Positions 1 to 64,000 of a stretch of 64,000 nt of DNA are shown in pieces. Numbering within the stretch: position 1 is the first letter of the stretch; each line of letters begins with the position of its first letter. The notes below the pieces were generated by a model. It worked only from the letters and a program-made list of their open reading frames with translations, made no database searches and was not told the DNA's origin. A program made the position numbers and the translations under genes. This DNA is from Vibrio aerogenes (GTDB lineage: Bacteria; Pseudomonadota; Gammaproteobacteria; Enterobacterales; Vibrionaceae), in contig NZ_AP024862.1 in assembly GCF_024346755.1 (NCBI RefSeq), positions 248,001 through 312,000 of the forward strand. The letters are read 5' to 3'.

Positions 1-1905
1 GGCGGCATTTCTTGCCGGCAGAAATCCGAACAACACCCCAATCAGTGTTGAACATAAAAACGCAGCGACGATCGACGTGACTGAATAAACCATCTGAAAG
101 TTACTGCCGAAATATGAGAACAAAATGCCGATGAGATAGGCCAGCAAGATTCCGCAAATACCGCCGCATAAACAGACCAGAATGGCCTCAATCATAAACT
201 GACGCAAAATATCATTTTGCCGGGCTCCGACAGCCATTCTGACGTCGATCTCTTTGGTACGCTCAGTCACTGAAACCAGCATGATGTTCATCACGCCGAT
301 ACCGCCGACCACCAGAGAAATCACTGCAATCGCTGAAATAAGCATCGTCATCGTCGCGGTAGTTTTTTCAATGTTTTGCCGGATGGTGTCTGTGTTTATG
401 GTAAAGAAATCCTGTGTGCCGTGGCGCATTTTCAGCAACGAAATAATCGCCTGTTCTGCGGCGCTGCTGGGGGCATTATCATTCAGCCGTACCGTCAGAC
501 GGTTCAGATAGGTTTGCCCGACCATCCGGCCAGCAACTGTGGTGTACGGAATCCAGATTTTCAGAGCATCGCTGTTACCGAATGCCCGTTCTGATGGCTG
601 AGTCACACCAATAATTCTGACGGGTAAGTTGTCGAGGAAAATCACTTTGCCGAGCGGATTTTCATCAGCGAACATCTCTTTTTTTGTATTACTGTCGATG
701 ACGGCTTCCTGAGCCAGGGAGGTCACACTTTGCTGATCCCAGAACTGGCCGGCAGCCAGCTGATAACCCCTGACCCGGAAATATTCAGGTCCTACACCTT
801 CAACGCTGGCGCTGACGGCCTGATTGACATAGCGAATGGTTACACTGGTGCTGATCGAGGGGGTGACACTATCGACAAAGGGAAGATGTTTCAGGGCTTC
901 GCCATCGGTGGCTTTCAGTGTTCTGACCCGGCCGGAGCGCCGGTCACCGAAGCCTTTCCCCGGCATCACGTCAATGGTGTTGGTTCCCATGGATGCAATA
1001 TTCTTGAGGATAGCTTGCTGAGAGCCTGTGCCCAGTGCGACCACAGAAACAACTGAAGCGATACCGATAATAATACCGAGCATCGTCAGAAACGTTCTCA
1101 ACCGGTGGCTGGACATGGCCAGCAAAGCCATTTTGAACGCTTCTGTGTAGCGATCCCAGTTAATACGGCGTTTCGGTGCCGGGGCCGGTGAGGGCAGGTG
1201 ATTTATTTCCGGTGTATTTTTGTTCCGTTTATCGGCAATGATCTCACCGTCTTTGATTTCGATAATCCGATCGGCAAACTCAGCGACGTGCATGTCGTGT
1301 GTGACAATGACAATGGTGTGCCCGTCATGATGCAGCTCCTGCAATAAGGCCATCATGGCTTCGCCGCTGTGACTGTCCAGTGCACCGGTGGGTTCATCAG
1401 CCAGAATCACTTCTCCGCCATTCATCAATGCCCGTGCGACACTGACCCGTTGCTGCTGACCACCGCTGAGCTGGTTAGGTTTATGATCCAAACGATCAGC
1501 CAGTCCCAGGCGGGTAAGCAATCCACTGGCGCGCTGTTGTCTGGTTTTGCGATCTTTGCCGGCATAGACAGATGGCACTTCGACATTGCCGATGGCGGTT
1601 AAATCGCCCAGCAGGTGGTAACGCTGAAAAATAAAACCAAAGTGTTCCCGCCGCAGCCGTGCCAGTTCATCGTCATCCATGGTCGAAGTATCCTGACCAT
1701 GAATGGTGTATTGTCCTTCAGACGGTTTATCCAGACAGCCGAGGATATTCATCAGTGTTGATTTTCCTGACCCGGAAGCGCCGACAATCGCGACCATCTC
1801 CCCCTGCTCAATTCGCAGGTTAACCTGTTTGAGTACAGTTAATTGTTCATCTCCGGCAGGAAACGACCGGGAAACGCCGTTGAGTTCAAGAATCGTTTTG
1901 GCCAT
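1..1905 (-). CDS. macB: MacB-type ABC transporter, ATPase-permease fusion (3' end beyond window)
   Basis: Inner-membrane component of a tripartite MacAB-TolC type pump that exports macrolides, lipopeptides or protoporphyrin-like substrates in known relatives. Reading the minus strand from the ATG at 1905 gives 635 codons without a stop, running off the window; MacB is usually about 650 residues, so only the last 10-20 residues are missing. The N-terminal ATPase shows Walker [10 protein letters not shown], signature LSGGQQQR and Walker [14 protein letters not shown] first membrane segment follows ([16 protein letters not shown]), then a periplasmic domain and the FtsX-type segments that begin near [20 protein letters not shown]. 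It starts 5 bases after the macA stop, so the two genes are one transcript. Substrate unknown. Family assignment is secure. Confidence 0.93.
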
Positions 1906-1910
1906 ATTGG

Positions 1911-3089
1911 TTACATTCCCATTGGCGGACGGCGGAACCGGCGGTTGGTAAAGGTATCTCCCGAAGGCATGCCCAGAATGATTTGATCACCTTCTTTCAG
2001 ACCGCTGAGAATTTCAGCATTGACTTTGTTATTAATGCCGACGGTGACCGGACGATAGATAACCTGTCCGTTTTCAAGGACCGGAACCTGATAGCGGGTT
2101 TGTTTTTTCCCGGGTAAGCTTTGCAAGACCTGAGCAGGGACGAGTAAAGCGTTATCTGACTGACTGAGAATCACCGAAACCTGTGCTGTCATACCAATTC
2201 TGAGCGTACCATCCGGGTTATCCACATCGAACAGGCCGTTGTAATAGATGGCTTCAGAATCATTGGAGGTCATATCACTGTCATCGCCATCCATAGAAGT
2301 CGGGCCGGGTTCTATCGCTCTTAACGTTGCCTGATAGCGATGATTAGGCTGACCCAGAATGGTGAAATAAACAGACTGTCCGGGTTTGACGTGAATGACA
2401 TCAGCTTCAGAGATTTCAGCTTTCACCGTCATTACATCCAGCTTCGCCATTTCAATAATCGTTGGTGTGCTTTGGTTGGCATTGACGGTCTGACCCGTTT
2501 CTACTGCGGTGTAAACCACGGTGCCATCCATTGGTGCTGAAATCTGAGTGTAGCCCAGATCGACTTTTGCAGAATCAACGGAGACTTTGGCCTGCTGTAT
2601 TTCCGCATGGAGCTGATCCAGCTGGGCCTGATAGACTTTCAGGTTGGATTCTGCGGTTTCATAATCTGCTTTTGAGCTGGCATGATCAGCCAGCATGGCT
2701 TTCTGGCGGGTAAATTCCTGCTTTGCCTGCTGAATCTGAGCCTCTTTTGCCCGGGCCTGAGCATTCAGACTGTCCAGTGATGCCTGCGCTTTTTTCAGAC
2801 TGTTTTGCTGGGTCAGGCTGTCTATCTGGGCGATCAGCTGACCTTTTTTGATAGATTCTCCCAGTGTCACCGGCAGGTTAACGATCTGACCGGAGACCTG
2901 AGCCCCGACACTCACCAGTTTTGACGCCTGAAGCATACCATTCGCCAGTACGATATTTTCAATATGTCCTCTTTTGACCGGTTCTGTCGCATATTCCGGA
3001 GGTGGTTCATGCCGGAACCATTGATAGTAAACGCCACCTGCGGCTAACAGCAGCAGAAGCAGGAAAAACAGGGTACGTTTCGATAACAT
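1911..3089 (-). CDS. macA: MacA-type periplasmic adaptor (membrane fusion protein)
   Basis: Periplasmic adaptor linking MacB to a TolC-like outer-membrane channel. From ATG 3089 it is 392 residues: one N-terminal membrane anchor ([19 protein letters not shown]), a biotinyl-lipoyl half motif ([19 protein letters not shown]), an alpha-helical hairpin rich in Gln/Lys/Ala ([20 protein letters not shown]...), the second lipoyl half ([16 protein letters not shown]) and a beta-barrel. The reading frame stays open upstream to 3284, and another ATG lies at 3104, but neither has a good Shine-Dalgarno. I chose 3089 because the membrane anchor then begins at once, as in relatives. Directly upstream of macB. 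Confidence 0.9.
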
Positions 3090-3775
3090 TTTATATTCAA
3101 CCATGCTGAACGGATTAACAGAATCCCGGACCGTTAGTGTTGCGGTTTTTTTGAGCGCAGGAGCGCCTGCAATCCATTGATATTGTTTTTGTTTAAATAA
3201 ATTACCGTTTAAATGAATGACCGTGGAACCAGATTGCCGTGAACAACGTGAACAAGATGCTTTCAATAAAACGAGCCTGAACAAATTGCTCTGAACAAAT
3301 TGGCTTCAACAAATCATTTTGAAAAATTCATCCTGAAAACAATGTGCCATAAGGGAAGAAAGATGAAAAGACACATCACAGAGGGATGTGAAACATCAGA
3401 CGGGCAGACCGGCTTATTCCGGGATGAGCGAGTTTGAGCTGATCGCTGACTCATGATGTGAACAATTCAGTGCTGGCAAGGGTTCATACAGCTTTCGGCC
3501 AGATCATATCAGAGCGTGACTTACCCGTTCTTTGCAAAAAGAATAGCCGGGAGATTTACCTAAATTTACGTTGTTTTATTGGCTTAAATATGAGCAGTGA
3601 TGACATTTTCAACACCGGATGAATGTATTGACGGGCCCTCCCTGATTATTGATTGATTTGTTATTTGAACAATGATCACCTTCAAGGTTTCCCTTCCGTT
3701 TTGTTTCTTCCGGACGATCCGCTTCACAAACCCGGCTCGAATCACTTTTCTTTACATTTTTTCAATGTATATTCT
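3090..3775. other. Divergent intergenic region macA / rbsD
   Basis: About 690 bases without a convincing gene. It separates the minus-strand macAB unit from the plus-strand rbs operon. A TTTACA at 3751-3756 lies close to the rbs operator, but the spacing to the nearest AT-rich -10 candidate (3768-3773) is only 11 bases, so I do not call a promoter. No terminator or known repeat seen. Confidence 0.4.
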
Positions 3776-3793
3776 CATCGAAACGTTTCGATG
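3776..3793. promoter_or_regulatory. RbsR operator (LacI-family palindrome)
   Basis: Perfect 18-bp palindrome CATCGAAACGTTTCGATG, 79 bases before the rbsD ATG. The core GAAACGTTTC with a central CG is the LacI-family pattern, and it matches the E. coli RbsR site core as I recall it. The rbsR gene at 8962 is the obvious cognate regulator: without ribose the repressor would sit here. Confidence 0.85.
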
Positions 3794-3872
3794 GTTATTT
3801 TTTGGTCGATTTGTTGGTTTCAACCTTGATTGGTTTCAAAGTAAGAGAAGAACAGAAGACTGAGGGCATACG

Positions 3873-4292
3873 ATGAAAAAAAGCAGTCTGTTAAATTCAG
3901 AATTATCCCGCCTGGTTGCGACGCTGGGTCACACTGATGAAATCACGATTTGTGATGCAGGACTGCCGGTCCCACAAACCTGTCAGCGTATCGATATGGC
4001 CTTAACACCGGGTGTACCGGGATTTATCGAGACCGTCAAAGCGATGCTGTCTGAATTAAAAATTGAGGGTGTTGTGATGGCAGAGGAATTCGCCGGCAAA
4101 AGTCCCGAACTCCACCAGGCGCTGTTAACCGTACTGGATGAAGCGTCACAAGAAACCGGCCAGCCGATAGAAAAAACGTATATGCCGCATGAAGCATTTA
4201 AAGACCGCACCCGTCAAAGCCGGGCAATTGTGCGGACAGGGGAATTTACGCCTTATGCCAATGTGGTTTTTCAGGTTGGTGTTGTTTTTTAG
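3873..4292 (+). CDS. rbsD: D-ribose pyranase RbsD
   Basis: Interconverts the beta-pyranose and beta-furanose forms of D-ribose, giving RbsK the furanose. 139 residues, the normal family size. The N-terminus MKKSSLLNSELSRLVATLGHTDEI holds the conserved catalytic His (H20), followed by CDAGLPVP, and the C-terminus ends in the typical RTGEFTPYANVVFQVGVVF. First gene of the operon behind the RbsR operator; rbsA begins 29 bases later. Confidence 0.95.
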   Translation: MKKSSLLNSELSRLVATLGHTDEITICDAGLPVPQTCQRIDMALTPGVPGFIETVKAMLSELKIEGVVMAEEFAGKSPELHQALLTVLDEASQETGQPIEKTYMPHEAFKDRTRQSRAIVRTGEFTPYANVVFQVGVVF

Positions 4293-4321
4293 CATAGTCA
4301 GACAATGGTTGAGGTGAAGTC

Positions 4322-5827
4322 ATGACACAACCCATTTTAGCGCTGCATCAGATTGAAAAAGCTTTTCCGGGAGTGAAAGCGCTTGATCAGGCCGGTTTAA
4401 GTGTATACCCGGGACGGGTGATGGCACTGATGGGAGAAAATGGCGCAGGTAAATCAACCTTGATGAAAGTGCTGACCGGTATTTATACCAAAGATGCCGG
4501 TGAGATTACCTATCAGGGGAAATCTGCTGATTTTAAAGGCCCGAAAGATTCTCAGGAGGCCGGTATTTCTATTATTCATCAGGAGTTGAATCTGATTCCT
4601 GAACTGACAATTGCTGAGAATATTTTTCTCGGGCGTGAGAAAACCAATGCGTTCGGGCGGATCTTGTGGCCACAGATGTATGCCGAAGCAGACAAATTGC
4701 TGAAGCGTTTAAATGTACGTCACAGTTCAAAGAAATTGTTGGGTGATCTGAGTCTGGGCGAGCAGCAGATGGTGGAAATAGCCAAGGCACTTTCGTTTGA
4801 TTCAAAAGTTATCATTATGGATGAACCCACGGATGCATTGACGGATACGGAAACCGAGTCTTTATTTAGTGTGATTCGCGAGTTGCGATCACAAGGCTGC
4901 GGGATTGTATATATTTCTCATCGCCTGAAAGAGATTTTTGAAATTTGTGATGATGTGACCGTGTTGCGTGACGGAAAGTTTATCGGGCAGAAAGCGGTGT
5001 CAGCGTTGGATGAAGATCAACTGATTGAGATGATGGTTGGCCGGAAACTGGACGAACAGTATCCAAGGATCGATGCGGCTGCCGGGGACGTCAGTCTGGA
5101 AGTTATCGGATTAACCGGGTCTGGTGTCCGTGATGTTAGTTTTCAGCTGCATAAAGGTGAAATTCTGGGAGTTTCCGGGCTGATGGGCGCAGGCCGGACT
5201 GAGCTGATGAAGGTCATCTATGGCGCATTGCCCAGTGAAAAAGGCGTGATCAATCTCGAAGGCAAAACGATTAATCCAGTCAGTCCGCAGGACGGCCTGG
5301 CCAACGGCATTGCTTATATTTCAGAAGATCGCAAGGGTGATGGGTTAGTGCTCGGACTTTCGGTCAAAGAGAATATGTCTTTGTGTGCGCTGAATCATCT
5401 CACTCAGGGATGGCAAATCCGCCATCAGGATGAGAAAACTGCCGTTGAAGACTTCATCCGGCTGTTCAATATTAAAACACCGTCAAAAGATCAGATTATC
5501 GGCAATTTGTCGGGCGGAAATCAGCAAAAAGTCGCGATTGCCAAAGGGTTGATGACCCGGCCAAAAGTGTTGATTCTGGACGAGCCAACCCGTGGGGTGG
5601 ATGTCGGTGCCAAAAAAGAAATCTATCAGTTAATTAATCAATTTAAGTCTGAAGGCATGAGTATTATTTTGGTGTCTTCGGAGATGCCTGAGGTCCTCGG
5701 GATGAGTGATCGCATTCTTGTGATGCATGAGGGACGTATCAGCGGTGTATTTGATGCAAAAGATGCAAATCAGGAAAACCTGCTGGCTTGTGCAGTCGGC
5801 AAGCAGTATCACGGGGAGGCAGCATGA
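4322..5827 (+). CDS. rbsA: Ribose ABC transporter ATPase RbsA
   Basis: Cytoplasmic ATPase of the high-affinity ribose importer, 501 residues with two fused ATP-binding domains. Domain 1: Walker [10 protein letters not shown], signature LSLGEQQ, Walker [14 protein letters not shown]. Domain 2 has a degenerate P-loop region ([13 protein letters not shown]) but a good signature LSGGNQQK and Walker [15 protein letters not shown], the usual RbsA/MglA asymmetry. Note Asp-Ala (DAL) where most relatives have SAL in the first D-loop. Its stop overlaps the rbsC start (ATGA), so translation is coupled. Confidence 0.95.
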
Positions 5828-6804
5828 ATTCGAACTCTATGGAAAAACCGGTAATGTCTGAGAAAAAATGGTTCAGTAAAGCGTGGTTGATTGAGCAAAA
5901 ATCTTTGATTGCGCTGCTTTTTTTAATTGTCGTCGTGTCTTTTTTAAATCCACACTTTTTCACGGTTGATAACCTGCTGAATATTTTACGGCAAACATCT
6001 GTGAATGCGATTATTGCCGTCGGGATGACACTGGTTATTCTGACTGCCGGGATCGATTTGAGTGTTGGTTCTGTGCTGGCACTGTGTGGTGCTCTGGCGG
6101 CCAGTATGATTGCACTGGAACTGCCGGTGATGGTCGCTGTGCCTGCGACATTGATTGCCGGGCTGGTGCTTGGCGGTTTGAGTGGTGCCATTATTGCCAA
6201 AGGTAAAGTTCAGGCGTTTATCGCGACGCTGGTGACCATGACTTTGTTGCGCGGTGTCACGATGGTTTACACCGAAGGCCGGCCTATTTCAACCGGATTT
6301 ACGGATGTTGCAGATACTTTTGCCTGGTTCGGGACCGGTTATATGTTTGGTATTCCGGTGCCGGTCTGGTTGATGGCCTTCGTTTTCGGACTGGCCTGGT
6401 ATCTGCTTAACCATACCCGTTTCGGGCGTTATGTCTATGCGCTGGGCGGAAATGAGTCGGCTACACGTCTTTCCGGTATAAATGTCGATAAAGTCAAAGT
6501 TGGTGTATATGCCATCTGTGGGCTTTTGTCTGCACTGGCCGGTATTATTGTGACGTCAAGACTTTCCTCAGCCCAGCCAACCGCCGGGATGGGATACGAA
6601 CTTGATGCGATTGCGGCTGTTGTACTGGGTGGAACCAGTCTGATGGGCGGTAAAGGTCGCATCATGGGAACACTGGTTGGTGCGCTCATTATCGGTTTTC
6701 TGAATAATGCGCTGAACCTGCTGGATGTTTCTTCTTACTACCAGATGATTGCAAAAGCAGTGGTTATTTTGCTGGCAGTGCTGGTGGATAATAAAAACAA
6801 GTAA
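5824..6804 (+). CDS. rbsC: Ribose ABC transporter permease RbsC
   Basis: Inner-membrane permease of the ribose importer. 326 residues from the ATG at 5824, which overlaps the rbsA stop as ATGA; the frame extends upstream to 5788, but that start would lie inside rbsA. Multiple hydrophobic segments, the conserved [18 protein letters not shown] signature and [14 protein letters not shown] near the C-terminus identify the BPD_transp_2 family. The 112-base gap to rbsB contains a small palindrome at its start (GTAATTG-ATAA-CAATTAC). Confidence 0.94.
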
Positions 6805-6916
6805 TTGATAACAATTACACCATTACATGAATAATTAACACAAGTCATCGTGAAACGAGCAGGCGTTGCCGGTTTGCAAACCCTGCCCCTGCGGACATGA
6901 ATAAAGGACAACAAAT

Positions 6917-7795
6917 ATGAAAAAAATTTCGACTTTCATTGCTACGGCATTGCTGTCATCGGTGGTATCAATCAGTGCTCAGGCACAGGAAACGATAGCC
7001 ATTGTCTTATCCACACTGAATAATCCGTTTTTTGTCACGATGAAAGATGGCGCAGAAGCAAAAGCGAAAGATCTTGGTTATCACCTGATTGTGCTGGATT
7101 CACAAAATGATCCCAGCAAAGAACTCTCTAATGTGGAAGATTTGATGGTTCGTGGTGTCAAAGCCATTTTGATCAACCCGACTGATTCGGATGCGGTATC
7201 AAATGCGATCCGGATGGCAAACCGGTCGAAAGTGCCGGTGATTACACTTGACCGTGGTGCAAGCCGGGGGAAAGTCGTCAGTCATATCGCATCAGATAAC
7301 GTTGCCGGTGGCGAAATGGCGGGTAACTTTATTGCAGATAAACTCGGTGATGGCGCAAAAGTTATTCAGCTTGAAGGGATTGCCGGTACATCAGCGGCCC
7401 GTGAACGGGGCGAAGGCTTCATGAAAACTGTGAAGAGTCGTCATTTCAAATTATTGTCCAGCCAGCCTGCTGATTTTGACCGGACAAAAGGTCTGAATGT
7501 GATGGAAAACATGCTCGCTGCCAATCCGGATTTGCAGGCTGCATTTGCTCAAAATGATGAAATGGCACTGGGGGCAATCCGTGCAGCTCAGGCTTCAGGC
7601 AAGAAAGTCATGATTGTTGGCTTTGATGGAACGGATGATGGGATTAAGGCGGTAAAACGCGGACAGCTTGCTGCAACGATTGCACAGCAGCCGGAGTTGA
7701 TTGGTGCGCTGGGGGTTGAAACTGCGGACAAAATGCTCAAAGGCGAGAAAGTACCTGCAAACATTCCTGTGCCTCTGAAAGTGATCAGCCAGTAA
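6917..7795 (+). CDS. rbsB: Periplasmic ribose-binding protein RbsB
   Basis: Soluble receptor that delivers ribose to RbsAC and, in relatives, to the Trg chemoreceptor. 292 residues with a Sec signal peptide ([25 protein letters not shown], cleavage after AQA). The mature start [21 protein letters not shown], then [10 protein letters not shown] and [12 protein letters not shown], are diagnostic of RbsB. Followed by a strong terminator at 7849, so rbsDACB forms the core transcript. Confidence 0.95.
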
Positions 7796-7848
7796 GCCCG
7801 GTGCTTTCTGACTGTTTCGTTTGTCATTGCTCCACAATGATAAATCAG

Positions 7849-7877
7849 TATGCCCCTCGTTGTGGGGGCATATTTTT
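7849..7877 (+). terminator. Rho-independent terminator after rbsB
   Basis: 8-bp stem TATGCCCC (7849-7856) with GGGGCATA (7865-7872), then TTTTT. It separates rbsDACB from rbsK-rbsR, which may be reached by partial read-through. Confidence 0.85.
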
Positions 7878-8027
7878 CACAGCCGGGTCAGCTATCTGTT
7901 TTTCCGAAGTTATTTTCCCCGGAGCTTTGTATTTTCCGGTTTGTGACGTTTTTTCCGCAATAGTGTGACTTCAGGTTTGAAAGGATATAACTGACTCAGA
8001 CTGAAATGATTTTGAGGATAATTGATT

Positions 8028-8945
8028 ATGGGTAAATTAGTCGTACTGGGCAGTGTGAATGCCGATCATGTGTTGCGTGTTCCTGCTTTTCCCCGTCCGG
8101 GAGAAACATTGCATGGTCGTGACTATCGGGTCATTCCGGGAGGAAAAGGTGCGAATCAGGCTGTTGCGGCTGCCCGTTTGGGAGCGGATACCGGATTTAT
8201 CGCCTGCGTGGGTGATGATAGTTTTGGTGTTCAGATCCGGGAACGTTTTCAGCAGGACGGTATTGACGTTGCTGCGGTGAGCGTGATACCAGACTGCCCG
8301 ACGGGCATTGCGATGATTCAGGTCAGTGATACCGGAGAAAACTCAATCTGCATTTCAGCCGAAGCCAATGGTAAAGTCACATCTGAATTAATCGATGATC
8401 ATAAAGATCTGATTGAACAGGCTGATTATTTGCTGGTTCAGCTTGAAACACCGGTTGAGGGGGTTTTTCAGGCACTGGAATATGCATCGCAGCATGGGAC
8501 CAGAGTCGTTCTGAATCCGGCGCCAGCCCGTCAGTTATCGGATGAGCTGTTGGCACGGGTTGACATGATTACCCCCAATGAAACCGAAGCGGAAGTGCTG
8601 ACCGGTGTTGCTGTGGTGGACGAAGCTTCTGCGCAGCAGGCGGCTGAAGTGCTGCATGCAAAAGATATTGCAACGGTTTTGATTACTCTGGGCGCGAAAG
8701 GGGTCTGGGTCAGTGAAGCCGGTGCAGGACGTTTAGTTCCCGGATTCAGGGTTGAAGCGACAGACACAACCGCAGCAGGAGATACATTTAATGGCGCTTT
8801 GGTAACCGCCTTACTCGAAGGACAGACACTGGATGCGGCGATTATGTTCGCGCATGCAGCGGCGGCGATTTCAGTCACCCGTTTTGGTGCCCAGACGTCG
8901 ATTCCGCAGCGGGATGAAGTGAATCAATTTATCGCTCAGCATTAA
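8028..8945 (+). CDS. rbsK: Ribokinase RbsK
   Basis: Phosphorylates ribose to ribose-5-phosphate. 305 residues, PfkB family. The N-terminal motif GSVNADHVLRVPAFPRPGET, the GGKGANQAVAAARLG glycine motif and the C-terminal DTTAAGDTFNGAL anion-hole/catalytic Asp signature are all present. A TTG at 8022 could also start the frame, but GAGG at 8014-8017 is spaced 10 bases from the ATG at 8028, which I prefer. rbsR follows after 16 bases. Confidence 0.94.
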   Translation: MGKLVVLGSVNADHVLRVPAFPRPGETLHGRDYRVIPGGKGANQAVAAARLGADTGFIACVGDDSFGVQIRERFQQDGIDVAAVSVIPDCPTGIAMIQVSDTGENSICISAEANGKVTSELIDDHKDLIEQADYLLVQLETPVEGVFQALEYASQHGTRVVLNPAPARQLSDELLARVDMITPNETEAEVLTGVAVVDEASAQQAAEVLHAKDIATVLITLGAKGVWVSEAGAGRLVPGFRVEATDTTAAGDTFNGALVTALLEGQTLDAAIMFAHAAAAISVTRFGAQTSIPQRDEVNQFIAQH

Positions 8946-8961
8946 TCAGGGAGTTATCTGC

Positions 8962-9975
8962 ATGGCAACGATGAAAGATATTGCAAAACTTGCCGGAGTT
9001 TCAACATCGACGGTCAGCCATGTGATCAACAAAACCCGTTTTGTCAGCGATGAGATTGCCGATCGTGTTAATCAGGCGGCGAAGTCATTAAATTATACCC
9101 CTTCGGCGCTGGCCCGCAGTCTGAAAATGAACCGGACCCGGACCTTTGGTATGCTGGTGACGACCTCAACCAATCCGTTTTTCGGTGAGGTGGTGAAAGG
9201 GGTTGAACGCAGTTGTTTTCAGCAAGGCTACAATCTGATCCTTTGTAATACTGAGGGAGATGATCAGCGTATGCAGTCCTCAATCAATACTTTGCTTGAA
9301 CGCCGGGTCGATGGGCTGATTCTGATGTGTCCGACTTTGGCCGGAGAACATATTGATGCATTTGATCGTTTTCCGGATGTCCCGGTTGTGGTCATGGACT
9401 GGGGGGCGATGCATTTTACCTGTGACAAAATTCAGGATAACTCACTCTCAGGTGGCTATCTGGCAACACAGCATTTAATTCAGTCAGGACACAGGCAAAT
9501 CGGCTGTGTGACCGGCCCGCTAAACCGTAATCAGGCACTGATGCGTTATCAGGGGTATCAAAAAGCCATGCAGGATGCCGGGCTTGAGATCAAGCCGGAA
9601 TGGGTGATTGAATCGAACTTTGAATCCGATGGCGGTTATGCTGCATACCAGCAGTTACATGCACAGGAAACATTACCCAGTGCGGTGTTTGTCTGCAATG
9701 ACATGATGGCGATGGGATTGATCAATGCGGCAACCAATCAGGGCGTTGATATTCCGGAGCAACTCTCTGTCATTGGTTATGATGATATCTATATCGCAAA
9801 ATATATGACGCCCTCTCTGACGACAATCCATCAGCCGAAATACCGGCTGGGAACAGCAGCGGTGGAAGCGTTGCTGAACCGGCTGAAAAATCAGCCCGGT
9901 GAGCCGCAGGTTGTTCATCTTGAACCTGAGCTGGTGGTGCGGGACAGTGTACGTGCATATCAGGACCGGGCGTAA
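8962..9975 (+). CDS. rbsR: Ribose operon repressor RbsR (LacI family)
   Basis: LacI-family repressor of 337 residues. N-terminal helix-turn-helix MKDIAKLAGVSTSTVSHVINKTRFV and hinge helix YTPSALARSLKMNRT, then a periplasmic-binding-protein-like sensor domain (FGMLVTTSTNPFFGEVVKGVE...VIGYDDI). SVIGYDDIYIAKYMTPSLTTIHQP is typical of RbsR. It lies just downstream of rbsK and should bind the palindrome at 3776-3793. Confidence 0.92.
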   Translation: MATMKDIAKLAGVSTSTVSHVINKTRFVSDEIADRVNQAAKSLNYTPSALARSLKMNRTRTFGMLVTTSTNPFFGEVVKGVERSCFQQGYNLILCNTEGDDQRMQSSINTLLERRVDGLILMCPTLAGEHIDAFDRFPDVPVVVMDWGAMHFTCDKIQDNSLSGGYLATQHLIQSGHRQIGCVTGPLNRNQALMRYQGYQKAMQDAGLEIKPEWVIESNFESDGGYAAYQQLHAQETLPSAVFVCNDMMAMGLINAATNQGVDIPEQLSVIGYDDIYIAKYMTPSLTTIHQPKYRLGTAAVEALLNRLKNQPGEPQVVHLEPELVVRDSVRAYQDRA

Positions 9976-10323
9976 TTCTTTGGCCCTGGATACTGAACTC
10001 TCTGGCTGCATGGCAAGGGAATTTAATGCATGCTGATGCGCATTCATTCTGTTGAGTTCACACTTTATAACATTCCTCCGTCTCACCCGCTTCTAATCTT
10101 TTATTGTGTCGCCTTCATCAAATATGACCATTTCTCAAAGCGATAGACTTTGTCTTTATAATGCACTGAATGAATGTGTATATCCAAATGTTCCGTTCAT
10201 GTTCATTCGTATCGGGTCTGTCAGCGACTGACATGCCGGGATTTCAATCGCTGATCGTTCTTTCACTTATCCCTGAACCCTGAGGTTGGTCAGGGATATC
10301 TCTCTGATAGCGGACAATAAATT
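9976..10323 (+). other. Leader region upstream of yidE
   Basis: 348 bases. A TATAAT at 10157-10162 has a poor -35 (CTCAAA, 10134-10139, 17-base spacing), a plausible weak promoter. Near the gene, ATCCCTGA (10269-10276) and TCAGGGAT (10290-10297) form an 8-bp hairpin without a U-tract, so it is leader RNA structure rather than a terminator. No gene or rbsR terminator recognised. Confidence 0.4.
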
Positions 10324-11994
10324 ATGGGTGAAATCGCACTTTCTTTACTGGTTCTGTCAGTTGTCGCGGTTGTCGGTCTGTGGCTGGGTGGACTGAAAAT
10401 TAAAGGTGTTGGTCTGGGCATTGGCGGGGTGTTGTTCGGTGGTATTCTTGTTGGTCATATTATCAGTCAGTTTGGCTGGCATATTGATAATCATGCCATG
10501 CACTTTATCAAGGAGTTTGGCTTAATTCTGTTTGTGTACACGATTGGGATTCAGGTTGGACCGGGTTTTTTTGCATCACTCAAAAGCAGTGGACTTAAGT
10601 TGAACGGGCTGGCATTTGGTATTGTTTTACTGGGTGGGCTGACTGCCGTCATGCTGTATTTCGTATTTGATTTACCCTTGCATGTGATTCTGGGTATCTT
10701 TTCCGGCGCGGTCACAAATACTCCGTCACTGGCTGCAGGGCAGCAGGTATTGCAGGAATTAGGTGAAGCGACACATCAGACGGATATGCTGGGGCTGGGT
10801 TATGCGATGGCTTATCCATTTGGCATTTTGGGAATTCTGTTATCAATGTGGTTGATCCGGATTGTTTTTGAAATCAGTGTCGATAAGGAAGCCGAAATAT
10901 ATGACAGTAAAAGTGCCGGTAAAGTCAGGAATCTGCTGTCAGTGAATATCCTGATAGAAAACCCGAATATGAATGGGATGAAGTTTCCGGAGCTGGCGTC
11001 ACTGGTTGGAGACGATATTGTTTGCTCCCGCGTGAAAACGCAGGGAAATCTGAAGGTGCCCGGTGAGGATACGATTTTAAATGTTGGTGATTATCTCCAT
11101 TTTGTCGGGGCCGATCCGGAGAAGTTGCACCGGGCGATGGTCATTATCGGAAGTGAGGTCGCTGAATCTTTATCGACAAAAGGGACGATGCTTAAGAGTG
11201 ACCGGATTGTGGTGACGAATGAAAAAGTCCTGGGAAAACATTTGGGAGAGCTGGATATCAAATACCAGCACAATGTGGTGATCTCCCGACTGAACCGGGC
11301 TGGTGTAGAACTGGTCGCGAACCGGGATTCGGTGCTGCAGTTCGGGGATATCCTGTATATCATCGGTCAACAGTCTGACATTGACGACGTTGGGCGTATG
11401 ATTGGCAATAAAACCAGCCAGCTTCAGAATGTGCAGATGTTGCCCATATTCATTGGTATCGGACTGGGCGTTCTGCTTGGTTCGGTACCTTTTCAGCTCC
11501 CTCATTTGCCTGCGCCGTTAAAGTTGGGTTTAGCGGGCGGGCCGCTTATTGTGGCGATTATTTTAGCCAGAATCGGCAGTATTGGTCGTTTGTACTGGTT
11601 TATGCCACCCAGTGCGAATCTGGCTTTAAGGGAGATCGGGATTGTGCTGTTTCTGGCGGTTGTCGGGATTAGCTGCGGCGGTAATTTTTTTACCACCATA
11701 CTGGATGGAGAAGGACTGACCTGGATGGGACTGGGCGTGGTGATTACATTGGTGCCATTATTAACGGTGGGGTTGCTTGCCCGGTTATCCGGAAAGCTGA
11801 ATTATCTGACGATTTGTGGCCTGATGGCCGGGTCAATGACCGATCCACCGGCACTGGCGTTTGCTAATTCAATTCACGCCACCTGTGGCGCTTCGGCACT
11901 GGCTTATGCGACGGTTTATCCATTGGTCATGTGTTTGAGAATTCTGACGCCACAAATTATCGCTGTGTTGTTGTGGACGACCGGGGGCGGATAG
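10324..11994 (+). CDS. yidE: YidE-family putative antiporter with two TrkA-C domains
   Basis: Inner-membrane protein of the aspartate:alanine exchanger (AAEx) family, 556 residues, same size as E. coli YidE (553). Two hydrophobic halves, starting [23 protein letters not shown] and [15 protein letters not shown], flank two cytoplasmic TrkA-C (RCK) domains at about residues 200-360 ([19 protein letters not shown]). Conserved loops [15 protein letters not shown] and [16 protein letters not shown] match the family. Transported substrate of YidE is not established. A TGCAGGC/GCCTGCA repeat at 12007-12038 lies just after the stop and may end the transcript. Confidence 0.9.
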
Positions 11995-12076
11995 CCGGAG
12001 TGCCGGTGCAGGCGGTGAATCGCATGTCACAGCCTGCAATCCGGTAAGTCTTTATTACTCCGGAGAAGATGAATCT

Positions 12077-12937
12077 TCAGCCTGTTGTCAGAGGATGATT
12101 CCGCGGTTTGATCCGGGCTCTGTTTTTCAGCCGGGACACGGTCAGCGCTGTGATGAAAAATGCAGCCTGCACCAGTACAATACAGGCACTGGTCGCCCCA
12201 TCAATATAAAAACTCACTAATATGCCGGTTATAATTGAAGTGAGCGATACCGCGAGTGCAATCCACATCATGTGACTGAACTGCCTGGTCAATACAAATG
12301 CCGTGATTCCCGGAGATACCAGCATGGCTACAACCATGATGACCCCGACGGCCTGTATGGTTGCGACGATAGTCAGCGATAACAGAATCAGCAGACTATA
12401 GTGGATGAGGACAACCGGTAAGCCAACTACCCGCGCATGGCTTTTGTCAAAGCAGTACAACAAGAAGTCTTTTCTGAACAAAACGATGATGGCAAACACA
12501 ATCAGGGAAATAATAACGGTTTGCAGAAACTCAAAATCGTTAATACCCAGCATATTGCCAAACAGAATGTGAAGCAGGTGTTGTTCCGTCTCCACTTTGG
12601 TGAAAAGAACAAGACCTAAAGCAAACATACCGGAATAAACAATCCCCATCACGGTATCTTCTTTGACCCGGCTGTTTTCTTTGATGTATCCGGTCAGCAA
12701 GGCACAGGCCAGTCCGGAAACAAATGCGCCAACAGGCAATGCAATTCCTGCGACGTAAGCGATAACAATACCGGGCAGAACCGCATGAGAGATAGCGTCT
12801 CCCATCAGTGACCAGCCTTTCAGAATCAGATAGCAGGAGAGTACCGCACAGACTGAACCGACGGAAAGCCCTGCCCAGAGAGCCCGCTGCATAAACTCAA
12901 ACTGAAACGGATCGAGCAACCAGTGAATGATATCCAT
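12077..12937 (-). CDS. sitD: Metal ABC transporter permease, SitD-like
   Basis: Second membrane permease of a Mn/Fe/Zn importer, ABC-3 family, 286 residues with about eight hydrophobic segments. GWSLMGDAISHAVLPGIVIAY near the N-terminus is the family signature. Its ATG shares one base with the sitC stop (TAATG), showing tight coupling. Last gene of the sit operon; convergent with yidE. The C-terminal tail (NRARIKPRNHPLTTG) is basic and variable. Confidence 0.9.
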   Translation of the reverse strand: MDIIHWLLDPFQFEFMQRALWAGLSVGSVCAVLSCYLILKGWSLMGDAISHAVLPGIVIAYVAGIALPVGAFVSGLACALLTGYIKENSRVKEDTVMGIVYSGMFALGLVLFTKVETEQHLLHILFGNMLGINDFEFLQTVIISLIVFAIIVLFRKDFLLYCFDKSHARVVGLPVVLIHYSLLILLSLTIVATIQAVGVIMVVAMLVSPGITAFVLTRQFSHMMWIALAVSLTSIITGILVSFYIDGATSACIVLVQAAFFITALTVSRLKNRARIKPRNHPLTTG

Positions 12938-13842
12938 TATAAGTGCCTCATTTTCTGATTGATGTTCGGTTGATGTCTGGTGACTGTCTGGCTTCTGTTT
13001 TTTTCACGGATATTGGTCCGGGTCGCCAGCATGCCGTATTTCGGCGCAAAGAAGAACGCAGCCAGAAAGAACAACGTCTGGATGACGACAATCACACCAC
13101 CCGTTGCCCCGTCAAGAAAATAACTCAGGTAAGCCCCCAGCGCACAACTGATAATGCCGATGGAAATCGAAATAATCAGCAAACAGCCAAAACGATCTGT
13201 CAATAAATAGGCAGTAGCACCCGGTGTAATCACCATTGCAATCACCAGAATCGCTCCGACAGTTTGCAGAGAAGCCACAGTGCAGGCACTTAAAATGGTG
13301 AAGAAAATAACTTTCAGAAATGTGGGGGATAAACCGACGGAAGAGGCCTGAGTTTCATCAAAAAAGACCAGCATCAGATCTTTCCAGATCAACGCTAATA
13401 CGATAAAGGAAACCACGGCAATGATGACCATCTGCATTAAATCTGAGGGACTGATAGTTAAAATATTGCCGAAAATAATACCTTCAATATTCACCGAAGT
13501 CGGATTCAGCGACACCAGTAGTAACCCGGATGCAAAAAAAGTGGTGAAGATAAAACCAATAATGGCATCTTCTTTTAAATGGGAAAGTGTTCGCAATAAA
13601 GCGATACCGATCGATGCCAGAAATCCCGCAATAAATGCACCTGCAGAATACGGAAGCCCTAATGCATAGGCGCCAGCGACACCCGGAACGACAGAGTGGG
13701 ACAATGCATCACCAATTAAAGACCAGCCTTTCAGCATCAAAAAAGCTGATAAAAAAGCACATACACCACCAACAACAGCACTGGCCAGTATTGCATGTTG
13801 CATGTATTGATATGCAAAGGGTTCACTCATTAATTCAATCAT
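12937..13842 (-). CDS. sitC: Metal ABC transporter permease, SitC-like
   Basis: First membrane permease of the importer, ABC-3 family, 301 residues. Signature [21 protein letters not shown], paralogous to sitD. Longer than typical SitC by a hydrophilic C-terminal tail ([18 protein letters not shown]...). Start overlaps the sitB stop as ATGA. Works with SitD as the membrane pore for the SitB ATPase. Confidence 0.9.
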
Positions 13843-14732
13843 GATGGCCTCCCTGAACGGGATTTTCGCCGGATGAGTTTGGCGTTTTCGCTGCTTTTAC
13901 CGTAGAACACCGCTGGTTCTTCATGATCTGAAATGATTGTGACTGTTCGGTCATCGTCATCTTCATGCAGTGTTTCCCCAAGAATGCCGACGTGTTTCAG
14001 AACACCACCAAATGTCGCTTCAAGATTATTTTGCGTAAAGGCTTCACTGAGTTCTCCGGCAGCAATGATGGTGCGGTTGATAAACACAACCTCGTTACAG
14101 TAATCAGGGATATTTCCCAGATTATGTGTTGAAACCAGAATCAGATGGCCTTCATCTCTTAACTCCCGCAGTAAATCCATAATGGCTTCTTCAGTCGTAA
14201 AATCGACGCCGGTAAAAGGTTCATCAAGCAGGATAGTTTTACTTTCCTGAGCTAATGCTCTGGCAAGGAAAACACGCTTCTTTTGCCCGCCGGATAATTC
14301 ACCGATTTGACGTTCTGCCAGATCTTCGATTCCCATCCGCCGCATCGCCTGCAGGACTTTTTCTTTGTCAGAAACTTTGGGGCGGCGGAGGAAATTCATA
14401 AATCCAAACCGGCCCTGCATCACGACGTCTCTGACTAAAATGGGGAAATCCCAATCGATATCTTCACTTTGAGGAACATAGGCAACAAGGTTTTGCTTCA
14501 GTGCATGGCGAATTGGCAGACCTGAAAGCTGAATCTCTCCGCCAGATATTTTTACCAGACCCATGATGCTCTTGAATAATGTTGACTTGCCACCGCCGTT
14601 GACCCCGACCAGAGCACATATCGTCCCGCCTTTCAGGGTGAAATTGACATCATTGATTGCCCGGAATCCATTGTTATAGATGACGCTGACGTCACGCGCT
14701 TCAAGGCTGACTGTATGATGAGCTCTATTCAT
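13839..14732 (-). CDS. sitB: Metal ABC transporter ATPase, SitB-like
   Basis: Cytoplasmic ATPase of 297 residues. Walker [10 protein letters not shown], signature LSGGQKKR and Walker [13 protein letters not shown] are intact, and the switch His is in LVSTHNLG. The last ~40 residues ([16 protein letters not shown]...) are an added charged tail after the ATPase fold. Start overlaps the sitA stop as ATGA. Confidence 0.92.
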
Positions 14733-15607
14733 AACCGGAATCCTTTAACAATGGTGTCAGTTGTCACACGTAACAGATCGAGATAAGTCGGAACAGGGCC
14801 ATCTTTGGTTGATAGAGAGTCGACATATAATACACCACCGTAATGTGCGCCTGTCTCACGGGCAACCTGTTTGGCCGGTTTGTCAGAAATCGTACTTTCA
14901 CTGAACAGAACCGGAATGTGATTCTGGCGTATTTTATCGATCAGTGCCCTGACCTGATGAGGTGTCCCCTGTTGGTCTGCATTAATAGGCCACAGATAAG
15001 CTTCTTTCAGATGGTAGTCTCTGGCCAGATAGCTGAATGCTCCTTCACTGGTCACCAGCCAGCGGTGGGCTTCAGGAATCTGCTCCATTTTTAACCGAAT
15101 GGGCTGATTGAGTTGCTGAATTTGTTGTTTGTAGACCGCTGCATTATGGTTGTAAGCCTCTTGATGTTCCGGGTCGTACCTGACAAAAGCTTTTCGGATA
15201 TTTTCAATATAAATCAGTGCGTTTTCAGGCGACATCCATGCGTGAGGATTGGGCTTGCCTGTATATGGGCCACCATAGATAGAGATGGGCTTGATACCTT
15301 GTGTAACGACGACAGAAGGGACCGATTTGACATTGGCAAAGAATCGCTGGAACCAGCGCTCAAGATGAAGCCCGTTCCATAAAACCAAATCAGCTGATTG
15401 TGCTTTGATTATATCTCTCGGGGTTGGCTGGTAATTATGAATTTCTGCGCCGGGCTTGGTAATAGAAAGTACATCCGCATAATCTCCAGCGACATTTTGG
15501 GCCATATCCTGAATAATGGTAAAAGTTGTCACGACTTTAAATTTAGCCGATGCGGAGACGGGTAATGCAGTCAGACTCAGGATAATGATTGATACTAAAT
15601 ACTTCAT
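14729..15607 (-). CDS. sitA: Periplasmic Mn/Fe/Zn-binding protein, SitA/YfeA-like
   Basis: Solute-binding protein (cluster A-I) of 292 residues with a signal peptide ([21 protein letters not shown]). The four metal ligands expected of the family are visible: His in GAEIHNYQP, His in NPHAWMSP, Glu in LFSESTIS and Asp in YVDSLST. The His-His-Glu-Asp set favours Mn/Fe over Zn; no His-rich loop typical of ZnuA is present. First gene of the operon, under a Fur-box promoter. Confidence 0.92.
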
Positions 15608-15649
15608 AATTCATAACCACCGGTTGTCAAAGGCTCTATTTCAGCAATT

Positions 15650-15678
15650 AATCTATATGATAATGATTATCATTTCAA
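15650..15678 (-). promoter_or_regulatory. sitA promoter with embedded Fur box
   Basis: Minus strand: -35 TTGAAA (15678-15673), 17-base spacer, -10 TAGATT (15655-15650). The spacer overlaps GATAATGATTATCATT (15659-15674), which matches the 19-bp Fur consensus at about 15 positions. A metal-loaded Fur (or the Mn-responsive paralogue Mur) would block polymerase. The start codon follows about 43 bases further on. Confidence 0.85.
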
Positions 15679-15976
15679 TTTTGTTTGTTCGAATTTATGC
15701 TATGAGATTAGCAAAGAAGGTCATTTGTTGGGTCTATTTCTCTGATAGGTTGTACTGATGATGAATAAATCATCAATTCAGGAACGTTTACTTTCATTGC
15801 AGTTGTCTTTATTTATGAATTAGTTAATAAAATAACGTTTTATTCATAAGCTCATGTAAAATAATAAAAAAACAGTGTTTAGTTAACGCGTGTACGCCCG
15901 AAAGTATTTGCACGTACATGTGAACTGGTTCAAAATCAGGTTGTTAGTAACTTCTTATTTTCGAAAAGGGGTTGAA

Positions 15977-16654
15977 ATGAAGGTCGTCGAATTATTCAAA
16001 CAACGTAGTGAAATACTAAGCAAACAGCATGCTGATTTGGTTCAGAAAATGCCGCCTGCTATGCGGGAATACTGGAATGAATTTTTGACTAAGACCAATA
16101 ATTTCCACTTATTCTCCTGGGCAAAAGATTTTAATCAGCCCGCAGTCAATGAGGATGTTGTACCGAACGATCCTATTGTGATGAAACCGGAGGCTAAAGC
16201 ACTCTATGAAGCGCTTGAGGCTCAGCTTGGTGAAGTGATTCACACCGGAGAATGGTTGCGCGTTGATCAAGACAGAATTAACCAGTTTGGTATCGTTACT
16301 GATGATACCCAGTGGATTCATACTGACCCGGAAAAAGCTGCTGCTGAGTCACCATTTAAAACAACGATTGCGCATGGCTTTTTGACTTTGGCTCTTTTGC
16401 CGAAACTGACGGATAGTGTTGATCCTGATAATCCGTTGTTTCCTACGGCGAAAATGGTCGTAAATATTGGTCTTAATCAGGTTCGCTTTCCCTACCCGGT
16501 AAAATCGGGTGATCGTGTTCGGGCAAAAAGTATTTTAACTAAGGTAAAACCCGTCAGGAAAGGGTTGGAGATTGAGCGTGAAATCCGGGTTGAAATAGAA
16601 GGTGTCAGACGTCCCGGCTGTGTCGTTATTTCAGTCATTCAATTACATTTTTGA
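15977..16654 (+). CDS. MaoC-like (R)-hydratase, hot-dog fold
   Basis: 225 residues from ATG 15977, preceded by AAAAGGGG. The C-terminal ~130 residues are a MaoC dehydratase domain: GIVTDDTQWIHTDPEKAA with the catalytic Asp and His, then SPFKTTIAHGFLTLALLP. This family hydrates trans-2-enoyl-CoA to (R)-3-hydroxyacyl-CoA (PhaJ) or acts in related acyl-CoA steps. The N-terminal ~85 residues are helical and not recognised; vibrios carry this longer form near polyhydroxyalkanoate genes, but none is seen here. A longer frame from 15890 lacks a ribosome site. Stand-alone unit. Confidence 0.82.
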   Translation: MKVVELFKQRSEILSKQHADLVQKMPPAMREYWNEFLTKTNNFHLFSWAKDFNQPAVNEDVVPNDPIVMKPEAKALYEALEAQLGEVIHTGEWLRVDQDRINQFGIVTDDTQWIHTDPEKAAAESPFKTTIAHGFLTLALLPKLTDSVDPDNPLFPTAKMVVNIGLNQVRFPYPVKSGDRVRAKSILTKVKPVRKGLEIEREIRVEIEGVRRPGCVVISVIQLHF

Positions 16655-16657
16655 CCG

Positions 16658-16687
16658 AAGGTTTTCTGGTGTTATCCGGAAAACCTT
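16658..16687 (+). terminator. Probable terminator after MaoC-like gene
   Basis: 9-bp perfect stem AAGGTTTTC (16658-16666) with GAAAACCTT (16679-16687), 12-base loop; only a weak pyrimidine tail (TTTCCCTTCTTTT) follows. Confidence 0.55.
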
Positions 16688-17345
16688 TGACTTTCCCTTC
16701 TTTTGATATTCGTACCATTCTGAATAAGTTTCTGTTCAAAATACACCGGGTTCCACCGCTCAAGACATCCATGTGCGTCTGGACAAGGGATTTATGCCCT
16801 TGTCTGTTCGTTCCACCAGATATATTCAGATGATCAGTAGATTTTCCAGATTGGTTATCAAATCGGCTGTTTGTCTCTTTATCGTGGTTCAATGTGATGT
16901 TCATCGAGCTTTAGATTTATATGATGATAGTTTTTCGTCATTCATAACTTGTGATTTATATATGCATACAAATGTATTTTGTATCGTATAATGTATATGA
17001 CATGTTTAGGATTTTACTTCAGTTGCGATGTTTTTTTATCTTATTCAGATAGTTTCCAGATAAAAGTCATTACAGTGTGAATGGTGTCAATATTTTGCTT
17101 GAAGCGATGAACCCATTTCATCTTTTTGTTTAACACTATGTGATTTACTTCAGATTTTATAAGAACGGTGATTGTATTCGATACAACTCATTTGTTTTTT
17201 ATTTATTATATATCGACATTAATTGGTATAACAAAAAGACAAAGCAAATTCTATAATTAACACACTTATTCATATTACTGAATAAGTATTCATGTCAGTG
17301 TCATATCATATTGTTGTTTCGGAATTTTACAAGGAGTCCTGTATT
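16688..17345 (+). other. AT-rich intergenic region and leader of chemoreceptor gene
   Basis: About 660 bases, AT-rich, without a believable gene. A promoter candidate for the chemoreceptor is ATAACA (17228-17233) - 18 bases - TATAAT (17252-17257), giving an 80-90 base leader. No repeats recognised. Confidence 0.4.
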
Positions 17346-18932
17346 TTGAAACTTTCAAGGCAGCTAGCTTATCTAATTGTTTCTATAGCTTTAGGGTTTG
17401 TTTTGTTGGGTTTGTTTGGATTGGAGTCGTTGCGCTCGAACCTGATCGAAAGTCGTAAACATGAAATTCAGTCTGTTTTGAGTTTTGCGAAAAATCAGGT
17501 AAGTGTATATGTCAAACAAGAAAAACAGGGTCTCATCACAAGGGAAGAGGCTGAAAAGAAGGCTGTAGAAGTCCTTTCAGGATTGCGTTTTGGTGCCTCT
17601 TACATTTGGTCAAATGATAACCATGCGATTGCCCGTGTTCATGTGCGGTCTGAAAAGTTAGGGCAATTTCAGAAATCTTATCAGGGACATATAGCCGAAT
17701 TACGTAACAAAGACTTTATTATCGATGTCGGAGAGAATGTAAAGCCGGGAACAAATAAGAAAACAGTTAAAATTAATGGCGTTACAAAAATTCCGGGCTG
17801 GGATTGGGTCATTGGTTATGGCGTTTATATGGATGACCTGGATGCGACTTACTGGTCGTTCGCATATAAGTTTATTGCGATTTCCGTTGGTATTGTCCTG
17901 GTCGTTATCTCAATCGTTCTGTTAATCGCCAGATCGATTTTGAAACGTCTTGGCGGAGAGCCTGTTTATGCCGTTGAAGTGACCAACCGTATTGCCAAAG
18001 GTGATCTTTCTGAACACATTGAAGGAAAATTTGATGATGAGAGCCTGCTTGGTTCGATAGTTATCATGCAGAATTCACTGAAAAAAATGGTAAAAAGTAT
18101 TCTCGATGGATCCCATCATTTATCAAATGCAACCAGTGATCTGAAGCAACAGGTATCAAACATCACACGTGCGTCGAACGGGTCTTCAGATGCATCTTTG
18201 TCTACTGCAGCTTCTATTCAGGAAATGTCAATTTGTATCGGGGAGATTTCCGGTAGTGCCGAGAAGACCGAACTCAATTCAGAAAAGGCGTTTGAGTATT
18301 GTGCCAGTGGTGAAGAACTGGTCAAACATTCTGGTGAAATTATCAATGAAATTTCCTCTCAGATTAAAAAGTCAATGGAAGACTTTAATAAGCTGAGTGA
18401 GCGTTCCAACGAGATCGGAAATGTCGTGAATGTCATCCGTGATATTGCTGAACAGACTAATCTGCTCGCATTGAATGCTGCAATTGAAGCTGCCCGTGCC
18501 GGGGAACAAGGCCGCGGATTTGCTGTCGTTGCTGATGAAGTCAGGACGCTTGCATCAAGAACAGAAGCCGCAACATCTGAAATTACTGAAACCATACATA
18601 TCATTCAGAAAGATACAGATATTGTAGCGAAGGCCTTACAGTCTGTTTTGCCTAAGGTTGAAGAAAGTGTAGACAGTTCGCATCAGGTCAATCAGATGCT
18701 TGGAGACATTCGAACCAGTTCTTCTGAGACGCTGGATATGGTGAGAGAAGTCTCGGTTGCAACCAGTGAGCAGAACAAAGCCTCTGCTGAACTGACCAGC
18801 CATGTGGAAATGATTTCAAATATGGTGAAAGAGACAGCAGAATCTATCGGGCAATGCCATCATACGGTGTCTGAACTCGATGATCTGGCAAAAGAGCTCC
18901 ACGAAAGTATCAGTTACTTTAACCTTCATTAA
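17346..18932 (+). CDS. Methyl-accepting chemotaxis protein with single Cache sensor
   Basis: Inner-membrane chemoreceptor, 528 residues from a TTG start at 17346, chosen because AAGGAG (17331-17336) sits 9 bases upstream; an in-frame ATG at 17292 has no such site. Domains: membrane segment ([20 protein letters not shown]), periplasmic sCache_2 sensor (about 30-185, with [19 protein letters not shown]), second membrane segment ([20 protein letters not shown]), HAMP, and the cytoplasmic signalling domain with the hairpin tip [34 protein letters not shown]. No C-terminal CheR-docking pentapeptide is seen. sCache_2 receptors often sense small organic acids; ligand unknown here. Confidence 0.92.
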
Positions 18933-18942
18933 TTTTGTCCGT

Positions 18943-18982
18943 ACACCTGCAGCACGTTTGATTGTGTGGTGCAGGTGTTTCT
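18943..18982 (+). terminator. Rho-independent terminator after chemoreceptor gene
   Basis: 9-bp stem ACACCTGCA (18943-18951) with TGCAGGTGT (18968-18976), then TTTCTTT. Confidence 0.75.
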
Positions 18983-19190
18983 TTCCACATGAATAAAATC
19001 TGTTGTTATTTCAGATTCATCCGTTAGAATACTGGCTGGTATTTCTCTGAGTGCATCCGTAATTGCATTCACTAAGTACATGCTTAATGAATTTTCAGTA
19101 TTCCATTTCTTTGTAATTTATCAGTAAATTTAAAGAAGTTTTATTAATGCAAGTGTTGCCTGGTATGCAACACCACTGTAAGGATTTATC

Positions 19191-21119
19191 ATGCCTGTTA
19201 TTACTCTTCCTGACGGTAGTCAGCGTCAATTTGATCATCCGGTTTCTGTTTTAGATGTTGCCCAGTCCATAGGCCCTGGTTTGGCTAAAGCTACGATAGC
19301 CGGGCGTATAAACGGCCAGCGTGTTGATGCCTGTGATCAAATCGAATCAGATGCAAGCCTTGAAATTATTACTGCGAAAGATGAAGTAGATGGCCTGGAG
19401 ATTGTTCGTCACTCTTGTGCTCATTTATTAGGTCATGCACTGAAGCAGCTATATCCTGAAGCTAAAATGGCTATCGGTCCTACGATTGATAATGGTTTTT
19501 ACTACGATATCGATCTGGAACAATCTCTGACTCAGGACGATCTGGAAAAAATTGAAGCGCGAATGAAAGCGCTGGCAAAAACCAAATATCAGGTTGTCCG
19601 GAAAAAAGTAAGCTGGCAGGAAGCCCGGGATACATTTGAGTCTCGTGGTGAACCTTACAAGATGGAAATTCTGGACGAAAATGTTGCCCGTGATGATCGT
19701 CCCGGTTTATACCATCACGAAGAATATATTGATATGTGCCGTGGTCCTCATGTACCCAATATGAGCTTTTGTCAGCACTTTAAATTATTAAGTGTTGCAG
19801 GCGCGTACTGGCGTGGTAACAGTGATAATAAAATGTTGCAACGCATATATGGCACTGCATTTCATGATAAGAAAGCACTAAAAGCGCATTTAACCCGATT
19901 AGAAGAAGCGGCAAAGCGCGATCATCGTAAAATTGGTAAGCAGCTGGATTTGTTCCATATGCAGCAGGAAGCGCCGGGAATGGTGTTCTGGCATCATAAT
20001 GGCTGGTCTGTTTTCCGTGATCTGGAAGTGTTTATCCGTGAAAAACTGACTGAGTATGGTTATCAGGAAGTGAAAGGTCCGTTAATGATGGATCGTGTGC
20101 TGTGGGAGCGCTCCGGCCACTGGGATAAATACGCCGAAGCAATGTTCACAACCAGTTCAGAAAATCGTGATTATGCAATTAAACCAATGAATTGTCCGGG
20201 TCATGTGCAGATCTTTAATCAGGGGTTAAAGTCTTATCGGGACTTACCACTTCGCATGGCTGAGTTTGGTTCATGTCACAGAAATGAACCTTCAGGCTCC
20301 CTCCATGGCATTATGCGTGTTCGTGGATTTACTCAGGATGATGCACATATCTTCTGTACTGAAGATCAAATTCAGCAGGAAGTGACATCATGTATTAAAA
20401 TGGTATTCGATACTTATCAGACTTTCGGATTTGATAATATCGCTGTCAAGCTATCAACCCGTCCTGAAAAAAGAGTGGGTAGCGACGAAATTTGGGATCG
20501 TTCAGAAGATGCACTGAAAGTTTCTCTTGAATCAATGGACATTCCGTATGAGATTCAGGAAGGCGAAGGTGCATTCTACGGACCTAAAATTGAATTTACT
20601 TTACACGACTGCCTGGATCGTGCATGGCAATGTGGTACAGTTCAGCTGGATTTCAATTTGCCAAATCGCTTGGGTGCAACCTATGTTGGTGAAAATAACG
20701 AGCGTTTAATTCCTGTTATGATTCACCGTGCCATCTTGGGGTCTTTGGAGCGTTTCATCGGAATTTTGATCGAAGAATACGCTGGATCTTTCCCAACCTG
20801 GCTGGCACCGGAACAAGCAGTTGTCTTAAATATTACGGATAAACAGTCTGATTATGTTCAGGAAGTTGCTTTAAAACTACAAAAATGTGGTATTCGTGCA
20901 AAAGCAGACTTGAGAAATGAGAAAATAGGCTTTAAAATCCGCGAACATACTTTGAAGCGTGTACCGTATATGCTCGTGTGTGGTGACCAGGAAATAGAAT
21001 CCGGTGAAGTCGCTGTGCGGACACGAAAAGGCGAAGACTTAGGTAAGTTCAAACTGGAAGACTTTATTCAGTTTGTTCAGCAGGAAGTCTCCAGCCGTAA
21101 GCTCAATCTGGAGGAATAA
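19191..21119 (+). CDS. thrS: Threonyl-tRNA synthetase
   Basis: Charges tRNA-Thr. 642 residues, identical in length to E. coli ThrS. Domains in order: TGS ([20 protein letters not shown]), SAD editing domain with [19 protein letters not shown] and the CRGPHVPN motif, class II catalytic core (motif 2 in [15 protein letters not shown]; zinc ligand Cys in [12 protein letters not shown]; motif 3 in [25 protein letters not shown]), and an anticodon-binding domain. infC follows after 3 bases, the conserved arrangement. E. coli thrS represses its own translation through a tRNA-like leader; the leader here (19000-19190) was not folded. Confidence 0.97.
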
Positions 21120-21122
21120 ACT

Positions 21123-21674
21123 ATTAAAGGTGGAAGACGTGGTCAGGTTCAGGCCAAACAAAACCAACATCGTATTAACGGAGAGATTCGTGGTGTACGT
21201 GAAGTCCGTTTATCAGGGGCAGAAGGTGAAGAGTCTCGCATCGTTTCTATCAATGAAGCGCTTGAAACAGCAGCAGAATCGGGAATGGATCTTGTAGAGA
21301 TCAGCCCGAATGCTGAACCGCCAGTCTGTCGGGTGATGGATTATGGTAAGTTCCTCTTTGAGAAGAGCAAAGCTGCAAAAGAGCAGAAGAAAAAGCAAAA
21401 ACAGATTCAGATTAAGGAAGTCAAATTCCGTCCTGGAACTGATATTGGAGACTATCAGGTAAAACTACGCAACCTGACTCGTTTCCTTGAAGAAGGCAAC
21501 AAAGTGAAAGTAACGATTCGCTTCCGTGGCCGTGAAATGGCACACCAGGACATTGGTGTTGATGTTCTTAACCGTTTGAAAGAGGACACTGCTGACTTGG
21601 CGGTTGTTGAGTCTTTCCCTAGTCGGATTGAAGGGCGTCAAATGATCATGGTGTTAGCCCCTAAGAAGAAGTAA
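21123..21674 (+). CDS. infC: Translation initiation factor IF-3, AUU start
   Basis: IF-3 dissociates 70S ribosomes and checks the start codon. 183 residues starting at the rare codon ATT (21123-21125); the sequence from there, (M)[21 protein letters not shown], is the correct IF-3 N-terminus, while the first in-frame ATG (21285) would remove 54 conserved residues. GGAGGA (21110-21115) inside the thrS end lies 7 bases before ATT. In E. coli the AUU start lets IF-3 repress its own synthesis, and this is evidently kept. The C-domain has [18 protein letters not shown] and ends APKKK. Confidence 0.97.
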
Positions 21675-21693
21675 TTAGTGGCTTGCAAGTAAT

Positions 21694-21727
21694 AAAACCC
21701 TGCTATTCGTTGGCAGGGTTTTGTTCG
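21694..21727 (+). terminator. Terminator-like hairpin between infC and rpmI
   Basis: 10-bp perfect stem AAAACCCTGC (21694-21703) with GCAGGGTTTT (21713-21722), then GTT. The U-tract is part of the stem, so it may be an attenuator or L20-responsive leader element upstream of rpmI rather than a full terminator. Confidence 0.6.
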
Positions 21728-21773
21728 CCCTGATTACATAGTTTAAACTAGATACAATGCGGAGTTATTCATC

Positions 21774-21968
21774 ATGCCTAAGATGAAAAGCAATAAAGGT
21801 GCTGCTAAGCGTTTCAAAAAAACAGCTGGTGGTATTAAGTATAAGCGTGCGACTAAACGTCATATCCTGACTAAGCGTACAACTAAGAACAAGCGTCAGC
21901 TACGTCCTAACTCAGTGCTTCCTAAATGTGAAGTTGCTGCAGTTGTTCGTATGTTGCCATACGCTTAA
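21774..21968 (+). CDS. rpmI: 50S ribosomal protein L35
   Basis: 64-residue basic protein of the large subunit. [44 protein letters not shown] and the end VVRMLPYA are the L35 signature. Lies between infC and rplT as in other gammaproteobacteria; in E. coli its translation is repressed by L20 and coupled to rplT. Confidence 0.98.
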
Positions 21969-22006
21969 TTTTTTGGTTTTTATTCGTTTAGTTTAGGAGA
22001 AGCAGA

Positions 22007-22360
22007 ATGCCTCGCGTAAAACGTGGTGTACAAGCTCGTGCACGTCATAAGAAAGTTTTAAAACAAGCTAAAGGTTACTACGGAGCTCGTTCTCGGGTTT
22101 ATCGTGTTGCTTTCCAGGCAGTAACTAAAGCTGGTCAATATGCATATCGTGACCGTCGTAATAAAAAGCGTCAATTCCGTCAATTATGGATTGCGCGTAT
22201 TAATGCGGCATCTCGTCAGAATGGTCTGTCTTACAGCCGTTTCATCAACGGTTTGAAGAAAGCTTCTATCGAGATCGATCGTAAGATTCTTGCTGATATC
22301 GCTGTATTTGATAAAGCCGCATTTACTGTGCTTGTTGAAAAAGCAAAAGCAGCGCTTTAA
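22007..22360 (+). CDS. rplT: 50S ribosomal protein L20
   Basis: 117 residues, standard length. [39 protein letters not shown] is the L20 signature. L20 binds 23S rRNA early in assembly and acts as autogenous repressor of rpmI-rplT. GGAGAAGC precedes the ATG. Last gene before a strong terminator. Confidence 0.98.
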
Positions 22361-22388
22361 TCGATAAAGTCTGCAGGTTAATTTTTGA

Positions 22389-22415
22389 AGGAGAGCATTA
22401 AGCTCTCCTTTTTTT
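22389..22415 (+). terminator. Strong rho-independent terminator after rplT
   Basis: 8-bp stem AGGAGAGC (22389-22396) with GCTCTCCT (22402-22409), short loop, followed by an uninterrupted T-tract. Confidence 0.92.
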
Positions 22416-22416
22416 A

Positions 22417-22918
22417 TATGCAAAATATGTCTCTACATTTTTATACTAATTTCACTCATTCACTGATCAGAATGAGTCTGGTTCCACAAACTGCTTACGA
22501 CATCCTCTCTTCATTTATAAAAAGACGCTTAAACAAGGATGTTCATGTCTATTGGCTTCACTAAACCCGGTCAGATGATCAGGTATTTGTATGACCGGTT
22601 TGCTCTTTTTATATTCTTGTACAGGGGCAGAAGCCGTCAGATTTTTATTCCTCCAGCGACCTTTTCGGCATTTTCAGCTTTGAGCCGTGGTTTTTACACA
22701 CTAATTGCTATCTAAATCTCATAACTGAATGTTAACTTTCCTTTTTTTATCATCAAAGTCTGATTTAAATCCCGATTTGTATCTTTGCCTGCCATGTTTA
22801 CATTAGAAACTATTGATATGTAGTGATAAAACCTGCAAATATAAACTCAATTGGTTGTTAATTTGACTAATTTAAATCATAGCCAGTGTTATTAACTACT
22901 TATTTGAGGAAATTTAGA
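22417..22918 (+). other. Intergenic region rplT-ald with orphan terminator, possible small RNA
   Basis: About 500 bases. A TATACT -10 candidate lies at 22442-22447 (weak -35 ATGCAA at 22418-22423). Around 115 bases further, AAACCCGGTCA (22563-22573) and TGACCGGTTT (22592-22601) form a near-perfect stem with one bulge, followed by GCTCTTTTTATA. This intrinsic terminator has no gene in front of it, since rplT already has its own, which suggests a small RNA of roughly 150 nt. The rest is the AT-rich leader of ald. Confidence 0.4.
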
Positions 22919-24043
22919 ATGATTGTCGGTGTTCCTAAGGAAATTAAAAATCATGAGTATCGTGTTGGTATGATTCCGGCGTGTGTCCGGGAGTTGATCA
23001 TTCATGGACATCAGGTTTACGTAGAAAAAAATGCCGGACAGGGTATTGGTTTTTCAGATCAAGATTACATTTCTGCAGGCGCTGAAATTCTTCCTACTGC
23101 GGAAGAAGTGTTTGCAAAATCAGAGATGATTGTGAAAGTAAAAGAGCCACAGGCCGTTGAGCGGGCGATGTTGCGTGAAGGACAAATTCTGTTTACATAT
23201 TTACATCTGGCACCTGATTTCCCTCAAACAGAAGATTTAATTCAGAGTAAAGCTGTTTGTATTGCCTATGAGACAGTGACTGATGAAAGAAATCAGTTAC
23301 CTCTGCTTGCACCAATGTCAGAGGTTGCCGGAAGAATGTCAATTCAGGCTGGTGCACAGGCTCTTGAGAAGTCAAAAGGTGGTTGTGGCTTATTGATAGG
23401 TGGTGTGCCTGGTGTTGAGCCGGCAAAAGTTGTGATTATCGGTGGTGGTGTTGTTGGAGCAAGTGCTGCCCGTATGGCTGTTGGGTTAAGAGCTGATGTG
23501 ACTGTACTGGATCGAAATGTCAATACATTACGCCGCCTGGACGAAGAATTTCAGGGGCGGATAAAAGTTGTTTATTCGACGAATGAAGCAATTGAAAGGC
23601 ATGTAACACAAGCTGATTTAGTTATCGGTGCAGTTTTGATTCCGGGAGCTGCCGCTCCTAAACTGGTGACTCAAGAGTTGATCGCAAAAATGAAACCCGG
23701 TTCAGCTGTCGTTGATGTTGCTATTGATCAGGGCGGTTGTTTCGCAACTTCTCATGCAACAACTCACGATGCGCCCACTTATATTGTCGATGATGTTGTT
23801 CACTACTGTGTTGCAAATATGCCAGGTGCAGTGGCAAGAACTTCTACATTTGCACTGAATAACGCAACACTACCATTTATTCTGAATCTTGCGGATAAAG
23901 GATATCAGGAAGCCTTATTAAGTGATCCAGGATTCCTGAAGGGCTTAAACGTGATTCATGGTCAGGTAACATGCAAAGAAGTGGCTGAAAACTTCAACCT
24001 GAGCTACGTAGCGCCAGAGGAAGCTATCAAAATGTTTAATTGA
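22919..24043 (+). CDS. ald: Alanine dehydrogenase
   Basis: NAD-dependent interconversion of L-alanine with pyruvate and ammonia. 374 residues from ATG 22919 (GAGGA 8 bases upstream; a longer frame from 22886 is not supported). N-terminus [26 protein letters not shown] is diagnostic, with the substrate-binding Lys in VKVKEP and His in FTYLHLAPD, and the NAD fold glycines in [17 protein letters not shown]. Monocistronic, with a strong terminator. Confidence 0.95.
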
Positions 24044-24109
24044 TTTGATAGCAAGGTTTAAACTCGTTTTTTTGATTTATTTCTTTTGTTTATCCGAATC
24101 ATTCGGGAG

Positions 24110-24137
24110 CCGGGTAATCATCTACCCGGTTTTTTTA
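24110..24137 (+). terminator. Rho-independent terminator after ald
   Basis: CCGGGTA (24110-24116) pairs with TACCCGG (24123-24129), then TTTTTTTT. Confidence 0.9.
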
Positions 24138-24438
24138 TATATATGATGAATCAATAACAGTATTAAGTATTTCTTTGTTTATACGATTTATTTCTATGAG
24201 TTCTTTATTTTTATAGAAACGGTAGAAGAATATTCCGAATATGCGCAGGTGATTAGGTCATTTTATGGCACAAATATCTAAATCTGTTTATCTGAACGGT
24301 TCACTGCTTGCAAATTGAAAAATGCCGTCGTAGGTTAATGACTGGGTAATTTTTTAAACCAGAAGGTTATTTTTTCTGTATTTTTTTCTGGTTTGCAAAG
24401 GAATAGAGCGATGAACAGGAAGTTAAAAGGTCTGTGAA
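24138..24438 (+). other. Intergenic region ald-acetyltransferase
   Basis: About 300 AT-rich bases. AAACCAGA (24356-24363) and TCTGGTTT (24387-24394) form an inverted repeat about 45 bases before the next gene. Nothing else recognised. Confidence 0.35.
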
Positions 24439-24969
24439 ATGGATATTAGAGTAGCTGAATATAGCGATTATGAAAGAATAGCAAAGTTACACGCAAAAAG
24501 CTGGCGAATGAATTACAAGGGCATTATGGATGCAGACTATTTGCGTGATGAAGTTGATGAAGAGCGTAAATTGATTTGGCAGACTCGTTTGATTAATCCA
24601 CCGATTAACCAGCACGTGGTTCTTGCAGAGGAAGGGAACCAGCTGTGTGGATTTATCTGTGCTTTTGGTAATCATGATTTTGATAAGGGATCGATTATTG
24701 AGTCTCTGCATGTTGAACCTGAGTATCAGGGAAACGGATTAGCGAAGCTGCTCATCAGAGAAGCAACAGAATGGATACAGCATTATTTTCCTGATACCGG
24801 TGTTTACTTAGAGGTCACGGAAGAGAACATTAAAGCAATTCAGTTTTATGATCATTTAGGTGGTCTGCATGAGATGAATCGTATCTGGCATACACCTTGT
24901 GGATGTGATATTCCCGAATGGATATATACATGGGAGACACCACAGGCTATTTTATCTGCAGTTGAATAA
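24439..24969 (+). CDS. GNAT-family N-acetyltransferase
   Basis: 176 residues. The acetyl-CoA binding motif A is clear: IIESLHVEPEYQGNGLAKLLIREATEW (Q-x-x-G-x-G/A form), followed by VYLEVTEENIKAIQFYDHLGG. N-terminus MDIRVAEYSDYERIAKLHAKSWRMNYKGIM is typical of small-molecule or peptide acetyltransferases of the RimI-like group. Substrate unknown. Monocistronic with its own terminator. Confidence 0.85.
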   Translation: MDIRVAEYSDYERIAKLHAKSWRMNYKGIMDADYLRDEVDEERKLIWQTRLINPPINQHVVLAEEGNQLCGFICAFGNHDFDKGSIIESLHVEPEYQGNGLAKLLIREATEWIQHYFPDTGVYLEVTEENIKAIQFYDHLGGLHEMNRIWHTPCGCDIPEWIYTWETPQAILSAVE

Positions 24970-24978
24970 AGAAGTATC

Positions 24979-24998
24979 GGGCCTTACGGCCCTTTTTT
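24979..24998 (+). terminator. Rho-independent terminator after GNAT gene
   Basis: GGGCC (24979-24983), loop TTAC, GGCCC (24988-24992), then six T. Confidence 0.88.
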
Positions 24999-25038
24999 AT
25001 GGCCGGAAAATTAACACGGCCATCTGAATATACTCAGG

Positions 25039-25074
25039 CTACCTGAATCATGCACCTTCAGGTAGTTTGGGTAT
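25039..25074. repeat. Dispersed palindromic repeat, copy A
   Basis: CTACCTGAA (25039-25047) and TTCAGGTAG (25057-25065) around a TGCA-containing loop, followed by TTTGGGTAT. The pattern ACCTGAA-nn-ATGCA-nn-TTCAGGT-GTTTGGGTATA recurs at 27360 and 42853, with weaker versions at 39972 and 42431. Confidence 0.75.
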
Positions 25075-25152
25075 CAGTCTGATGGCGCTCGCATACAAGG
25101 GCTTAGATGCGCATGTATGCGTATTTTTCTTATCAATGGACAAGGGGATGTC

Positions 25153-25755
25153 ATGATTCAGATAGCGCAGTATGATGGATTGATTTTTGATATGGATGGT
25201 ACGCTAATCGATACAATGCCGTCTCATGTTGCATCATGGGAAGAGACTTCAGCCTATTTTAATTTTCCCTTTATGCCAGATTGGCTGCATAGCATGGGGG
25301 GGATGCCAAGCATTAAGGTGGTTGGTGAAATCAACAAACGTTTTGGCCTGTCTTTGGATCCCGTCAACGTATCAAAATACAAACAACAGGTCTTTCGGGC
25401 GCTTGGTTGTCCCGGCAACAGAATTCCGTCAACCTGTCAGATTCTTGAACAGAATCAGGGAAAGAAAAAAATTGCTTTGGGTACCGGCAGCCCAAAAGAA
25501 AATGCCATATTATTAATGGAAAAAGCTGGATTGCTCGATAAGTTTGACGCCATTGTGACGGCTTCTGATGTCGAGAACCACAAACCTGCACCTGATACAT
25601 TTCTGAAAGCTTGTGAATTGATGGCGTTGAAGCCATCCCGGTGTTTGGTTTTTGAGGACACGTTGTTAGGTAAACAGGCGGCTCATTCCGCAGGAATGGA
25701 TTGTATTCTGGTTACGGATGGTGCGTTGGAACTTTGCCCTGTGCATGAAAAATAA
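25153..25755 (+). CDS. yqaB: YqaB-like HAD phosphatase (fructose-1-phosphatase type)
   Basis: HAD-superfamily hydrolase, subfamily IA/IB, 200 residues from ATG 25153 (AAGGGG just upstream). Motif I DMDGTLIDTMPSHVASW with both catalytic Asp, motif II ALGTGSP, Lys in HKPAPDTFL and motif IV FEDTLLGKQAAHSAGMD. E. coli YqaB, the closest remembered relative, dephosphorylates fructose-1-phosphate and similar sugars. The frame is open from 25117, but the earlier start lacks support. Single gene with a terminator. Confidence 0.85.
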   Translation: MIQIAQYDGLIFDMDGTLIDTMPSHVASWEETSAYFNFPFMPDWLHSMGGMPSIKVVGEINKRFGLSLDPVNVSKYKQQVFRALGCPGNRIPSTCQILEQNQGKKKIALGTGSPKENAILLMEKAGLLDKFDAIVTASDVENHKPAPDTFLKACELMALKPSRCLVFEDTLLGKQAAHSAGMDCILVTDGALELCPVHEK

Positions 25756-25790
25756 ACCCTCTTATAAACTTGAGTAGCCGATCTGATGAT

Positions 25791-25817
25791 AACCGATCAT
25801 GAAGATCGGTTTTTTTA
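25791..25817 (+). terminator. Rho-independent terminator after yqaB-like gene
   Basis: ACCGATC (25792-25798), loop ATGAA, GATCGGT (25804-25810), then T-tract. Confidence 0.9.
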
Positions 25818-26017
25818 TCCCGAAGTGCCGCTTTTATAGCCACATAAATGTGATATTGATAGCATTAACACCGTGATCTGTTTAACAAAATACATACATA
25901 TATGTGAGTTGAGTCTTATTGTTGGCTATTTTCTGATTTGTATCATGTTCTTACAGGCTTAGGGAAGAATAACCTGCGCTATGTATCATATTTTATGAAA
26001 TGTATTGGAGAAAAATT

Positions 26018-27163
26018 ATGAGCATAATGAGGTTTTCGATTCCCCGTGACATCATCTATGGTGAAGATTCACTGGCCGAATTAACAAACTTAAAGGGAAA
26101 AAAAGCGGCAATTGTGACAGGTGGAAGTTCGATGAAGCGCTTGGGCTTTCTCGACCAATGTCAAAAATATCTGGCCGATGCAGGAATAGAAAGCATCATT
26201 ATTGATGGCGTTGAGCCAAATCCTTCTGTCGCAACTGTCTGGCGGGGCGCTGAAGCGATGATTCAGTTTGAGCCTGACTGGATCGTTGCGATCGGTGGTG
26301 GTTCCGCGCTGGATGCGGCTAAAGTGATGTGGTGTTTTTATGAGCATCCTCAGCTTAAATTTGAGGACATTATTGAAGTTGGTTCAATGCCACCACTCAG
26401 AAACAAAGCCAGATTTATTGCAATTCCTTCAACCAGTGGGACTGCGTCTGAGATTACTGCATTTTCTGTGATTACCGATACGGAAAATCATATCAAATAT
26501 CCGATTGTTGCTGCAGATATGGTGCCGGACATAGCTATTCTTGATCCTAAATTACCGGAAAAAATGCCGGCACATATCACGGCGAACACAGGGATGGATG
26601 TATTAACCCATGCCACAGAAGCCGTTGTTTCAATTGCTGCAACATCATTTACAGACCCGTATGCAATTGAGGCGATTCGCCTGGTGATTGAAAATATAGA
26701 AACAGCCTTTAAAGAACCGGAAAATATGCAGGCAAGATACAATATGCACAATGCCTCTGCTTTGGCTGGCATGGCATTTACCAATGCATCACTGGGTTTG
26801 GTTCACTCCCTGGCACACAAAATTGGCGGTGAGTTTGGAGTCACCCATGGGCTGGCGAATGCCATTTTATTACCTTATGTGATTGAATTTAATCGTCAGT
26901 CAACAGATAAGTATGCTGTCGTAGAAAAACTGCTGGGAATTGATGATCTTGCTGAAGCGGTCAGAAAGCTTAATAAAGGGATGAATATCCCGGCTTGCTT
27001 TAAAGATTGTGATGAGGTTGATTTCAGTGAAGATAAATTCAAACAGGTCCTTGACCGTATGAGTGAAAGAGCATTTGGTGATCCATGTACATTAACTAAC
27101 CCAGGTAAACCAACTGTTGAAGATGTAAAAGCACTCTATACACGCAGCTATTACGGTAAATAA
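26018..27163 (+). CDS. Iron-containing alcohol dehydrogenase (group III)
   Basis: NAD(P)-dependent alcohol/aldehyde oxidoreductase, 381 residues from ATG 26018 (TTGGAG 7 bases upstream). N-terminus FSIPRDIIYGEDSL, dinucleotide site DWIVAIGGGSALDAAKVM, and metal-site region NTGMDVLTHATEAVVS, then GLVHSLAHKIGGEFGVTHGLANAILLP with the conserved His ligands. Physiological substrate unknown; relatives reduce short-chain aldehydes during fermentation. Monocistronic. Confidence 0.9.
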   Translation: MSIMRFSIPRDIIYGEDSLAELTNLKGKKAAIVTGGSSMKRLGFLDQCQKYLADAGIESIIIDGVEPNPSVATVWRGAEAMIQFEPDWIVAIGGGSALDAAKVMWCFYEHPQLKFEDIIEVGSMPPLRNKARFIAIPSTSGTASEITAFSVITDTENHIKYPIVAADMVPDIAILDPKLPEKMPAHITANTGMDVLTHATEAVVSIAATSFTDPYAIEAIRLVIENIETAFKEPENMQARYNMHNASALAGMAFTNASLGLVHSLAHKIGGEFGVTHGLANAILLPYVIEFNRQSTDKYAVVEKLLGIDDLAEAVRKLNKGMNIPACFKDCDEVDFSEDKFKQVLDRMSERAFGDPCTLTNPGKPTVEDVKALYTRSYYGK

Positions 27164-27171
27164 TCCGTTTC

Positions 27172-27203
27172 TCAGTATAGCTGATGTCCGTCAGCTATAC
27201 TGA
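27172..27203. terminator. Hairpin after alcohol dehydrogenase gene
   Basis: 13-bp perfect stem TCAGTATAGCTGA (27172-27184) / TCAGCTATACTGA (27191-27203), 6-base loop. The U-tract is poor (TTCTCCCCTTGTT), so it could be a terminator or a transcript-stabilising hairpin. Confidence 0.6.
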
Positions 27204-27359
27204 TTCTCCCCTTGTTCAGTACTTCTGCTCTGTCAATACCGGTTGTTTCTATTTGACTGATTGAATACGTTTGGCGTGTTTGTGTTCTGGTCATTTATTT
27301 TTAACAGCAGGTTTACCCGCGGGATAAGTTTATCGTTATACTGGGCATCATACCCAGAC

Positions 27360-27384
27360 AACCTGAACTATGCATTTTCAGGTT
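27360..27384. repeat. Dispersed palindromic repeat, copy B
   Basis: AACCTGAA (27360-27367) / TTCAGGTT (27377-27384) around TATGCA. It is preceded by CTGGG-CATCATA-CCCAG (27341-27357), a second small hairpin. Confidence 0.7.
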
Positions 27385-27427
27385 ATCTTGTTCTGTGTTT
27401 ATTGGTGATGTTGTGGTAGAAAATACA

Positions 27428-27886
27428 ATGAAAATAGTCAGTTATTTATTTTGTCTCATGCTGCTCTTATCCGGATTTTCTGTGGCGGCTGCATCCCCGT
27501 CTCTTGTCGGGGACTGGGACTGTACAGCTTCATTACAGAAACCTTTGTTCAGGTTGACACTGAAAAGTCATGATCAGTATACGGCTTTGGGGGACTATCA
27601 TACCCAGGGCGTTCTCACCGCTTCTCTGAATGGCCAGCCGGTTGAAGTGAAATACGCCATTACCGGTGATGGTCAGTGGCAGGTCAGTCAGAAAACTCTG
27701 AAACTCAAATCGCGTCAGTTAAAATTTGATAATATCAGTAATCCCGAATGGGAAGCATTTCTGAATCTCAGGCAGTATATTCCAAAGCAGGCGAGCGGGT
27801 CTTTTGATATCCGTTCACTGACCCAACAGCATCTGGTGTTGAATAATCATCGCTTAACCCAGAATATTCAGTGTGAGAGACGTTAG
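27428..27886 (+). CDS. Small exported protein of unknown function
   Basis: 152 residues from ATG 27428 (the frame is open from 27395). A clear Sec signal peptide (MKIVSYLFCLMLLLSGFSVAAA) precedes a probably beta-rich, hydrophilic body that begins SPSLVGDWDCTASLQKP. Two Cys in the mature part (WDCTA and the C-terminal IQCERR) could form a disulfide closing the chain. The opening GDWDC and repeated short strands resemble lipocalin-like or META-type periplasmic proteins, but I do not recognise a family. The stop codon lies inside the left arm of a palindromic element. Confidence 0.7.
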   Translation: MKIVSYLFCLMLLLSGFSVAAASPSLVGDWDCTASLQKPLFRLTLKSHDQYTALGDYHTQGVLTASLNGQPVEVKYAITGDGQWQVSQKTLKLKSRQLKFDNISNPEWEAFLNLRQYIPKQASGSFDIRSLTQQHLVLNNHRLTQNIQCERR

Positions 27887-27945
27887 AGCGTGTTTATCTT
27901 TCATCGCTTTTCCTGCTGGCTATGCAAGGTAAACACGCCCTAACG
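27881..27945. repeat. Short MITE-like element, copy 1
   Basis: CGTTAGAGCGTGTTTA (27881-27896) and TAAACACGCCCTAACG (27930-27945) form a 16-bp inverted repeat with one mismatch. The inside, TCTTTCATCGC-TTTTCCTGCTGG, is shared with elements at 37271 and 42668. The left arm contains the stop codon of the upstream gene, so it may also serve as its terminator. Confidence 0.7.
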
Positions 27946-27988
27946 CCGGGATGTGAAGCAACTTCCTGCTGTCAGTGATTTTCTGATG

Positions 27989-28856
27989 TTATGCGACGGA
28001 TATGTGAGTCCCGGCTTGATACCAGTGTGATAATTGCTGGGCTAAAGCTTCAGTTAACGGATTTTCCTTCCTGCCTGACAATATAAGTACCACTTCTATC
28101 ATCGGCAGTTTGGGCAGTATATTTCCGGAAATTTCTTCAAGTCCGTTCCCCATACTGGAGCGGGCCATTGCCCCAATCCCGAGACCGTGATTAATTAATC
28201 CACGAAGCGTGGAAGCACTACTGGTGCACGCCATGACTTTAAAATTTTTGTTTTGCTTGATAAGTCCGTCGATCGCAGCCTGATGGAACTTACATTCAGG
28301 CTGGAACAGCACAACAGGCAGTGGCTCCATTGCCAGCAGCTGCCGGTCTTTGAATGCCCGAACCCAGACACCTTGCTCCTGTTGCAGCGGGTATCCTTCT
28401 TCGGATGTTGGTGAGCGGGTGACGATACCGGCGTCAAGATGGTTGCTGTCAAGCATCATTCTTATCCGGTGGCTGGGGGCTGCTGTGATTTGTAAGTCAA
28501 GCTGAGGCCATTGCTGATGAAATAACCGGACAAGTTCTGGTAAGACTGACTCGGCATAATCATCGGGACAGCCCAGGCGAATTTGGGTCGTTGGTGCTTC
28601 AGATTTAAGTTGTGCCAGCGTTTTATCATGCATTTCAATCAGATTCTTTGCATAGGGCGCAAGGCGTTGTCCATCATAAGAAAGAATCAGATGACGCCCA
28701 TTCTTCACAAAAAGAGGCTTGCCAACTTGCTCTTCAAGTTTTTTTCATCTGCATGCTGATGGCTGACTGCGTGCGATGCACCTGTTTTGCCGTCCGGGTA
28801 AAACTTCCTGTTTCTACAAAGGCAATAAAACTTCGCAGTGCTTCTATATCCATCAT
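27989..28856 (-). pseudogene. LysR-family regulator, frameshifted in a run of seven A
   Basis: A LysR-type regulator divergent from the GST gene. From ATG 28856 the minus strand encodes the N-terminal helix-turn-helix (MMDIEALRSFIAFVETGSF, then TRTAKQVHRTQSAISMQMKK), which should continue LEEQVGKPLFVKNGRHLILS. One extra A in the run at 28739-28745 (T7 on the plus strand) shifts the frame and gives an immediate stop. The downstream part, through the substrate-binding domain, is open in the other frame to 27989. Removing one base gives a normal LysR of about 288 residues. It is either a young pseudogene, a slippage site or a sequence error. Confidence 0.85.
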
Positions 28857-28969
28857 CCACCTATCAACTATTCTTATAGATAATATGAATAATATACGAT
28901 AGTCGGGGAAAAATCATTTCTGTAATCTTGTCCCGAATCAAACCGCAACAGATGAAAAGGATCGACCAG

Positions 28970-29623
28970 ATGAAACTATATATCGGAAATAAAAACTACT
29001 CAACATGGTCGCTAAGAGCATGGATATTGATGAAAAAATCAGGCATCTCCTTTGAAGAGGTTAAGCTGCCGTTAGATACACCACAATTCTATGCAGCCCT
29101 TGAACCGGTCACTCCGACGCAGAAAGTACCCTGTCTGGTTGATGGTGAGGTGACCGTTTGGGATTCACTGGCGATCTGTGAATACATCAATGATATTTAT
29201 TTATCCGGAAGGGCATGGCCGGCAGATAAAGCATCGAAAGCGAAAGCAAGGGCGTTGGCAGCAGAAATGCATTCCGGATTTATGGCACTGAGAAATGAAA
29301 TGCCGATGAATATCCGGGCTGTTCGCCGGGTCGTGTTATCAGAAAATGGACAACAAGACCTTCAGCGCATAGATCAGATTTTTTCACAGCAGATGGATGA
29401 ATATGCAGATCGTGGAGGCTGGTTGTTCGGGGAGTTTTCAATTACAGATGCAATGTATATTCCGGTGGTGCTGCGGCTGATCACATATCAGATGGCTGTC
29501 AGTGACGGGGCACAAAAATATGTTGATCATGTGATGGCCTGTGATGCTTTAAAGGCATGGCTGGATGAAGGCCTGAAAGAGACAGAAATTGTTGAGTGTG
29601 ATGAAGCAGGAGAGGCGGTATAG
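28970..29623 (+). CDS. Glutathione S-transferase
   Basis: Cytosolic GST, 217 residues from ATG 28970 (AAAAGG about 9 bases upstream). The thioredoxin-like N-domain begins MKLYIGNKNYSTWSLRAWILMKKSGISFEEV, with the YSTWSLR active-site turn, and has the cis-Pro region KVPCLVDGEVTVWDSLAICEYI. The C-domain is helical with the N-capping motif FSITDAMYIPVV. Resembles the Gst/YfcF-YncG-like bacterial groups. Probably regulated by the divergent (now frameshifted) LysR gene. Confidence 0.88.
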   Translation: MKLYIGNKNYSTWSLRAWILMKKSGISFEEVKLPLDTPQFYAALEPVTPTQKVPCLVDGEVTVWDSLAICEYINDIYLSGRAWPADKASKAKARALAAEMHSGFMALRNEMPMNIRAVRRVVLSENGQQDLQRIDQIFSQQMDEYADRGGWLFGEFSITDAMYIPVVLRLITYQMAVSDGAQKYVDHVMACDALKAWLDEGLKETEIVECDEAGEAV

Positions 29624-29728
29624 CAATATAGCATCTCATGTGATGAGCAGATGAGCCCTGTCTCTTTGTACTCATCTGTCCTTATCAGCAATAGCGCCTG
29701 TTTTGAAGACGCATGCTTCATTTGGTTG

Positions 29729-30628
29729 TTATTCCGCCCCGTGATGCATTTCCTGAATCAGGAACTGAATCAGTAAATGTGTTCTGGGTGGTATATTTTT
29801 TCTGGAGGGATAAAGAATATTCATACTTGGTCCCTGATGAGAAAACTGAGGAAACAGCTGAACCAAAGAGTCATCATTTGTTTGTTTAACCAGAAAATTA
29901 GCGACCGGGCCGATGCCCATATTTTGCTGGATCATCGACATCGCTGCCATAGGGGAATTGGTTTGGTGTCTGGGCCTGACTCTGACACAGCGGCTGAATC
30001 CAGAAGATTCTATCAGAGACACTCTGTTATTTGGCAGGCTCATTCGGGTCACAGCGATCCAGTCATGATATTTCAGATCATCGAGCGTTTTGATTGCTTT
30101 GTGATTCTTCAGATAGGTTTTACTGGCATAGATTCCCAGTTTAAATGGTGCCAGAACTCTTCCGACCAGAGAACTGGATTTGAGCTCACCAATCCTGATA
30201 ACCAGATCAAGATTATGCTGAATGGGATCTTTCAATTCATCTTCAAGTTGTACATCGAAGATGACCTTCGGATATTTTTTATTAAACCGTTTAAGCTGCG
30301 GGATGAGTAAATACATGCCAACATCAACAGAAGTGCCAATCCTGATTAATCCGGATATTTCATTCACCATGGGAGCGAGAGAGTTAACTGCGTCTTCAGC
30401 CTGATTCATCAAACCCTGACTGGATTCATAGAAAGTTGCGCCTTCTGTTGTCAGACTGATGCTTCGTGTGGACCGGTTGAGCAGTCGTACTTTCAAATTC
30501 GCTTCAAGCGCTGTCACCTGTTCACTGACTTTTGATTTCGCCATACCTAATTCCAGTCCGGCTCTTGTAAACGAACCACATTCAACAACTTTGTTAAAAA
30601 TGGCAATTCGTTTCAGATTTTCTAACAT
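29729..30628 (-). CDS. LysR-family transcriptional regulator
   Basis: 299 residues. The N-terminal helix-turn-helix MLENLKRIAIFNKVVECGSFTRAGLELGMAKSKVSEQVTALEANL is followed by the linker RLLNRSTRSISLTTEGATFY and a substrate-binding domain typical of the DsdC/AaeR-like group (VRIGTSVDVGMYLLIPQLKRFNKKYP). Convergent with the GST gene. The target is not evident; the divergent neighbour is the isonitrile synthase fusion at 31003, 374 bases away, which makes that gene a candidate. Effector unknown. Confidence 0.88.
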   Translation of the reverse strand: MLENLKRIAIFNKVVECGSFTRAGLELGMAKSKVSEQVTALEANLKVRLLNRSTRSISLTTEGATFYESSQGLMNQAEDAVNSLAPMVNEISGLIRIGTSVDVGMYLLIPQLKRFNKKYPKVIFDVQLEDELKDPIQHNLDLVIRIGELKSSSLVGRVLAPFKLGIYASKTYLKNHKAIKTLDDLKYHDWIAVTRMSLPNNRVSLIESSGFSRCVRVRPRHQTNSPMAAMSMIQQNMGIGPVANFLVKQTNDDSLVQLFPQFSHQGPSMNILYPSRKNIPPRTHLLIQFLIQEMHHGAE

Positions 30629-31002
30629 TATTGTTCCTTTATCGATAACAGTGGGTTCCGTTTATATGTGTAGATTTGATATGAATATGTGGTAATAATA
30701 TTGGTTCACAGAGAGAACGTAAATTGATGTTTGTCATTTCTTATAAAAGACTGGCAGGTCAGTGATTTCAAAATTCAGGTTGTCATTAACTTGATTTATC
30801 GTCTGATCAATAAAAATAACTTGTATTGATTCAAGGCCAGATTATTAAATTTATTTATTATACTCATTGGGGTATGTATTTATCCTGGTCTGTTATTTTA
30901 TTCATTACATCATTTTATAAATGTATTTTCTCTGAAACGAACAAGTGATCTATATGATTAACTACCAATTGTCAGATGCTTCTATTTATTTAAGGAAAGA
31001 AC
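30629..31002. other. Divergent promoter region, LysR / isonitrile synthase fusion
   Basis: 374 AT-rich bases between two divergent genes. It should hold both promoters and any LysR site (T-N11-A pattern), but I could not single one out. AAGGAAA at 30992-30998 is the ribosome site of the downstream gene. Confidence 0.4.
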
Positions 31003-32898
31003 ATGTTAGAGAAAAATAATAAAGAAAATCTAGTGGAAGAAATATCATTTATATTATTGAACCAACTGATTGCTCAGTACGATGCAGATATTCATGGATT
31101 AGTAAAATTAAAAGATAAAGTCCGTCATTTTGTCTCAGATGAACAGCCCGTTCAGCTTCTTCTGCCTGCATTCCCCTGTAAGACTAATAATCTGGATAAA
31201 GTGATTAGTCATTTACCAGATATGGGGGAATATTTAGTTTTGAGAAAGTTTGTTCAAGCCATTCGTGATATTCAGGCAATCTATGAGCCCGGTGTTATTT
31301 TCTATATTTTTTCTGATTATCATACATTCTCCGACTATATTTCAGTTGATTTGAAACATCATTATGATTTCTCAGATCAACTGCGTTTAATGGTTGAAAG
31401 AATGAATTGTAGTGAATATTTGAAGATTGTGAATTTTGAGCATTATTCTGAATTTGATGACTTAGAAGACTATGAGTATTTTAAAGGATTAAAAGAAAAA
31501 TACGGTCAACCCGGATATGAAGAAAACTTTGAAGCGCTGAAGCTCAAAGATAATAAAATGAATACGACTTATCTGGGGCTGAAGAAGTTTATGAGCCATG
31601 ATCAGAAGCATGTTCTGGCACAACTTTCTTATAAACAACGCCGGATACGTTTATCTGAAATCGCAAAAGGGATGATGGTGCAGGGGAAAGCACTGGATAA
31701 TTTCCTGAATGATAAATTCTCAGATTGTATTCGTTTAAGTATTCACCAGCATTCGATGGTCGGCAAAAAATATTCTCTGTACCTGTTTGAGGAACGTGCA
31801 TTTAAAACCCCATGGCATACGGCGGTGCTGTTTGATGCTGCTCAGGGAAAATATAACGTTGATATGAAGCAAAACCACCTTGATCGGGATGGTGTGGTTA
31901 TACCGGTTGAATATGATAACAGAACCTGGTGTTACATCCGGTTAACCGCAAAAACACCGGAAGCTGAACAAAAACTACGTCAGGTGAAAGCGGTGCTTTA
32001 CCGTGAAAAATTTGGTTTGATGCTGGTGAACTCACAGGATAATTGTCCGGTCTCTTTATTTGAGCATAAAGAGCTGAAATACCTGATTAAAGAATTTGGC
32101 ACGGTTGTGTTACGTGGTTTTGACCCGTTTGCTGCACCTCAGGAACTGGAGTCGTGGTATGCCGAACGGGGTGCACTGGTTCCCTGGAAATTCGGCAATA
32201 CGCATATTATCTCCCCGGTTGACGGGCATCAGGGTAAACCAAGCTCTTCGGCTGACTCACAAGAGGCGTTACCGATGCACTGGGATCTCTTGTGTCCGCC
32301 TCCTTATATGCATGTCAGTCAGGATTTATATCAGTACGAAGACTTTACACCAGATGAATTTGTACTGTATTGCCACCGGAATGAGCCGGTTAATGCAGAA
32401 ACAGATGGTATCAACATCACATCTGATACAGCACTTGCAGCATTGACGATTCATGGGCGTGAACGTGAACAGTTACGCCAAACCAAGATCCGTTACTCAA
32501 CCAAAGAAAGTTACTTTGGTGGAGATAGCAAAGTTTATCCGTTACTGATTACCTGTCCATGGACCGGGCAAAATACGATTCGCTGGTGGGAAGCGTGGGA
32601 TGACCGATATCACGCCGGAGCCTTGCAACCCAATTATTCCGAAATTGCGCAGTCCACACATTATACAGACATGGATGCGTTAGAAGATCGCCTCATTGAA
32701 GTATGTATGAATCCAAATGTGAGTATTAAGCACCAGTTTGAAAATGGAGATCTGGTTTTACTGAACAATCATACGACAGTTCACGGCAGAACGGCATTTA
32801 ACGGATATCGTGAAATGTGGCGGATACAGCTTCAGCCACAATCGATCAACTCACCATGGCAACCGCATAATCTTGTTGAATACGATAAAGTCAGCTAA
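31003..32898 (+). CDS. Fused isonitrile synthase (PvcA/DIT1) - Fe(II)/2-oxoglutarate oxygenase (PvcB/TauD)
   Basis: 631 residues, two enzymes in one chain. Residues about 10-335 form a PvcA/DIT1 isonitrile synthase: LLLPAFPCKTNN (Lys60), RLSIHQHS (about 244-251), YSLYLFEE and PWHTAVLFD. Such enzymes turn the amine of Tyr, Trp or another amino acid into an isonitrile using ribulose-5-phosphate. Residues about 345-631 are a TauD-type oxygenase with iron ligands His426 and Asp428 (MHWDLL) and distal His594 (TTVHGRTAF); Arg607 (REMWRIQL) probably binds 2-oxoglutarate. In Pseudomonas pvc and Xenorhabdus/Vibrio-type isonitrile clusters these are separate genes, PvcB desaturating or decarboxylating the PvcA product. 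No tailoring enzyme lies next to it. Its own terminator follows. Confidence 0.87.
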   Translation: MLEKNNKENLVEEISFILLNQLIAQYDADIHGLVKLKDKVRHFVSDEQPVQLLLPAFPCKTNNLDKVISHLPDMGEYLVLRKFVQAIRDIQAIYEPGVIFYIFSDYHTFSDYISVDLKHHYDFSDQLRLMVERMNCSEYLKIVNFEHYSEFDDLEDYEYFKGLKEKYGQPGYEENFEALKLKDNKMNTTYLGLKKFMSHDQKHVLAQLSYKQRRIRLSEIAKGMMVQGKALDNFLNDKFSDCIRLSIHQHSMVGKKYSLYLFEERAFKTPWHTAVLFDAAQGKYNVDMKQNHLDRDGVVIPVEYDNRTWCYIRLTAKTPEAEQKLRQVKAVLYREKFGLMLVNSQDNCPVSLFEHKELKYLIKEFGTVVLRGFDPFAAPQELESWYAERGALVPWKFGNTHIISPVDGHQGKPSSSADSQEALPMHWDLLCPPPYMHVSQDLYQYEDFTPDEFVLYCHRNEPVNAETDGINITSDTALAALTIHGREREQLRQTKIRYSTKESYFGGDSKVYPLLITCPWTGQNTIRWWEAWDDRYHAGALQPNYSEIAQSTHYTDMDALEDRLIEVCMNPNVSIKHQFENGDLVLLNNHTTVHGRTAFNGYREMWRIQLQPQSINSPWQPHNLVEYDKVS

Positions 32899-32922
32899 AT
32901 CATCGCCTTTCTTGTCAATGAT

Positions 32923-32960
32923 TGAGGCAGATAAACTGATATCTGCCTCATGCTTATTCT
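32923..32960 (+). terminator. Hairpin terminator after isonitrile synthase fusion
   Basis: 11-bp perfect stem TGAGGCAGATA (32923-32933) / TATCTGCCTCA (32940-32950), 6-base loop, followed by a modest T-rich tail. Confidence 0.7.
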
Positions 32961-33334
32961 CCAGCCATTTGTTATCAGAGCCGTAAGATTTTAATTCAAA
33001 TGATCTTCCGTCATGCCATTATTTTCGGATAGTAAATAATTAAGAATTCATCATGTCTTTGGTACATATGTTAAGAATAAAATGTTGATATGTTAGTTAA
33101 ATGAACTTATTTTATTTTGCATCTTATGTGTTTTCTCACTATTTAATATTAACTTTGGAACACATTATCCAGTTCGCTGAATCTCGTCTTGTGGTTTTAT
33201 TTCTTTTATTGAATCGTGGTTTGTGCATGACCTGAGCCGTTACCGGCTATCCCTGATACATTCATTGTAATGACCTTATCCTGAATGACTGAGTGACTTC
33301 AGAATGATGGATATTCAACGAAGAGGAATAAATT
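32961..33334 (+). other. Intergenic region before small secreted protein gene
   Basis: About 375 AT-rich bases with no gene recognised. The end carries AAGAGGA (33321-33327), the ribosome site of the next gene. Confidence 0.35.
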
Positions 33335-33661
33335 ATGACATGCAAAAAAACACTGATTGCCGCTTCTGCTCTGATGGCATCGTTTCTGGCTTCTGCCGGA
33401 ACCGTTTCAACGCAATGCAGTAACGGGCAGTTTACCGTCGATCTTGGCGTATTTTCCGGAGAATCATGTAGTGTGACTCAAACGATAACAGTCAATGGTG
33501 TTGCAGATACAACAACATTAACTGTGACTGAAAATACAAAGAAAAACATTCAGTTAGAACCAACAGATAAAGCTTCAGCATCCGTTCAGATGTCCTGTAC
33601 TTCTGCTTTTGGCAGCGGTTCGGCTTCTGCGTCAGCGTCAACTGACAGTGGTTGCCAGTAA
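33335..33661 (+). CDS. Small secreted cysteine-containing protein, Ser/Ala-rich C-terminus
   Basis: 108 residues with a signal peptide (MTCKKTLIAASALMASFLASAG). The mature ~86 residues have four Cys (TQCSNG, GESCSV, QMSCTS, SGCQ), enough for two disulfides, a Thr/Val-rich middle that probably forms beta strands (VTQTITVNGVADTTTLTVTE), and a low-complexity tail FGSGSASASASTDSGCQ. I do not recognise a family. It is monocistronic with a good ribosome site and a strong terminator, so it is likely a well-expressed extracellular or periplasmic product. The protease gene follows in the same direction. Confidence 0.75.
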   Translation: MTCKKTLIAASALMASFLASAGTVSTQCSNGQFTVDLGVFSGESCSVTQTITVNGVADTTTLTVTENTKKNIQLEPTDKASASVQMSCTSAFGSGSASASASTDSGCQ

Positions 33662-33687
33662 AAAAATATACAGATGAGGTTGTGCAT

Positions 33688-33713
33688 GCCAGAGATTCGT
33701 CTCTGGCTTTTTT
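33688..33713 (+). terminator. Strong terminator after small secreted protein gene
   Basis: 8-bp stem GCCAGAGA (33688-33695), TTCG tetraloop, TCTCTGGC (33700-33707), then six T. Confidence 0.93.
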
Positions 33714-34034
33714 GTTTATTCTCTCCTTGATACGTTTAAATCTTTTAATTTATTTATCAGTTAAATACTCCAGTTTTCTTTATATTATTCTTGGTAATTA
33801 AAAATATAGAGTAATAAAGTGCTGCAAATTGTCTTCTGATTAGCATATCAACGTATATGGCGTTTTTATTGTTCACTGGTCGGGTTTTATTTTAAAACTT
33901 ATTTATGATAAGAATATTTAATATCATAATAAACTAATTCTATTATTTTAAATTTTATTTCGCACCAGTTAGCGAGAGGTATCACTTATACCTTTTATCC
34001 GGAAAGGATTTCCATAATTAAAATACTCAGGAGA
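33714..34034 (+). other. AT-rich intergenic region before protease gene
   Basis: About 320 bases, very AT-rich; no gene or repeat recognised. Confidence 0.35.
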
Positions 34035-34037
34035 ATG

Positions 34038-37000
34038 ATGCGAGTGAATTCAAAACATGTGTTAATAAAAATATTTCCGTGGCTGCTGACCTGTATGACT
34101 GCAATGTCATCCGTGCATGCTGCGGAATTACAGGTAATAGCTAAAGGTCAGGGGCATGCGCCATCGTCTGTCAATATCAGCGTTCATGAGAAATCGTTAT
34201 CAGCAGATGTGAAAACTCAGGAGAATTCATCATCTGTTGCTAGATATATTGTGGTTGGTCAGGCACCATCCGTTGCCAGCTACCGGGGAAGTATTGAGGG
34301 ATATGCCAGTACAAAATCACCCACAACCGGAAAGCTGGATATGCGCAGTGCTGCTGCGATTGCTTACCAGAATTATCTGAAAAATACTCAGGCAGAACTG
34401 ATCACTCAGATTGAGGCGACTCTGGGCAGAGGCGTGACGGTGACAGGGCAGATGCAGGTTGCAATCAATGCTGTTGTGGTTGAGCTGACGGCTACAGAAG
34501 CCACGAAAGTTGGTAAACTTACCGGGATTGAGTCGATTTCCAAAGACCGGACAGCAGAGCTGAAGGGAAGCCAAACTGTCACAGATGCTTCACTTGTTTC
34601 CCGTTCAGGGTCAAAGAGGAAGCATTCCCGGCCCCTGATCGCGGATGCGAAAGACATCTCTGAGCTTCAGGGCGGATTTACATGGATCAAAGCGAATGAT
34701 TTGTGGCAGGGGGTCGCTCACGCAAAAGGGACCATGGGTGAAGGCATGGTTGTCGGGGTTATCGACAGCGGGATTAATCCGTACAGTCCTTCATTTGCAG
34801 TGACCGGTGGCGATGGATACACAGTGACTAATTCCCGTCAGACTTATTACGGTGTCTGCGATCCGAAATCAGCGATCTATGATGCGACGTTTCCCTGTAA
34901 TGATAAGCTGATTGGTGCCTGGGGCTACTCTGGCATCGAAAACGGTAGTCCGGTCGATAAAAATGGTCACGGTTCCCATACAGCGGGGACTGCTGCCGGG
35001 AATGTGGTTTTCGGGGCATCGCTGACAACGAAGCTGGGCTCAACGATTACCCGTGATATTGCCGGCGTTGCACCTCATGCCAATATTATTTCTTACCGTG
35101 CCTGTAACGAAAATGCCCGCTGTCCTGACTCTGCCATGCTGGCAATGATCGATCAGGCAATTCAGGACGGCGTTGATGTGATTAATTTCTCTGTCGGTGC
35201 GGTACACGGGAGTGACCCATGGGTTGCGATTGACGGGAAAGCCTTTTTATCTGCTATGGATGCCGGTATTTTTGTGGCTGTTTGTGCGGGGAACTCCGGC
35301 CCTGACGCAGGGACAATCTGGACACCCGCAAACTCTCCATGGGTAACTGCGGTTGCAGATGGCTCTCAGCACGTGATTTACAAAAATTCACTGGTTGAGA
35401 TGAAAGGGGGCGATACGCCGCCGCCAGAAGGCATTGCAGGCGAGTGGATTACAGACAGTTACGGTCCGGCCAAAATTCTCGACGCGGGTTTACTGGGGAA
35501 TACCTATTGTGAGAAAGACAAATTCACGACGAAATTTGATGGTGCGATAGTCGTCTGCCGCTACAAACCTGAGGTCAGCTCAGAAGATCGTGAAGCGGCG
35601 ACGTTCGGTAATGGCGCCGGTGCGGTGGTCATTGTTGCCCGCAAGGAAAATTCGGATAAAGTCCCAATGGGTCCCGGTTTCCTGCTTGCGATTGAACAGG
35701 AAAAACGCAAGGTTGTCATTACTTATCGCGATGGTCAGCGCTTGTTGGCATGGCTGGATTCTGGTGCCGGACATACCGCTAAATTATCGGGTACCCGTCC
35801 GGTGATTGATCCCGGACTGGCAGATATTCTGGCATATGATACATCCAGAGGGCCGAATAAAGTGGCGACCAGCGTGATCAAGCCTGATATTACCGGACCG
35901 GGTAAAGGTATTTTCGCTGCATTTAAAGAAGGTTATGCGATTGAATATGGCACCTCGATGGCATCGCCGCATATTGCGGGTGGTGCGGCACTGATTCAAT
36001 CGATTCATCCTGACTGGACGCCGATGCAAATTCAGTCTGCGATGATGACGACTTCGACGCCATGGGTCAGAAAACCGGATGGAATCCGGCAGGCAACCCC
36101 ATTTGATATGGGAGCTGGCCGGCTTGATCTGGAAAGAGCTGCACGGGCGGGTTTGCTGCTGGATGAAACCCGGGATAATTTCCTTAAAGCCGATCCTTAT
36201 GAAGGCGGTGATCCATCCCGGCTGAATCTGGCATCTCTCGGACAGCAATCCTGTATTACAACCTGTACATGGCAGCGAACCGTCACCAGCGGACAAGATA
36301 TAACGACGCACTGGCTGTATCAGTACACCCCGTTTATCAGTGTCACTCCGGTTTATTTCAGTCTTGCACCGGGAGAGAGTCAGACGATCACCTTTACGGT
36401 CGATATGATGCATACACCGGCTGATGCATGGCGGTTTGATCAGATTACCATCAAGTCATTAACTTATGGTGTGCCGGATGCACACTTCCCGATGGCGGCC
36501 TTCAGTGCCAGCAGTAATTTCAGCCAGCTGTCCGGTGTCGATATTGTGGCGGAGACTGATGAAGGTCATACAACGGTCAGCGGCCTCAAAGCCCGTATGG
36601 TGACCGATGCGCAGGTCACGAGTTATGGTCCGCAAAAACCGACACAGTTCTCAGATACGATCTCCTTTGAAGATAATGATTATGGCTGGTATTACTACGA
36701 CTATACCATTCAGGTTCCGGAGGGAGCGAAAAGGCTGGTGGCGGATATCAGCCAGACAGAAGCGAAAAATCTGGAAATTTATGTGGGTGAAGGCACAGAA
36801 GTTGACTTTGATAATTACAGTTATGCTTCAAATAACTACAACCGCTCTGATCAGTATCTGAATGTCCCTGTCCCTGATGCGAAGACGATCTGGATTGCTG
36901 TCCGTGGTTACCGGGATGGCAACCCGCCAACATTCAGTTATCAGCTGAATGTGGCGATGTTATCGGAATCATCAGAAAATTTAACGGTTGAAGTGCCATC

Positions 37001-37157
37001 ATTTGTACCGGCGGGACAGCGATTTAATGCTGATGTGCATTATCAGTTGCCTGATTCAGAAGCAGGTGAGCGCTACTACGGTGCCTTTGCGATGGGAACA
37101 GACAGCGACCATCCCGATAATCTTGGAGCGATTGGGCTGAACTTCGTACGGAAATAA
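34038..37157 (+). CDS. Large secreted subtilisin-like serine protease (S8)
   Basis: About 1039 residues. Signal peptide ending VHAAE; I9-type inhibitor propeptide (ARYIVVGQAPSVASYRG... then VVVELTATEATKVGKLTGI); S8 catalytic domain with Asp in VVGVIDSGINPYSP, His in DKNGHGSHTAGTAAG and Ser in EYGTSMASPHIAGGAALIQ; a protease-associated insert between His and Ser; Fn3-like region (FISVTPVYFSLAPGESQTITFTV); C-terminal PPC-like beta-domain (RLVADISQTEAKNLEIYV). ATG occurs at 34035 and 34038; AGGAG at 34029-34033 suits 34038 better. It resembles vibrio and Shewanella extracellular subtilases. Likely exported by Sec and then type II secretion (inferred). Confidence 0.9.
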   Translation: MRVNSKHVLIKIFPWLLTCMTAMSSVHAAELQVIAKGQGHAPSSVNISVHEKSLSADVKTQENSSSVARYIVVGQAPSVASYRGSIEGYASTKSPTTGKLDMRSAAAIAYQNYLKNTQAELITQIEATLGRGVTVTGQMQVAINAVVVELTATEATKVGKLTGIESISKDRTAELKGSQTVTDASLVSRSGSKRKHSRPLIADAKDISELQGGFTWIKANDLWQGVAHAKGTMGEGMVVGVIDSGINPYSPSFAVTGGDGYTVTNSRQTYYGVCDPKSAIYDATFPCNDKLIGAWGYSGIENGSPVDKNGHGSHTAGTAAGNVVFGASLTTKLGSTITRDIAGVAPHANIISYRACNENARCPDSAMLAMIDQAIQDGVDVINFSVGAVHGSDPWVAIDGKAFLSAMDAGIFVAVCAGNSGPDAGTIWTPANSPWVTAVADGSQHVIYKNSLVEMKGGDTPPPEGIAGEWITDSYGPAKILDAGLLGNTYCEKDKFTTKFDGAIVVCRYKPEVSSEDREAATFGNGAGAVVIVARKENSDKVPMGPGFLLAIEQEKRKVVITYRDGQRLLAWLDSGAGHTAKLSGTRPVIDPGLADILAYDTSRGPNKVATSVIKPDITGPGKGIFAAFKEGYAIEYGTSMASPHIAGGAALIQSIHPDWTPMQIQSAMMTTSTPWVRKPDGIRQATPFDMGAGRLDLERAARAGLLLDETRDNFLKADPYEGGDPSRLNLASLGQQSCITTCTWQRTVTSGQDITTHWLYQYTPFISVTPVYFSLAPGESQTITFTVDMMHTPADAWRFDQITIKSLTYGVPDAHFPMAAFSASSNFSQLSGVDIVAETDEGHTTVSGLKARMVTDAQVTSYGPQKPTQFSDTISFEDNDYGWYYYDYTIQVPEGAKRLVADISQTEAKNLEIYVGEGTEVDFDNYSYASNNYNRSDQYLNVPVPDAKTIWIAVRGYRDGNPPTFSYQLNVAMLSESSENLTVEVPSFVPAGQRFNADVHYQLPDSEAGERYYGAFAMGTDSDHPDNLGAIGLNFVRK

Positions 37158-37176
37158 CCAGATATTGTCAGCGATG

Positions 37177-37213
37177 ATACAGCCGGAGGCTTTGCCTCCC
37201 GGCTGTATTTTTA
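37177..37213 (+). terminator. Rho-independent terminator after protease gene
   Basis: ATACAGCCGG-A-GGC (37177-37190) pairs with GCC-TCC-CGGCTGTAT (37194-37208), then TTTTT. Confidence 0.88.
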
Positions 37214-37270
37214 TGGCGATATCCGGATGTACCGAACGCACGGATATATACAATTTTTTCAACCTTTGGT

Positions 37271-37537
37271 AGAGCGTGTGTATCTTTCATCGCCGTTCCT
37301 GCTGGAGGCTATTTTTTACTCTGGCAAGGCGGCAAATTTAGATAATAGCAATCTATATTTAACATTTGCCAACGCGGTCAGAGTAAAAAATGGTCCCAGC
37401 CCTTCGGGTAGTGCCTGAAAATTGCTCACTCTGTGTTGCTCAAAGCTCATTTAGAATCACTAAACGACACTTTTCGCGCCTTGACTGAGCAAATTTCAGG
37501 CAACTACAGGTTAGGCTATGAAAGATAAACACGCTCT
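37271..37537. mobile_element. MITE-like element, copy 2 (267 bp)
   Basis: 20-bp terminal inverted repeats AGAGCGTGTGTATCTTTCAT (37271-37290) and ATGAAAGATAAACACGCTCT (37518-37537), one mismatch, flanked by GGT on both sides (37268-37270 and 37538-37540), which fits a 3-bp target duplication. It has no coding capacity, and internal inverted repeats occur (GTGCCTGAAAATTGCTCA against TGAGCAAATTTCAGGCA). Shorter relatives lie at 27881 and 42668. Probably moved by a transposase elsewhere in the genome. Confidence 0.8.
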
Positions 37538-37715
37538 GGTATCTTACGCCTTATTCTCTTCAAAAGTGACGTGATATGTAACCTGAAATACCTTTCGTGA
37601 ATTTATTCTGAACACTCAATTGTTTTTCGCCGGACAGTTATTTTTCTGCGTCTCTGGTGGGAAGTTGATTGTGGTGAACCAGTTGTAAGTAAGGTTATTT
37701 TACAGGTGATTTATT

Positions 37716-39047
37716 ATGTTGCATCAAATGGCAGCAATGTGCAGAAACCGTTGGTTCTGCATCATGTGTGTGTGTATTTTAGCGCATCAATCCTTTATCG
37801 GATTATCAGTTTATATCTCTGTCAGACTTTCGTCCGCTGTGATTGAACACGGGCTTGGCAGTCAGGATGTCAGTTTTTTAGTCTTCATTTATATTATGCT
37901 GATGGTTTTGCCGTATCTGCCGGGATATTTTTCAGGCTATTGTAAAACCCGCTGGGAATCGTTCGTGCTGGCCACGTTCTGGGCAGACAAGGCTGAAATA
38001 TATCAGCGGTCTCCTTCTGAACATAAGCTTGGTTTTTATACCGCGCAGGTGCGGGATGTATATGGGCGTTTTACTCAGTTTGCTTATTATGGACTGAGTT
38101 CTTTGCTTAATTTTTCATTAAGTCTGGCGATGATTGGTGTCTTTATTGATGGCCGGTTCTTGCTGGCTATTTTAATGACTCTGTTACTGGTTTTTGTTGT
38201 CAGCCGGTTAACGAGTGGACGAATGCAGACATTATCGGAGACTGAGTCACGGGAAACATCATCTTTAACGCATCATCTGAAAGAAATTCACCCCAATGCT
38301 ATCAGTGGTAATGTGCTCAACCGCCGGTGCTGGCAAAATCGGGCACTTGACCAAATTTTCCGTTTTTGCAGTGCCAGAAATGCGCACGCTGGTTTTCAGT
38401 CATGTGTTTTCCTGCTGTCCTCCCTGTTTAGCTTGTTACCCACATCGGGGTTGATCGTTTATCTGATGCTGTCTGCGGACACCAGTGAGGCGGCGCTGCT
38501 GGCTGTGGTCATTAATCTGACGCGGATTTTTCATCTGATTGGTTCGATAAATGATGTCATTGAGATTTTTTTATCTTTACCATCTGTCAGGGGATTGTTG
38601 AATACGTTGCAGGAGTTCGGACAGGCAGATGAACCATCACCACCTGTACGTTTGGTACAGATTGAAGTGAATCATCAACCGGCAGAAGCGTTTGATTTGT
38701 CGATGCTTTTCCAGGGGCGTTACCGGATTCGCGGAAAAAATGGCAGCGGGAAAACCACATTTTTACGCCGGCTTGAAAAAGAGCAGGATATCCTTTATTT
38801 CAATCCGGCCCGTCGGGTTGACTGGCCATGGCAGGTTGATCCCGGATTGTCTGACGGACAATACAGCCGGCAATGTCTGGACTGGCTGCTGACAGAAACC
38901 GATCAGCCACTGGCACTGGATGAATGGGATGCATTTCTTGATGCCAGCAACCGGAATCAGGTCAATCAGCTGATTGAATCACAAGCTCGACAGCGGGTGA
39001 TTCTGGAAGTCAGACAAATGGATTCAGCCGGGACGACGTCAGGTTAA
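37716..39047 (+). CDS. ABC transporter, membrane domain fused to a reduced ATPase domain
   Basis: 443 residues where normal exporters of this design have about 580. Residues 1-290 hold five or six membrane segments in ABC-exporter style. The ATPase part is only ~115 residues: Walker A RGKNGSGKTTF (Lys346), signature LSDGQ (378-382) and Walker B PLALDEWDAFLD (Glu403). Only about 32 residues separate Walker A from the signature, against roughly 90 normally, so the Q-loop and helical subdomain are mostly missing; no switch His follows Walker B. Surrounding bases keep the frame open, so this is compact rather than frameshifted. Substrate unknown; it stands alone downstream of a MITE. Confidence 0.75.
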   Translation: MLHQMAAMCRNRWFCIMCVCILAHQSFIGLSVYISVRLSSAVIEHGLGSQDVSFLVFIYIMLMVLPYLPGYFSGYCKTRWESFVLATFWADKAEIYQRSPSEHKLGFYTAQVRDVYGRFTQFAYYGLSSLLNFSLSLAMIGVFIDGRFLLAILMTLLLVFVVSRLTSGRMQTLSETESRETSSLTHHLKEIHPNAISGNVLNRRCWQNRALDQIFRFCSARNAHAGFQSCVFLLSSLFSLLPTSGLIVYLMLSADTSEAALLAVVINLTRIFHLIGSINDVIEIFLSLPSVRGLLNTLQEFGQADEPSPPVRLVQIEVNHQPAEAFDLSMLFQGRYRIRGKNGSGKTTFLRRLEKEQDILYFNPARRVDWPWQVDPGLSDGQYSRQCLDWLLTETDQPLALDEWDAFLDASNRNQVNQLIESQARQRVILEVRQMDSAGTTSG

Positions 39048-39261
39048 TTGTAAACCGGTTTGGCGGAGCCCTTCTCTGGTCATTGATTGTCGATCAGGCT
39101 CGCTGAAGCAGTTTATTGCTGATTGGAACATGTTTGGTGATAAGTATGCTGACTTGTGCCCGGAGCTTGTCCGGGCATTGCTGGTTCGGGGGATTGGTTA
39201 TGTGGGCATACGACTGCAAAGCGCGACTGCAATAACGATAGTTCGTTATGAGGAAATGACA

Positions 39262-39837
39262 TTATGAGGAAAGTGGATGAAAAGATACCTGTGTCAGGCC
39301 ATGGGGCTGGTTGTCACCTTCCAGCATCAGCCGCAAAATGGGTTTCTCTTCATACTCTTCCAGTGTTCCTTCTATCCGGAAACCAAGATTTATCAATAAG
39401 CTTTTTGATGGCAGATTATCAAAATAGACATCTGCCAGAATTTGATGAAATCCCTGCTGTTTTAACTGCCGGACAAGTTGTGTGACAGCCAGACGACCAT
39501 ACCCATGGCGCTGAAAAGCAGGGGCTACCCAATAACTGATAAATGCACTGTCACTGGTATCTTCCCCCCAGGCTGCACTGCCAACCAGTCCGTGTTTTTT
39601 GTGCCAGATACCCAGACGAACTTTATGGGCATAGCCATCACCATGAACAAAGTTCTGAGCCTGCTTTAAGGTGTGAATGCGTTCAATCGCCAGGTTATCA
39701 CAGACTTTGTCAGAAAACAGGGCCAGCAAACGGGTGGCGTCGTGATGTTGCAGAGGATGCAGCCTGATTCCGGGAGCAGGATACCAGAGACGGCGTGTTG
39801 GTCTGGCGTATGGGATGTGAGAATGCAAATTTTTCAT
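39262..39837 (-). CDS. GNAT-family acetyltransferase (RimJ/RimL-like)
   Basis: 191 residues. Acetyltransf_3 pattern: PGIRLHPLQHHDATRLLALFSD at the start, ISYWVAPAFQRHGYGRLAVTQLVRQL (acetyl-CoA motif) and DVYFDNLPSKSLLINLGFRIEGTLEEYEE. This group acetylates protein N-termini or small molecules; target unknown. Convergent with the ABC gene. A GCCCGG/CCGGGC hairpin (39157-39177) lies between them. Confidence 0.82.
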   Translation of the reverse strand: MKNLHSHIPYARPTRRLWYPAPGIRLHPLQHHDATRLLALFSDKVCDNLAIERIHTLKQAQNFVHGDGYAHKVRLGIWHKKHGLVGSAAWGEDTSDSAFISYWVAPAFQRHGYGRLAVTQLVRQLKQQGFHQILADVYFDNLPSKSLLINLGFRIEGTLEEYEEKPILRLMLEGDNQPHGLTQVSFHPLSS

Positions 39838-40279
39838 AGAGTCATCGATATGGTCAAGCCTGGTAATGAGGTAATTTCCCTGTGAACTATCACCTTAAAG
39901 TCTGTACTGATTTTCAACGCAGAATGTCGCTTCCCGGAAATCAGTGCCATGCTCAGAAACCAGTCAGTTCTCGCTGAACATGCATCCTGGGTCTCTTGGG
40001 CATAGGTATAAAAGCGTCAGTCTTGCCGGGCAGATTAAACGCCGGGTGAAAACAGGACTTGAATTTTGTGGTTGCCGGATTAGTCAGCTGAATTTATCCC
40101 AACGTGTTGAGCATCACGTTTTCTTCATGGCGAAGCACCTGACAAGCTGTGCTTCCATCTGGGTATATATCAGGACCAGACAATGACGCCCTTCAGGAGC
40201 GCCGCTTCAGGTTCATGTCTTCATCTGATAGCTGAACCTTGCATCCTGAGGGCGTTTGCGTATATAGAGATGTGATTCA
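39838..40279. repeat. Repeat-bearing intergenic region on left of levansucrase cassette
   Basis: About 440 bases with no gene. 39906-39926 matches, inverted, the 21 bases at 42606-42626 (19 of 21). 39972-40005 (GCTGAACATGCATCC...TTGGGCATA) is a degenerate copy of the dispersed palindromic repeat, related to 42431-42470. A further remnant, GCTGAACCTTGCATCCTGAGG, lies at about 40231-40251. Confidence 0.6.
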
Positions 40280-40636
40280 TTAAGAAATTTTTTTTGATAT
40301 AAAACGATTGATCCATGAACTGATTTTTTTTACTCCCATAAATCCAATGAATCCACCAATTGATACAGTAAACTGATTTGATATTCCTGTCAGTTCTATC
40401 ACAGATAAAGATATTAATGTCAAACAACTACACATTGTACCTTCTAATATAATATCTGATAAGTTTCCGCCAGAATAAATAATTCTTAAGCTTGCCAGAA
40501 AAAATGAAGCAGACAGACTTAAAAAGACTGAATCACTTTTAAAAAAGGCTTTTATCAACCCGATGTGTCCTTTTATATCAAGAGTGTTTAATATATCCAG
40601 GATACGGCTTATATCCAGAGAACTATTCATATCCAT
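40280..40636 (-). CDS. Lambda-family phage holin
   Basis: 118 residues. From residue 48 to the end it aligns without gaps to lambda holin S: A-LR--Y-GG, then TMC, then a GFIGFMGVKKIS stretch against VFIGYIGTDSIG, and the C-terminal RFISKK against RFAAKK. Three membrane segments are visible (about 36-55, 66-83, 88-103), with a basic tail. The start reads Met-Asp-Met, recalling the Met-Lys-Met dual start of lambda S/S'. Strong ribosome site GAGAGGA. It lies 46 bases after the levansucrase stop, on the same strand, with no endolysin or spanin nearby. Holins make lethal or secretory holes in the inner membrane. Confidence 0.85.
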   Translation of the reverse strand: MDMNSSLDISRILDILNTLDIKGHIGLIKAFFKSDSVFLSLSASFFLASLRIIYSGGNLSDIILEGTMCSCLTLISLSVIELTGISNQFTVSIGGFIGFMGVKKISSWINRFISKKIS

Positions 40637-40682
40637 AGATTCCTCTCAAATAAGGTGGTGCACGAATGCACCACCAGATTCT

Positions 40683-41942
40683 TTATTGAATGAAAATGTT
40701 TTCCATTGGAGGAATAAAACCGTAGTCATATGTTTTAACGACAAAAGTTCTGTTCCCTTCAATTTTAATCTGTACTGTTGGGGCTTCAGTTCCTCCGATA
40801 CGATAGTCTCCGTCATATTCACTCTCTTCAGGTGCAGGGACACTATCAATAAAGGATGTGACCAGCCCATTCGGCATCACACAGTGTGAGTAGGTCTGGA
40901 AGGGTTGGGAAGATGGATTGCCCAGTACCAGACCGGAACCATTTAAGGGTTCATAAGGACCGAAGAGAGAATCACTGACAAACCCATAGACACCATCCGG
41001 CCCGGTCAGACCATCGGCATATGTATACTGGTGGCTGATTGTGAACAGATAATATTTACCATCTTTAAAGACGAAGTGCGGGCGCTCTGTCTGATCATTT
41101 ACACCGACGGCTGTAATCAGCGGTGGCAATAGCTGCCAGCTGTCTCCCTGCTCATCTTTGGCGACCGCAAGGCCAATACATCCAGCCTGATAGCGGGCAC
41201 CACCGACTTCTTCATATCCCGGTGGCAGGTTTCCTAAATCTTCAGAGGTAATTCGATGGGTTCCTCGTTCACCTGCAACATTGCCTTCAAAAACCATATA
41301 GAGTTTACCGTCACCGGGGTTGATAAACGGACTTGGATCTCTGAAATTCCAGTAAATATTCTGTTCTTCTGTCTGATAGTAAAAACCATCAGCTGAAAAG
41401 AGTTTTGTCACCGAGTGAAAGTCAGATAATTTGATGCCATCACTGGTTTCAGTAATACAGCCCCTGACTTTAGCGATAGCCGCGCCCGGTGAAACGCAGG
41501 TATAATAGAGCTCGATATCACCTTCTTCATTAATCAGAACCGGTGTTCCTGCCCATTCCCTTGCTGTTGGTGAAACGCCCTCAGCCATGACCCGTCCACC
41601 GTAAATCCAGCTCTGACCATCTTTTGCATACCAATAACATATTCTTGCCCGTCCGTGACGTGCGTTCCAGTCTGAAGTAATATCGTAACTGCCGTCTTTG
41701 TTTTTATAGACATCAGGCTCTCTGGTTGCTGTTAATGTAAAAATGACTGACCATCCATTCACTGAAACGATGGTGCCATCTAATTTTTTCAGCGGCATTG
41801 TATCCCAGATAAACAAGGTCTCATCCATCACCGGGAATTTAAGATCAACGATTGGCTGTGTTGTTGTTGGATCATCGAATTTAACTTTCAGTGCGTCAGC
41901 GCGAGACCATGCAGTTGTGATAACTTTATCTTGTAATAACAT
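40683..41942 (-). CDS. Levansucrase (GH68), no signal peptide
   Basis: Splits sucrose and polymerises fructose into levan or fructooligosaccharides outside the cell. 419 residues, GH68. Nucleophile Asp47 in [15 protein letters not shown]; transition-state stabiliser Asp202 in the RDPSPF motif; acid/base Glu286 in QTERPHF. These positions are almost the same as in Erwinia amylovora levansucrase (Asp46, Asp203, Glu287 as I recall). The protein begins [20 protein letters not shown] with no Sec or Tat signal, as in the Erwinia and Zymomonas enzymes that are exported by unclear routes. AGAGG ribosome site. Followed by a holin gene; divergent from an Ogr-type activator. Confidence 0.93.
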
Positions 41943-41974
41943 AATTAAACCTCTTTTGTTTAAGGAGATTTAAT

Positions 41975-42015
41975 AAAACCATATTTATGTATGGTTCAAT
42001 AATAAATATGGTTTT
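41975..42015 (-). promoter_or_regulatory. 14-bp perfect dyad in levansucrase leader
   Basis: AAAACCATATTTAT (41975-41988) and ATAAATATGGTTTT (42002-42015), 13-base spacer, 33 bases before the levansucrase start. It could be a protein-binding dyad or a hairpin in the leader RNA. No U-tract follows on the minus strand, so it is not a plain terminator. Confidence 0.6.
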
Positions 42016-42027
42016 CACATATATCAC

Positions 42028-42054
42028 ACAACAAATTAAATACATCATTGTTGT
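42028..42054. promoter_or_regulatory. Second dyad between levansucrase and ogr-like gene
   Basis: ACAACAA (42028-42034) and TTGTTGT (42048-42054), 13-base spacer, in the divergent promoter region. The wide spacing suggests a binding site. It is the reverse arrangement of the TGT-N12-ACA pattern remembered for P2 Ogr, for which I found no copy here. Confidence 0.45.
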
Positions 42055-42212
42055 ATCAGAAATGATAGATTAAAAATAAGCGGAAATTATTTGAATAATA
42101 AATGATATTCAGAAGTTGTTTAGCATCGTTTATATATAAAAATAACAATTAATCAGGAACATTCTACCTCTGTAACTTATTATTATTAGGTAATTTAAAT
42201 TAGGTGAAAATC

Positions 42213-42407
42213 ATGATGCGTTGTCCGATCTGTAATAAATCAGCACATACAAGAACCAGTCGGTATCTGACAAAAACAACAAAGGAATCTTATTATCAAT
42301 GTCAAAATATATTATGTTCATGCACATTTAAAACAATAGAAAGTCTGGATAAAATTATTTGTTCTCCTTTAAATGAAGCAGAAAATAAAGAGGCATGCCA
42401 TGTTTGA
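42213..42407 (+). CDS. Ogr/Delta-type zinc-finger activator (P2-like phage origin)
   Basis: 64 residues from ATG 42213 (TTAGGTGA upstream). The start MMRCPICNKSAHTRTSRYLT, then YYQCQNILCSCTF, match phage P2 Ogr (CPLC, AHARTSRY, YHQCQNVNC). Zinc ligands Cys4, Cys7, Cys30 and Cys35 give the family spacing C-x2-C-x22-C-x4-C exactly. Ogr proteins recruit RNA polymerase to phage late promoters. No phage structural genes are near; it faces the levansucrase-holin unit across 270 bases, so that unit is its likely target. The coding sequence is AT-rich compared with the neighbours. Confidence 0.9.
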   Translation: MMRCPICNKSAHTRTSRYLTKTTKESYYQCQNILCSCTFKTIESLDKIICSPLNEAENKEACHV

Positions 42408-42430
42408 GTACCACACTATCATGAACGTGA

Positions 42431-42470
42431 TATACCCGCTGAACATGCATCTTGAGGTCACTGGGTATAC
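42431..42470. repeat. Dispersed palindromic repeat, copy E
   Basis: TATACCC (42431-42437) and GGGTATA (42463-42469) enclose GCTGAACATGCATCTTGAGGT. Related to copies at 25039, 27360, 39972 and 42853. Confidence 0.65.
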
Positions 42471-42565
42471 TGACTGTCGTGATTGACTCCGGAGGCAATT
42501 AAAGCCAGGCTGAATAATCCGGGTATCAACTCAGTCAAGCTGAAGATTCGGTATTCAGTGAAACT

Positions 42566-42648
42566 TGTCCGGGCTTGAAAAAGGACACTGATTTGAGACC
42601 ATGATCGTTCTGTGTTGAAAATCAGTCATGCCGGCGCAAGCCCGGACA
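42566..42648. repeat. Inverted repeat right of levansucrase cassette
   Basis: TGTCCGGGCTTG (42566-42577) and CAAGCCCGGACA (42637-42648) are perfect 12-bp arms. Inside them, 42606-42626 is the inverted counterpart of 39906-39926. TTGTCCGGGC also occurs at 39167-39176. Confidence 0.65.
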
Positions 42649-42667
42649 GAATTATCCGCAGGGCGCC

Positions 42668-42833
42668 AGTGCGGGTTTATCTTTCATCGCCGTTCCTGCT
42701 GGCGCTCATTATTTATCCGGCACCTGAGTCCTTTCAGTTTTTTAAAATGAAATTTTCCTGTCGTCTGAACTGGTGTGGTTTTATAACAAATCATTGACTA
42801 TGGTAATGATGGGTCACAAATAAACACGCTCTA
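42668..42833. mobile_element. MITE-like element, copy 3 (about 165 bp)
   Basis: Left end AGTGCGGGTTTATCTTTCAT continues into CGCCGTTCCTGCTGG, shared with copies 1 and 2. The right end TAAACACGCTCTAG (42821-42834) matches the other right ends. The middle is unrelated to copy 2. Non-coding; ends partly degenerate. Confidence 0.65.
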
Positions 42834-42852
42834 GGGTCAACATGCCCTGGCG

Positions 42853-42886
42853 ACCTGAATCATGCATCTTCAGGTTGTTTGGGTAT
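42853..42886. repeat. Dispersed palindromic repeat, copy C
   Basis: ACCTGAA (42853-42859) / TTCAGGT (42869-42875) around ATGCA, followed by TGTTTGGGTATA. Best-preserved copy, about 20 bases after MITE copy 3. Confidence 0.75.
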
Positions 42887-42952
42887 ACAAATCGTCTCGT
42901 CTGTCAAACGCATCGCTGTTTTTCAGTGAATACCCTGATACCGGAGAATATC

Positions 42953-43375
42953 ATGTCGGAAGAAAAAGAAGTCTGGTTTGGAACACCCTCTCAGATTGTG
43001 AATGCAGGAACATTTGTATTCATGGGCATTCTGTTTTGGCTTGTCATTCCTCTGTTTATTATCTTGTGGAAATGGCTGGAGGTAAAAAACATCAAATATG
43101 AATTAACGACCGAGCGTCTCCGGACGAGATATGGGGTTCTGAACCGGAAAACCGACGAAATAGAGCTTTACCGGGTGCGTGATTACAAATATGAGCAGCC
43201 GTTTTTCCTGAGGCTTTTTTCTTTGGGCAATATTATTCTGGAAACATCAGATAAATCGCATCCTCATCTCACTTTAAAGGCGATTCCTGACGGGGAAAAC
43301 CTGCGGGAAACAATCCGCACCCATGTGGAAAGATGCCGGACGGATAAAAAAGTTCGTGAAGTTGATTTTGAGTAG
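42953..43375 (+). CDS. Membrane protein with bacterial PH domain (YdbS/DUF304-like)
   Basis: 140 residues from ATG 42953 (GGAGA upstream; the frame is open from 42842 but begins inside repeats). An N-terminal hydrophobic hairpin (TFVFMGILFWLVIPLFIILWKWLEV) is followed by a bPH_2 domain (KYELTTERLRTRYGVLNRKTDEIELYRVRDYKYEQPFF, then LGNIILETSDKSHPHLTLKAIPD). Function of this family is not settled; such proteins occur in membrane stress and envelope settings. The next small gene follows after 9 bases, so the two form an operon. Confidence 0.82.
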   Translation: MSEEKEVWFGTPSQIVNAGTFVFMGILFWLVIPLFIILWKWLEVKNIKYELTTERLRTRYGVLNRKTDEIELYRVRDYKYEQPFFLRLFSLGNIILETSDKSHPHLTLKAIPDGENLRETIRTHVERCRTDKKVREVDFE

Positions 43376-43384
43376 GTGGGTTTC

Positions 43385-43585
43385 ATGTCAACATTTCAAA
43401 TGATTGTGCTGGTTGTCGGGGCTGGACTGCTTTTACTCGGCGCTTTTTCCGGATGTGCACTGTTTGTGCGCTCCCTGAAAATTTCCGATAAATTCGGAGA
43501 TGAGACTCATGTCGGTACGCTCTGGGGATTATTTATCCTGGGGTTATCCGCAGGTTTGTTGCTGATGTGGCTGGTGTTGCCCTGA
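43385..43585 (+). CDS. Small two-helix membrane protein
   Basis: 66 residues from ATG 43385; AGGTGG (43374-43379) overlaps the upstream stop, giving translational coupling. Two membrane segments (MIVLVVGAGLLLLGAFSGCALFV and LWGLFILGLSAGLLLMWLVLP) are joined by a charged loop KISDKFGDETHVGT. Family not recognised; it probably works with the PH-domain protein. Confidence 0.7.
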   Translation: MSTFQMIVLVVGAGLLLLGAFSGCALFVRSLKISDKFGDETHVGTLWGLFILGLSAGLLLMWLVLP

Positions 43586-43674
43586 ACCCGATTAAAGCTC
43601 GTTATTTCAGTCTGTTATGATAATATGCCTCAATATATTCTGGTCGGGTTGACTTTAGACAATTGGGGAATCAA

Positions 43675-44217
43675 ATGTTTACACTGAAAGTTACGGATGA
43701 GCTTGAATTAGCGTTGATAGAGCCAGCTTTTGCAAAGGACTATCTGGATATTGCCACTTCACAGCGGGATTACTTAAGTCAGTGGCTGGCGTGGCCTCAG
43801 TTTGCTCAGGACCGTGCCTTTTTCCTTGAGTTCATTCAAAAGTCATTGATTGATTATGCAAACGGCAAGTCACTGACCTGTGCCATTTTGTTTGAAGGGC
43901 AAGTGGTCGGAAATATCAGCTTCAATTCAATCAACCATGATCTGAAAAAAGTTGAAATCGGTTATTGGCTCAGTCAGAAACATCAGGGCAAAGGGATTGT
44001 CAGCCGTGCTGTGGCTAAATTAACGGACATAGCATTTACTGAGATGGGTATGACCAAAGTGCAGATTTCTGCGGCGATTGGTAATCAGCCGAGCCGGAAT
44101 GTCTGTGAACGCCTGGGATTCAAACTGGAAGGTATTCTGACTCAGGAAGAGCAGATTGGCGACCGTCTGCTTGATCATGCGATTTATGGATTACAGATCG
44201 CCGACTGGCAAAGTTAA
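43675..44217 (+). CDS. RimL-like GNAT acetyltransferase
   Basis: 180 residues from ATG 43675 (TTGGGGAA upstream; an in-frame TTG at 43663 is less likely). Close to the ribosomal-protein-serine acetyltransferase group: LALIEPAFAKDYLDIATSQRDYLSQWLAWP, VEIGYWLSQKHQGKGIVSRAVAKL with the acetyl-CoA Q-x-x-G-x-G motif, and VQISAAIGNQPSRNVCERLGFKLEG. Targets of such homologues vary. Monocistronic. Confidence 0.87.
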   Translation: MFTLKVTDELELALIEPAFAKDYLDIATSQRDYLSQWLAWPQFAQDRAFFLEFIQKSLIDYANGKSLTCAILFEGQVVGNISFNSINHDLKKVEIGYWLSQKHQGKGIVSRAVAKLTDIAFTEMGMTKVQISAAIGNQPSRNVCERLGFKLEGILTQEEQIGDRLLDHAIYGLQIADWQS

Positions 44218-44289
44218 TCACTTTGTTTCTCTTCATGCCTTGCTCAAAATGCTGTTAGATTGAGCAAAATTTGCACCCGAAAGCTGAGA

Positions 44290-44316
44290 ATGACAACACG
44301 ATTACGGTGTTGTCAT
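44290..44316. terminator. Hairpin between convergent genes
   Basis: 10-bp perfect stem ATGACAACAC (44290-44299) / GTGTTGTCAT (44307-44316), 7-base loop, between the convergent RimL-like and curA genes. T-tracts are weak on both sides; it may serve both as a bidirectional terminator. Confidence 0.55.
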
Positions 44317-44336
44317 CCTTGAGTCATCGCTGCGGG

Positions 44337-45371
44337 TTACTCAGGCTGAGCGACCTGAACCACTAATTTACCAAAGTTTTTGCCTTCAAGTAGCCCGATA
44401 AAGGCTTCTGGCGCATGATCCAGCCCTGCAACAACCTGTTCCCGGTAATGTATTTTCCCCTGAGACACCCACTCGCTCATCGTCTGAGCAAACTCAGGGT
44501 AGCGGTGACCATAGTCATCAAAAATAATGAATCCCTGAACTTTGATCCGTTTGACCAGCAGCATGCCCATCAACTGAGACAGCCGATCGGGGCCCTGAGG
44601 TAGTTCAGTCGCATTATACTGCGATACCAGACCACATAGCGGAATCCGGGCTTTGGTATTCAAAAGCGGCATGACGGCATCAAATACTTTTCCGCCAACA
44701 TTTTCAAAATAAACATCGATGCCTCCGGGGCAGGCATCTGCCAGTAATGGAGCCATCTGCTCAGAATGGTGGTCAATACAGGCATCAAAGCCCAGTGTCT
44801 CAGTGGCATACCGGCACTTTTCTGCGCCGCCAGCGATGCCAACCACCCGGCAGCCTTTGAGTTTGGCAATCTGTCCGACCGTTGCACCAACCGGTCCGGT
44901 TGCTGCGGCAACCACAACGGTTTCCCCGGATTGTGGCTGGCCAATATCCAGCAGGCCCATATAAGCAGTGAATCCCGGCATCCCCAGAATTCCCAGTGCA
45001 TAAGACGGATTTTGTGGATTGTTACCCAGTTTCAGTAATCCTTCTCCGGCAGACAGAGCGTACTGCTGCCACCCGGTATAAGCCAGTACCCATTCTCCGG
45101 TTTGATAATCAGGATGTTTGGATGCCACAATTTGACACACTGTGCCACCGACCATCACATCATTCACCGCTACCGGTTCGGCATATGACTTTGCATCACT
45201 CATGCGCCCGCGCATGTAAGGATCAAGGGATAAATAAATTGTTTTCAGCAAGATTTCACCTTTTCCGGGGGTGGGGATTGCTGAAGTTTCAAGACGAAAG
45301 TTCTCATGAGTGGGTGCGCCATGAGGGCGGGAGGCAAGTACAATACGTTGATTTTGAGAATCACTCATCAT
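44337..45371 (-). CDS. curA: NADPH-dependent MDR oxidoreductase, CurA-like
   Basis: 344 residues, zinc-free medium-chain reductase/leukotriene B4 12-hydroxydehydrogenase-like family, close in size and sequence to E. coli CurA (345). ETSAIPTPGKGEILLKTIYLSLDPYMRGRM, the nucleotide site VVVAAATGPVGATVGQIAKLKGCRVVGIAGG, DVYFENVGGKVFDAV and the C-terminal GKNFGKLVVQV are family hallmarks. Reduces enone double bonds such as that of curcumin in E. coli; the natural substrate is unknown. Confidence 0.88.
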   Translation of the reverse strand: MMSDSQNQRIVLASRPHGAPTHENFRLETSAIPTPGKGEILLKTIYLSLDPYMRGRMSDAKSYAEPVAVNDVMVGGTVCQIVASKHPDYQTGEWVLAYTGWQQYALSAGEGLLKLGNNPQNPSYALGILGMPGFTAYMGLLDIGQPQSGETVVVAAATGPVGATVGQIAKLKGCRVVGIAGGAEKCRYATETLGFDACIDHHSEQMAPLLADACPGGIDVYFENVGGKVFDAVMPLLNTKARIPLCGLVSQYNATELPQGPDRLSQLMGMLLVKRIKVQGFIIFDDYGHRYPEFAQTMSEWVSQGKIHYREQVVAGLDHAPEAFIGLLEGKNFGKLVVQVAQPE

Positions 45372-45464
45372 TCGCGTTCCTTATTATTCAGGCGTATCCG
45401 CCTGATTGTTGAGCATTAATTACGTGAGTATATCCGCGTTATTGTATACCCATATATGGGTATA

Positions 45465-45634
45465 CACCTAAATACCAGTTCCTAATTGTAGGTCACTCAG
45501 GCAGATATCGAACACAGACACGCATAAACCCATCCTTGGGGCTCTGCCGCGCCTTCCCTGGCGCGGAAGGTCTGCTTATCGATATCTGCCTCGTTACCAA
45601 AAGTGGAGCATATTTAGGAACAGGTATTTAGGTG
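45465..45634. mobile_element. 170-bp palindromic MITE-like element with nested hairpins
   Basis: 21-bp terminal inverted repeats, one mismatch: 45465-45485 (begins CACCTAAATACC) and 45614-45634 (ends GGTATTTAGGTG). Inside, GGCAGATATCGA (45500-45511) pairs with TCGATATCTGCC (45579-45590), and CCGCGCC (45547-45553) with GGCGCGG (45560-45566). A lone half of the other MITE end (ATGAAACACGCTCT, 45654-45667) lies just after. No coding capacity. Confidence 0.75.
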
Positions 45635-45668
45635 ACGGAAACGGGCAGTTGTATGAAACACGCTCTAG

Positions 45669-46592
45669 TCATCTGGATTCGGATAAAGATGATGGTCGCG
45701 GGTAAAACTGCCGGAGGGCCTCAATCAGTGCCCGCAATGCGCTGGAAGAATGACGATGTCTCGGATAGTAAAGATGCCAGCCTAAAAATGGCGGACAAAA
45801 ATCCTGCAACAGAGGGACCAGTTCTCCGCTGTCCAGCCAGGGCTGTAATTTGTCTTCGGTCCAGAATACGATGCCGATGTGTTGCAGGGCTGCGGTTAAT
45901 GCCAGCTCTCTGCGGGTTGTGATCAGCGGGCCATTGACAGCAACCGAAATCCAGTGATCATCCTGAAAAAACTCCCAGCGGTAAATACTTTTTTCTGCCA
46001 TATGACGCCAGTTCAAACACTGGTGGTGTTGTAAATCCGCAGGCGTTTGTGGCGTGCCGTGCTTGGCAAGATAATCAGGGCTGGCTGCTGCGGTCATTCT
46101 CAGCTCCGGGCCTAACGGATAGGCAATCATATCCTGCTGAACAAACTCTCCCAGCGCAATACCGCAATCAAATCCGGCAGCTGTGATATCAATAATCGAA
46201 TCTTCTGCGACAACATCCAGCACAATGTCCGGATAGTGTTGATGAAACTGGCCAATAAACGGTGTGAGTATCGTGTCTGCGGCCATATGAGTGGCATGAA
46301 TCCGGACTATACCGCTCAATGTTCCGGACTGTGCTTTCAACTCATGAAAAGCGGCTTCTAATGAGCCAAGAGCCGGACGAATCTGCTGAAAAAATCTTTC
46401 ACCGTCTTCGGTTAATGCAACGCTGCGGGTGGTCCGGTTAAACAGCCGGACATCCAGCCGGTCTTCCAGACGCCGGATAATCTGGCTGAGGGCTGATGCT
46501 GAAATCTGGAGCCGTTTTGCAGCGGTGGAGAAACGACCGGCTTCGGCGACGGCGCAAAATGCTTTGAGTTCTGTATATTCACCATTTTGCAT
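45669..46592 (-). CDS. LysR-family transcriptional regulator
   Basis: 307 residues. The N-terminal helix-turn-helix MQNGEYTELKAFCAVAEAGRFSTAAKRLQISASALSQIIRRLEDRL is followed by RLFNRTTRSVALTEDGERF and a substrate domain with the ADTILTPFIGQFHQHYPDIVLDVV and AAGFDCGIALGEFVQQDMIAYPLGP pattern of the subgroup that controls neighbouring reductases. Divergent from the aldo/keto reductase gene at 46776; that gene is the likely target. Confidence 0.9.
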   Translation of the reverse strand: MQNGEYTELKAFCAVAEAGRFSTAAKRLQISASALSQIIRRLEDRLDVRLFNRTTRSVALTEDGERFFQQIRPALGSLEAAFHELKAQSGTLSGIVRIHATHMAADTILTPFIGQFHQHYPDIVLDVVAEDSIIDITAAGFDCGIALGEFVQQDMIAYPLGPELRMTAAASPDYLAKHGTPQTPADLQHHQCLNWRHMAEKSIYRWEFFQDDHWISVAVNGPLITTRRELALTAALQHIGIVFWTEDKLQPWLDSGELVPLLQDFCPPFLGWHLYYPRHRHSSSALRALIEALRQFYPRPSSLSESR

Positions 46593-46600
46593 TTCTATGC

Positions 46601-46656
46601 CTCTTAATTGCTATGTCTCTTAATTACTATGTCTCTTAAATACTGTGTCTCTTAAT
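46601..46656. repeat. 16-bp tandem repeat in divergent promoter region
   Basis: Units CTCTTAATTGCTATGT (46601-46616), CTCTTAATTACTATGT (46617-46632), CTCTTAAATACTGTGT (46633-46648) and half unit CTCTTAAT (46649-46656), with TTTCTATGC just before as a partial unit. It sits 9 bases from the LysR start, between it and the aldo/keto reductase. Confidence 0.85.
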
Positions 46657-46715
46657 ATAAATAATCTATTTATATTATGTTAGATTAAATAATCAGATCA
46701 ATCACTGCATAATGA

Positions 46716-47765
<1,050 letters not shown>

Positions 47766-47921
47766 ACCAGCAACAGGCATCTTTGTTAAGGTGCTGGCAG
47801 ATTTCACGACTTCTGTTCAGGGGGGCAGCTTGCTGTCTCCCTGTTTTTTCTTTCTTTCCGGTTCACATCATGATTCATATTGGTATATTGATCGTCTGGT
47901 TTAAGCAATCACAATGTGGCT

Positions 47922-48692
47922 ATGAAAAGTCTTTTTATCGAATCCTGTCAATCCTTTCTGCGTTATCACGATATTCCCGGCGATAAAGTGCCTATCGTCT
48001 TCATTCATGGGATTGGCTGTGCCTCATCCAGTGATTATCCTGCTGTCGCCGCACAACTGGTCTCTCAGGGACACCGCTGTATTCTGGTCGACTTATTGGG
48101 TGCCGGGTTCAGCGATCACCCGGCCGGTTTCAGCTATAGCGTGGAAGCCCATGCACAGGTTTTGGCTGAGTTGGTTGATGCAATTCACTTGTCCGGGTTT
48201 GTGATTTTTGGTCACAGTGCCGGTGGTGCTGTGGCAACGGTCTTTGCCTCCTTGTGTGTCGATAAGGTGGAAAAGCTGATTCTGGCTGAGCCGAATCTGG
48301 ATCCGGGCGGTGGTTTTTTCAGCTGTTCAATTGCAGAGCAATCATTGTCTGAATATCTGAGGCAGGGACATCAGCAGAAAATTCAGGACTCGGCCGCCAG
48401 CGGAAACGACATCTGGGCAGGAACCATGCAGGTTGCTCACCCAATAGCGGTACACCGGTTGGCGTGTTCACTGGTTGCCGGCTCAGTCCCCACATGGCGC
48501 ACATTACTGTTTCAGTTGTCAAAACCCCGGTTGGTCCTCTTTGGTGAATATTCGTTGCCGGACCCGGATACGGAAAGATTGCCACAGTCGGGGGTTGATG
48601 TTTCAATCATTCCACAGGCGGGCCACTCGATGATGTGGGATAACCCGGTTGCGGTCGCACAAACAATCGAACGCTTTATGATGCCCGGATGA
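47922..48692 (+). CDS. Alpha/beta-hydrolase
   Basis: 256 residues from ATG 47922 (ribosome site weak). Oxyanion motif VFIHGIGCASSSDYP, nucleophile elbow GHSAGGAVA, and catalytic His in PQAGHSMMWDNP; the acid is probably the Asp in GEYSLPDPDTE. The shape fits small-molecule esterases or haloperoxidase-like hydrolases. Substrate unknown. Possibly co-transcribed with the aldo/keto reductase about 155 bases upstream, but the gap contains a T-rich stretch that may end that message. Confidence 0.82.
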   Translation: MKSLFIESCQSFLRYHDIPGDKVPIVFIHGIGCASSSDYPAVAAQLVSQGHRCILVDLLGAGFSDHPAGFSYSVEAHAQVLAELVDAIHLSGFVIFGHSAGGAVATVFASLCVDKVEKLILAEPNLDPGGGFFSCSIAEQSLSEYLRQGHQQKIQDSAASGNDIWAGTMQVAHPIAVHRLACSLVAGSVPTWRTLLFQLSKPRLVLFGEYSLPDPDTERLPQSGVDVSIIPQAGHSMMWDNPVAVAQTIERFMMPG

Positions 48693-48804
48693 TCTCAGGC
48701 TGCGTATAAAGCGGGAACAGATTGATTGTTCAGAAAGGCACTGATTTGTCAGTATAGTCATTCATAAATAGGGTCATTCCTATAAGTCGCCATTTATATA
48801 AATA

Positions 48805-48870
48805 GTTACTTATATAAAAAACTTATTGATATAAAAAATTATTGATAAAAAATCATTCATATAAAAAAAA
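48805..48870. repeat. Degenerate AT-rich tandem repeat
   Basis: Four imperfect units of 14-18 bases ending in A-runs: GTTACTTATATAAAAAA, CTTATTGATATAAAAAA, TTATTGATAAAAAA, TCATTCATATAAAAAAAA. Just before the acetyltransferase gene; a hypermutable promoter or an UP-like region. Confidence 0.65.
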
Positions 48871-48937
48871 GCGAAGCACTGGCAGCTTCAGAAAGTCGCC
48901 AGAGCGGAGTCGCCTCATATTCAGAAGGAAAGCAATG

Positions 48938-49447
48938 ATGGAAATTATTTCTGAGCGGTTAAAAATGAGACCGCTGAGCCTGTCAGACCGGGAATTTTTT
49001 GAGTCACTTTATACCGATCCCCGGGTGACTCAGTTTTGTTTTGATCAGCCTGAGCCGGATGAAATTGAACAAAAGTTTCAGTCACGTCTTTACCCGTGGA
49101 ACTCTGACTCAGAGCATTGGTTATGTTTACTGATTAGTCAGAAAAACTCCGGTGAGCCGGTTGGGATCACTGGCTTTTTTTTGCAGGATGGTATTGCAGA
49201 AGTCGGCTTTTTGCTCAGTGCCGCGCATCATGGCCGCCAGTTTGGGACTGAATCGCTGAAAGCGTTGATTCAGTGGACGGTGGAAACCTGTGAGATTACC
49301 GCTTTTCAGGCAGTCGTGACGGAAGGAAATATTGCGTCAGAACGGGTCTTAGAAAAGTGTGGTTTTGAACTGACAGAAGTTGAGCCGGATGCTTATATGA
49401 TTGGCGGAAAGTTATATGCCGACCACTTGTATACGCTTATTTTTTGA
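48938..49447 (+). CDS. GNAT-family acetyltransferase
   Basis: 169 residues from ATG 48938 (AGAAGGAA spaced 7 bases; ATG 48935 also possible). Acetyltransf_3 type: ISERLKMRPLSLSDREFFESLYTDPRVTQF, AEVGFLLSAAHHGRQFGTESLKALIQWTV (acetyl-CoA motif with Arg/Gln/Gly) and VVTEGNIASERVLEKCGFELTEVEPDAYMIGGKLY. Target unknown. The fourth GNAT gene of the window. Confidence 0.85.
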   Translation: MEIISERLKMRPLSLSDREFFESLYTDPRVTQFCFDQPEPDEIEQKFQSRLYPWNSDSEHWLCLLISQKNSGEPVGITGFFLQDGIAEVGFLLSAAHHGRQFGTESLKALIQWTVETCEITAFQAVVTEGNIASERVLEKCGFELTEVEPDAYMIGGKLYADHLYTLIF

Positions 49448-49604
49448 AACCGCTTATTTTTAAAACTGCTTATGATTAGAACATGAACTGATCGATATCT
49501 TTTACGGGGATATCTATTTTGCGTCTGGTTCTGCTTCATCAGGGTGAAATACCGGAGAAGCCCGTAGCGGGCCTCTTCCCGGCTGTGTTTCTCAATGAGA
49601 ATGT

Positions 49605-50522
49605 TTATAAATCAGAAAGCGCTATGGCAATCGCAGCGCCAAGACGGGCATTATTCAATACCAGCTGAATATTTGAATCAAGGCTGTTACCGCCGGTTAA
49701 CTCACAGACCCGTGCCAGCAGAAACGGGGTCGATTCTTTACCGGATATTCCCTGCTCATCAGCTTCTGTCAGCGCCTGTTCAATCGCCGTATTGATCGTT
49801 TCAACCGGCATGGCATATTGTTGCGGAATCGGATTTGCAATCACGGCACCACCTTTCAGACCCAGTTCCCATTTCGCTTTTAATGCGGTTGCAATCGCTT
49901 CGGCACTATCAAGGCGATAATCAATGGTTTGATCACTTTCCCGGGTATAAAACGCCGGGAGTTGATCGGTTTGATAGCCAATGACAGGCACGCCATGAGT
50001 TTCCAGATACTCACGGGTCAGCCCCAGATCCAGAATCGATTTTGCACCGGCGCACACGACAGCCACGCTGGTAGAGGCCAGCTCTTGCAGGTCCGCAGAA
50101 ATATCGAATGTTTCCTGTGCACCACGGTGAACACCACCAATTCCGCCGGTTGCAAAGACGCGGATACCAGCCAGTTCTGCCAGAATCATGGTGGCAGCCA
50201 CTGTGGTTGCACCATCATGCTGGCCGGCAACCATAAACGGAATATCACGGCGGCTGACTTTCGTGACATCTGTCCCTGCTTTGCCCAGATATTCAATATC
50301 AGCTTCACTCAACCCCACTTTAAGGCGGCCTTTGATGATGGCAATGGTGGCCGGGATTGCACCCGATTCACGAATGGCTTTTTCCACCTGCAGGGCAGTT
50401 TCGACATTACGTGGATAAGGCATACCGTGCGAGATAATAGTCGACTCCAGTGCGACGACAGGTTGGTTGTCTGCCAGTGCTTTGGCAACTTCCGGCTGAA
50501 TATCGAGATATTTTTCTAACAT
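49605..50522 (-). CDS. psuG: Pseudouridine-5'-phosphate glycosidase
   Basis: Splits pseudouridine-5'-phosphate into uracil and ribose-5-phosphate. 305 residues. Conserved VALESTIISHGMPYPRNVETA, IKGRLKVGLSEADIEYLG (catalytic Lys), GGIGGVHRG and the metal-binding region SADLQELA define the family. Start overlaps the psuK stop by 7 bases (ATGTTAG), so translation is coupled. The ribose-5-phosphate released joins the same pool as that from RbsK. Confidence 0.95.
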   Translation of the reverse strand: MLEKYLDIQPEVAKALADNQPVVALESTIISHGMPYPRNVETALQVEKAIRESGAIPATIAIIKGRLKVGLSEADIEYLGKAGTDVTKVSRRDIPFMVAGQHDGATTVAATMILAELAGIRVFATGGIGGVHRGAQETFDISADLQELASTSVAVVCAGAKSILDLGLTREYLETHGVPVIGYQTDQLPAFYTRESDQTIDYRLDSAEAIATALKAKWELGLKGGAVIANPIPQQYAMPVETINTAIEQALTEADEQGISGKESTPFLLARVCELTGGNSLDSNIQLVLNNARLGAAIAIALSDL

Positions 50523-51607
50523 GTTGATTCCTCAATCAGGCGGCGGACCGCCTTTTCTGACATCTTTGAATGAATGGTGGTCTCAGATTGCAGAGCCAGC
50601 CTTGCAGCGGCAAGCGCAAACTCTAATGTATCGGTCCAGCTGTGGTGATGCAGATAACCATGCACCAGACCGGCCATCAGGGCATCGCCGGCACCGGTGA
50701 CGTTATTCACCTGGGTTTTTTCTGCGCTGATGAACTGGCCTGTGCCTTCATCACTGGCATAAGCGCCCTGGGCACCAAGGCTGATCAGCAGACGTTTGAC
50801 GCCTTGGTCATGCAATATTGCGGCGACTTCAGGTAACTGTTCCGGACGCTCAATCCGGCAGCCGGACAACAGTTCCGCTTCTGTCCGGTTGGGTTTCAGG
50901 GTATGAATCTGTGCCAGATAAGGGGCGATTTTCCCGGCTTTGACGGCAGAGACCGGATCGACAAAAATCGCTTTATCGCTATGGGTGTGAAACAGGTAGC
51001 CAAGTGCTGATTCACTCAGGTTTGCATCGAGTACAATCGCGTTTGCTCTTTCAAACACGCCGTTGCGCCGGGCCAGTTCGGTGGCATCGAGTGTTTCAAG
51101 CAGCGCCATGTCATTGAGAGCCAGATGCAGTTCTCCATCCGGATCGTGAATTGACAGATAAGTGCTGCTGGTTCTGCCGGGAATAACCAGACAGTGATCG
51201 ACGCCAACGCCCGCCTGCCGGCAGGCAGACAGTAACTGCTCCCCCCATAAGTCATTGCCAACCGCTCCGATAAACTGGACAGAACTGCCCAGTCGTCCCA
51301 GATTGTCAGCAATATTTCTGGCGACGCCACCCGGACCGGATATCAGTTCACCGGGATTGGAATCTCCCATGACCAGTGCAGCAGCAGAGCGGCCGCATAA
51401 GTCCATGTTGGCTCCGCCAATGACCGCAGCATATTGTTCAGGTGCGATGACATAGCCTTTTCCCTGAATATAACCTTTGCGGGTCAGATTCATGATATGA
51501 CCTGCGACGGCACTACGGCTCAGGCCCAGTTTTTCAGCCAGCGTACTTTGGGCAATCATTGGATCCTGCCTGATCAGATCCAGTATTTGGCGTTCTCGTT
51601 CAGTCAT
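50516..51607 (-). CDS. psuK: Pseudouridine kinase with N-terminal HTH (YeiI-type PfkB)
   Basis: 363 residues from ATG 51607; the frame extends to a TTG at 51628 with no better ribosome site. Residues 1-60 are a winged helix (MTERERQILDLIRQDPMIAQSTLAEKLGLSRSAVAGHI), the rest a PfkB kinase (GGANMDLCGRSA, GGVARNIADNLGRLG, NNVTGAGDALMAGLVHG with catalytic Asp). E. coli YeiI has this same layout. It phosphorylates the substrate that PsuG then cleaves, and the HTH may make it its own regulator. No nucleoside permease follows. Confidence 0.9.
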   Translation of the reverse strand: MTERERQILDLIRQDPMIAQSTLAEKLGLSRSAVAGHIMNLTRKGYIQGKGYVIAPEQYAAVIGGANMDLCGRSAAALVMGDSNPGELISGPGGVARNIADNLGRLGSSVQFIGAVGNDLWGEQLLSACRQAGVGVDHCLVIPGRTSSTYLSIHDPDGELHLALNDMALLETLDATELARRNGVFERANAIVLDANLSESALGYLFHTHSDKAIFVDPVSAVKAGKIAPYLAQIHTLKPNRTEAELLSGCRIERPEQLPEVAAILHDQGVKRLLISLGAQGAYASDEGTGQFISAEKTQVNNVTGAGDALMAGLVHGYLHHHSWTDTLEFALAAARLALQSETTIHSKMSEKAVRRLIEESTC

Positions 51608-51625
51608 AAACTTTTGTTTGGTTGG

Positions 51626-51639
51626 CAAACATATGTTTG
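51626..51639 (-). promoter_or_regulatory. 14-bp palindrome at psuK start
   Basis: Perfect palindrome CAAACATATGTTTG next to the psuK translation start. It may be the site of the HTH domain of PsuK or of another repressor. Confidence 0.5.
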
Positions 51640-51662
51640 ATTATGACAAAAATACCATTCAA

Positions 51663-51678
51663 AAGCAAACGATTGCGT
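51663..51678. promoter_or_regulatory. PurR-like operator
   Basis: AAGCAAACGATTGCGT matches the purine repressor consensus ACGCAAACGTTTGCGT at 14 of 16 positions, 56 bases before the psuK start. It fits control of nucleoside salvage by PurR or a related LacI-family protein. Confidence 0.65.
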
Positions 51679-51949
51679 TGCGTTTTCATTGCGTTGGTAT
51701 GGCTTTGTGTCAGGCTGGCGTAAAAAGTGGATTATGAAACCAGTAAATCTCAAAAATGATACATGGCGACTAATTGTGCTGAAATAGTGCGAATATTAGT
51801 TGATATCACCGAGAACTTTGTCAATAATTGCCGCCCCTGAACCTGTATTGATGATAAAATTAACACTAGGGTTAACAGACCCCCGATAAAAATAAACAGG
51901 TTGCGTTTGCAAGCGCGAGTTCATTTGTGTTGTAAAAGGTTTGGTATTT
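51679..51949 (+). other. Leader region of pel operon
   Basis: About 270 bases between psuK and pelA. TTGTCA at 51818-51823 has no fitting -10; TAAAAT at 51855-51860 has no fitting -35. No c-di-GMP riboswitch-like fold recognised. Confidence 0.35.
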
Positions 51950-54673
51950 ATGGCTCAATTCGGTCGTCTTCTCTGCTTATTATTGATTACGCTTAGTTTC
52001 AGTGCGACAGCACAGGTTTCCAGTCATAGTATTGCTTTTTATTACAATTCTCATTTGCCTTTGGCTGAAATGACACTTTATTCACGGGTTGTGGTTCAGC
52101 CGGATCGGGTCAATGCCGGTGAAATTCACTGGCTGAAGCAAAGAAATATTCAAATATATGGCTATTTGAGTGTCGGAGAATCAAAACAACCCGACCAGAA
52201 AGGGCTGATGCTGAATCAAAGCTGGAACAGTCAGGTGATGGATCTGACATCAGAGCAGTGGCAGTCTTCTTTGATTGAACAGGCAAAGCAGCTCAAAGCG
52301 CAGGGTTACGATGGTTTGTTCCTTGATACGCTGGATAGCTATCAGATGCTTCAAAAGCAGCAGCAGGGGCCGCAGCGCAGGGCTCTGGTGACATTAATTA
52401 AACAGCTTTCAGCACTTTTTTCCCACCAGTTGATCTTAAACCGGGGATTTGAAGTATTACCTCAGTTACATGGACAGGCAAAGTTTCTGGTTGCTGAAGG
52501 CTTGTATTCTCATTATCAGGTGAAGAATGATAGTTACGGTGTCACATCTAAATCTGACCAGCAGTGGTTAATCAATCAGTTACAGCAGGCACAGAAGCAG
52601 GGCTTTCAGGTTCAGGTGATTGATTATGCCAAACCTGAAGCACGTTTTTCGCTGGCACAGAAAATTATCCGTGCTGGTTTTCTGCCTTGGGTGACGGACG
52701 GACATTTACGCACCTGGGGAACCTCTGAACTTCAGCCTGTTCCCCGTAAGATCCTGATTCCGTACAACAGTAAGTTACAGTATCTGACGCATTCCGATGT
52801 GCATAACCGGCTGGCAGCTTTTATTGAATATCTCGGTTATATTCCGGCTTATCTGGATATGAGCCGGCAGCCTTTACCGACGATTGATCCGGCACTGTAT
52901 GCCGGTGTGATTTCATGGACGCTGGAAACCAGAATGTATTCTCCTGATTATGTCAGCTGGTTGCTCAGAGCCAAAGGCACTCTGCCGCTGATGTTGCTGG
53001 GACAGCTGCCTCTGTCGGATAAACTGCTCAATGCATTCGGGGTGAAAATGCTGTCTGCAACACCGCCCGGACCGTACAAGATCCAGATGATAAAACCCTG
53101 GCTGAAAGGAGAATATGACGCGCTCCGGCCAAATGCTGGTGTTTTTCCGCTTCAGCAGGTGAAACAGCAGGATAGCGAGCCGTTGATTACGATTACTTCA
53201 GCGGATGGCAGGCGTCTGATTCAGGGGATCCGTTCTGGCCGGGATGTATTAATTGCTGCCCCCTGGCTGATTGAAAATCTTTCCGTGGACGACAGCCGCT
53301 GGATGGTTGAACCTTATCAGCTGTTATCCCGTGCATTTCAGTTACCCCCGATTCCGGCACCGGATGTTACCACTGAATCAGGCCGCCGGCGTTTAATCAG
53401 CTATATCGACGGAGATGCTTTCTCCAGCCTTGCCCGTTTACCGGGGCAACCCATTGCGGCCAAAGTGATCAAAGATGAAATCCTCAAACCATACAAAATA
53501 CCGGTCACGGTTTCTATCGTGGAAGGGGAAGTCGGGCCCAAAGGGATGTATCCGGAAAAAAGCCCGTATTACGAGAAAATTGCCAGACAGATTTTTGCTC
53601 TGCCATACGTAGATATGGCGACCCATACTTTCAGCCATCCATTTTTCTGGAATGAACTGGCCGGCCGGCAGAAGGTGCTGAAAAATGCTTACCGGCCTTA
53701 TGGCAGCCATCTGGCTGTACCCAATTACGATAAGATTGATATCCGGCGGGAAATTGAAGGTTCGATTGATTACATCAATCAGCGGCTGGCACCGAAAGGA
53801 AAGAAAGTGACCGCTGTGCTGTGGAGCGGTGATGCGCTGCCGGGGCCGGATCCGATCCGGCATACGCTTGAAGCCGGTGTTGTGAATGTCAATGGCGGAG
53901 ACTCCTTTGTGACGGATGATAATCCGACGCTCAGTGAAATCTCGCCGCTGGGACGCCCGGAAGGGGAACTGCTGTATCAGATTTATGCGCCATTGATGAA
54001 TGAAGAGTTGTACACCAATGTCTGGCATGGCCCGTACGACGGATTCAAACGTCTGACGGAAACGTTCAGACATACCGACAAACCTTACCGGTTGAAACCT
54101 TTTACCATTTACTACCATTTCTATTCCGGGACAAACCCTGCAGGGATCCGGGCACTGAAAATTGTGCTCGATTATGCCTTATCCCGTCCCAATACGCCGG
54201 TTCAGCTCGCCCGTTATGCCCGTGGTGCGCTGGATTTTTACTTCTCCGGCCTCGCCCGGAATGACAAAGGGGAATGGGTGTTCAGCAGCCGTTGGATTCC
54301 GACGCTGCGTATTCCCGGTGCACTGGGACAGGTTGACCTGCAGCACAGCCGCTTGATTGCCGGCATGACAGAAAACGGGAGATATATTCACCTGCCGGAA
54401 GGCCAGGCTGTTTTTAAAACGTCGGTGAAATCAGGCGTGAAGAGCCATAAACCTTATCTGGTTTCCGGCAATGTGGTGCTGACTGAGTGGTCAGAAAAAC
54501 GGGTGGCTTTTCATAGCTGGCTGAAGGCTCAGCTGGTACTGGCAAATGCTGACCAATGTCATTTTATATCGTCTGACGGACACAGACATCAGGGCGTCAA
54601 ACAGGGAAATTACCGCCGTTTTTCCATGCCCCGTGGCAACTTTTCGGGTCGTTTAGTCTGTCATCATCAGTGA
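51950..54673 (+). CDS. pelA: PelA: Pel polysaccharide hydrolase/deacetylase
   Basis: Periplasmic enzyme that deacetylates and trims Pel, an N-acetylgalactosamine-rich polymer. 907 residues from ATG 51950, with a signal peptide (FGRLLCLLLITLSFSATAQ). Residues about 25-270 form the GH166-type hydrolase (IAFYYNSHLPLAEMTLYSRVVVQPDRV, YGYLSVGE, YDGLFLDTLDSYQ). A middle domain follows, then a carbohydrate-esterase-4-like deacetylase with Asp in YIDGDAFSS and His in MATHTFSHPFFW, and a C-terminal beta-rich part. First gene of a complete pelABCDEFG set. Confidence 0.94.
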   Translation: MAQFGRLLCLLLITLSFSATAQVSSHSIAFYYNSHLPLAEMTLYSRVVVQPDRVNAGEIHWLKQRNIQIYGYLSVGESKQPDQKGLMLNQSWNSQVMDLTSEQWQSSLIEQAKQLKAQGYDGLFLDTLDSYQMLQKQQQGPQRRALVTLIKQLSALFSHQLILNRGFEVLPQLHGQAKFLVAEGLYSHYQVKNDSYGVTSKSDQQWLINQLQQAQKQGFQVQVIDYAKPEARFSLAQKIIRAGFLPWVTDGHLRTWGTSELQPVPRKILIPYNSKLQYLTHSDVHNRLAAFIEYLGYIPAYLDMSRQPLPTIDPALYAGVISWTLETRMYSPDYVSWLLRAKGTLPLMLLGQLPLSDKLLNAFGVKMLSATPPGPYKIQMIKPWLKGEYDALRPNAGVFPLQQVKQQDSEPLITITSADGRRLIQGIRSGRDVLIAAPWLIENLSVDDSRWMVEPYQLLSRAFQLPPIPAPDVTTESGRRRLISYIDGDAFSSLARLPGQPIAAKVIKDEILKPYKIPVTVSIVEGEVGPKGMYPEKSPYYEKIARQIFALPYVDMATHTFSHPFFWNELAGRQKVLKNAYRPYGSHLAVPNYDKIDIRREIEGSIDYINQRLAPKGKKVTAVLWSGDALPGPDPIRHTLEAGVVNVNGGDSFVTDDNPTLSEISPLGRPEGELLYQIYAPLMNEELYTNVWHGPYDGFKRLTETFRHTDKPYRLKPFTIYYHFYSGTNPAGIRALKIVLDYALSRPNTPVQLARYARGALDFYFSGLARNDKGEWVFSSRWIPTLRIPGALGQVDLQHSRLIAGMTENGRYIHLPEGQAVFKTSVKSGVKSHKPYLVSGNVVLTEWSEKRVAFHSWLKAQLVLANADQCHFISSDGHRHQGVKQGNYRRFSMPRGNFSGRLVCHHQ

Positions 54674-54709
54674 TGATGAATTAGTAGTTGGTGAGAATCA
54701 GTCGTTGAT

Positions 54710-57700
54710 ATGAATCAGTCTCGTCCGGTATTTATTTCTGTCAAAGTGATCATGGCTGTGATTGTTGCAGCCATGATGGCTTTGTATATTTTGTTCCCGA
54801 AACTGTTTTTCTTTGAGACGGAACATGCACTGGATGATCCGCAGCTGGCCCGTTCTTATCTGGAAGCGACACTGGCTGCAGACCCGGATAATCAGGCGGT
54901 GATTGAGAAGCTGGCAGAAGTCGATGTGCAGCTCGGTGAAATGCAGGATGCGGTCCGCTATATCGGCCGGATTAAGTCACCGGCTCACCGGCGGGCGGTG
55001 AAACAAAAAATGTTGTTTGCCCGCTGGACGGCCAATGGCGCAAAACATGATGATGATTTCGTGGCGCTCAGAAGAATGCTGAACTCACCTTCAGACTGGA
55101 CGTCTGCTGATTATCGCCATGCACAGGCGCTGGGCATGCATGCGCAGCTGGCACAGTATTATGCAGGTAAAAATCAACCCGATCTGGCGGCTGAGGCCTG
55201 GATGATGGCGGGTCAGCCGCAGAACGCAATGAAGGCGTATCAGGGACATGTTTCCGCAAAGAACCTGCAACCGGCAATCACGGCGGCACTGAACAGTAAT
55301 CATGCTGAAACCGCGTTAAAGTGGTGGCAGCAGTTCGGCGACGGTAATGTGCATAAAACGCTGAAGCTGGCCCGTTTGGCAGGAGACAGAGAGGCCGTGC
55401 GGCGTGCTACAGAGCAATTGCTGCAGCAGTATCCGGATAATAGTGAATATCAGCGCCAGGTACTCAAAACCCGCATTGCATACGGACAACTGGCATCGGC
55501 GGCGCAGCTTTTGTCAAAACTGGAGAGAAAATATCCCGGCGACCCTTCACTCCATCAACAAGGATGGCAACTGGCAACGTGGCTGAACCGTCCGGAGCAG
55601 GCGGTCAGCGAGTTGATCTGGCTGATGCAGCGCGATCTGGCTACACCAGCGATGATAAAAACAGGGGCTGAACATGCAAAGCAGCTGTTTCTTTATGATC
55701 AGGAACTGCAGATATATCGCTATCTGACCCGCAAAAAGATGATCACCCCAAAGCAGTTGTCTGACTGGATGCAGGCTTACGAATATAGCGGACATGGCCA
55801 GGCGGAACTGGATGATATTGCCTTTTATGAAAAGCAATACGGGCCGGATAAACACAGCCAGTACTGGAAAGCCCGGACGTTGTATCAGTCTGGTGATTTA
55901 GACCAACTGAAGCAATTCTGGCCGGTATTCCGGGGGGAAAAGACGCAGGAAGTGCTGTGGTGGTTTGCACGGAGCTTTTGGCTCAGCCATGAGTTCAGCC
56001 AGGCTTTAGCCGTTTATCAGTACGTACCAGCCGATGCGGACGCGCAATACTGGACCACCCGGGTGAATCTCGCCAACCTTGCCGGTGACAAGCAGGATGA
56101 AGCTTATGCTTACGAACAACTGAATCAAACTGATTTGCTGCAGGGAATTCAGCTGGCCCGTTATCTTGAACTGAAATTCTCTGATGCGGCTAAACCGAAT
56201 CAAAAAGAGATGGCATTTTTGTGGCAGCACATTGCTTCTGATTCTGCGCTGGAACGGCTTGCTTATTTCAGCTGGAAACTGGGAGATCAGGCCGCCCGGC
56301 AACGGGTAGTGAAAGCGCTGGCCGGGCGTCCGCCTTCATGGCCACTCGCTTCTGCATGGGTTTATTTGTCTTATATCTATCAGCAACAGGGTGATTTTGC
56401 ACAAGCAAAACAGGCGCTGGCGCATGCTCAGGTGAATGCACCTGATTCTCCTGTGATTGAAAAAGAGCAGGGCTGGCTGGCACTGGCCAGCCAGGACTTA
56501 CCTGTGGTGCAGGACTTTCTCCGCCACGCTGCCCGTTACCCGCCCGGACCTTTCTGGTCCCGGTTGATGGCGAGTCTTGCTGTCTATACAGAAAACTGGC
56601 GGATCGCTTATCACCATTTGCACTGGCTGATCGGACAGAATCCTGATGCCCTGTCGCTTCAGGTGAATTATGCAACGGTTCTCGAACATGTTGGCCGGGT
56701 CGATGAAGCACAGCATCTGCGCCGGCAGTTATTACGTCGCCTGCCACAAGATCAGAACGATTACCTGAATCTGATCAGCCGCTGGGCCGGTTCAGCCCGG
56801 ACTTTCAGCCTGTTGAAAGAGACACGCCCGGCGAAAGCCATGGCGTCACAATTCCCGGAGCTGCCCCAGTCGGTGTGGTGGCTGAAACGACATGCTGCAA
56901 CCCATCTTCAGTCGTGGGAAAAACTGCAGCTGGCGATGGCTGGGGGAGAGTTTGGTGTCATCGAAGATCTGATCAAAAACCATCAGTTGTCACCTCTGGA
57001 TGAGATCAACAGCCTGACTTACATCCGCCAGCCTTATCAGGCAATGGAGCATTGGCACCAGCAGGAACACTTGTTGTCTGAACAGCCCCGGTATGAGCTG
57101 GCCCGCAATCTGCGTCCTTACTATTTTCGTGCACTATCGCTGGATGTGATGCCAAAAGCGGCATTTGACTCACGTGAACGCTGGATGCACATCTATTTCC
57201 CGTTTGCAAAAGGTGAATGGCAGGTGGGGCTGGGCCAGCAGGAAAATGACACCAATAACGGCACGCTGCTGACGGTCCGGGATGATATCACCTGGCAGCG
57301 CTGGCGCATTGGACTGGGGCTGAATCACCATCAGGGAGAAAATGAGAGCCGGACAGGGTTTGGCCTGGATATCAGTTATCAGCTGACAGATCGCCTTCAG
57401 CTGGGACTCGATTTCAAACATGACCAGCAAAGTTCGCAGAACGAGTTTCTGTTTGCACAGGGGCAGCAGTCAGGCTATGGCGTGAATGCCTTATATCAGC
57501 TTGATCCGCGCCAGAATATTAATTTGTCGGTCAGACATATTGATTTGACAGAAAGGAATGGTCAGAAGATAGCTGATGGTGAAGTTTATGATGCCCGTTA
57601 TCAATACCGGCTCAATCAAAGTTATCCGGACTGGCAATTCTACGGCAGCGCAATGTGGCAAAACCTGGGAGCAAGGGATGCCGCAACGAATACGGGCAAC

Positions 57701-58039
57701 AATCAGGTTCCCGATCCCGGAAATGGCGCTGGTCCGGTTGTCTCTGCCGCGACTCCGGCTGTTGATGTTGATAATTTTCGCCGGATTGCTCTGGGCACCG
57801 TGCTCGCGTCCGGGAATGGTTTTACGCCTCCTTATACCGGTAGTTCATCACATTGGCTGGTCGATATGAGTACGGGCTATCAGCCGGATTCAAAACATGC
57901 CGATTTCACTATTTCTATGCAGGTGGGTTGGGAAATTATCGGAGACGACAGCCTGAATGTGGGGATGGGTTATCAAACCCGCGATATTCAGGGACAAGAA
58001 AATACCCGTTTACAAGTTGGTTATTACATCCATTTTTGA
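54710..58039 (+). CDS. pelB: PelB: TPR scaffold and outer-membrane porin
   Basis: 1109 residues. One N-terminal membrane anchor (VIMAVIVAAMMALYILFPKLFFF), a long run of TPR-like helical repeats (about 40-800) that in Pseudomonas bind PelA, and a C-terminal beta-barrel (about 830-1109) with alternating strands such as WRIGLGLNHHQGE and GFGLDISYQLTDRLQLGLDFKH, ending in an aromatic residue (LQVGYYIHF) as outer-membrane barrels do. It forms the exit pore for Pel. Confidence 0.93.
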   Translation: MNQSRPVFISVKVIMAVIVAAMMALYILFPKLFFFETEHALDDPQLARSYLEATLAADPDNQAVIEKLAEVDVQLGEMQDAVRYIGRIKSPAHRRAVKQKMLFARWTANGAKHDDDFVALRRMLNSPSDWTSADYRHAQALGMHAQLAQYYAGKNQPDLAAEAWMMAGQPQNAMKAYQGHVSAKNLQPAITAALNSNHAETALKWWQQFGDGNVHKTLKLARLAGDREAVRRATEQLLQQYPDNSEYQRQVLKTRIAYGQLASAAQLLSKLERKYPGDPSLHQQGWQLATWLNRPEQAVSELIWLMQRDLATPAMIKTGAEHAKQLFLYDQELQIYRYLTRKKMITPKQLSDWMQAYEYSGHGQAELDDIAFYEKQYGPDKHSQYWKARTLYQSGDLDQLKQFWPVFRGEKTQEVLWWFARSFWLSHEFSQALAVYQYVPADADAQYWTTRVNLANLAGDKQDEAYAYEQLNQTDLLQGIQLARYLELKFSDAAKPNQKEMAFLWQHIASDSALERLAYFSWKLGDQAARQRVVKALAGRPPSWPLASAWVYLSYIYQQQGDFAQAKQALAHAQVNAPDSPVIEKEQGWLALASQDLPVVQDFLRHAARYPPGPFWSRLMASLAVYTENWRIAYHHLHWLIGQNPDALSLQVNYATVLEHVGRVDEAQHLRRQLLRRLPQDQNDYLNLISRWAGSARTFSLLKETRPAKAMASQFPELPQSVWWLKRHAATHLQSWEKLQLAMAGGEFGVIEDLIKNHQLSPLDEINSLTYIRQPYQAMEHWHQQEHLLSEQPRYELARNLRPYYFRALSLDVMPKAAFDSRERWMHIYFPFAKGEWQVGLGQQENDTNNGTLLTVRDDITWQRWRIGLGLNHHQGENESRTGFGLDISYQLTDRLQLGLDFKHDQQSSQNEFLFAQGQQSGYGVNALYQLDPRQNINLSVRHIDLTERNGQKIADGEVYDARYQYRLNQSYPDWQFYGSAMWQNLGARDAATNTGNNQVPDPGNGAGPVVSAATPAVDVDNFRRIALGTVLASGNGFTPPYTGSSSHWLVDMSTGYQPDSKHADFTISMQVGWEIIGDDSLNVGMGYQTRDIQGQENTRLQVGYYIHF

Positions 58040-58053
58040 TCTGAGAGGAAGTT

Positions 58054-58569
58054 ATGTTCAGAAGTTTATTGATAGGTATGGTGCTGTTACTTGGCGGATG
58101 TTCAACGAGTCAGGTCAGCGATACGGTCTATTTGCAGCCCGGCGCCAAAGTGGCGTTGCTGCCGGTCGTCAATCGTTCGCAAACGCCACTGGCGGGTGCC
58201 AGTGCAGCCAATATGCTGGCAAGCCTCTGGTATCAGAAAGGATTGCCAGCTTTGTTAATGTACCCGGATCAGGCACAGGGTGACCTGTCTTTCTCCGGGG
58301 ATGATAAAAGCATGGCCGCTGCACAAGCCTGGGCTGATGAACAGACAGCGGATTACACCTTGCAGGGCAGTATTTCCGAATGGCGTTATAAGTCAGGTCT
58401 CGATGGCGATCCGGTTGTGTCTGTGACACTGACTTTGTATCAAACCGGCAATCAGGCACCTGTCTGGAGTGGTACTGTGTCAAAAACAGGCTGGGGCAGA
58501 GATAATCTATCCGGTACCGGGCTGGATGTTCTGGACGATTTACTCGATAACATTGAGGTTGAAGAGTGA
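58054..58569 (+). CDS. pelC: PelC: outer-membrane lipoprotein
   Basis: 171 residues; a lipoprotein signal with lipobox LLGGC (Cys16). In Pseudomonas PelC forms a ring under PelB that steers the positively charged polymer to the pore. GAKVALLPVVNRSQTPLAGASAANML is the family N-domain. Starts 15 bases after pelB; its stop overlaps the pelD start (GTGA). Confidence 0.92.
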   Translation: MFRSLLIGMVLLLGGCSTSQVSDTVYLQPGAKVALLPVVNRSQTPLAGASAANMLASLWYQKGLPALLMYPDQAQGDLSFSGDDKSMAAAQAWADEQTADYTLQGSISEWRYKSGLDGDPVVSVTLTLYQTGNQAPVWSGTVSKTGWGRDNLSGTGLDVLDDLLDNIEVEE

Positions 58570-59873
58570 TCAAAAAGCTTAAACAGCGTTCCGCCTGGAT
58601 ATCATACCGAATCTGGGCAGAGAGCGGTTTTTTCACCCTGCTGGCACTGGTGATCCCTCTGGCGCTCAACCCAAAGGATCCCTTTTCCTACGGTGCTGAG
58701 TTTGTCTGGCCAATGCTGGGGCCGGTGCTGGTTGCGTTGCGCTATGGTTTTACCAAAGGGCTGGCTTCTGTCCTTGTCCTGCTGTTTCTTCAGTCGGTCC
58801 TGATCCGCACGGGGATGGTGCCGCCGGATATTCACCTGCCCTTTCAGACTATCGCCGGCTATGCCTTGCTGGTGATGTTGTGTGGTGAGTTCTGTGACTG
58901 GCGTGAAAAATCCAGTGAGAAGCAGAAACGCGAACTGGCATATGTGAATGACCGGCTAGAAACCTTTACCCGCCATTACCATCTGTTACGGCTGTCTCAC
59001 GATAAGTTAGAACAAATGCTGGCAGGTCACAGTTTAAGTCTGCGTGAATCTTTGCAGGCGGTCAAAATGCAGATAGGTCAGTTGCCTGACCGGGATATAG
59101 AACGGGTAGCCCAGCCAATCATGTCACTGTTTGTCGAGTATGGTTCACTGCAATGTGCCACGTTATGCAAAGTGGAAGAGGGACGTCATCTGGCGTCTGT
59201 ACTCGCCAGCGTCGGGCCGGTCAGGCAAGTTGACTCTGACGATATGATGGTGCAGAAAATGTTTGAAACCGGGCAACTGGTGTCGCTGAAACATTTGTCC
59301 GGAGAAGCCATGGAACAAAGCCTTTATCAGGTTGTGATTCCTTTGATGGATGTCCGGGAGCGGATTTATGCCGTCGTACTGGTCGAGCAGATTCAGTTTT
59401 TTGCCCTGAATAAAGAGACACTGACGTTACTGGCGGTTACCGCTGGTTATATCGCAGATTTACTCCGTAATGCGATTGCCAACCCGATCATGAATGGTGA
59501 TGAACGTGAGAGTTTTTCCTTGCAGGCCGAGCGGGCAAATTATGATGCGAAGCGCTACAAAATCCCGGCTCAGCTGGTGAGCTGGCGTATGGATGCAGCG
59601 CTGCATCAGCCGGTTCTGGATTACCTGCATGCAACCCGTCGTGGTCTGGATGTGTATTTTCATGATGAACAGAACAATCTGTTGCAAATATTGATGCCGC
59701 TGGCCGATAAACGGGATTATTCCGGATTTAAAGAACGTGTCGATGCGTGGGCGAAAAACGCTCAGGGAAAAAACCTGTCAGAGTTAGGTATTCATGAGCT
59801 GAACCATCTTGCGCTGCCGGTTTCAGCCAAACAATTTGCCAAACAACTGGAAAAAGTCATTCATGCTGAGTAA
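58566..59873 (+). CDS. pelD: PelD: inner-membrane c-di-GMP receptor
   Basis: 435 residues from GTG 58566. Four N-terminal membrane segments (about 20-108), a coiled stretch, a GAF domain (about 165-300) and a degenerate GGDEF domain without the active-site GGDEF. The I-site-like RxxD is kept as Arg359-Gly-Leu-Asp362 (ATRRGLDVY), the c-di-GMP binding motif of Pseudomonas PelD. Thus Pel output here should also be switched on post-translationally by c-di-GMP. Stop overlaps the pelE start. Confidence 0.93.
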   Translation: MIKKLKQRSAWISYRIWAESGFFTLLALVIPLALNPKDPFSYGAEFVWPMLGPVLVALRYGFTKGLASVLVLLFLQSVLIRTGMVPPDIHLPFQTIAGYALLVMLCGEFCDWREKSSEKQKRELAYVNDRLETFTRHYHLLRLSHDKLEQMLAGHSLSLRESLQAVKMQIGQLPDRDIERVAQPIMSLFVEYGSLQCATLCKVEEGRHLASVLASVGPVRQVDSDDMMVQKMFETGQLVSLKHLSGEAMEQSLYQVVIPLMDVRERIYAVVLVEQIQFFALNKETLTLLAVTAGYIADLLRNAIANPIMNGDERESFSLQAERANYDAKRYKIPAQLVSWRMDAALHQPVLDYLHATRRGLDVYFHDEQNNLLQILMPLADKRDYSGFKERVDAWAKNAQGKNLSELGIHELNHLALPVSAKQFAKQLEKVIHAE

Positions 59874-60870
59874 TCGATTTGCTTTATCCGGAACCCTGAC
59901 CGCACTGGTACTCCAGTTGCTGGCTGCGGCTGAGTTTATTCTCAGTGGTGTGGCTGTTGCCTGGCTGTTTCTTTACGTTCTTGCCGCAATGGTTTTTGGT
60001 GTCAGCTGCCTTGCCCTGCTTCCTGTACGTTATCGCCGGTTTCCGGCATTCGCATTTCTGTTCTTATTTTTATTTGCCGTGAGCCTGCCGGTACTGGGGA
60101 TGATTGGGTGTCTGGTCGCCATTGTTGCCGGTGTTCACTATCCGCTGGTGAAAAAACAGGATGTACTGGAAGAACATCTGGTGCCTGCATTGCCGTTTGA
60201 GCCTGACCAGATCTCGTTGACACCCCGCTATTCACGGGGCGGAGTCGCTGCAATTTTAAAATATGCCAAAGATGTGGATAAACGTCTGTTTGCTGTGGTG
60301 ACGACCCGCAACATGGATGACAGGGAAGCGATTCCGATTCTGCGTCAGGCTCTGAAAGATACAGATGATGACATTCGTTTACTGGCATATTCATCGCTGG
60401 ATAAAAAAGAAACCGCAATTAATGATGATATTCACGCGTTGAAAAAACAGCTGGCCGGGCAGTTTATTACGTCGTTAACCGGAACGGCAACCTGCCATCA
60501 TCAGATTGCCCGGAAATACTGGGAACTGAGTTATCTGGGCTTGTCACAGGGGGCGCTGAGACAATATGTACTGGAAAAAGCGGCCTTTCATGCCGAACAA
60601 AGCCTGATGTATGAACATGCGGTTACAACTGAAATTTTGCTGGCAAAAATCTGGCTGATGATGTCACGTTATGAACAGTCGCAGACTCTGTTTGAAAAAA
60701 TTGCCCGTTCTGGTGTACCGCTCCAGCAGACGTATCCGTATCTGGCTGAAATCGCCTTTAAAACCGGGCAATACCAGAAATGTCAGGCTTATCTGGCTCA
60801 TCTTGACGGGCAGAAGCTTTCGCTTAATCTCGACAAAATAAGGAATTACTGGCATGACGACGCCTTGTAA
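59863..60870 (+). CDS. pelE: PelE: inner-membrane Pel synthase component
   Basis: 335 residues from ATG 59863, which overlaps the pelD stop. Two or three N-terminal membrane segments (LVLQLLAAAEFILSGVAVAWLFL, LYVLAAMVFGVSCLALL, FLFLFLFAVSLPVLGMIGCL) precede a cytoplasmic TPR-like helical domain (IPILRQALKDTDDDIRLLAYSSLDKKE and a C-terminal repeat). PelE belongs to the PelDEFG synthase complex and helps to hold PelF at the membrane. Confidence 0.9.
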   Translation: MLSNRFALSGTLTALVLQLLAAAEFILSGVAVAWLFLYVLAAMVFGVSCLALLPVRYRRFPAFAFLFLFLFAVSLPVLGMIGCLVAIVAGVHYPLVKKQDVLEEHLVPALPFEPDQISLTPRYSRGGVAAILKYAKDVDKRLFAVVTTRNMDDREAIPILRQALKDTDDDIRLLAYSSLDKKETAINDDIHALKKQLAGQFITSLTGTATCHHQIARKYWELSYLGLSQGALRQYVLEKAAFHAEQSLMYEHAVTTEILLAKIWLMMSRYEQSQTLFEKIARSGVPLQQTYPYLAEIAFKTGQYQKCQAYLAHLDGQKLSLNLDKIRNYWHDDAL

Positions 60871-62387
60871 AGCGGATGTAATACTGGTTCTGGAAGGCAC
60901 TTATCCTTATGTGCGGGGCGGCGTGTCAAGCTGGGTACACCAGTTAATTCATGGCTTACCATCCGTCACATTTGAACTGGTGTTTCTGGGGGGGCGCATC
61001 CAGCCAGTACGGGCCGGTTCAGTATGAGTTACCCAAGAATGTCACCGGATTACAGGTACATTATCTGATGGAGCCGGAAGATGAGAATGAGGATTTCGAT
61101 ATTTCCCGTTACGAGACTGACAGCCAAAAAGCCCCTCTGTTTGAACAATGGCGTCAGTTACTGAGCTATTTCAGTGGCACCACGGAGTCACTACCCGAAG
61201 CACTGGTCACATTCTTGTTTGAACATGTGGGCAGAGATGATGGATTCTCCCTTGATGACTTTCGTTATACCAAAGCATCCTGGCGGATTTTGACGGACTT
61301 CTATCAGCAGCATTGTGATGATGTGTCATTTCCGGACTTTTTCTGGACATACCGTAACCTATTCAAGCCCTTATTTGTGATAGCTCAGGTTGCCAGAAAA
61401 GTTGGCAAAGCACGTCTGGTTCACTCTGTTTCGACCGGATACGCGGGCTTGCTTGGGGCCGGTATCAGTGCAATGCAAAATGTGCCGTACATTATTTCTG
61501 AACATGGTATTTACACCAAAGAGCGGAAAATTGATTTAATTCAGGCGGATTGGATCAGTGAAGAAAAACAGGATATTGGCATTGATCTGCATGCGGATAT
61601 GGGGTTTATCCGCCGCTTGTGGATTCGTTTTTTCGAACAGATTGGCCGGACCAGTTACCAGCAGGCGAAGATCATCACTTCGCTTTATGAAGGGAACCGT
61701 GTCCGGCAATTACGCGATGGTGCCCCGGCAGAGAAAACGCGGATCATTCCTAACGGGATCAATCTGTCCCGGTTCGGTCCGGCACTGTCTGCCCGTCAGG
61801 ATGATGTGAAACCCATCGTTGGATTGATTGGCCGCGTTGTGCCGATTAAAGATATCAAAACCTTTATCCGTGCCATTAAAGAAGCACACTATCAGGTACC
61901 GGATATTCAGGGCTGGATTGTTGGCCCGATGGAAGAAGACCCGGATTATGTGCTCGAGTGTGAGCTGTTGGTTGAGAGTCTGGATTTGAAGCAACAGATT
62001 CATTTTCTTGGCATGCAGAATGTTGCAGAAATACTGCCACAGCTCAAAGTGGTGGCACTGACTTCTATTTCTGAAGCCCAGCCGCTGGTGTTGCTGGAAG
62101 CTATGGCAGCCGGTGTACCCGTGCTGGCAACGGATGTCGGATCCTGCCGGGAAATTATCCAGGGTCACAGTGAAGCGGATCGTCTGGCAGGAGAGGCCGG
62201 ATATCTGGTACCGATCGCTTCACCGGGGGAATCCGCCCGCGCCATGGTCAGTCTGCTGACGGATAAAGAACACTGGCAGCAACATCAGGCAGTCGGGTTG
62301 CAGCGCGTCAGGACTTTCTATGATGAGCAGTTGATGTTTGCCCGTTATCAGGGGATTTACGAGGAGACGATGTTGTGGCAGGAATAG
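60854..62387 (+). pseudogene. pelF: PelF glycosyltransferase, out of frame in a run of seven G
   Basis: PelF (GT4) polymerises Pel from UDP-sugars. ATG 60854 gives the right N-terminus (DVILVLEGTYPYVRGGVSSWVHQLI, then VTFELVFLGG), but the run of seven G at 60988-60994 shifts it into a stop (TGA at 61025). In the other frame the protein continues ASSQYGPVQYELPKNV through the GT4 core (IVGLIGRVVPIKDIKTFIRA) and the EX7E motif in ISEAQPLVLLEAMAAGVPV, to 62387. Six G would give an intact 510-residue protein, the normal size (507 in Pseudomonas). Overlaps pelE by 17 bases. A short form from ATG 60951 would lack the conserved first 46 residues. Confidence 0.9.
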
Positions 62388-63745
62388 GCTTTGAAATCCG
62401 TAAGATTCTGAAGAAAAATTCGCTGCTGTCGATATTTCAGGCTTACGGTTATGCCGGGATTATCGGCTCCGGACCCTGGCTGCTATCGATTCTGGCACTG
62501 ATGGTGATCGGGATTTTAAGTGTGGGAATCGTCCTGCCGCAAAGCCTGATTATCCAGTTTCTGGTTAGTGTCACTTACATGATGGCGGCCTCGCTGATTT
62601 TGACAGGTGGATTACAGCTGATGCTGACCCGTTTTGCGGCCGACTTGTTTTTTCGCCGTCAGGATCAGCAGGTGTTACCGAACCTGCTGGGTTCCCTGTT
62701 GTTGACAACCATTGCAGCACTGGTGATTTCTTTGCTGGTCTGGCCTTTCATTCCTCTGCCTTCTTTAAGCAAATTATTGCTTATTTCCGGATTTGTCTGC
62801 CTGTGTAATCAGTGGCTTGGGGTGATTTTTCTGTCCGGAATGAAAGAATACCGGGCGATTGTACTGGTGATGATCGGCGGATACGCCACGATGATTTTGC
62901 TCGCTTCGGTTTTGCGGTTCTGGGGACTTAACGGTTTATATTGTTCCTTTTTCGTGGGTGAAGCGATGCTGATGTTCAGTTTTCTGCTGATGATTGTCCG
63001 CCGTTATCCGGGAGACCGGCTGATCCGGTTTGACTTCCTTCGCCCGGATCAGGTGTTTTACGGGCTGTTTTTTTGTGGGCTTTTTTACAACGCGGGTGTT
63101 TGGGCAGATAAAATTATTTTCTGGTTTATGCCGTTCACATCAGTAGAAATTCTTGGTCCGATGCGTGCCAGTCCGATTTATGATTTGCCGATCTTTCTGG
63201 CTTATTTATCTGTGATCCCCGGTATGGCGGTCTTTCTGGTGCGGATGGAAACCGACTTTGTTGAACATTATGATCATTTTTATCACGCGGTGAGGACTGA
63301 TTCGCCGCTGGATGAGATTTATCAGCTGAAAGATAACATGGTAAGGACCGCTCAGGCGGGTATTTATGAAATTTTCAAAGTTCAGGGAATCACTTTGGTC
63401 TTCCTGTTGCTGTGGGGTGGAGAATTACTTCGTTATTTCGGTATCGATGTGAATTACCGGTCGCTGTTGAATATCGATTTGGTCGGTGTCGCTTTACAGG
63501 TTGTGATGCTGTCTCTGTTTAACATCATGTATTATCTGGATAAGCGTCAAAGTGTACTGGTTTTGAATGGTTTGTTTCTGGTCGCCAATACACTGTTTAC
63601 TTTGTTGACAATTTATCTGGGCCCTTATTTTTATGGCTACGGATTTGTGCTTGCCTGTCTGGTGACGACGGTCGCTGGTTTGCTATGGCTCAATAAGCAG
63701 TTCAATGATCTGGAGTATGAAACATTTATGCAGCAGAAAGGCTGA
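62375..63745 (+). CDS. pelG: PelG: inner-membrane Pel transporter/synthase subunit
   Basis: 456 residues from GTG 62375 (GAGGAG 8 bases upstream), overlapping the pelF end. About twelve membrane segments; the start MAGIGFEIRKILKKNSLLSIFQAYGYAGIIGSGPWL is the PelG signature. Belongs to the polysaccharide transporter (MOP/Wzx-like) superfamily and is thought to guide the polymer across the inner membrane with PelDEF. Last gene of the operon; no clear terminator seen before the convergent neighbour. Confidence 0.94.
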   Translation: MAGIGFEIRKILKKNSLLSIFQAYGYAGIIGSGPWLLSILALMVIGILSVGIVLPQSLIIQFLVSVTYMMAASLILTGGLQLMLTRFAADLFFRRQDQQVLPNLLGSLLLTTIAALVISLLVWPFIPLPSLSKLLLISGFVCLCNQWLGVIFLSGMKEYRAIVLVMIGGYATMILLASVLRFWGLNGLYCSFFVGEAMLMFSFLLMIVRRYPGDRLIRFDFLRPDQVFYGLFFCGLFYNAGVWADKIIFWFMPFTSVEILGPMRASPIYDLPIFLAYLSVIPGMAVFLVRMETDFVEHYDHFYHAVRTDSPLDEIYQLKDNMVRTAQAGIYEIFKVQGITLVFLLLWGGELLRYFGIDVNYRSLLNIDLVGVALQVVMLSLFNIMYYLDKRQSVLVLNGLFLVANTLFTLLTIYLGPYFYGYGFVLACLVTTVAGLLWLNKQFNDLEYETFMQQKG

Positions 63746-63843
63746 GGTTTTTTGGGGAAATCTCTTTCGTGCAAATTGCGAACTGCCCCGCAAAATGGGT
63801 GAGGCCGGAAAAGAGGGTATCACCGGCCAGCCCACACCTGACT

Positions 63844-64000
63844 TTATTCCTTCTGACGGTTCTGTTGTGCAATCTGTTCGCTCAGGATTTGCATTTGTTG
63901 CTGAAGTGTTTTGATTTCATCCATCAGGTCCTGATGCTGGTCTTGTTTTGATTGCTCGTCCTGACTGGATGTTTCCTGAGTCATGACATCCAGAACAACA
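63844..64000 (-). CDS. 3' end of unrecognised coiled-coil protein gene
   Basis: The minus strand from the window edge to the TAA at 63844-63846 encodes about 52 residues ending MDEIKTLQQQMQILSEQIAQQNRQKE, very rich in Gln, Glu, Asp and Lys with heptad-like Leu/Met/Ile spacing: a C-terminal coiled coil or charged helix. GC use and Gln content resemble vibrio accessory proteins, but I do not recognise a family. Convergent with pelG. The start is beyond the window. Confidence 0.55.
   Translation of the reverse strand, partial: VVLDVMTQETSSQDEQSKQDQHQDLMDEIKTLQQQMQILSEQIAQQNRQKE

Follow-up and report, generated by a model that had tools for sequence, protein, structure and literature searches.

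The levansucrase gene (lsc) of Vibrio aerogenes is part of a small phage-style unit, in which it is followed on the same strand by a holin gene and faces a divergent gene for an Ogr-type activator (all positions refer to the window, the 64,000-nucleotide stretch of DNA that was analysed). This lsc-holin-ogr cassette is recurrent and not a local accident: profile searches of 80 named lsc loci revealed a holin of the PF05106 family in 16, an ogr gene in 14 and both in 13, which agrees with the proposal of the first-pass annotation that the three genes form one unit. We consider it fairly probable that a bacterial levansucrase is here run as a phage late gene and that the holin opens the inner membrane, allowing the enzyme to leave the cytoplasm. 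To our knowledge, the exit route of signal-less levansucrases from Gram-negative bacteria is unsolved, and the cassette provides a small, testable candidate for their release.

The lsc gene (40683..41942, minus strand) encodes a protein of 419 residues that matches PF02435 (Glyco_hydro_68) with an E-value of 1.4e-152 over the whole domain (profile positions 5–424 of 424), and the solved levansucrase structures 4d47, 6frw and 6rv5 match it at about 700 bits. Residues D47, D202 and E286, which we take to be the three catalytic acids, are invariant in the levansucrase alignment (A1) and are also aligned with a solved relative. Profile and acid positions identify the protein as a GH68 levansucrase, predicted to synthesize levan from sucrose. 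As had been noted from the sequence, it carries no signal peptide: simple hydropathy on open frames, used here in place of a trained predictor, reveals no hydrophobic stretch at its N-terminus, whereas such a stretch precedes the GH68 domain in seven of eight long GH68 proteins from related genomes, the exception being one whose frame is short (L008).

Separated by 46 nucleotides from the lsc stop codon lies the start of the holin gene (40280..40636, minus strand), as described before, and its 118-residue product belongs to the lambda S family according to both PF05106 (E-value 3.3e-20; 72.8 bits against a curated cut-off of 23.8) and phrog_126, holin/anti-holin (E-value 1.8e-21). It is the only PF05106 gene of the genome. 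An AlphaFold2 model of low confidence (mean pLDDT 66) places helices at residues 35–55, 59–83 and 88–117, and from its profile membership the protein is predicted to form membrane holes. The M-K-M dual start, from which both holin and antiholin are made, is present in lambda, Fels-1 and PaD14E and absent, in the same alignment, from the cassette holins and from phage YeP1; it is a trait of lambda S and not of the whole PF05106 family. The dN/dS ratios, which range from 0.03 to 0.25 in the five of ten pairs with usable dS, indicate that the holin is under purifying selection. Between lsc and the holin gene a hairpin is found (40654..40675, minus strand) with a 9-bp stem and a weak U tail, the gap folding at -17.6 kcal/mol (z -3.4). 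Hairpins occur in 13 of 15 folded lsc-holin junctions, those of the relatives differing in sequence with the shape kept, and the one in the window is probably a leaky terminator or attenuator.

The ogr-like gene (42213..42407, plus strand), divergent from lsc and the holin gene, encodes a zinc-finger activator of the Ogr/Delta family (PF04606, E-value 2.6e-19; phrog_603, E-value 1.4e-20) and is the sole Ogr_Delta gene of the genome. Its cysteines show the exact spacing C-x2-C-x22-C-x4-C (alignment A3) that had been read from the translation, 30 of 52 aligned residues (58%) are identical to P2 Ogr, and its counterparts from three further cassettes share 94, 80 and 75% identity with it. An alternative GTG start codon lies nine bases upstream. 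The region ahead of lsc contains a dyad, ATACAACA-N15-TGTTGTGT (42026..42056, minus strand), whose right half-site is 55 nucleotides from the box TTTTATTAA (41970..41978, minus strand), the probable -10 region. The pattern ACAACAN{12,27}TGTTGTGT has this dyad as its single match in the 5.37 Mb genome, and a reversed control pattern likewise matches once, at another place. Among 17 ogr-bearing loci, the dyad ACACAACA-N(12-25)-TGTTGTGT precedes lsc in 10. These 10 and one more, chosen for the comparison after the motif had been seen, have 15 promoters between them, and in 14 of these a T[TC]TTAT box follows the right half at a distance of 55 nucleotides. In four Tatumella genomes the dyad is found with the exact spacing before both tandem lsc copies. 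Of the 17 loci, 11 combine a divergent Ogr-like gene with a promoter site of fixed spacing; this architecture is absent from the other six, three of which lack even a half-site. The dyad is a candidate site for the Ogr-like activator. A site of the form TGT-N12-ACA upstream of the promoter, presumably the P2-type Ogr site, was also looked for and is absent here and from 12 of the 15 regions scanned, one locus being counted twice.

We further screened the surroundings against PHROGs, covering 40 of the 49 larger open reading frames of the window (all but the first two and the last seven) together with ogr, i.e. 41 proteins between 3873 and 51628. The scan yielded 32 families at E-values of 1e-8 or below; among the 25 of these with listed descriptions the holin is the sole lysis protein. 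Neither peptidoglycan hydrolases and spanins nor integrases, terminases, tail or capsid proteins are described among them, in agreement with what had been reported from the open reading frames. The genome has one PF00959 lysozyme gene, on another contig. The interval originally delimited for the cassette (39906..42626) coincides exactly at its ends with a 19-bp inverted repeat (39906..39924, plus strand; 42608..42626, minus strand). As a mark of a mobile element the repeat was rejected, since it is dispersed, with 19 matches in the genome at up to two mismatches, and it is not part of the cassette.

In the mechanism that we favour, the Ogr-type protein would bind the dyad and switch on the lsc promoter, folded levansucrase devoid of a signal peptide would accumulate in the cytoplasm, and the minority of transcripts running past the hairpin would supply a little holin, which above a threshold would open the inner membrane and let the enzyme out of the cytoplasm. 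An unrestrained holin is normally lethal, and exit of the enzyme would most likely kill the cell concerned; probably only part of the population would take this path, levan then being made outside from sucrose for the surviving cells. As the cassette contains neither endolysin nor spanin, passage across the wall and the outer membrane would involve plain diffusion of levansucrase, help from a lysin encoded elsewhere by the host or a prophage, or the growth of levan itself breaking the cell wall. Holin-dependent release of the levansucrase is likely, and the recurrence of lsc with a phage switch and a holin in distant bacteria suggests a borrowed phage-like release device. Many lsc loci are without this holin, which is therefore not required everywhere.

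The lsc loci bearing holin or ogr span ten named genera besides that of the window, and Halomonas smyrnensis AAD6 (L028) carries the cassette. A holin present in this strain only, with random neighbours elsewhere, is contradicted by the finding that 19 of the 21 PF05106 genes in 19 genomes, picked for such lsc loci, adjoin lsc. Whole-genome samples, which overlap one another and the named loci, give a holin beside GH68 in two of the seven carriers among 227 genomes of the same genus, three of seven among 394 genomes of the order, nine of 18 among 295 genomes of the family of the Erwinia genome, four of five among 175 Acinetobacter genomes and two of three among 275 genomes of the family of the Halomonas genome; in a class-wide sample of 369 genomes, GH68 occurs in the window genome alone. 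Within the genus, holin and ogr accompany both signal-less GH68 genes and the holin none of the five long ones. Among the groups that had been named for a search, a holin beside lsc is found in the same genus and in the Erwinia family; in Pseudomonas none of 54 loci shows such a holin beside lsc in profile searches. The holin is also missing from the other nine GH68 carriers of the Erwinia-family sample, from the Arsenophonus lsc loci and from one Acinetobacter genome. A hidden divergent holin as a rule at these loci was not borne out: six small or medium-sized reading frames near holin-less lsc genes match no Pfam holin family, and hydropathy lists of the reading frames there offer no clear candidate, the sole case being an unlisted divergent holin of Pantoea (L098, 6236-6586; E-value 3.9e-7 with our own profile). 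Pairing of ogr with holin, when controlled for phylogeny, does not reach significance (median p 0.25, with about 2.5 pairs in favour and none against). The lsc tree omits L001, L014, L016, L030 and L089 (duplicates, poor match, broken gene, cut gene), and the holin tree omits T. morbirosei, whose holin frame is apparently interrupted.

These counts bear on the possibility that the unit serves biofilm building, a few cells opening and releasing DNA, cytoplasm and levan, with levansucrase only one of many proteins set free. A holin opens the cell without specificity, levan is one of the polymers of the matrix, and co-regulation of a holin with a matrix enzyme would fit; yet the position of 19 of the 21 holins beside lsc points to levansucrase in particular, and we regard this explanation as unlikely compared with a release device for the enzyme itself.

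Apart from the Ogr-type cassette, levansucrase is found in other phage-like arrangements. Four loci show the order Q antiterminator (PF03589), terminator, holin, lsc, Q and the holin gene being separated in every one of them by one or two terminator-like sites, and in L194 a holin, lsc and a lysozyme gene lie inside a phage remnant with tail genes. In L085 and L191–L193 levansucrase follows the holin, in the place of the endolysin in lambda-type cassettes; an endolysin gene is found beside lsc in L192 and L194, and an Rz-like spanin near lsc in L192 alone. In the holin tree, the holins of the Q-type and lysozyme-type loci are placed apart from those of the Ogr-type cassettes; levansucrase thus seems to have come under phage late control and to have been paired with a holin on more than one occasion. 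On the viral side, GH68 has no match in 50,697 phage records nor in a viral-contig scan. Relatives of the holin occur in 72 phage records, all below 60% identity (about 31–40% among those listed), and none was recovered among 39 pattern stretches of viral contigs, where relatives of Ogr reach 52–54% (8 loci).

It could be argued that lsc is former cargo of a temperate phage and that ogr, Q and the holin are left over from it, at most the regulators still being in use. Indeed, regulators and holins come from phage-type families, in L194 the phage remnant around lsc still includes lysozyme and tail genes, and many relatives have no holin. Against this stand the holin beside lsc in many genera at low dN/dS, the junction structure kept despite sequence change, the lsc-adjacent holins from separate parts of the tree and the absence of GH68 from the viral collections, as well as the lack of any described phage structural gene around the cassette in the window, among the families listed; retention as a mere remnant is accordingly improbable, more so than the biofilm explanation. 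Still slightly less probable is lysis triggered by sugar, in which the holin would admit levansucrase to the periplasm and levan made from incoming sucrose would burst the cell, the enzyme acting as endolysin: its place in L085 and L191–L193, its position between holin and lysozyme in L194 and the toxicity of levansucrase with sucrose to many Gram-negatives (SacB counter-selection) would suit this, but in L192 and L194 an endolysin gene is already present beside lsc, which would make levansucrase superfluous as a lysin there, and the carriers include what we take to be known levan producers living with sucrose.

Phage late-gene logic, i.e. a fixed-spacing activator, antitermination and a holin, has apparently been reused more than once for a public-good enzyme. 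Beyond the favoured release device of the window, we tentatively advance, at somewhat less than even confidence, a more general reading in which Gram-negative levansucrase would repeatedly have been made a late gene of phage lysis circuits: a P2-type Ogr circuit (lsc, holin), a lambda-type CI/Q circuit (holin, lsc in the endolysin's place), a holin-lysozyme cassette and a Mu/Com-type element in Pseudomonas. This would amount to a general phage-timed, holin-gated exit for a signal-less enzyme, and the enzyme would be the clearest Gram-negative candidate so far for a cargo other than an endolysin that leaves by a holin and acts outside the cell. Among the papers listed in searches of an open-access library, a levansucrase-holin pair has apparently not been described.

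The type 10 systems (Serratia ChiWXYZ, Salmonella ChiH/ChiP/ChiA/ChiR, Yersinia entomophaga) resemble the cassette in that a phage-derived holin is linked and co-regulated with an exported enzyme or toxin under a dedicated regulator (ChiR), just as the window has a holin gene beside a putative cargo gene. The cassette differs from them in having neither peptidoglycan hydrolase nor spanin and a cargo without signal peptide; in the chitinase systems it is the hydrolase that has no signal peptide, the chitinase itself being exported by Sec (PMC13284979, PMC9527704). According to a 2022 review, endolysins are the sole proteins for which transport by a holin has been demonstrated in Gram-negatives, Serratia MaeB being a weak candidate whose secretion drops in a holin mutant (PMC9527704). 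MaeB is likewise a signal-less enzyme with a holin-linked gene, but it has no known outside role, whereas levansucrase has an evident one, and the chitinase holin, of which it is a suggested additional cargo, also serves an endolysin. Clostridial TcdE is similar in that the holin gene adjoins cargo genes and a dedicated regulator, with the endolysin gene lost or a remnant, and differs in its Gram-positive host, toxin cargo and sigma factor in place of Ogr or Q. Toxin release there is reported to be holin-dependent (PMC9527704), and both this dependence and lysis are disputed (PMC13284979, PMC9527704).

Accessory genes for extracellular levansucrase are also represented by zliE/zliS of Zymomonas mobilis, an alphaproteobacterium. 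ZliS is presumably a GH108 muramidase, and the open-access literature gave no support for connecting ZliS with TtsA or GH108. The two genes are reported to stimulate levansucrase production and secretion (PMC3712917, PMC8102297). For lscB/lscC of P. syringae, the expression of levansucrase is likewise connected with prophage-like DNA; the phage zinc-finger gene there is of the Com (Mu) type instead of Ogr, and no holin adjoins lsc. Later work on LscR reportedly concerns this phage-derived control; no relevant account of LscR was found in the open-access literature. The phage-derived control mentioned for P. syringae in the first-pass annotation is right in kind: a promoter element associated with a prophage and accompanied by a com gene has been published, but a com stop mutant still formed levan (PMC3899960). 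LscB of P. syringae is reported to be predominantly extracellular (PMC3973379), and the holin-less Pseudomonas loci, together with half of the Erwinia-family carriers, argue against a general export role of the holin.

Compared with an ordinary prophage remnant, the window cassette has no described structural genes, whereas those of L194 are still present. With P2 the cassette shares an Ogr-family protein of exact cysteine spacing, and with lambda the other architecture shares a Q gene followed by one or more terminators and the holin. The candidate activator site of the cassette is unlike the presumed P2 site both in its sequence and in its orientation, and the gene under control, in both arrangements, is a bacterial levansucrase.

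Sequence and profile searches bore out both the existence and the positions of the three genes recorded in the first-pass annotation: a levansucrase gene (lsc, 40683–41942, minus strand), a holin gene (40280–40636, minus strand) and a divergent ogr-like gene (42213–42407, plus strand). Profile search and the match to solved relatives identify a full GH68 levansucrase, for which hydropathy analysis reveals no hydrophobic N-terminal stretch; two PDB chains (8qkw_A and 8qj5_A) that align along almost its entire length, scoring about 700 bits, are labelled 'Glutamate 5-kinase', a label that looks wrong. The holin profile is that of PF05106, the lambda S family, and the divergent small protein, by profile and alignment, is of the Ogr/Delta type with exact cysteine spacing, sharing 58% identity with P2 Ogr over 52 residues. 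Ogr_Delta, PF05106 and PF00959 lysozyme genes each occur once in the genome (5.37 Mb in three contigs, the window being on contig 2), the lysozyme gene on another contig. A PHROG scan of 41 window proteins (40 of the 49 larger ORFs plus ogr) gave no head, tail, terminase or integrase description among the 25 families listed of the 32 matched. A 19-bp inverted repeat (39906–39924 and 42608–42626) bounds the interval but was discarded as a member of a dispersed family (19 genome matches with at most two mismatches).

The grouping recurs in other genomes. GH68 is present in 7 of the 227 genomes sampled from the genus: both signal-less genes lie with ogr and holin in identical order, and the five long genes, four of them with a hydrophobic N-terminal stretch, have neither within about 1.4 kb. 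The order sample (GH68 in 7 of 394 genomes) contains all three genes together in the window's genome, G401 and G380; a further genome carries a short-type locus near a contig end with no holin, and the remaining GH68 genes are long or partial. Among the best 80 of 110 named lsc loci from a scan with an lsc alignment, the holin profile matches 16, the ogr profile 14, and both 13. The 16 comprise Celerinatantimonas, Tatumella (4), Chromohalobacter, Acinetobacter (4 loci), Halomonas smyrnensis, Phaseolibacter, Rahnella perminowiae (ogr not visible because the contig starts just before lsc), Erwinia piriflorinigrans, Hafnia and Pectobacterium betavasculorum. Both profiles are missing at all 54 Pseudomonas loci of this set, and 10 of its 26 non-Pseudomonas loci have no holin match. 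Two plasmids combine lsc with a gene annotated as 'phage holin, lambda family', accompanied on one plasmid by 'late control protein B'; a Pantoea plasmid has, besides ogr and lsc, a divergent holin frame that is unlisted. In whole-genome samples, several genomes of which also belong to the named-locus set, a holin adjoins lsc in 9 of 18 GH68-bearing genomes for the Erwinia family (295 sampled), 4 of 5 for Acinetobacter (175) and 2 of 3 for the Halomonas family (275).

Among 19 genomes selected for carrying lsc loci of this kind, one of them an Arsenophonus that lacks the holin, 19 of the 21 PF05106 genes adjoin lsc and one of the other two adjoins a lysozyme gene; the pairing is therefore not a by-product of abundant prophage holins. 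Holin evolution is constrained, with dN/dS of 0.03–0.25 in the five of ten pairs with usable dS. As separate observations, one Arsenophonus locus (L022) has lsc and ogr without holin, two frames in another (L030) represent a split lsc, and the holin frame of Tatumella morbirosei (L020, around 5140–5490) looks interrupted near a T run.

Holins also adjoin levansucrase in other architectures. Pectobacterium betavasculorum (L085) and three further genomes (loci L191–L193) show the order divergent repressor, Q-type antiterminator, holin, lsc, where the L085 repressor (CI/S24) and Q and the L192 Q were profile-tested and the remaining ones assigned by sequence. One or two terminator-like sites lie between Q and holin in all four. 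Overall numbers exceed those of shuffled sequences clearly in L191 (5 vs. 0.9), less so in L192 (3 vs. 1.1) and not in L085 and L193; it is their position that is consistent. Just downstream of lsc, L192 carries a second holin, a GH19-type endolysin and an Rz-like spanin. A fifth locus (L194) is a phage remnant in which lsc is flanked by a lambda-S-like holin on one side and a phage lysozyme on the other, with tail genes after these. A phylogeny of 31 holins, rooted at the midpoint, places those of the Ogr cassettes together on one side of a branch, with support of 90/83 that falls short of the tool's threshold. The Q-type holins make up a clade joined to a Yersinia phage (97/90), and the holin of L194 groups with lambda S (98/92). 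The placement of several long branches is uncertain, that of Pantoea most of all. From these separate positions, a lambda-family holin seems to have come beside levansucrase at least three times; that recurrence speaks more strongly than any other evidence for the two being functionally linked.

Between ogr and lsc sits a dyad, ACACAACA-N-TGTTGTGT. With at most two mismatches allowed, it is complete in 10 of the 17 distinct loci that bear ogr, giving 14 promoters because four Tatumella genomes carry it before both tandem lsc copies; 4 of the 17 have a half-site only and 3 have none, and the 54 Pseudomonas lsc genes all lack the full dyad. The gap is 12–15 nt in 4 promoters, 19 in 1 and 23–25 in 9, so most promoters fall into two groups separated by roughly one helical turn. 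A T[TC]TTAT box follows the right half at exactly 55 nt in 14 of 15 promoters of 11 loci (the ten full-dyad loci plus one whose right arm is altered); scanning offsets 40–70 gave nothing outside 55 except one case at 58, where TGT is repeated. Six other ogr-bearing loci miss this spacing (offsets 46, 33, 33, 27, or no pair). These loci, and the fact that Serratia MaeB had already been suggested as a holin cargo, limit what is claimed and leave the reading intact. The pattern ACAACAN{12,27}TGTTGTGT is unique in the window's genome, at lsc, and the reversed control also matches that genome once, elsewhere; over 16 genomes the pattern gives 42 matches against 13 for the control, true palindromes counting twice. 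The P2 late-promoter site, TGT-N12-ACA, is not present at the window's lsc promoter: the logic of P2 late promoters, though not the letters, is common to the cassette switch. We infer from these arrangements that the Ogr-type protein binds the candidate dyad. In Erwinia piriflorinigrans the lsc promoter has half-sites only, and a different contig carries an Ogr-type frame (L103, 1675–1872) preceded by its own full ACACAACA dyad. A palindrome, AAAACCATATTTAT / ATAAATATGGTTTT, occupies window positions 41975–42015 between the dyad and the TTTTATTAA box. Another genome of the genus (L002) has a comparable palindrome, and none was seen in the remaining upstream regions inspected.

A strong hairpin, differing in sequence by locus, recurs between lsc and holin. 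It is stable in 13 of 15 gaps folded against shuffles from a total of 20 (z −1.9 to −6.8; for the weakest, a Tatumella, 13 of 200 shuffles were as good), and absent from two 29-nt Acinetobacter gaps. Its short U tail leads us to read it as a leaky terminator, which may hold the holin below levansucrase.

In the proposed mechanism, the Ogr-type protein would activate the lsc unit, folded levansucrase would accumulate in the cytoplasm, the leaky junction would keep the holin low, and the enzyme would exit through the holin gate, probably at a cost to the cell. Linkage and the common promoter architecture are carried by the sequence; the gated exit is the best reading given how holins behave and by analogy with holin-linked secretion (PMC13284979, PMC9527704). 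An experimental hint comes from Zymomonas, in which zliE and zliS reportedly activate levansucrase expression and secretion (PMC3712917). Even in known systems there is dispute over whether release involves lysis (PMC13284979). The initial interpretation, one domesticated control and release module, holds in outline; altruistic lysis by a few cells was too specific. Counting against the mechanism, the window's cassette lacks the endolysin that type 10 secretion systems have. Because hydrolase and spanin were not found in the window, the cassette is filed as a variant of holin-linked release outside type 10 secretion.

Against a general requirement for the holin, many relatives have lsc without an adjoining one, and P. 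syringae LscB, reported outside the cell (PMC3973379), is encoded by a gene that no holin adjoins. On the lsc tree, the 'holin' label needs 9 changes and the 'ogr' label 8, and an independent-pair test of their association falls short of significance. As side observations, GH68 is present in at least five diverged copies, partly in tandem, in the Halomonas-family genome G1703 (L228–L234), and no holin match adjoins any of them. On P. syringae pDC3000A (L099), a Com gene lies upstream of lsc, and downstream of it are genes for a family-10 glycosylhydrolase and a lysozyme-type GH25 protein; Com and the family-10 glycosylhydrolase are found again at five other Pseudomonas loci.
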